From IMG/VR virus record IMGVR_UViG_3300025411_000079, positions 1 through 25,053 of that record: 25,053 nucleotides of DNA, one strand, 5' to 3'. The position numbers were made by a program, and so were the translations under genes. Source of the DNA: a virus. Of the stretch, positions 1 through 25,053 are shown piece by piece; the first letter of the stretch is position 1; each line of letters begins with the position of its first letter. The notes under the pieces were generated by a model. The model was given only the letters and a program-made list of their open reading frames with translations, was not told where the DNA came from and did no database searches.

Positions 1-215
1 AAAGACACAATATTTTTATCAATTACTCTATACCCCACATTTTGTATTTCTTCTAAACCATTAATTTTGATACTAATAACGTTTTTAATTTCGTTTACAA
101 CGGTGAAACTTGGTGTCCCTCCTGTATATACAAAATTATTTGTGGTCGATTGAAAAACCCTGCTCGTTGGTATTAAAAGATTTGATACTGTTGTACTTAA
201 TATTATATTTGACAT
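1..215 (-). CDS. Partial structural protein (N-terminal 71 codons), shares a beta-module with its neighbour
   Basis: The first 71 codons of a gene that runs off the left edge of the window. The start is the ATG at 215-213, just after the TAA of the upstream gene (219-217), so the two look co-transcribed. No Shine-Dalgarno is visible. From about residue 28 the protein reads FVYTGGTPSF, then IKINGLEE and GYRVIDKN. This lines up nearly end to end with the last 60 residues of the adjacent gp15-like protein (FTYTGGTPTF, FDVNGLEE, GYQLLDAT). The module is a predicted small beta-sandwich of the kind repeated in phage tail and adhesion proteins. The name 'structural protein' is inferred from that module and from position. 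No function can be given from the fragment. Confidence 0.7.
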   Translation of the reverse strand, partial: MSNIILSTTVSNLLIPTSRVFQSTTNNFVYTGGTPSFTVVNEIKNVISIKINGLEEIQNVGYRVIDKNIVS

Positions 216-216
216 T

Positions 217-1452
217 TTAAGAAATATAAATTACACCTATTTTGGAGTTTATGATTGGTTCATCGAATAGATTGATATGTGTCGCGTCTAATAATTGATA
301 ACCAAGATTTTCTGTTTCCTCAAGACCGTTTACATCAAAACTTAACATTGCTTTAATTGGATTACTAATTTCGAAAGTTGGAGTTCCACCTGTATATGTA
401 AAATATTCTTTATTAACTAAAAGTACATTACCAAATGGATCCATCAATGTTGTATTTGCATTCTTAATGTATGTTACGGTAACCACACTTCCATTTAATG
501 GTGCATCCGAGAAGGTTATTCTTGAAGATCCGCCTATAAAAAAATAATCGGTATTTTGTTCTTGTGTTAAACCATTTATTTTGACTGTTATCAATATTCC
601 AATATTTTCATTAACATTATACACAGTATCCACACCATCAGAGCTAAATGTAACAGTTGTAATATCTAAGTTTGCTACTTGATTGATTTCTTTTTTCGAA
701 CCTTCATTGGGTGTTTCAAAAAACAACAATGCTCTATTGACTGCAGGAGATACTTCGAATTTTTCACTATCCAAAATGTAGCCATTCATAGTAAATTTAT
801 ATGTCTGCACGTAGAAACGACGATTTTCAACTGTATTAATTGGTGAGGTATCAGTAACCCCTTCTAAAAATACAGGTATATAATGGCCATTAACAATTTG
901 ATAATCCTGCATACTTGATAGGTTTTCTAACACAACTTTATTCATTGCATTCAAATCCCTAAATTTCGTACAAACAATTGTTACTTCATATTTTATATCA
1001 ACTGGAACAGGTTGTGGGATTCTGTAAACATCAGCACCTGCTGTGGTCCCATTCCAAGTTTGTACAGTTGCATAATACCAAAGAGCTTGCTGTGGCACAT
1101 TAAAAGCGTTAGATGGATGAGTTCCATAAGTAACTTCAGGGTTCCTAATAATAGCGATAAATGGAACTTCAATATTACCATCATCATCACTAAAAGACCA
1201 GTTTTGTGTAAATTCACCCCATCTTTGGATTGTCATTATTCTTTCAATAATTGGAATCTGCAAACCATCGGACACAATTGTGTATCTTGATTTTACATAA
1301 TCTAAAAAACCTCTATCTAAGTCATCGTGTAATATTGATTGGGGAAGTTTTGTTTGATTTTGAGTAAGTTGTTTCAATAACTCTTCTCTACGAGACATAC
1401 CTTTGTTCGTATTATAAATCGACAAACTTTTTTTTCTTTTTGCTATTCCCAT
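217..1452 (-). CDS. Putative tail terminator / sheath stabiliser, T4 gp15-like, with added C-terminal beta-modules
   Basis: Protein of 411 residues. The reading frame is open further upstream, but I chose the ATG at 1452-1450 because AGGAG lies six bases before it and it starts just after the stop of the upstream gene (1456-1454). Residues about 75-245 resemble the T4 gp15 plan: a stretch around 150-165 (VDIKYEVTIVCTKFRD), then NGHYIPVFLE at 188-197 and RRFYVQTYKFTMNGYI at 211-226, where T4 gp15 has a similar Arg-rich strand followed by FEVNGW. In T4, gp15 caps the tail tube and sheath and joins them to the neck. Residues about 280-330 and 349-411 are two extra modules with an NGL...Y...I.F...P pattern, absent from T4 gp15. 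The gp15 call is from remembered family pattern, not a search. The structural role is safer than the exact name. Confidence 0.5.
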   Translation of the reverse strand: MGIAKRKKSLSIYNTNKGMSRREELLKQLTQNQTKLPQSILHDDLDRGFLDYVKSRYTIVSDGLQIPIIERIMTIQRWGEFTQNWSFSDDDGNIEVPFIAIIRNPEVTYGTHPSNAFNVPQQALWYYATVQTWNGTTAGADVYRIPQPVPVDIKYEVTIVCTKFRDLNAMNKVVLENLSSMQDYQIVNGHYIPVFLEGVTDTSPINTVENRRFYVQTYKFTMNGYILDSEKFEVSPAVNRALLFFETPNEGSKKEINQVANLDITTVTFSSDGVDTVYNVNENIGILITVKINGLTQEQNTDYFFIGGSSRITFSDAPLNGSVVTVTYIKNANTTLMDPFGNVLLVNKEYFTYTGGTPTFEISNPIKAMLSFDVNGLEETENLGYQLLDATHINLFDEPIINSKIGVIYIS

Positions 1453-1453
1453 A

Positions 1454-1966
1454 TTAAACTCCTCTAAATGATACGTCTTGTACATAAGAACATTCTATTG
1501 TTCTATAGTACGGTTTATAACCAAACATATTGTGCTTATTATCGGAAACAATTTTCCCATCATTAACCACAGTATAAAATCTTGTTTTTGTCTCAGATTC
1601 AGGATAACCTATATAATCACCATATCTTATATCTAACTTCAATTCATCCAATTGTTTTATATAAACCGAAACAACCAAATTACCTGGTTCGAGATATCTT
1701 ATTAAACCTTCCTTGTAAGTTTCATTTTTAGGGGCCTCAATTTTAACTATTCCACTAAATTCAACAGGTGGGAAATACTTAATCTGATCGGTACCAACTT
1801 CCAAATATACATCATCGATATCCGTTTTTTGTCTATCTACTCTATATAAAACAAGCTTCATATTCAAATCCCCTTGCAAATATTCCTGCCCGATTCTGAC
1901 TTGTAAATCAAAGTCGTCCTGACTGAAAAACTTACCCAAACGGGTAATTGGTAATTTATTATCCAT
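1454..1966 (-). CDS. Putative neck/connector protein, gp14-like by position
   Basis: Protein of 170 residues if it starts at the ATG 1966-1964 (MDNKLPITRLGKFF). The frame stays open upstream to 2077, but that part would run into the divergent helicase gene and reads as low-quality sequence. The chosen ATG has a TATTTATTA box two bases upstream. The protein looks like an all-beta virion protein. Its second half (IRYGDYIGYPESE, then RFYTVVNDG and MFGYKPYYRTIECSY) recalls the end of T4 gp14, where a GD-hydrophobic strand precedes a Y-x-V strand. It lies directly before the gp15-like gene, which matches T4 order 14-15. The gp14 assignment is inferred mostly from context. An alternative is an unrelated head-completion protein. 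Confidence 0.4.
   Translation of the reverse strand: MDNKLPITRLGKFFSQDDFDLQVRIGQEYLQGDLNMKLVLYRVDRQKTDIDDVYLEVGTDQIKYFPPVEFSGIVKIEAPKNETYKEGLIRYLEPGNLVVSVYIKQLDELKLDIRYGDYIGYPESETKTRFYTVVNDGKIVSDNKHNMFGYKPYYRTIECSYVQDVSFRGV
1459..1463 (-). promoter_or_regulatory. Strong Shine-Dalgarno AGGAG that sets the start of the gp15-like gene
   Basis: On the minus strand AGGAG is followed by six bases and then ATG at 1452. It is one of very few clear Shine-Dalgarno sites in the window, and it rules in favour of the shorter 411-residue product over an in-frame start at 1485. It lies inside the last codons of the upstream gene, as expected for translational coupling. Confidence 0.75.
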
Positions 1967-2016
1967 TCTAATAAATACTTTAGAAATATAATCTTTTTGG
2001 TTATATTTTATATATA

Positions 2017-3768
2017 ATGGATACGTTAATACCTGAAATTGAAGCGAGAAATATATTATTGAACTATGAAGGTTCAAACAATCAATTATTGGAATGGAAA
2101 CAAAAATTTGAGATTCAACAAAATTTCAAATTAACGAGACCACAATCTGATTATGTTTTAAAGTTCCATAAAGTAACCCCTAAGGTTGCAAAAAAATATA
2201 TTGAAATAGTATCGACATTTGGCGAAAAGTTGATGGAAGATATGTTATTACCTAAAGCACCAGAAAAAATTTGGTGTGAAAAATTGTTATGTGATTCTGA
2301 TAAAGCATTTCATATATGGGGTAAAATATTAGACACACAAAAAAATCACGCAATATGGTTACCCAAAGCAGCGGTAATGCAACCTGAAAAAAAATTGAAT
2401 AGAGTTATCGATTATTCAAAATATGGAAGTAGACCTCCAATGGAACATCAAAAGATTGCAATTGAAAAATTATTAGCAAACGATAAGTTTATATTGGCCG
2501 ACGATATGGGGCTTGGTAAAACAACCGCATCTGTAATCGCATCTTTAGAAAGTGGCGCAAAGAAAGTATTAATTGTTTGTCCCGCATCTTTAAAAATAAA
2601 CTGGGAAAGAGAAATAAAAAATTATACCGATAGAAGAATATTAATTGTTGAAGGCAGAAAATGGGGCTCTACTTTTGATTTTTATATCATCAACTATGAT
2701 ATAATTAAAAATTATCACTCTACTGATAAAAGTGAAGATAGCGATGATTATAAATTATTAGTGAACGTAGGATTCGATCTTGCAATCGTAGACGAAGCTC
2801 ATTATATTTCCAATACCACTGCCAACAGAACACGTTTACTTAATGATGTTTTAGAAAAAATTCCTAAGGTATGGTTATTAACAGGAACTCCAATGACATC
2901 AAGGCCTATCAACTATTTCAATCTTTTGAAAATTGTAGAATCTCCTCTTACTTTGAATTGGCAAAGCTATGTTAGGAGATATTGTAAGGGATATCAATTT
3001 ACAGTTGGAAATAGAAAAGTATGGAATACAAGTGGCGCTTCTAATTTGGATGAATTAAGAGAAAGAACTAAAAATATAGTTCTTAGAAGAATGAAAACAG
3101 ACATACTTGATTTACCTGAAAAAATAATAACCCCTGTATTTTTAGAATTGGAGAGTAAAATGTATGATGAAGAAATACAAGAATTTATGAGGATTACAAA
3201 TGACAATAAAGATAAAGAAACTTTAAGTGTCACTATTAATCGTCTAATGAAAGTAAGACAATTAATTTCTTATGAAAAAATTCCTGTTACTTGTGAATTG
3301 ATTGATAAATGTTTGGACCAAGGAAAAAAGGTTATCATTTTTACGAATTTCACAATGACTTTGGATATGTTAAATGAAAAGTACAAAAAAAATTCAGTAG
3401 TCTTAGATGGCCGTATGAGTAAAGAAAGACGTCAGGAAGCTGTGGATAGATTTCAGAACGAAGACAAAATAAAAGTTTTTATTTCTAATATTATAGCTGG
3501 TGGTGTAGGTATCACTTTAACGGCCGCAGAAGTTGTGATTATGAATGACCTATCATTTGTTCCTGCGCACCATAGTCAAGCGGAAGATAGAGCTTACAGA
3601 TATGGCCAAAAGAATAGTGTGTTAGTTTATTATCCCATTTTCGAAAATACAGTAGAAAAAATAATTTATAATATTCTACAAAAAAAGAAAAACATAATCG
3701 ACCAAGTTATGGGTGACGGAGAATTTTCCGAATCCTTCAGTAAGGATTTAATCAAAAGTTTGCTTTAA
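2017..3768 (+). CDS. SNF2-family DNA helicase/translocase (SMARCAL1/HepA-like)
   Basis: Superfamily 2 ATPase of 583 residues. Seen in order: Q-motif region near 141 (MEHQ), Walker A DDMGLGKT at 162-169, CPASLKINWEREI at 188-200, DEAH at 259-262, LTGTP at 288-292, then in the second RecA lobe VVLDGRMSKERR, SNIIAGGVGITLTAA and motif VI QAEDRAYRYGQ at 521-531. The R-x-x-R-x-GQ form is typical of SNF2 proteins. The roughly 130-residue N-terminal part is not recognised and may bind DNA. Such proteins translocate on duplex DNA. In T4-like phages related enzymes (T4 UvsW is a different SF2 branch) help fork remodelling and recombination-dependent replication. The gene is divergent from the neck genes across a 50-base gap and overlaps the next gene tail to tail by 17 bases. 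There is no C-terminal nuclease domain. Confidence 0.92.
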   Translation: MDTLIPEIEARNILLNYEGSNNQLLEWKQKFEIQQNFKLTRPQSDYVLKFHKVTPKVAKKYIEIVSTFGEKLMEDMLLPKAPEKIWCEKLLCDSDKAFHIWGKILDTQKNHAIWLPKAAVMQPEKKLNRVIDYSKYGSRPPMEHQKIAIEKLLANDKFILADDMGLGKTTASVIASLESGAKKVLIVCPASLKINWEREIKNYTDRRILIVEGRKWGSTFDFYIINYDIIKNYHSTDKSEDSDDYKLLVNVGFDLAIVDEAHYISNTTANRTRLLNDVLEKIPKVWLLTGTPMTSRPINYFNLLKIVESPLTLNWQSYVRRYCKGYQFTVGNRKVWNTSGASNLDELRERTKNIVLRRMKTDILDLPEKIITPVFLELESKMYDEEIQEFMRITNDNKDKETLSVTINRLMKVRQLISYEKIPVTCELIDKCLDQGKKVIIFTNFTMTLDMLNEKYKKNSVVLDGRMSKERRQEAVDRFQNEDKIKVFISNIIAGGVGITLTAAEVVIMNDLSFVPAHHSQAEDRAYRYGQKNSVLVYYPIFENTVEKIIYNILQKKKNIIDQVMGDGEFSESFSKDLIKSLL

Positions 3769-3952
3769 TTGTATTGATTGTATCTTGGATCATAATATCC
3801 AACTCCTCATCTTCAGGGTTAACGATGTTAATTAAAATTTTTTTTGCATCTATATCTAATCCAATAAAATTATCATCTCCTTCAGTTTTATAAGTGAATT
3901 CGAAGTCGTTTTTACCTGTAATGTGGAATAATTCGTTTAATTTATTGCTCAT
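3752..3952 (-). CDS. Small hypothetical protein (66 aa)
   Basis: A short acidic protein, not recognised. It contains the motifs FEFTYKTEGDDNFIGLDID and ILINIVNPEDEELDIMIQ and no Cys. The pattern suggests a small alpha/beta fold. I accept it as a gene because it fills the space between the helicase and the gp13-like gene, has an ATG at 3952, and its composition fits a folded protein. Its last codons overlap the helicase 3' end by 17 bases on the opposite strand. Its start lies 41 bases from the divergent gp13-like start. No function proposed. Confidence 0.55.
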   Translation of the reverse strand: MSNKLNELFHITGKNDFEFTYKTEGDDNFIGLDIDAKKILINIVNPEDEELDIMIQDTINTIKANF

Positions 3953-3993
3953 ATTGTAAAATATAAACTATTTATTTAAAATAGTAAATTATT

Positions 3994-5112
3994 ATGTCGT
4001 CAACAATTATATCACCCGCAGAACGTGACAAACTATATACACAGGTTTTGAATGTATTGGGAGCACCTGTAAGAGGAATCGAATTAGCGGAAGAACAATT
4101 AGATACCTTTTTGGAGTTATCACTTTCAGAATACGAGCAATATGTGGAAGATTGGTTAATTGAATCCCAATGGTCATCATTGAACGGATTAGACCTTGAT
4201 ACTCAATCTTTAAGTAGAGCATTTACAACTAAAAGTTTAGATTATGAAACAAGATGGACGTATGCTTACTCTAAAATTGTTGGTTTACAAGCAGGTGGTG
4301 ATTGGGTTTTAAAAAAAGATTTTATTACATTAACTGCAAATACTCAAACCTATGTGATACCTGCTGGCCGTGAAATTAATGAAATGATGTGGTTCGAACG
4401 CGCGTCTTTAAGTGATTCAATTGTGGATCCATTTTTAGGGGGTTTTGGTGGTCTTGGTGGGGTTGGTTTCGGTGGAGTTGGTGGATTTGCTCAAGTGGGA
4501 GCTTCAGGTTCTTATTTTATGTTACCTGCTTATGACCTTTTACTTAGAATGGGAGACAGAAATTTGAAAAACAGATTGATTGGTGGTGATATGACATATA
4601 GAATTACAGCAGGTCCTGAGGGAACTAAAATTGTACATTTATTAAATGTACCAGGTGGTAAATATGATTTTGGTTCAATACAAATGAACAATGCTCAAGT
4701 TTGGTATTGGTACTATGAAACAACTGATAGAGACACTTGTCTTGCTGAAAATAAAGATGTTGTTAAATTACCTTCAGATGTACAAACGGAACAATTAATT
4801 TGGTCTGATTTGAATAGACCATCTCAAAACTGGGTTAGAAAATATTTGATTGCTTATGCAAAAGAAGGATTAGCGAGAATATGGGGCAAGTTTTCAGGGG
4901 ATTTACAAGTTCCTGATAGCTCGGTTAAATTAGATTACAATACCCTACTTACAGAAGCTAAAGATGAGAAACAAAAATTAATTGAAGAATTAATGCAAAG
5001 ACTTGAAAGATTACGCCCTGATAAAATGTTAGAAAGAAAAGCGGGCGAAGCTGAGAATCTTAATAAATCTCTCAAGTTCAGAGCAATGCCCGCTCCTATA
5101 CAAGTGGTTTAA
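3994..5112 (+). CDS. 13: Neck protein, T4 gp13-like
   Basis: Protein of 372 residues. The N-terminus has LNVLGAPVRGIELAEEQLD followed by SLSEYEQY, matching the T4 gp13 opening (LGAPIINVELTPDQI, then ALELYGEY). The C-terminal third has NWVRKYLIAYAKEGLARIWG and LLTEAKDEKQKLIEEL, matching T4 gp13 RWVKDYATALAKELNGQI and LIEEARLEKEALREEL. T4 gp13 joins the head portal vertex to the tail in a neck complex with gp14. A Gly-rich loop (residues about 148-165: FLGGFGGLGGVGFGGVGGF) sits in the middle, where T4 gp13 also has Gly-rich sequence. Downstream of the matching helix the protein has about 30 extra residues. It is on the plus strand, opposite the gp14/gp15-like genes, unlike the collinear T4 order. 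Its last 4 bases overlap the 3' end of the polymerase gene. Confidence 0.8.
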   Translation: MSSTIISPAERDKLYTQVLNVLGAPVRGIELAEEQLDTFLELSLSEYEQYVEDWLIESQWSSLNGLDLDTQSLSRAFTTKSLDYETRWTYAYSKIVGLQAGGDWVLKKDFITLTANTQTYVIPAGREINEMMWFERASLSDSIVDPFLGGFGGLGGVGFGGVGGFAQVGASGSYFMLPAYDLLLRMGDRNLKNRLIGGDMTYRITAGPEGTKIVHLLNVPGGKYDFGSIQMNNAQVWYWYYETTDRDTCLAENKDVVKLPSDVQTEQLIWSDLNRPSQNWVRKYLIAYAKEGLARIWGKFSGDLQVPDSSVKLDYNTLLTEAKDEKQKLIEELMQRLERLRPDKMLERKAGEAENLNKSLKFRAMPAPIQVV

Positions 5113-8006
5113 CTTTCTATTGCGTGAAAAGCATAATCGTGACCGTTGGTTTCAATTATCTCTTCTTCATTACTTATTGTACTTTTCTCTTGAAGAGAAA
5201 CAACTTTTCTATTATGTTCAACCCAATATTGGTCAGCAAGTTCTAAACTGTTTTCAACATACATAAAGAACGGATCACGGCCCACACGATTCCAAAATAA
5301 AACTTCACTATCAGCAAGAGTCATTACTTCGTCAAATTTATCTTGACCACTCTCTTTTAATGGAAAACCATTCACTAATTGACATTGATTTTTAGTAAAA
5401 TATTGTCTTTCTTGAGGATTTTCTACTAATATGCCATCTCTTATTTCAGGTTTGAATGCACATAATAAAGGTTCAATACGCTTATTAAAATTATTCAAAT
5501 AACGAGCAACATTGTAATCACCTTTTAAATCAGGATTATCATTTATGTCTTTTTCAGAAATCATATAACAATTCACCTCGATGTAATTCATTGGCATCGG
5601 TTTACCATAAGCTATGTAATAATCTTCTTGTTGTTTTTTAGTCGCTTTGGTAATTTTTTGAACATCCCCTGAAGATTTTTTAACTCCATTATTAACATAA
5701 TAGATAGTGTCACCTAAACCTGCAGGATAATCATTTTGAATTATTAGTTCCATATGCGCTTGACGAGACATTAATGAACCTGACTTTGTGGTTTTTTTTA
5801 TGTGCTTTTTATAATCTTCAACTGATTGTTTTACACGTGCCTTGTTTGCTATTTTTGCTAATGGAATTTCTTTATTGTAAATTTTTTCTACATATGAATA
5901 ATAAAGTTCAACAAAAGAATGTCCATCACCATTTAACAAATATTTTAAACCCTCATCCAAAAATTCAACAATGTATGTTTGTAATTTTTTTGATTTAATT
6001 GTATTACCTGTAAGCTTTATTTTTTCCTTTCCTTTCTTAATCATTTTAATGATGTAATTCTTTCTGGAAACATTTATACAAGCAGGTGCAATATAATCGA
6101 TATCCAAGCCCATCTCATTTCTCATAAAGATATCATTGAACTCAGCTGTATCAGCTTCAATGCCTTTATATTCTTTACCACTTTCTGTTAATTCATTCGA
6201 TCCCTTACCAATGTAAATATGAGTATCAATATCTTCGGGAGTTTCAAAATTCACACCATCCGTATCCATAACCAAAGGTTTATAACCTTTCTTCATAAAA
6301 AACATAATCATCATACGGAGACATTGCCTACCCACACAAGTAATAGTTTCACCCATATTCATATCACCCCAAGGAAATACGTGAGGAGCTGACAAACTTC
6401 CGAAATAAGCGTTGATGAAAATCTTGATTGGTAATTGTTTACGATCATACATTTCAGCCTCCACAGGGTTACTGTTTTTTAGTTCTCCTGCAAGTCTTTT
6501 ATATTTAATACGAATATTACGGAAATATTTTAACATTGATTTTTGTACACCCATCACATCACACTCAGGAAATACATCGTAAACTAACTGTATAGATGGA
6601 TAAAGAGACGCATAGTCAAACTTAACAATGTTCTTCGAGTAACCAACGTTTAATAATCTTGATAAACCACCAGTGATTGCACGTTTTTCATCTTTAGCGG
6701 GAATTGCTAAATTATTTTCATAAGACCAAGCTAACATTATAATTTTCCATAATGTAGCCGTACCCATTGTTGCAACTCTTTCGTATGTTGTTGGTACCAA
6801 TTTAGAAAGTAAGAAAGTAGATTGCGAGAAACTATCATCAACGACCATAGTTTCTGTTAAGTCATCATCAAGATATTGCTCAACAATTTTTCTACCAGGC
6901 CATATTTCAAATTTACCAGGAAATTTATCTAAAAGACCTTCTGTTCCCACATCACCTATTTTTTTGTACTTTCCTGTCTTTGGATTGACATAATAGCTCT
7001 CATTATCGAGATAAATCTTAGATATTTTCCCACCATCGACATAAACACGATTAGGTTTTTCTTTTTCTAAGTACTGTGTTATATACTTTAATCCCCAAGA
7101 TTTAATCTCTGAGTTTATTGCTTGAGCTCTTCTAACAGAATGTGCAATATCAATTAAATTAAAACCCCAAATAACGTGTTGTGTGTATGGTTCAACCTCA
7201 TTTGCCAATTTCAACATTGCCTCTTTTTCTTTCATACCTTGTAGATTGAATATTTGAGTTAATGCTGTAACATCTACACCTAATATCTTCGCACGTTTAA
7301 GAATAAATGGCCAGTCAAAAAAGGCCGAGTTATAGCCACCTATAATTGTAGGTTTTAATTCTCTAATATATTTAAAAAACTCTTCAATACATTTTTTTTC
7401 ACCATCCTCACCAAATGCAGGAATTGTTTTTTGCAGACCTTTGTTATCCTTAATTCCTATTAAAATTATAGAACAAGTTTCAGGATCCAAACCTGTCGTT
7501 TCAATATCGAATACAAATCTATGAACACCACCATAATCTTCAATACCTTTGAATAATCTTTTCTTTTTTTGAATCAAATATTGTTCAACAGGATTCAATA
7601 CAGTGAAATATTGTTTGAAATTTTCATTCCAAGGGTCTATACCTCCATATCTGAAAAAATTAATTAAATCAGTATATGTTTTAAGACTTCTAACCAAGTA
7701 TTTCATACCTGCTTCTAATCTTTCGTTTCCTTGTGTTTCTAATTTATCAATAATGATTCCGTGCTCTACCATTTTCTTTTTTTGTAGAGACTTTGATTCT
7801 TTATAAAACCCTAAACCTGTTAAATCACCAACCCAAAGAAATGGGGTGAATGTATCTTGTTTAATGATTTTACCCTTATCAGGGTCTTGAATAATTTTGG
7901 AAATTATATTTGTGGGATAATCGTACTCGACTCCGACGATGTATTTTTCATCGTCTCCACCATTGAGGAATTGTTCAATAACCTCTTGAGAGATAACCTC
8001 TTGCAT
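5109..8006 (-). CDS. 43: Family B DNA polymerase with 3'-5' exonuclease (T4 gp43-type replicative polymerase)
   Basis: Protein of 965 residues, the usual size for phage family B replicases. Exonuclease motifs: Exo I FDIETTG (D167, E169), Exo II IIGGYNSAFFDWPF (N226, D231) and Exo III near Y378-D382. Polymerase motifs: motif A KFDYASLYPS (D464), motif B PIKIFINAYFGSLSA (about 526-540) and motif C VMDTDGVNF (D581, D583). Motif C reads DTDG where T4 has DTDS. Both metal-binding aspartates are kept, so activity is expected. The C-terminal roughly 100 residues (from about 860) contain LFWNRVGRDPFFMYVE and an acidic tail, and may include the clamp-binding end, though I see no clear motif. No intein or intron is visible. 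The start is the ATG at 8006, with A/T-only sequence before it and no Shine-Dalgarno. The 98-base region upstream presumably holds its promoter. Confidence 0.96.
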   Translation of the reverse strand: MQEVISQEVIEQFLNGGDDEKYIVGVEYDYPTNIISKIIQDPDKGKIIKQDTFTPFLWVGDLTGLGFYKESKSLQKKKMVEHGIIIDKLETQGNERLEAGMKYLVRSLKTYTDLINFFRYGGIDPWNENFKQYFTVLNPVEQYLIQKKKRLFKGIEDYGGVHRFVFDIETTGLDPETCSIILIGIKDNKGLQKTIPAFGEDGEKKCIEEFFKYIRELKPTIIGGYNSAFFDWPFILKRAKILGVDVTALTQIFNLQGMKEKEAMLKLANEVEPYTQHVIWGFNLIDIAHSVRRAQAINSEIKSWGLKYITQYLEKEKPNRVYVDGGKISKIYLDNESYYVNPKTGKYKKIGDVGTEGLLDKFPGKFEIWPGRKIVEQYLDDDLTETMVVDDSFSQSTFLLSKLVPTTYERVATMGTATLWKIIMLAWSYENNLAIPAKDEKRAITGGLSRLLNVGYSKNIVKFDYASLYPSIQLVYDVFPECDVMGVQKSMLKYFRNIRIKYKRLAGELKNSNPVEAEMYDRKQLPIKIFINAYFGSLSAPHVFPWGDMNMGETITCVGRQCLRMMIMFFMKKGYKPLVMDTDGVNFETPEDIDTHIYIGKGSNELTESGKEYKGIEADTAEFNDIFMRNEMGLDIDYIAPACINVSRKNYIIKMIKKGKEKIKLTGNTIKSKKLQTYIVEFLDEGLKYLLNGDGHSFVELYYSYVEKIYNKEIPLAKIANKARVKQSVEDYKKHIKKTTKSGSLMSRQAHMELIIQNDYPAGLGDTIYYVNNGVKKSSGDVQKITKATKKQQEDYYIAYGKPMPMNYIEVNCYMISEKDINDNPDLKGDYNVARYLNNFNKRIEPLLCAFKPEIRDGILVENPQERQYFTKNQCQLVNGFPLKESGQDKFDEVMTLADSEVLFWNRVGRDPFFMYVENSLELADQYWVEHNRKVVSLQEKSTISNEEEIIETNGHDYAFHAIES

Positions 8007-8104
8007 ATTTTATTTTATTTAATGTGACGTATTAGCTTGCGATTAAATCACAATTTGCCTTGTTTACAATATTAAATATACAAAAACAAAAGGGTAAAAA
8101 AAAA

Positions 8105-8491
8105 TTATAAAGAAATATTATTTGCCACCTCAACAATTTTTACAAAATCATCATATGCTAAAATAAAAACTTCTACATTAAACTGTTCTTCTAAAAATTT
8201 TATATGTTCTAAAACAGGTTTTGGAAAATCTTTATATAATCCTCTTATTATATAAAACTTATCCATTTTGTGTTTTCTATAATATTTGAAAATTTTTTGA
8301 GGAAGTTTATCGATAACACTACCACTACTATTTTGATTAGTACAATCGGCGTAAATCTTTTTACTTACAGTTTCAATTATAAAATCAATATCACTGTTAC
8401 CGCCTGATTTGAATGTGTAGTTATATTCTTTAAGAAAGTTAGAAAGTTTTTTTTCTAATTTGGCTCCGCTTACATTAATAGGATTTGTCAT
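8105..8491 (-). CDS. Small protein resembling a PD-(D/E)XK nuclease fold
   Basis: Protein of 128 residues. It opens with GAKLEKKLSNFLKEY (helix with E13), then SDIDFIIE (D34, D36), IYADCTNQ (D49) and GSVIDKLPQKIFKY (helix), then a hydrophobic strand KFYIIRG. This order of Glu helix, D-I-D strand, (D/E)-x-K strand, then Q...GS..DKL helix is that of small restriction-endonuclease-like proteins. The third motif reads D49-C50-T51, so the usual catalytic lysine is Thr. It may be inactive or use another residue. The fold call is inference from pattern. The gene sits between the polymerase and the fibre block, and a recombination or Holliday-junction role is possible but not shown. A TATTTATAA sequence lies 21 bases before its ATG. 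Confidence 0.45.
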   Translation of the reverse strand: MTNPINVSGAKLEKKLSNFLKEYNYTFKSGGNSDIDFIIETVSKKIYADCTNQNSSGSVIDKLPQKIFKYYRKHKMDKFYIIRGLYKDFPKPVLEHIKFLEEQFNVEVFILAYDDFVKIVEVANNISL

Positions 8492-8532
8492 TTAAAATTC
8501 AATAATATTAAATTATAAATAAAATTTTTGAA

Positions 8533-8901
8533 TTAGAAAATATTAATGTATAATTTTTCTCTAACCGGCAATATTAAAGTACCTGTTGAATTTAAATTTG
8601 TGTCTCTAAAATATATTGTTATTTTACCTTCATATTTACCCACGCGACGTGTTTGCTCACAATTGAAATTATAAACAATATAATAACTTGTTGTTGTTTG
8701 ATTATATAATTCTGTCTTAGTAGTTATATAACAAGAAGCATCTAATATGAATGGTTCATTTGTAGTTGAATCTGACATTTCGAATCTGATAACAGCATTC
8801 TCTAATTGATCGTTAAATGATGACATATCATTTTTACCATCATCTATAAGTTGTAATTTTAAAATTGGTGTGGTTGAACCTTGTCTGATAAAAAATTCCA
8901 T
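8533..8901 (-). CDS. Baseplate/fibre beta-sandwich protein, BppU N-terminal-like
   Basis: Protein of 122 residues. It has the form IRQGSTTPILKLQLIDDG, then AVIRFEMSDSTTNEPF, YYIVYNFNCEQTRRVGKYEG and ITIYFRD, ending LILPVREKLYINI. This pattern (RxGxTxPx, then a V-x-F-x-M strand, then a G-x-Y-x-G strand) is that of N-terminal domains of BppU-type baseplate upper proteins (DUF2479-like) in many phages, where they attach receptor-binding proteins. The ATG at 8901 follows ATATTTATAA by three bases, directly after a strong terminator. The first 16 codons are duplicated at 10429-10488. Fibre or baseplate role likely, exact position in the virion unknown. Confidence 0.6.
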   Translation of the reverse strand: MEFFIRQGSTTPILKLQLIDDGKNDMSSFNDQLENAVIRFEMSDSTTNEPFILDASCYITTKTELYNQTTTSYYIVYNFNCEQTRRVGKYEGKITIYFRDTNLNSTGTLILPVREKLYINIF

Positions 8902-8913
8902 ATGTTATAAATA
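8854..8913 (-). repeat. Master copy of a 60-bp duplication (start of the BppU-like gene plus its upstream box)
   Basis: This 60-base stretch covers the first 16 codons of the 8533-8901 gene and the TTATAAATA (plus strand) sequence before it. It matches 10429-10488 at 56 of 60 positions by hand alignment, with no gaps. Two mismatches lie in the coding part and two between the ATG and the box. Confidence 0.9.
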
Positions 8914-8914
8914 T
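8905..8914 (-). promoter_or_regulatory. Start-proximal ATATTTATAA box before the BppU-like gene
   Basis: On the minus strand ATATTTATAA ends three bases before the ATG at 8901. It takes up nearly all of the 13 bases between the U-run of the upstream terminator and the start codon. Similar boxes occur at the same distance before several other genes. It could act as a -10-like promoter element or an initiation signal. Inference only. Confidence 0.45.
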
Positions 8915-8942
8915 AAAAAAAAGGAGATTTTTACATCTCCTT
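8915..8942 (-). terminator. Rho-independent terminator after the T-G-S fibre gene
   Basis: On the minus strand AAGGAGAT, a six-base loop and ATCTCCTT form a perfect 8-bp stem followed by a run of T. It begins seven bases after the stop codon of the 8950-9972 gene and ends 13 bases before the next ATG. It is the clearest terminator in the window. Confidence 0.9.
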
Positions 8943-8949
8943 CTGTATT

Positions 8950-9972
8950 TTAATATAATTGAACAATTCCTCGATATGTGAACGTTCCTGTGTCTGTAAC
9001 TTTTAATTGCGCATAACTACCACTGAATGCAACGGTAAATGTCGGATTTGGTGCACCTGCACCTGAAGTTACTTTAGAATCACCACCAATAGTTGAATTA
9101 ATGGAACCACCCCCTTGAGCAACAATATAATTACTATACGCCGTCACCTTATTTGTACTATCTTCAACAGCTGCAAACGCGTAGGTCGCCGCTTGATAAG
9201 ATGATGTCAAAAATTGATGAATCACATAATTATTTGGATTTGTAATTGATGTTGCTAAAATATTTGTTTGTGCGGTTGAATCCATAATCAAGGAACCGCT
9301 ATTGATTGTTAATGAACCTGTGATTAATGCTGAACCAGTAACATTTAAAGAACCTGTTATTGTTTGTCCTGAAATAAACACGTTTGAACCGGTTATCGCA
9401 AATGAACCTGTATCTAAATCTGTTAGTATTTTATGTGTATTAATAAAACCGCTACCTGTAATGTTCAAACTACCTGTCAATTGTGTGTTACCAACTTGAT
9501 TTAATGTACCATCGTGTTTATAAGCTCCGCTAATATAAGAAAACGAACCTGTCTGAGCCAAAAATGATGCTGAACCAACTAATTGCATATTACCTGCAGA
9601 AACCAATAACGCACCACTCACATTTGATAATGTAGTGTTCGGTTGACCAGGGATACCCGCGATATTGATAGACCCCGACGATACAAATATATCTGCAAAT
9701 GGTCTATCTAACGTACCAAGAGTGGCACCTCTTGCTGTATTAGGTACAATATTACCACCAAGGGTAGTTGTACCTGAAATAACAAGATTACCATCTATTT
9801 CTATATTGTTATTTGTAGTCCAACCCGTGCTTGTTTGATGAAAAATTGAACCTGTAAGGAGATTACCCACACTAATTTGACTTGTAACACCTGAACTTAC
9901 TATAGGTAATACGTCAGTAGATAAAGGGGTTGTTATTGAGGGTAAGGCCGATATTCGTTGATCAGTTGCCAT
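8950..9972 (-). CDS. Phage tail fibre protein with T-G-S repeats
   Basis: Protein of 340 residues. The N-terminus MATDQRISALPSITTPLSTD, followed by VLPIV and ISVGNLL, is a known form of fibre attachment region in phages. Residues about 130-230 carry regularly spaced T-G-S triplets (for example LTGSLNITGSGF near 165 and ITGSLNVTGSALITGSL near 205), about 6-12 residues apart. Such strings usually form a trimeric beta-helix or beta-prism shaft. The last 110 residues have a different, globular composition (SSYQAATYAFAAVEDSTNK, then FTYRGIVQLY) and may be the tip. No intramolecular chaperone or peptidase domain is seen. The start overlaps the upstream stop as TAATG, so it is translated with the 9972-10397 gene, and a terminator follows. 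Confidence 0.8.
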   Translation of the reverse strand: MATDQRISALPSITTPLSTDVLPIVSSGVTSQISVGNLLTGSIFHQTSTGWTTNNNIEIDGNLVISGTTTLGGNIVPNTARGATLGTLDRPFADIFVSSGSINIAGIPGQPNTTLSNVSGALLVSAGNMQLVGSASFLAQTGSFSYISGAYKHDGTLNQVGNTQLTGSLNITGSGFINTHKILTDLDTGSFAITGSNVFISGQTITGSLNVTGSALITGSLTINSGSLIMDSTAQTNILATSITNPNNYVIHQFLTSSYQAATYAFAAVEDSTNKVTAYSNYIVAQGGGSINSTIGGDSKVTSGAGAPNPTFTVAFSGSYAQLKVTDTGTFTYRGIVQLY

Positions 9973-10397
9973 TATATTTTAATTTTATTATTTGATTCTT
10001 GTAATAAATAACTACCATCTTCATTGAGAAGAAAAATAGTAGACCAATTATTCCAAAATCCATTATTTGTTAAGTATGTTGATGCGTCATTTCCCGATGT
10101 AAAGATTTGTCCTGCAGCTTTATTAGCAAAATATAAAAAAGAACTCTCATCAAAATTTTTAGATCTGTAGAAATCCACTGATGCTGTCAAACCAGAAACT
10201 TGTGTAGTTGTAGAGTTATCAGGAACGCTTTTTGCAATTACATAACCCGTTGATTCATCAGGTCCCATCCACCATTTAACTCCACCATAATCCAAATCAT
10301 ATCTTTCATTTGAATTGGAAATTGCTAAGTGTCCAACTTCCTCTGTATCAGGTATTGTTGAACCAGTGTTATAAGCGAAAAGCCTTGTTGTAGCCAT
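9972..10397 (-). CDS. Fibre-associated structural protein (141 aa)
   Basis: Not a named family that I can prove. It has MATTRLFAYNTGSTIPDTEE, then GHLAIS, GGVKWWMGPDESTGYVIA and a Tyr/Asn/Trp-rich second half. The module with W-W-x-GPDE-x-x-GYVIA resembles short modules in fibre and baseplate proteins of Bacteroidota phages. Its stop overlaps the start of the fibre gene (TAATG), so it may be a fibre subunit, adaptor or chaperone. Two tandem GATATTTAT(A/G)A boxes precede its ATG at 10397. The surface-exposed aromatic residues would suit receptor contact, which is inference. Confidence 0.6.
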   Translation of the reverse strand: MATTRLFAYNTGSTIPDTEEVGHLAISNSNERYDLDYGGVKWWMGPDESTGYVIAKSVPDNSTTTQVSGLTASVDFYRSKNFDESSFLYFANKAAGQIFTSGNDASTYLTNNGFWNNWSTIFLLNEDGSYLLQESNNKIKI

Positions 10398-10400
10398 ATA

Positions 10401-10427
10401 TCATAAATATCTTCATTTATAAATATC
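10401..10427 (-). promoter_or_regulatory. Tandem GATATTTAT(A/G)A boxes before the fibre operon
   Basis: On the minus strand GATATTTATAA (10427-10417) and GATATTTATGA (10411-10401) lie 16 bases apart. The second ends three bases before the ATG at 10397. The first also encodes the last codons of the 19-aa remnant ORF. Likely a phage promoter or initiation signal for the 9972-10397 and 8950-9972 pair. Confidence 0.45.
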
Positions 10428-10476
10428 TTAATTTTAAAATTGGTGTGGTTGAACCTTGTCTAATGAAAAATTCCAT
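10417..10476 (-). pseudogene. 19-aa truncated duplicate of the BppU-like gene's start
   Basis: An ATG at 10476 opens MEFFIRQGSTTPILKL, identical over 16 residues to the start of the 8533-8901 protein. It then reads RYL and stops at TAA (10419-10417). It has its own CTATTTATAA box three bases upstream. The two differing coding bases are synonymous. It is either the stub of a duplicated gene whose body was deleted, or a retained leader peptide. The identical peptide despite base changes hints at recent origin or selection. Confidence 0.75.
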
Positions 10477-10488
10477 AATTTATAAATA
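10429..10488 (-). repeat. Second copy of the 60-bp duplication
   Basis: Matches 8854-8913 at 56 of 60 positions. It lies in the 99-base gap between the 1376-aa protein gene and the fibre operon. The match ends at codon 16 of the ORF on one side and just past the TATAAATA (plus strand) box on the other. Confidence 0.9.
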
Positions 10489-10496
10489 GTTTTATT

Positions 10497-13400
10497 TTAA
10501 CAAGGTGTATTATTAATTGTTATTGTTATTGGTCCGCTACAAGTTCCGTATATATCTATTCTACTTGTTTGACTTCCACCGCCACCTGTGGTACAATATG
10601 TGTTACCAAGTGAATCCGTAACATGTACATAAACACCTGTATTAAATGGATATGTAAAATAAATGTAGAAAGGTTCTGTCGAATTATTACTAAAATAATA
10701 ACTATATCTTCCCGAACCTCCATTTACAATACCTGAATATGTATTTCCACTCACATGTGTTGTGATATTTTGTCCAAGATAACTCATTCCTTGTATAACT
10801 TGTGAAGTGTTATTTATTATATCAAAATTAATTGTATAACAAACGAATGTAGGAGTTGGTGTTGGTGTCGGCATTGTTTGTGTTGGCGTTGGTGTCACAC
10901 TATGTGTTGGTGTGTTTGTCACACTTACAGTTGGTGTAGCAGTCATTGTTGAGCTAGGTGTATGTGTTGGTGTATTTGATAATGTAATACTTGGTGTTGG
11001 TGTATTAGTATGAGTAGGTGTAACAGTTACTGTAGGTGTTGTAGTTGGTGTAATAACTACCGCACTTGAACTTGGCGTTGGAGTACTTGTAACACTTACT
11101 GTAGGTGTAAAACTATGAGTAGGGGTTATGCTTATAGTTGGTGTAGGAGTTGATGTCACCGCTATAGTTGTTGGGGTCGGAGTTGGTTCACCACCCTTAT
11201 CATATACGGAAATAACAATAACATCATTTGCATTAAGAGATAAACCAGTTAGAGATAATGTATCTTGATTCAAAGATATTTCAGAAATTGTTACGATATT
11301 ATTTTTTGTTACAATAACGTCAAATAAATTACCGCTACTATTATCGAATAAAATATTTATCACATCACTACCAGTACCTGTTACGGAAGGGTGTGAATAT
11401 AAACCACCATAGTTATTAGCATTAAGAGGGAATGCATTGAAATCTAATACTTGAGTAGCGCCACTAATCGTTAATCCGGTTACTACTATACCACTTGCAT
11501 TTGTATCATTATGAATAAGTATTGTAGGATTTGGTGGATAAACAAAATATCCATTATATGTTAAAGTATTAAATTCAAATTTACCCATTTCTTGGAATGG
11601 AACACAATTTTGAGTAAATAAATTCATTGTAGTTCCTGTTGATTCCACAAAAAATGTGTCTGTGGCACTTGTATTAATAAAAGTATAACCATCAGCTTCA
11701 GGTGTACCTCCTTTCCACAACGTTGCCTTCAAAAAAACAGGATTAACACCTACTTGACTATAAAAAGTTGAAGTAAAAGTTATTTCTATATTATGAGAAC
11801 TAGGATTTTGAATTTTGAACTGATTCAAATCAAATAAAACCGCTTCTGCGCCTGTACCGTGATTATCACCACCATAAATCAAATAAGGCGTTCCTGTATA
11901 TGGGTAAGTATCCATACTTGGACCTGCGCAAGTACCCACGTAATCATAATAATTACCGCCTGTTACTTGAACAGCATTGGAGTCCCCACTATTACTTAAC
12001 ATTATAGATGGGTTGGAAATATATGTTATTGTATCAGTGTCTAAACCGTCAGTAAAAAAATATTCAACGACCATATAATCAAAATCGAACGTAAAACCTG
12101 ACGAAGGAATTGAACCAAAACCTGTTGGTGTTGGTGTAGTTGTAGGTGTTGGTGTCATCCCTAAAGTTGCAGTTGGCGTTGGTGTCGCTGATACACCTAA
12201 TGTTGAAGTAGGTGTAGGTGTATGACTAATTGTTGGGGTTGGAGTATTTGTGTGTGTTGACGTAACTGTTATAGTAGGCGTCGGTGTAACGGTACTTGAA
12301 ACACTTACTGTAGGTGTTATAGTGTTTGTAGGCGTTGCAGTCGGCGTTAAACCTTGAGTTACCGACGGCGTAGGTGTAATTGTAGATGTAGGTGTATTAG
12401 TAGGTGTACTCGTTGGAGTCGCTGTTGGTGTTTCAGTTGGTAAAGGAGTATAAGTAAAACTTACAAAAACAGGTAATCCTGTTCTGAAATTACTTACACT
12501 ACCACTTGTTAAATTTAAATCAGGAGCATAAAATGTAACATAGGTAACTCCCGATTCAGAAACTATGTCTACTCCTGATGGATCACCACTATATGTAACA
12601 CTTATACTATCTTGACAAAATGTAACAAAATATATAGTATTTTCTAAGTTATTGAAATATGTTTCTTGATTAGTTCCATAAGCATCAATCATTCCAAATA
12701 AACAAGTATCAAATGAATTTGGATCATAAGTGACATCACCTGAAATATCAAGAAAAACTATTGAATTATTTGTATCTGATGGTTGAGTAATAGGTGTTGA
12801 TAATAAATTATATCTTATTCCTGTACAAGAACCAACTACATTTGTTGTAGTAGGTGTTGGAGTTGCTGTAGGCGTTAAACCTGGTGTAACCGTATGAGTA
12901 GGAGTTATACTTGGAGTAATCGTCACAGTTGGTGTTGGAGTTGGAGTTAATGTCGATGTTGCCGTAGGTGTTAATCCCGGAGTTACTGTCACAGTTGGTG
13001 TAACAGTAGGTGTAGGTGTATTAGTCGGAGTTGCTGATATGTCGATAGAACGTAAAAGATTAAAATCCTCAACGCAAGGTCCACCACATCCATATATATT
13101 AAAATTTGGCATTATCTCTGTAATATATTTATGATAAATATGAACATAATCTAAAGGTTGTTCATAATATTGTATTTGTTTTATGTTGAAACAACAAGTT
13201 CCTTCGTGAACTCCTCCCATTAAACTTGGACCACCTCCCCAAGATTGAACAAATGGTTGATATCCTCTTGTAGAAGGCACAATTTCAATCCAATTTTGTT
13301 TTTTGTAGATTGGGTTTCCATTTAAATAAATTTTTAATTCACCCATTCTATCTTGTAAACCATTCCACCACTTTAAATCTAAATTTTCTATTAATTCATA

Positions 13401-14627
13401 TTTTTCAGTTTGTCCTGAAATAATTGCGTTAGGATCGTTGATTAAAGTTTTACCTGAAATCATATCGTTCCAACCCCCTCTGTTATTTACATCACAATAA
13501 TCATAATGATTATATCTATTGAAAACAATCGAAATGTTGAAATCAGTAGTTAAACCTGAAGAACAAATTGTTGGTGTTTCATCTGTATCCACATAATAAT
13601 CATAAGAATAACCATTTGTTGTATCACAATCACCAGAATATCTTACTGATACCCATCTTATTTTTCCTTCGGGTGTAAATTGAAATGAAAGATTATTGTC
13701 TGCATATTTTGATATGTCATCTTCACCTCTTACACCAAAATAATAAAATGTTCGTCCTTGAGACCAATCTAAACCCATTCTATTAAAAACAAAATCTAAT
13801 GTCCACCCACTTTGTGTTCTTCTTTCTAAAATAGGGTCACAAAAATCATCACCTGAACCTGTATTAAACTCATAAGCCCAAGGTTTAACATTTAAAGCGT
13901 CAGGTTGAGGACAACAAGCTCCTGAATAATATGTGGTCGCTGTGAATGGTTCGATTGGGAAATCGGGAGTAGAACCTGTTAATGTCCATCCAGATACAAC
14001 AGCAAATGAACTTTCACCATAAAACCATTTAGACTGAGGATAATTAACATTACCTGTGAAATATTGTGAATCTGTCCAAGGAGTTTTATTTGATTCCGCA
14101 AAAAATGGTGGGTTAATAAATTGACTTATCCCTAAAGGACAAGCAAATATCGAAGGAGTAAAACCTGAAATAATTTCAGATTCAGTAAAACCTGATAACA
14201 ATGGATCAATAAAAAGGGAATCATTGTAATTTGAAATAATAAAATAATGAACTTCTCCTGTTATACCTATAAAAGTAAAAGTATCATTATTTAAAATAGT
14301 GTTTTCATATGATAAACCCCCAAAAGTATCGAAATAATTAATCCAATTAGCATAGTCAATTGTAAAAGATAAACCCGAATAGATATAACTTGAATCGTAC
14401 GTGCGGTAATCAAATTCATTTATTGAAATAGTATTTATATTACAACTATATCCTAACATACTTTCATTAATTTTTAATGATGAATATGTAATAGGAGTAT
14501 TAAAATTGATAACCTCAGTATCATAATCACCTTGAACTGGTGATAATTGATAATCGAATAATTCTGAATAATCTACCCTAATATCTAGTTTAGACCCATA
14601 ATAATTTAAAATATTTTGACTCGCCAT
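10497..14627 (-). CDS. Giant multidomain fibre/adhesin with LamG-like domain and three mucin-like Thr/Pro linkers
   Basis: Protein of 1376 residues. Layout: an N-terminal region (1 to about 240) rich in Tyr and Asn; a concanavalin/LamG-like segment (about 250-525) with WTLDFVFNRMGLDW, FYYFGVRGE and GELKIYLNGNPIYKKQNW; linker 1 (about 532-595); a small domain (about 598-725) with CTGIRYNLL; linker 2 (about 726-836); a larger domain (about 840-1145); linker 3 (about 1147-1258); and a C-terminal domain (1260-1376) with four Cys. The linkers are almost only Thr, Pro, Ser and Val in T-P-T, T-V-T and PGLTPTAT units. Such chains are extended and are often O-glycosylated in secreted proteins. No signal peptide is seen, as expected for a virion protein. 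Likely a long flexible receptor-binding fibre. The LamG assignment is by pattern. The ATG at 14627 follows a GATATTTATAA box by four bases. Confidence 0.8.
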   Translation of the reverse strand: MASQNILNYYGSKLDIRVDYSELFDYQLSPVQGDYDTEVINFNTPITYSSLKINESMLGYSCNINTISINEFDYRTYDSSYIYSGLSFTIDYANWINYFDTFGGLSYENTILNNDTFTFIGITGEVHYFIISNYNDSLFIDPLLSGFTESEIISGFTPSIFACPLGISQFINPPFFAESNKTPWTDSQYFTGNVNYPQSKWFYGESSFAVVSGWTLTGSTPDFPIEPFTATTYYSGACCPQPDALNVKPWAYEFNTGSGDDFCDPILERRTQSGWTLDFVFNRMGLDWSQGRTFYYFGVRGEDDISKYADNNLSFQFTPEGKIRWVSVRYSGDCDTTNGYSYDYYVDTDETPTICSSGLTTDFNISIVFNRYNHYDYCDVNNRGGWNDMISGKTLINDPNAIISGQTEKYELIENLDLKWWNGLQDRMGELKIYLNGNPIYKKQNWIEIVPSTRGYQPFVQSWGGGPSLMGGVHEGTCCFNIKQIQYYEQPLDYVHIYHKYITEIMPNFNIYGCGGPCVEDFNLLRSIDISATPTNTPTPTVTPTVTVTPGLTPTATSTLTPTPTPTVTITPSITPTHTVTPGLTPTATPTPTTTNVVGSCTGIRYNLLSTPITQPSDTNNSIVFLDISGDVTYDPNSFDTCLFGMIDAYGTNQETYFNNLENTIYFVTFCQDSISVTYSGDPSGVDIVSESGVTYVTFYAPDLNLTSGSVSNFRTGLPVFVSFTYTPLPTETPTATPTSTPTNTPTSTITPTPSVTQGLTPTATPTNTITPTVSVSSTVTPTPTITVTSTHTNTPTPTISHTPTPTSTLGVSATPTPTATLGMTPTPTTTPTPTGFGSIPSSGFTFDFDYMVVEYFFTDGLDTDTITYISNPSIMLSNSGDSNAVQVTGGNYYDYVGTCAGPSMDTYPYTGTPYLIYGGDNHGTGAEAVLFDLNQFKIQNPSSHNIEITFTSTFYSQVGVNPVFLKATLWKGGTPEADGYTFINTSATDTFFVESTGTTMNLFTQNCVPFQEMGKFEFNTLTYNGYFVYPPNPTILIHNDTNASGIVVTGLTISGATQVLDFNAFPLNANNYGGLYSHPSVTGTGSDVINILFDNSSGNLFDVIVTKNNIVTISEISLNQDTLSLTGLSLNANDVIVISVYDKGGEPTPTPTTIAVTSTPTPTISITPTHSFTPTVSVTSTPTPSSSAVVITPTTTPTVTVTPTHTNTPTPSITLSNTPTHTPSSTMTATPTVSVTNTPTHSVTPTPTQTMPTPTPTPTFVCYTINFDIINNTSQVIQGMSYLGQNITTHVSGNTYSGIVNGGSGRYSYYFSNNSTEPFYIYFTYPFNTGVYVHVTDSLGNTYCTTGGGGSQTSRIDIYGTCSGPITITINNTPC
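10855..11188 (-). repeat. Thr/Pro-rich coding repeat, linker 3
   Basis: About 330 bases of degenerate GTTGGTGT-type repeats (plus-strand reading) encode roughly 112 residues of TPTPT-like sequence with a longer SSSAVVITP break. Codon choice for Thr and Pro varies from unit to unit, so this is not a freshly expanded perfect repeat. Confidence 0.9.
12122..12451 (-). repeat. Thr/Pro-rich coding repeat, linker 2
   Basis: About 330 bases encode around 110 residues of T-P, T-V and S-V units, with QGLTPTATPTNTITPT and LGVSATPTPTATLGMTPTPT blocks. The GLTPTATPT block also occurs in linker 1, which points to exchange or a shared origin of the linkers. Confidence 0.9.
12846..13035 (-). repeat. Thr/Pro-rich coding repeat, linker 1
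   Basis: About 190 bases encode roughly 63 residues, with the block TVTPGLTPTAT occurring twice about 34 residues apart. The repeat is internal to the gene and in frame throughout. Confidence 0.9.
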
Positions 14628-14631
14628 GTTA

Positions 14632-14666
14632 TTATAAATATCTTTAGTATTTTTTGATATTTATAA
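14632..14666. promoter_or_regulatory. Divergent control region: perfect 11-bp inverted TTATAAATATC pair
   Basis: TTATAAATATC at 14632-14642 and its exact reverse complement GATATTTATAA at 14656-14666 are separated by 13 bases. They sit between the divergent ATGs at 14627 (minus) and 14681 (plus). Read toward each gene, the nearest copy is GATATTTATAA, 4 bases before the left ATG and 14 before the right. Read the other way, each copy contains TATAAATA, the T4 late promoter core, 30 and 40 bases before the opposite gene. Either reading makes it a two-way promoter. It could also be an operator. Confidence 0.6.
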
Positions 14667-14680
14667 AAAAGCATATTTAG

Positions 14681-15454
14681 ATGAATAATTTTATAAAACA
14701 GGTAATCGAAGAGAAATTTGCTTCAAAAGCACAACAAAGATATTTCTACGCACAAGCAGGAAAAGGTGGTAAAAAGGGGAAAAAATGGTCTAAGTGGGCG
14801 AAAGAATTCTCAGATAAAACAGACTATGAAAAAATTCCTGAAAAAGTTGAAAACGAGGAAGAAGAAGTTGATGAAATTGTGGATAGCAAGGGTAATATAG
14901 CAAGAAGTAAAAAACCAACTGATTTAGCAACAAAAGGTATTTCAGATACAAAAACAAGTGATGAAGTTGCTCAAACAGCATATGGTCAAATGGGTATTCA
15001 CGGTATTGGTGGTACACACACATCATTGAGATATTGGGCGGAAGGTAAACAACCTAAAGGAGATATGGTCGAAGTTGAGTTAGATAATAATTTGGGAGCT
15101 GAAGAGACTATTTTGAAAAACAAGACATATGAGGAAGCTAAAAGATATTTTATAAAAGAATTAGGTTTGGATGAAATAGAGACTGAAAAAAGATTAAAAG
15201 AAATGGGTTATGATCCTAAATTACCTGATGATATGGTTAATTTAGTTGAAAATCCAATGAAATTTATGGAAGAATATATTGAGAACAAACTTAAGAAAAA
15301 ACAAGAAGATGAAAATGATGTTCTTTCCAAACAAAAAGGTAAAGAATTAGACAAAATAATAGTTAGACAAATTGAAGCTTTAAAACATAGTATGGATAGT
15401 CATAATATTTCTATAAATGATTTATTAGATTATCTAAAAAAAGAAGATGAATAA
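14681..15454 (+). CDS. Uncharacterised, possibly packaged or prohead-associated protein (257 aa)
   Basis: Not a recognised enzyme. The N-terminus is a short amphipathic helix (MNNFIKQVIEEKF), then SKAQQRYFYAQAGKGGKKGK, a very basic stretch, then WAKEFSDKTDYEKIPEKVE. The S-K-A-Q-Q-R-(F/Y)-(F/M) motif is seen in many small phage proteins of unknown function. The middle contains GQMGIHGIGGTHTSLRYWAEG, and the last 110 residues are highly charged and helical (for example LKEMGYDPKLPDDMVNLVE, then a Lys-rich coiled stretch). It is the first gene of the rightward block and overlaps the next by 8 bases. A prohead core or internal head protein is plausible, as is a nucleoid-type DNA-binding protein. 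Confidence 0.7.
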   Translation: MNNFIKQVIEEKFASKAQQRYFYAQAGKGGKKGKKWSKWAKEFSDKTDYEKIPEKVENEEEEVDEIVDSKGNIARSKKPTDLATKGISDTKTSDEVAQTAYGQMGIHGIGGTHTSLRYWAEGKQPKGDMVEVELDNNLGAEETILKNKTYEEAKRYFIKELGLDEIETEKRLKEMGYDPKLPDDMVNLVENPMKFMEEYIENKLKKKQEDENDVLSKQKGKELDKIIVRQIEALKHSMDSHNISINDLLDYLKKEDE

Positions 15455-15944
15455 AGATTTAAAAGATAGGATATTTGAAATTCCGCACGATATTTTAAGT
15501 AAAATCAACCATACTATACTTGGATTGAATGGTGAAACTGTTCACGGTATAGAAAGAGCTAAAAAGTTATTAGTTGATAAGAAAGTGAAATATGGCCAAT
15601 TGAAAAGAATTATTCACGATCTACAAAACATAGACAAAGTAAAGGAAAGAAATAAGTATGATTTGATGGGTGGTGAACTTATGGATAATTGGGCAAAACA
15701 ATTTTTAGATGGACAAAGAGATTTTGTTAAAGATAAAAAAGAAGGTAGAAAAAATGCTGATGAAAGGGGTGCGATGACAGGAGAAAGAAAAAATTCATTT
15801 TTAAAAAAACATACCAAAAAACCTGATTTTTTACCTCCATTGAATTTGATAAAAAGTAATTCACACAAAACATCTGTTTCGTCTTTAAAAATGGGTAAAC
15901 TATTTGAAGAAATAAATAAAATAAAAAAATTAATAACATATTAA
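15447..15944 (+). CDS. Uncharacterised basic helical protein (165 aa)
   Basis: Starts inside the end of the previous gene (8-base overlap, ATGAATAA), so it is translationally coupled. It is helical and Lys-rich, with IERAKKLLVDKKVKYGQLK, ELMDNWAKQFLDGQRDF and a basic RKNADERGAMTGERKNSFLK region. The C-terminus LFEEINKIKKLITY resembles the E-x-I-x-x-I-K terminal helices of the proteins at 16440 and 20716. No enzyme motif. Possibly a partner or scaffold for the product of the preceding gene. Confidence 0.65.
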   Translation: MNKDLKDRIFEIPHDILSKINHTILGLNGETVHGIERAKKLLVDKKVKYGQLKRIIHDLQNIDKVKERNKYDLMGGELMDNWAKQFLDGQRDFVKDKKEGRKNADERGAMTGERKNSFLKKHTKKPDFLPPLNLIKSNSHKTSVSSLKMGKLFEEINKIKKLITY

Positions 15945-15945
15945 T

Positions 15946-16443
15946 ATGCCAAATACTGAATCAAATCCAAGTTATGATTACGGTAAAACCAACATTTCAC
16001 CGTTAGAAGAATTAGCTAATCAATATAGAAAACAAGAAGTCGCTATAAACGATTTCACACCAGATAAACCATACGCAGGTGCTAATAAATCATATGAGTC
16101 AGAAGCAAAAGCAGCAGTTACACCTGTTGATATTAATGTAAGAAATTCTGAAATAGCAAGTAATCAATTTAGTGCGACCAAACCCTATGGTGTTGGAAAC
16201 AGTACATTGTCTACATCAGATGCAGAAACTGCTGTGACCCCAATAGATATATCGATAAGAAATTCTGAAATAGCAAGTAACAAATTCAGTTCCACAAAAC
16301 CATACGGTGTTGGGAATAATAGTTTATTTGTACCTGACGCTTCTACAGCGGTAACACCTATCGATATTCAGACAAGAAATGCTGAGTTGGCTTCTAATTC
16401 ATACAATCCTAAAAAAACATACCCAGATTTCGCAACATCATGA
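15946..16443 (+). CDS. Tandem 39-residue repeat protein (165 aa)
   Basis: Begins one base after the previous stop (TAATATG). Residues 35-72, 73-111 and 112-150 are three tandem units of 38-39 residues with the pattern N-x-F-x-x-x-KPYGVGN, then (T)AVTP(V/I)DI, then RN(S/A)E(I/L)AS. A partial fourth unit follows (NSYNPKKTYPDF), and a degenerate half unit precedes (SPLEELANQYRKQEVAI). The family is unknown to me. Such short repeats with conserved K-P-Y and R-N-x-E are likely to bind a periodic partner along a tube, capsid or tape measure, which is inference. Its stop overlaps the next start as ATGA. Confidence 0.75.
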   Translation: MPNTESNPSYDYGKTNISPLEELANQYRKQEVAINDFTPDKPYAGANKSYESEAKAAVTPVDINVRNSEIASNQFSATKPYGVGNSTLSTSDAETAVTPIDISIRNSEIASNKFSSTKPYGVGNNSLFVPDASTAVTPIDIQTRNAELASNSYNPKKTYPDFATS

Positions 16444-17291
16444 TATTAAAAAAACTTTTTTTAGAACTTATTAATGAAGCACCTAAAGATAAAAAAACTT
16501 TAGATGTTTCAAAACAAAAAAAATTGGAATATGCTGTAATAAACAGACATCCTATTACATTTGACTATAATGGACCTAGAAAAGGTAAAGATAGAGTTAA
16601 AGCGGGAGGTAGATTCGATGCAGAAGGTGTTACTTTAGGATATAATAAAAAAGGTAATTTAGTTTTACGTGCATATATTGATACGCCGTCTCGTTCCAAA
16701 AGAGGCACACCTAGTGATGTTGGTAATGAAAAAGCCAATTATGGATGGAGAACTTTTTTGGTTTCAAGAATGGGTAGTATTGTGGTTTTAGATATGAAAA
16801 CATTCGATGTCAAAAGACCAAAATATAAAGGTGCAAGTGACAAATCTATGTCAAGTATTATTGCAACAGCTTTGTGGACTAAAAAACCTGAAACAAAAAA
16901 GGTTGTAAAACCAACAAAAGCAAAAACGGAAAAACCTGCTCCTCCAATAGAAAAACCTACACAACCTGAAAAACCCACACCGCCAGTAGAAAAACCAATA
17001 CAACCAGAAAAACCAACAGCAGAGCCATTACCGGAACCAAGTCAAATAGAGAAACCAACAGAAAAACCTGAAGTTCCTCAACAAAAGGAACCAGTTGAAC
17101 CTGCGCCTCAAGTGAAACAACCTTCAGTTGAAAAACCTGAACCTATAGTTTCCAAAACAAAAAAACCGTTACCACAACCTAAACCAATAGAGAAACCTTC
17201 CAAACCAGAAGAAGAACCTAATGCAGGTGAAGAAGAAGATAACACATTGAAAGAGAACATAATGAGAATTAAACGTTTAATGTTATTATAA
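16440..17291 (+). CDS. WYL-like domain protein with Pro/Lys/Glu-rich linker and terminal helix (283 aa)
   Basis: Layout: N-terminal amphipathic helix MILKKLFLELINEAPKDKK (1-19), a folded domain (about 25-145), a linker of EKPTQPEKP-type repeats (about 150-262) and a C-terminal helix TLKENIMRIKRLMLL (269-283). The folded domain has AVINRHPITFDYNG, LVLRAYIDTP and GWRTFLVSRMGSIVVLD. This matches the order of a WYL domain (A-I-x-x-x-x-x-I-x-F-x-Y, then L-R-A-Y, then R-x-F-x-V-x-R). WYL domains sense ligands or nucleic acids in bacterial regulators. The N-terminus LINE-A resembles a T4 capsid-targeting sequence with its gp21 cleavage site. Overlaps the upstream gene by 4 bases. The WYL call is by pattern and uncertain. 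A virion-resident role is inferred from context. Confidence 0.6.
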   Translation: MILKKLFLELINEAPKDKKTLDVSKQKKLEYAVINRHPITFDYNGPRKGKDRVKAGGRFDAEGVTLGYNKKGNLVLRAYIDTPSRSKRGTPSDVGNEKANYGWRTFLVSRMGSIVVLDMKTFDVKRPKYKGASDKSMSSIIATALWTKKPETKKVVKPTKAKTEKPAPPIEKPTQPEKPTPPVEKPIQPEKPTAEPLPEPSQIEKPTEKPEVPQQKEPVEPAPQVKQPSVEKPEPIVSKTKKPLPQPKPIEKPSKPEEEPNAGEEEDNTLKENIMRIKRLMLL

Positions 17292-17315
17292 TTTTCGTTA
17301 TTATTATAAAATAAA

Positions 17316-17325
17316 ATATTTATTA
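17316..17325 (+). promoter_or_regulatory. Start-proximal ATATTTATTA box
   Basis: Ends two bases before the ATG at 17328, in a 36-base gap made almost only of A and T. One base differs from the ATATTTATAA form before the BppU-like gene at 8901. Confidence 0.4.
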
Positions 17326-17327
17326 AT

Positions 17328-17930
17328 ATGCAAGAAGGAACAGGAACAATATCCGCGAATGACTTAATGTCAAAATTAGTTAAAGCCAAAAAAGTTATGA
17401 ATATGGTCGATGGCGGAAGTTACCAAAAAGGAAATGTAGACGAAAGTATTTTAAGATCAGCACCAGAAGAATTAGCGGGTAGATTACAAGAATCTTCAGT
17501 GCCTCAACAAAGAAATTTAAATAGACCTGTAAGTGGTCCATTAAATATGGATAAAATCCAAGGTTCAAAATTACCAGATGCAATTAAGCAAGCAATGATT
17601 GACCATCCTATTCAACCAATTCCACAAATTTCATTAAATGAAACATTGGATATGGATTTTATAAAGGGAGCAAAAAGACTAATGGAACAAGAAGGTCTAC
17701 CAACAAAGAATTCACAATCTCAAAGAAATAGTAATACACAGGTATCTTCAAATGTTGATATGAAAGCAATCGAAGTTTTGATTGAAAACACAATTCGTAA
17801 AGTATTGGATGAAAAATTAAATCAACTTTTAACAGCTCAACAAACATCATCAATCAATGAAAATCTTGTATTGAAAGTTGGTGATTCTATATTCAAAGGA
17901 AAAATTACTGGTGTAAATAAAGCTAAGTAA
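17328..17930 (+). CDS. Uncharacterised structural or scaffold-like protein (200 aa)
   Basis: Residues 8-28 (ISANDLMSKLVKAKKVMNMV) form a helix. The middle is polar and low in order, with short motifs KLPDAIKQAMIDHPI (81-95) and LDMDFIKGAKRLME (107-120). Residues 143-170 form a predicted coiled coil (MKAIEVLIENTIRKVLDEKL), and the end LVLKVGDSIFKGKITGVNK (180-198) looks like a small beta-barrel. This mix of disorder, coiled coil and small C-terminal fold suits a virion accessory or scaffold protein. No known family recognised. Confidence 0.65.
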   Translation: MQEGTGTISANDLMSKLVKAKKVMNMVDGGSYQKGNVDESILRSAPEELAGRLQESSVPQQRNLNRPVSGPLNMDKIQGSKLPDAIKQAMIDHPIQPIPQISLNETLDMDFIKGAKRLMEQEGLPTKNSQSQRNSNTQVSSNVDMKAIEVLIENTIRKVLDEKLNQLLTAQQTSSINENLVLKVGDSIFKGKITGVNKAK

Positions 17931-17980
17931 TTTGTTTTTTAATTTTTTTTATGTATATTATTGACATATAATATTACTTA

Positions 17981-19204
17981 ATGTCAAAAATCAAAATCTT
18001 AGCAATACCTTCTGATAAATTCGGTGTGGGTAAATTCAGAATGTTAGATCCATTTAAATTTATTGGTGATAACTTTTCAAATGATATACACGTAGATATA
18101 TCATTCAACGCTCCTTTAGAGGATAATTTTTTCAAAGACTACCAAATTGTAGTTTTTCATAGCTTCATACATCAAACAAATCACGAAGATAACTTAGCGA
18201 GAATCAAATCATTGAAAGAAAAGGGCATTATAACCATTATGGATATAGATGACCTTTGGTTTGTTGATCAAAGACATCCAATGTATCAAGCTATAAAACA
18301 AAATAAAATAGGTGAGAAGAAAATTGAAATGATGAAATTAGTTGATTATGTTACAACAACAACTGAAGTATTCAAAAAAACAATTAGAGAAAAATTAGGA
18401 TTAAAAAATGTAGAAGTTTTTCCTAATGCTGTTGATGAAACGGAACCACAATTTCAACCAAATAACATTCCTTCAAATAAAATAAGATTTGGATGGTTAG
18501 GGGGCTCATCACATTTAAGTGATATAGAATTACTTGCAAACGGTATCTCAACTACTCACAATACATTCAAAGACAAGGTACAATTTGTATTGTGTGGATT
18601 CGATATTAGAGGTTCTGTAACTGAAATTAATCCACAAACAGGAGAACAAAGAAAAAGACCAATCCAACCTATGGAAACTGTTTGGTATAAATATGAACAA
18701 TATTTTACCGATAATTATAGTGTTTTAGATTTGGATTATAAGAATTATTTAATGAACTTTGCTGAAACTCCATACGAGGATAGTGATAAACCATATAGAA
18801 GAAGATGGACGAAAGAAGTTAGTATTTATGCAACCAATTATAATTTTTTTGATGTATCTTTGGCACCACTTGTGAATAGTGTATTCAATAATAATAAATC
18901 TCAATTGAAAGTTATTGAAGCAGGATTCCATAAGAAAGCATTGATTGCCAGTCAAGTTGAACCCTATACTATCGATTTAATTTCGGCGATGGATAATGGA
19001 CAATTTAACGATAAAGGGAATGCTTTATTAGTGCCTGAAAATAGAAACCATAAAGATTGGGCAAAATGTATGAAAAAATTAATAGACAATCCAAATATGA
19101 TCGAAGATTTAGGTAATCGTTTATATGAAACTGTTAAACACAAATATTCATTAAGTGTAGTGTCAAAAAATAGAGTAGAGTTTTTTAAATCAATCATAAA
19201 ATAG
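17981..19204 (+). CDS. Glycosyltransferase, GT-B fold, GT4-like
   Basis: Protein of 407 residues. The N-terminal lobe has KILAIPSDKFGVGKFRMLDP and MDIDDLWFV (87-95). The C-terminal lobe has VFPNAVDE (147-154), RFGWLGGSSHLSDI (169-182) and the family-typical region LKVIEAGFHKKALIAS (309-324), where glycosyltransferase family 4 enzymes hold the nucleotide-sugar-binding Glu. A C-terminal helix ends the protein. It is expected to transfer a sugar from a nucleotide donor. The acceptor cannot be told from sequence. Candidates are virion proteins, modified phage DNA or host surface glycan. A 50-base gap, T-rich, precedes it. No membrane segment. Confidence 0.88.
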   Translation: MSKIKILAIPSDKFGVGKFRMLDPFKFIGDNFSNDIHVDISFNAPLEDNFFKDYQIVVFHSFIHQTNHEDNLARIKSLKEKGIITIMDIDDLWFVDQRHPMYQAIKQNKIGEKKIEMMKLVDYVTTTTEVFKKTIREKLGLKNVEVFPNAVDETEPQFQPNNIPSNKIRFGWLGGSSHLSDIELLANGISTTHNTFKDKVQFVLCGFDIRGSVTEINPQTGEQRKRPIQPMETVWYKYEQYFTDNYSVLDLDYKNYLMNFAETPYEDSDKPYRRRWTKEVSIYATNYNFFDVSLAPLVNSVFNNNKSQLKVIEAGFHKKALIASQVEPYTIDLISAMDNGQFNDKGNALLVPENRNHKDWAKCMKKLIDNPNMIEDLGNRLYETVKHKYSLSVVSKNRVEFFKSIIK

Positions 19205-19211
19205 AATCAAC

Positions 19212-19442
19212 ATGTATTATCAAGTTACAATCGGTTATGAAACCGAACAAATGGACAGAGAAGGAAACCCACGTATTAAAAAAGTAAAATACGTAATCCA
19301 AGCCGAATCAGTAGAAGAAGCAACTATTGTTGCTGCTAAATACCGTGAAGGTGACGTAAGAGGTAGCGAAAGTTTAAGTGTCGCTAAGTTTCCAATTGAG
19401 TGTGTAATTGATGCAAAAAACACACCTGAGTATTACAAATAA
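19212..19442 (+). CDS. DUF4494-like small protein (76 aa)
   Basis: Has the form YYQVTIGYETEQMDREGNPR, then KVKYVIQAESVEEATIVAAK, ending VAKFPIECVIDA. The K-V-x-Y-x-x-x-(D/E)-x-x-G-x-x-K, then Y-x-V-x-A-x-S-x-x-E-A order is that of DUF4494, a small domain known mainly from Bacteroidota and their mobile elements. Function unknown. It supports a Bacteroidota host. It follows the glycosyltransferase by 7 bases and is followed by a terminator, so it ends a transcription unit. Its base composition looks richer in G and C than its neighbours by eye. Confidence 0.65.
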   Translation: MYYQVTIGYETEQMDREGNPRIKKVKYVIQAESVEEATIVAAKYREGDVRGSESLSVAKFPIECVIDAKNTPEYYK

Positions 19443-19451
19443 TAAGCATTA

Positions 19452-19483
19452 AAACACCGGTAGAAATATCGGTGTTTATTTTT
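19452..19483 (+). terminator. Rho-independent terminator
   Basis: AAACACCG (19452-19459), a ten-base loop and CGGTGTTT (19470-19477) form a perfect 8-bp stem followed by ATTTTT. It closes the unit that ends with the DUF4494-like gene and lies 15 bases before the dUTPase ATG. Confidence 0.85.
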
Positions 19484-19497
19484 AAAAAATCATTTTA

Positions 19498-20094
19498 ATG
19501 GAAAAAGAAAATATTGAAGATTACATTAAGAAATTAACTGAATTTGAATCTCAATTAAGTGGTGATAATCCATCTAATGCAGATGAAGAATTTATTAATG
19601 AATTAAATTCATTATTGAATCAATTAGGTAACGATATGCAATCTGCTTATCAACAACAAAGTATGATAACAAAAGTTAAAATTAAAAAATTAGACCCTAA
19701 TGCGGTCATTCCCAAGTATTCAAAAGATGGGGATGCTGGTATGGATTTAACAATCACAGATATTAAAGAAAATACCAGTTTTAGTATTACATATGGTTTT
19801 GGTATTGCAATCGAAATCCCTAAAGGTTATGTTGGATTAATTTTCCCACGTTCATCAGTTCGTAATCAAGATTTAATATTATCTAATTGTGTGGGTGTTA
19901 TTGATAGTGGTTATAGAGGAGAACTTCAAGCCACATTCAAGAAGACACAAGGTTTAGATAGTTTTTCATACAATGTTGGTGATCGAGGTGCACAAATTAT
20001 GATAATTCCATATCCTCAAATTGAATTTGTTGAAACTGACAATTTATCTGATACTGAAAGAGGTGCCGGCGGGTTTGGTAGTACTGGTTCTTGA
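19498..20094 (+). CDS. dut: Trimeric dUTP diphosphatase with N-terminal helical extension
   Basis: Hydrolyses dUTP to dUMP and pyrophosphate, which keeps uracil out of phage DNA and feeds dTMP synthesis. All five motifs of the trimeric family are present: motif 1 GDAGMDL (78-84), motif 2 PRSSV (117-121), motif 3 GVIDSGYRGEL (133-143, with the catalytic Asp and substrate-recognising Tyr), motif 4 RGAQ (163-166) and motif 5 RGAGGFGSTG (188-197). Length is 198 residues where 140-150 is usual. The extra first 55 residues are acidic and helical (EDYIKKLTEFESQL, EEFINELNSLLNQL). An internal Met56 could start a standard-size enzyme but has no ribosome site, so I keep the long form. Confidence 0.94.
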   Translation: MEKENIEDYIKKLTEFESQLSGDNPSNADEEFINELNSLLNQLGNDMQSAYQQQSMITKVKIKKLDPNAVIPKYSKDGDAGMDLTITDIKENTSFSITYGFGIAIEIPKGYVGLIFPRSSVRNQDLILSNCVGVIDSGYRGELQATFKKTQGLDSFSYNVGDRGAQIMIIPYPQIEFVETDNLSDTERGAGGFGSTGS

Positions 20095-20097
20095 TTT

Positions 20098-20139
20098 TTA
20101 CTATTTACCGATATATTTATATTAAATGGTAAATAGTAA
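20098..20139 (+). repeat. Perfect 12-bp inverted repeat over the HNH gene's start
   Basis: TTACTATTTACC (20098-20109) pairs with GGTAAATAGTAA (20128-20139) around an 18-base loop. The last A of the right arm is the A of the ATG. In RNA this would hide the start region, so it may hold translation low. Such control is known for phage homing endonuclease genes. It has no U-run and is a poor terminator. Confidence 0.8.
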
Positions 20140-20699
20140 TGAAAATAAAAATAGGTTCTATTATAGGTAATTGGGAAGTAATTTCCGAAAAATATATTAA
20201 AGAAAATATACAATGGAACGATTGTGTTTGTATATGTGGTAATATAAGACCAGTTCGTAGTTGGCATTTAAATAATAATAAAACATTTAGTTGCGGTTGT
20301 ACAAATATAAAAGGTCGTTTTAAGGCCGTTTGCGTTGGTGATTTATCATTATCTTATTATAATTCTTTTAAAAAGAATAGATCTAAAAATAAAAATATAT
20401 TTTTTTCTGAAGATGTTACTATGGAATATCTATGGAATCTTTTTATTAAACAAAATAAAAAATGTATATTATCTGGTATTGATATTACGTTAAATCCAAG
20501 ATGGTCACAACAAAATCATTGTAGAAAAACTGATATAAAACAAACAGCATCCATTGATAGAATTAATAATAATTTAGGTTATATTGTTGGAAATATACAA
20601 TGGGTACATAAAGATATTAATAATATGAAAGGTAGTTTTAGTGAAGAATTATTACTATACTATTGTGAACAAATTATTAATGTTAAATTAAAAAAGTAA
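20139..20699 (+). CDS. Free-standing HNH endonuclease (probable homing endonuclease)
   Basis: Protein of 186 residues. N-terminal zinc-binding type segment: C29, C31 and C33 (CVCICG) and SCGC at 51-54, with RSWHL between, the usual phage arrangement of a C-x-C-G knuckle and an S-C-G-C. C-terminal HNH domain: CILSGIDI (109-116), TASIDRINNNLGYIVGNIQW (136-155) and VHKDINNMKGSFSEE (156-170). These match phage HNH proteins with A-S-x-D-R-I, G-Y-x-x-G-N-x-Q-W-V and N-x-M-K. It would cut a specific DNA site and spread by homing. It sits between dUTPase and the next gene, both intact, so it is an intergenic insert, not an intron. It looks even richer in A and T than its neighbours. Confidence 0.9.
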   Translation: MKIKIGSIIGNWEVISEKYIKENIQWNDCVCICGNIRPVRSWHLNNNKTFSCGCTNIKGRFKAVCVGDLSLSYYNSFKKNRSKNKNIFFSEDVTMEYLWNLFIKQNKKCILSGIDITLNPRWSQQNHCRKTDIKQTASIDRINNNLGYIVGNIQWVHKDINNMKGSFSEELLLYYCEQIINVKLKK

Positions 20700-20701
20700 G
20701 G

Positions 20702-20712
20702 GATATTTATGT
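20702..20712 (+). promoter_or_regulatory. Start-proximal GATATTTATGT box
   Basis: Ends three bases before the ATG at 20716 and only two bases after the HNH stop codon. It closely matches GATATTTATGA before the minus-strand gene at 10397, with the same spacing. Confidence 0.45.
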
Positions 20713-20715
20713 AAT

Positions 20716-21120
20716 ATGAATTTACAAGAAAACATATCACGTATAAAGAAAGTAATGGGTCTTAATGAGGGACTTCATGATACATCTTGGCAAAACGAAG
20801 AAGGAGATAAAATAACTCTTTTAGATTTATTGAATGTAACCAATAATATACCTGTTACAAATATTCCCGTTGATAAGTTAAAACATATGTTATTAACTTG
20901 GGACGGTGATAATAGTGAAATAGAAAAAATAGAAATGGCTAATTTAGATTACCCAATTTTAATATTTGTAAATAATGAAGGTCATATTCTATCAATAGTC
21001 GATGGACACCATAGAGCACAAAAAGCGGTAAAACAAGGATTAGAAACAATAAAATGTAAATTAATTCCTATCAATTCTTTACCTAATAATGTTAGGAGAA
21101 TTTTTAAACATATTAAATAG
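20716..21120 (+). CDS. ParB/sulfiredoxin-fold protein with amphipathic N-terminal tag (134 aa)
   Basis: The N-terminus MNLQENISRIKKVMGLNEGL is an amphipathic helix followed by L-N-E-G, the form of a T4 gp21 prohead protease site. Residues about 80-118 have YPILIFVNNEGHI, SIVDGHHRAQKAVKQGLETI and a strand CKLIPI. This is the core of the ParB/Srx fold, in which D-G-H-H-R forms the nucleotide-binding site (96-100). Family members include CTPases, ADP-dependent nucleases and kinases. The remainder of a full ParB (helix-turn-helix) is absent, so chromosome partition is unlikely. Activity unknown. Confidence 0.7.
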   Translation: MNLQENISRIKKVMGLNEGLHDTSWQNEEGDKITLLDLLNVTNNIPVTNIPVDKLKHMLLTWDGDNSEIEKIEMANLDYPILIFVNNEGHILSIVDGHHRAQKAVKQGLETIKCKLIPINSLPNNVRRIFKHIK

Positions 21121-21164
21121 ATGATATTTATAAACAATAAACGGAACAATTAAAACTATCAATT

Positions 21165-21893
21165 TTGGCTTATAAAACAAAAACCAAAACACCCCAACCA
21201 CCCGTAGTAGCAGAAGAGAAAAAAATATCACATAAAGATAGGATTAGACAAATCATAAAACGTCCTAAAGAAAAGTTCCTCACTAAAAATCAAGAAGAAT
21301 ATTGGCGCATACTTGGTGAAAGCCAAATTACATTATGTTTCGGACCAGCAGGTGTTGGTAAGTCATATATTGCGATGAAACGTGCTGTAGACTTATTATA
21401 CGACGATTCTAACAAGTTTGAAAAGATTATTATAGTTAGACCTGCGGTGGAAGCTGAAGAGAAATTAGGGTCACTTCCGGGCGGTTTAGAAGAAAAATTG
21501 GACCCATACATTTATCCATCATATTATTTGTTAAATAAAATAATAGGTAAAGAAGCACGAGAAGAATTGAAAGACCAAGGATTTATTGAAGTGGCAGCTT
21601 TGGCTTATATGAGGGGATGGAATGTAGATAATACAATTCTTGTTTTTGAAGAGGCTCAAAATGCTACACCATCTCAAATTAAATTATTGTTAACTCGTAT
21701 TGGTTTTAATTCTAAATTTTTTATATCAGGAGATCTTGAACAATCTGACAAATATAGAGACAAAACTAAATCAGGTCTTTATGATGCCAAAGTTAGATTA
21801 CAAGACGTTAAAGGTATAGGTATATTTGAATTTAGTAATCAAGATATCGTACGTAATCCAATCATTGGAGAAATATTAAATAGATACGATTAG
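21165..21893 (+). CDS. phoH: PhoH-family ATPase
   Basis: Protein of 242 residues. Walker A GPAGVGKS (60-67), then IIIVRPAVEAEEKLGSLPGG (88-107), YMRGWNVDNTILVFEEAQN (148-166, holding Walker B) and SQIKLLLTRIG (170-180) with ISGDLEQSD (187-195). All are PhoH signatures, and length fits phage members. Walker B ends F-E-E-A-Q-N where D-E-A-Q-N is common. PhoH-type proteins are ATPases linked to RNA helicase activity and are frequent in marine and freshwater phages. No ATG exists between the upstream stop at 21138-21140 and the conserved region except by assuming TTG at 21165, so this gene likely starts with TTG. It ends in the stem of a hairpin. Confidence 0.92.
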   Translation: MAYKTKTKTPQPPVVAEEKKISHKDRIRQIIKRPKEKFLTKNQEEYWRILGESQITLCFGPAGVGKSYIAMKRAVDLLYDDSNKFEKIIIVRPAVEAEEKLGSLPGGLEEKLDPYIYPSYYLLNKIIGKEAREELKDQGFIEVAALAYMRGWNVDNTILVFEEAQNATPSQIKLLLTRIGFNSKFFISGDLEQSDKYRDKTKSGLYDAKVRLQDVKGIGIFEFSNQDIVRNPIIGEILNRYD

Positions 21894-21914
21894 GGGTTTA
21901 CTTATAACCCCTTT
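21892..21914 (+). terminator. Possible terminator after phoH
   Basis: AGGGGTT (21892-21898) pairs perfectly with AACCCCT (21906-21912) around a 7-base loop, and includes two bases of the phoH stop codon. The following sequence TTTCGTATTATATTT has only a weak U-run, so termination may be partial. The next ATG is 17 bases on. Confidence 0.6.
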
Positions 21915-21930
21915 CGTATTATATTTAGAT

Positions 21931-22575
21931 ATGGAAATTTTTATAAGTATAGATGGGGTTTTAAGAAATACCATCCAAAAATTTGACTATCATTATAACG
22001 AAGCTTACTTAGCTGATGATGTAACATTTGAAGAAGAAAACACTTTTGAATATGGTGTAACTGAGCCAATTCAAAATGATAATCTACTAAATTCTTACAA
22101 ATTTCAATCTACAGAAGAATTTGAACATTTTCTTTTCATCGAATATCCAATCGAGATATTTGGTCACGCAGGATTAAGTTATTCCACAACATTTACAGAA
22201 TTACATAAATTAATGTATGAAAATCAACAACATTCATACACGTTAATTGGTTTGGATGAATTGGGTAAAGCTAAACCTGGTACATTATTCTTTTTATCTA
22301 AAAATGGTTATTTAGGTAATCATATTAAATTTATAAGAAGCGAAGATATTGTAAATCAATGGGACAAATGTGATGTATGGATTACGGATAATAAATCCAT
22401 ATTAGATGCTTGTCCAGAAAATAAAATTGGCATAAAATTTAACACTTCATATAACCAATACTTTACTTATAAAACAGAAATAAGTAAATTATCTGAAATA
22501 CAAGAAACATGGTTGAGTTATTCGGGAAACACTACTACATTGATTTCGACGGAATCACAGACAAATGTAGAATAA
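21931..22575 (+). CDS. HAD-like fold protein, possible catalytically altered phosphatase (214 aa)
   Basis: The start MEIFISIDGVLRN resembles HAD motif I (D-x-D-G-V), but the nucleophile position is Ser6 (S-I-D-G, with Asp8 kept). Further along are TLFFLSKNG (118-126, motif II Ser123), HIKFIRSED (K133, motif III) and CDVWITDNKSILDACP (147-162, motif IV Asp153 and Asp159). Together these follow the order of a small HAD phosphatase or 5'-nucleotidase. The insert of about 60 acidic residues after motif I (YLADDVTFEEENTFEYG) is unusual. If the motif I reading is right, the enzyme cannot form the normal aspartyl-phosphate. The last 22 codons overlap the next gene in another frame. Fold call is by pattern. 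Confidence 0.55.
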   Translation: MEIFISIDGVLRNTIQKFDYHYNEAYLADDVTFEEENTFEYGVTEPIQNDNLLNSYKFQSTEEFEHFLFIEYPIEIFGHAGLSYSTTFTELHKLMYENQQHSYTLIGLDELGKAKPGTLFFLSKNGYLGNHIKFIRSEDIVNQWDKCDVWITDNKSILDACPENKIGIKFNTSYNQYFTYKTEISKLSEIQETWLSYSGNTTTLISTESQTNVE

Positions 22576-22802
22576 ATAAAAAGAAAACTAGAAAAACATC
22601 AGTTGAATCTGAAGACGCTGATTCTATTGAAGTAAACATTTTTAAATATGAAATTATAAAAATGTGTTTAGATAGAGTTTTAAATGAATTCGAGGAAGTT
22701 GATGAAGAAATGGGTGTATTTGCACAAAAGGACACAGCAATGTCATTCAAATTGGCATTTAATAGTTTAATAAAAAGCGATATAATAAAAGAAGATGAGT
22801 AA
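22509..22802 (+). CDS. Uncharacterised small protein overlapping the HAD-like gene (97 aa)
   Basis: Begins MVELFGKHYYIDFDGITDKC inside the last 67 bases of the HAD-like gene, in another frame. I keep this start because HYYIDFDGI looks like a real strand and nothing better lies downstream until Met about 51. The second half, EVNIFKYEIIKMCLDRVL with an acidic EFEEVDEEM, then SFKLAFNSLIKSDII, is a helical pair. It is not recognised. Its stop overlaps the next start by 8 bases, so it belongs to one operon with the two glycosyltransferases. Confidence 0.65.
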   Translation: MVELFGKHYYIDFDGITDKCRINKKKTRKTSVESEDADSIEVNIFKYEIIKMCLDRVLNEFEEVDEEMGVFAQKDTAMSFKLAFNSLIKSDIIKEDE

Positions 22803-23859
22803 TAATCAAGAAAACATAGAAAAATTAGAAACGGCTTTAGGTAATTTAAAAACCAAAGAAAGTGTTATATACTTTTTAGTTTATGATACAAAAAATAATG
22901 CAAGAGCATCCGTTAAACATATCTACGATATGGCTCTGACATTAAAAAATAATGGATATATCAGTAAAATATTAGTTGAGGAAAAAGACTATTCTGGTGT
23001 CAGTTGGTTAGGTGACACATACAAAGACATTCCAGTAGTTTCAATTAAAGAAGATAAAATTTTATTATCAATTGAAGATACTATTGTTGTCCCTGAATAT
23101 TATGGTAATGTGTTACCGCAATTATCATCAATGAAATGTATTAAAGTTTTATTGATTCAACAACTTGATTACATTTATGAAACATTACCAATTGGTAGTA
23201 GATTTAGCGACTATGGTTTCGATAAAATAATCACAACAACTGAAGGTGCAAAAAAATATTTAGCTGAATATTTTCCTGAATCATTAATTTTTATTGTTCC
23301 ACCAATTATTGGTGATAATTTTAAACCAATTGAATTGCCATTAAAACCATTTGTAGCAATAAATTGTAGAGACAGAGTTGTACATAAAAAATTAATTTCA
23401 GAATTCTATTTGAAATATCCACAATTAAGATGGATCACATTCAGAGATATGGTTCAAATGTCCTATGATGACTTTGCACATAATTTAAAAGAATGTATGG
23501 TTGCTTTGTGGGTTGATGAAGATTCAACATTTGGAACATTCCCATTGGAATGTATGAAATCAAATGTACCTGTAGTTGGTAAAATACCAAACAGGGAACC
23601 TGATTGGTTAAGCAAAAACGGTATGTGGACATATGATATGACCAAAATCGTAGACATTTTAGGAACTTATATTTTAGCATTTATCGATGGAGTTGAATTA
23701 ACAGATGAAGTTATTCAAAAAATGAAAGATACTTTATTACCATATCAAACAGATATTACACAAAAGAACATAGTATCAATTTTCAGTTCATTACTTAATA
23801 AACGAGTAGACGCATTAGAAAGTGCATTAGAAAAATTAAAAAAATCAGAAACTGTATGA
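22795..23859 (+). CDS. Glycosyltransferase-like protein, GT-B fold
   Basis: Protein of 354 residues. It has YFLVYDTKNNARASVKHIYD (26-45), IITTTEGAKKYLAEYF (145-160), IVPPIIGDNFKP (167-178) and DEDSTFGTFPLECMKSNVPV (241-260). The last matches the GT-B region where a Glu contacts the donor sugar (F-G-x-x-x-x-E-x-M). This is the GT4 type, with a shorter acceptor lobe than the 17981 enzyme. Similar heptad helices lie at each end (KLETALGNLK near 10-19 and ALESALEKLKKSE near 339-352). The acceptor is unknown. It overlaps the GT2 gene by 4 bases. Confidence 0.75.
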   Translation: MSNNQENIEKLETALGNLKTKESVIYFLVYDTKNNARASVKHIYDMALTLKNNGYISKILVEEKDYSGVSWLGDTYKDIPVVSIKEDKILLSIEDTIVVPEYYGNVLPQLSSMKCIKVLLIQQLDYIYETLPIGSRFSDYGFDKIITTTEGAKKYLAEYFPESLIFIVPPIIGDNFKPIELPLKPFVAINCRDRVVHKKLISEFYLKYPQLRWITFRDMVQMSYDDFAHNLKECMVALWVDEDSTFGTFPLECMKSNVPVVGKIPNREPDWLSKNGMWTYDMTKIVDILGTYILAFIDGVELTDEVIQKMKDTLLPYQTDITQKNIVSIFSSLLNKRVDALESALEKLKKSETV

Positions 23860-24641
23860 GTGAAACAAATATCACAGTAATAATTCCCGTACACACAATT
23901 GAAGGGGATTATGAAACAATGTTAAAAAATGCAATTGCATCTATTGAAGATTTTCATAACGATGTAAATGTTATAATTGTGTGCCCGCCATCATTGGCAA
24001 AAAAATTCGGTAATTTATCTCAAAAATTAACAATAGATGTTATTGTTAACAATTTAAAAACAGATTTTTGTTCACAAATTAATTTGGGGATCGATAGTTG
24101 TAAAACAGATTGGTTTACAATTTTGGAAATTGATGACGAATTCAAACCGGTTTGGTTAAAAAGTATGCATCAATATATGGATACTTTTACTGATGTGGAT
24201 GTATTTTTACCTATAGTAAAAGATGTAAAACCTGATGGTAAATTTTTAACATTTATGAATGAATCTGCTTGGGCATATGGTTTTACTGATATGCAGGGAT
24301 TCATCGACAATGAAGTATTGTTAGAGTTTCAAAATTATCAAACAAGTGGAGGTTTATTTAAAACCAAAGTTATTATTGATAATGGTAAATTCAAAGAAAA
24401 TATCAAATTAACATTCAATTATGAATTATTATTAAGATTGACTCATAATGGTGTTAGAATTATGACCGTTCCCAAAGTTGGTTATCAACACGTTAATTTC
24501 AGAGAGGATTCTTTATTTTGGTTATACAAGAATGATGATACCGTTAAATTAAGTGAGGACGAAGTTAAATTTTGGTTAGATACAGCAAAAAAAGAGTTTT
24601 TTTTCAAAAATAAACGAGATATAAATTATGTAGCGTCTTAA
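23856..24641 (+). CDS. Family 2 glycosyltransferase (GT-A fold)
   Basis: Protein of 261 residues. N-terminal ITVIIPVHTIEGDYETMLKN is the family 2 start. TDWFTILEIDDEF (84-96) holds the D-D metal and nucleotide-sugar site, and NYQTSGGLFKTKVI (160-173) matches the acceptor-side N-x-x-G-x-x-F region. FNYELLLRLTHNG (187-199) holds the usual position of the catalytic base, here Glu190. No membrane helix, so it probably acts in the cytoplasm on a soluble acceptor. It starts as ATGA over the end of the previous gene, and its stop overlaps the sigma factor start as TAATG, so all four genes from 22509 look co-translated. Confidence 0.9.
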   Translation: MSETNITVIIPVHTIEGDYETMLKNAIASIEDFHNDVNVIIVCPPSLAKKFGNLSQKLTIDVIVNNLKTDFCSQINLGIDSCKTDWFTILEIDDEFKPVWLKSMHQYMDTFTDVDVFLPIVKDVKPDGKFLTFMNESAWAYGFTDMQGFIDNEVLLEFQNYQTSGGLFKTKVIIDNGKFKENIKLTFNYELLLRLTHNGVRIMTVPKVGYQHVNFREDSLFWLYKNDDTVKLSEDEVKFWLDTAKKEFFFKNKRDINYVAS

Positions 24642-25053
24642 TGCCAAGAAAAAGAACCCAAAAAATATATTTTGGGGAGGATCAAGAACAAGCGGTAGTA
24701 AGGTATTTAAAATCCGAATCCGAGGAAGAAAGAAACAAGATATTCAACGAATATTTACGAGAACCCCTGATAATAATGGTCGAAAGTATTATCCGCCGTT
24801 ATAAATTATATAGAAAAGATATGGAATTTGAAGAGATTCATAACGACACTATGTCTTTTTTAATCACTAAAGTAGCTAAGTTTGACCCTGACAAAAACCA
24901 CAAAGCATATTCTTATTTTGGTACAATCTGTAAGAATTACCTTATGGGGGCAATCCAAAAAGACACCAAAGAACAAAATAGAAGTGTTTCGTATGATGAC
25001 ATTTCCTCTGATATTGAAGAAAGGCCTGAATTAACATATACCATCGATGAACA
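24641..25053 (+). CDS. 55: Phage RNA polymerase sigma factor, T4 gp55-like (partial, cut by window edge)
   Basis: 137 codons are visible. MPRKRTQKIYFGEDQEQAVV opens the protein. YLREPLIIMVESIIRRYKL and EFEEIHNDTMSFLITKVAKF are the sigma region 2 helices. FDPDKNHKAYSYFGTICKNY then LMGAIQKDTKEQNR is the core of region 2.3-2.4 (A-Y-S-Y-F-G-x-I-x-(K/R)-x-x-L). An acidic linker follows (SYDDISSDIEERPE). The order fits phage late sigma factors of the gp55 group, which direct host RNA polymerase to late promoters. The C-terminus lies outside the window. The start overlaps the GT2 stop by one base. An ECF sigma factor is the alternative. Confidence 0.85.
   Translation, partial: MPRKRTQKIYFGEDQEQAVVRYLKSESEEERNKIFNEYLREPLIIMVESIIRRYKLYRKDMEFEEIHNDTMSFLITKVAKFDPDKNHKAYSYFGTICKNYLMGAIQKDTKEQNRSVSYDDISSDIEERPELTYTIDE

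Follow-up and report, generated by a model that had tools for sequence, protein, structure and literature searches.

A stranded gene start beside a fibre module as the probable scar of module insertion in an uncultured phage group

The short open reading frame at positions 10,417 to 10,476 of the window (the whole 25,053-nucleotide stretch, IMG/VR record IMGVR_UViG_3300025411_000079) is, most probably, a recombination scar: the displaced start of a resident baseplate-like gene, left as a by-product of the insertion of a module whose acquisition was homologous on one side and apparently illegitimate on the other. A scar of this kind is of an ordinary type but is unusually legible, and a single step in the exchange of fibre modules appears to have been caught in this uncultured phage group, with the empty site, the donor lineage and both junctions readable.

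The repeated gene start and its open reading frame

The features involved in the repeat are the following:
8533–8901, minus strand: intact 122-aa baseplate-like gene (BppU-like in the initial annotation), with 80 homologous loci kept of at least 151 and a weak fold match to the phage NF5 baseplate protein 9m8o_P
10429–10488, minus strand: stub, i.e., 60 nt comprising the box and codons 1–16 of the resident baseplate-like gene, separated from the gene body; 56/60 identical to 8854–8913, and 67/67 to a close relative when the flank is included
10417–10476, minus strand: 19-aa ORF created by the junction, with 16 resident codons and 3 insert codons
10417–10427, minus strand: GATATTTATAA box bordering the insert; in a module-bearing relative, L007, two tandem boxes precede the 141-aa gene, and the first of them corresponds to this one

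The 60-mer at 8854–8913 (minus strand) comprises a box, a spacer of 3 nt and codons 1–16 of the 122-aa gene, and its copy 1575 bases away is identical at 56 of 60 positions, a match for which the chance expectation in 25 kb is ~4e-17. Alignment of the copies agrees with the initial annotation in that the first 16 residues are the same and both coding changes are synonymous (TTT/TTC and ATC/ATT); the other two differences fall in the spacer before the ATG (CAT vs ATT). The ORF reads MEFFIRQGSTTPILKLRYL*, with the new three-residue end RYL, as annotated, and a stop inside the second box, GATATTTATAA. The upstream box, described as repeated, is indeed found before both copies, but the intact gene has TATATTTATAA, which differs from GATATTTATAA at one base. 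The copy does lie in a gap by the fibre operon, more precisely between the fibre gene (10497–14627) and a pair of genes for 141-aa and 340-aa proteins. The proposed count of further copies gives only these two: neither the window nor the 38-kb record contains the 60-mer a third time.

An assembly artefact was considered and ruled out: two contigs from other metagenome assemblies (3300025418_001646 and 3300025426_000065) contain both copies and are 99.98% identical to the window, with 2 differences in 14–16 kb, so that the stub is not a peculiarity of a single assembly.

The empty site, the module and its junctions

The features of the insert and its surroundings are:
9972–10397, minus strand: 141-aa gene of the module, related to the N-terminal domains of multi-copy proteins in other phages (73% identical in L007, L013, L014 and L086; family in L087–L097)
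8950–9972, minus strand: 340-aa gene of the module, chimeric, with an L007-like first half and an L125-like second half
8919–8944, minus strand: intrinsic-terminator-like hairpin closing the module
8887–8913, minus strand: baseplate-like gene start brought by the module (box, spacer and first codons), with the L007 allele at 3 of 4 sites
8879–8886: right crossover, homologous, bracketed by positions 27 and 36 of the 60-mer
10428–10429: left junction between resident gene and insert, apparently illegitimate, where identity to L005 ends, the homology to the L007 module starting no more than a few bases away
10496–10874, minus strand: C-terminal tip of the fibre gene (379 nt), which forms a second indel between the window and L005, across the stub from the insert

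Alignment of the region in related phages, a check put forward with the initial annotation, identified a close, module-free relative (L005, IMGVR_UViG_3300021138_000333) that has an uninterrupted full gene at the spot of the stub. In L005, the end of the fibre gene is followed by ATAAAACTATTTATAAATTATGGAATTTTTCATTAG, which leads directly into the complete baseplate-like gene, with nothing between the two genes. The window stub is identical to L005 over 67/67 nt, including the flank and both synonymous changes, and in L005 the full gene body follows; therefore, the stub is the resident gene's own start rather than a mutated version of the intact copy. On one side, the window and L005 are the same over the final ~265 nt of the fibre stalk; on the other, the DNA that starts with the baseplate-like gene and extends into the polymerase gene is ~99% identical over the first kilobases, with long perfect stretches. 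A full gene at this spot in a related genome had been taken in advance as the mark of simple decay; such a gene is present in L005, but it points to displacement by an insert rather than to simple decay.

In the window, the 141-aa gene, the 340-aa gene, the hairpin and the second gene start lie between the stub and the intact gene. The module is also found in L007, L013, L014 and L086, where the 141-aa gene (73% identity) and a 340-aa relative (62%, N-terminal half) precede the baseplate gene (L086 ends before this gene), and the tandem boxes before the 141-aa gene are the same as in the window. The insert occurs in a donor-type lineage of which only 62–73% relatives, and not the exact donor, were found. 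In L087–L089 and L092, two or three neighbouring proteins that differ greatly in length have a relative of the 141-aa protein as their N-terminal domain, as expected for exchangeable adhesin modules.

The two junctions appear to be of different kinds. Within the intact 60-mer, three positions (10, 11 and 24) agree with L007, position 27 differs from both parents, and from position 36 onward all 11 informative sites are those of L005; given this switch, the right crossover was homologous and is confined to ~8 bases, a base-level limit on a homologous exchange. The first 27 nt of this copy differ from L005 at 4 sites, compared to a local rate of 0.9% (p ~1e-4). The start allele alone fails to single out L007 because CAT and TTT are the consensus of the whole family as well, and the mismatch of position 27 with both parents counts against the scar account. 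At the left end, identity to L005 stops after codon 16, in AT-rich sequence that has at most a few bases in common with L007, itself only a 62–73% relative; this junction looks illegitimate.

We propose that the ancestor would have resembled L005, with the fibre gene, the TATTTATAA box and the baseplate-like gene, and would have acquired the module (141-aa gene, 340-aa gene, terminator, box and baseplate-like gene start) from an L007-type phage, presumably in co-infection. Under the simplest account, one homologous and one illegitimate crossover would have joined a module-bearing phage to two resident genome copies. The right end would derive from homologous recombination inside the conserved baseplate gene start, within ~8 bp (AGACAAGG), and the left end from illegitimate joining after resident codon 16, either onto another resident genome copy or by template switching, although the order of these events and the strand mechanics can only be surmised. 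With the left crossover placed deeper in the gene than the right one, the start would be repeated and the stub left: the resident's promoter box and opening 48 coding bases would be stranded upstream of the insert, and the working gene would be rebuilt downstream from the start of the module and the body of the resident.

The initial annotation had suggested a gene duplicate that lost its body, and a partial copy with an intact start would also result if the whole baseplate-like gene had been duplicated in tandem and one of the copies had then lost its body. We consider this scarcely credible and reject the decayed duplicate on the alleles: one copy is that of L005, where the same start is still joined to a full gene, and the other is L007-like. 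Moreover, the break of the stub coincides with the start of the module homology, and none of the relatives has two full copies.

A further reading is reversible excision, with the 60-bp direct repeats allowing the module to loop out and restore the L005 layout, and with the repeat being kept for this removability. An in-silico join of the stub to the gene body, which supports the scar account as well, matches L005, a very close relative of the window phage, at 244 of 245 bases, as predicted for the excision product, and L005 could indeed be an excision product of a window-like genome, although the stub would still need an earlier module-free state. Nevertheless, retention for excision appears quite unlikely. 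L005 also lacks the 379-nt fibre tip, so that a single excision is insufficient to generate it; all three stub-bearing contigs carry the module; there is no other stub among the 80 loci; and the synonymous nature of both coding differences (chance 4–13%) fits divergence within a working gene. Of the readings advanced in the initial annotation, homology for fibre-module swapping comes closest to the insertion scar that we favor, in that swapping is the cause of the repeat, but not the reason to keep it.

The second indel, which adjoins the stub, shows that this locus changed more than once and also counts against the scar account. The fibre tip is found in the window clade and is absent from L005, and no relative of it was detected in the viral contigs.

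The baseplate-like gene start as a border across the phage family

The 80 loci were retained from at least 151 viral-contig stretches that encode the baseplate-like protein. The 122-aa protein has no match among Pfam and PHROG profiles; its AF2 model (pLDDT 75) has the phage NF5 baseplate protein 9m8o_P as the top Foldseek match, a weak one (E 9e-3, TM 0.58). Neither this protein nor the DNA of positions 8000–14700 has a match in 50,697 phage records, although the protein is encoded in so many viral-contig stretches; the family appears to be uncultured.

Across the 80 loci, the polymerase gene is usually next downstream, whereas the upstream gene content differs in nearly every relative. In 56 pairs with baseplate genes at least 90% identical and unlike upstream DNA, which by our count collapse to roughly ten independent comparisons, identity breaks between 0 and -58 of the baseplate start, in many cases at -12, where the TATTTATAA box begins. 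The baseplate start is thus a recurrent border of the hypervariable fibre region; borders near the start are no proof of a recombination hot spot because selection for intact genes would place them there too. The gene start has no clear extra constraint at the DNA level, its first codons following the invariant MEFFIRQG and the usual codon bias, and searches of the 80 loci by DNA and by peptide revealed no stub outside the window clade. One might conjecture that, in a large uncultured phage family, fibre modules dock time and again at the baseplate-gene start with its late promoter, and that the 60-bp repeats produced by docking allow precise, reversible removal of modules; we regard this as improbable, but if true, it would amount to a slow host-range switch.

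Next to the exchange border, a 128-aa protein (8105–8491) with an invariant YADCTNQN is present at the locus only in the window/L005 clade. In its AF2 model, the predicted order of elements resembles that of a PD-(D/E)XK nuclease, with weak Foldseek matches to EcoT38I and Hjc.

Among published models, homology-facilitated illegitimate recombination that leaves displaced gene remnants, proposed for the effector-immunity arrays of the Vibrio cholerae T6SS (PMC5361080), comes closest. There, as here, one end of the module is anchored by homology, and the old gene, or a part of it, remains beside the insert; the other end is joined illegitimately, as it seems to be in the window. Unlike those arrays, the present case concerns a tailed phage whose exchange presumably took place in a co-infected cell, and what remains is limited to the first 48 coding bases, the gene being rebuilt downstream. 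In PeSL promoter-terminator cassettes, known in T4-type phages according to the work cited in PMC4503421, the exchange borders also lie at a terminator and a promoter between modules, comparable to the hairpin and box at the right border here. In contrast to PeSL as presented in that source, the homology here is the conserved baseplate gene start, the promoter is a TATTTATA late-type box instead of an early sigma-70 promoter, and there is no array of repeated cassettes, the 60-mer occurring in just two copies in the window and the 38-kb record. On the coding strand at the border, no sigma-70 site stands out, and the hairpin is present. Relaxed homologous recombination at mosaic borders in phages also leaves homologous traces at the edges of recently exchanged fragments (PMC3945230), in this respect resembling our locus; that study demonstrates it in temperate coliphages with Rad52-like recombinases. 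The window locus is a new, well-resolved instance of a known recombination type.

The TATTTATA box and possible retention of the stub

The stub retains a plausible promoter and start codon, and the initial annotation had suggested that it is kept as a promoter-leader module. According to such a scheme, the late-promoter box would drive the 141/340-aa operon and the short ORF would couple translation; the TATTTATA at -12, an enriched start-proximal element of this phage group, is intact in the stub. We find this very hard to support. A separate box (TATTTATG) stands at -12 of the 141-aa gene, and it is present also in the stub-less L007; among the 80 loci, the stub is confined to the window clade; and its synonymous changes occur in the working gene of L005 as well. 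Furthermore, the event is too recent for conservation to reveal selection (in the 60 nt, 0.5 changes would be expected and there are 0). If the 19-aa peptide is expressed at all, this would be incidental. A short ORF with a conserved start, an intact promoter and only synonymous changes can thus be a scar and not a gene, which calls for caution in the annotation of small ORFs in phages.

The TATTTATA element occurs at -31 to -11 of 49 of the 249 dereplicated starts, compared to 2.75 expected from shuffles; 20 of the 49 are located at exactly -12 and none is nearer than -11. In reverse complement, this element equals the T4 late box TATAAATA. It has the look of a late promoter from which transcripts could begin at the start codon, and its placement suggests leaderless mRNAs in this uncultured phage group. 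Such boxes are found at positions 8905–8915, 10401–10427 and 14632–14642 of the window, among others, and in loci L005–L079, and a late-sigma-like protein is encoded at the window end.
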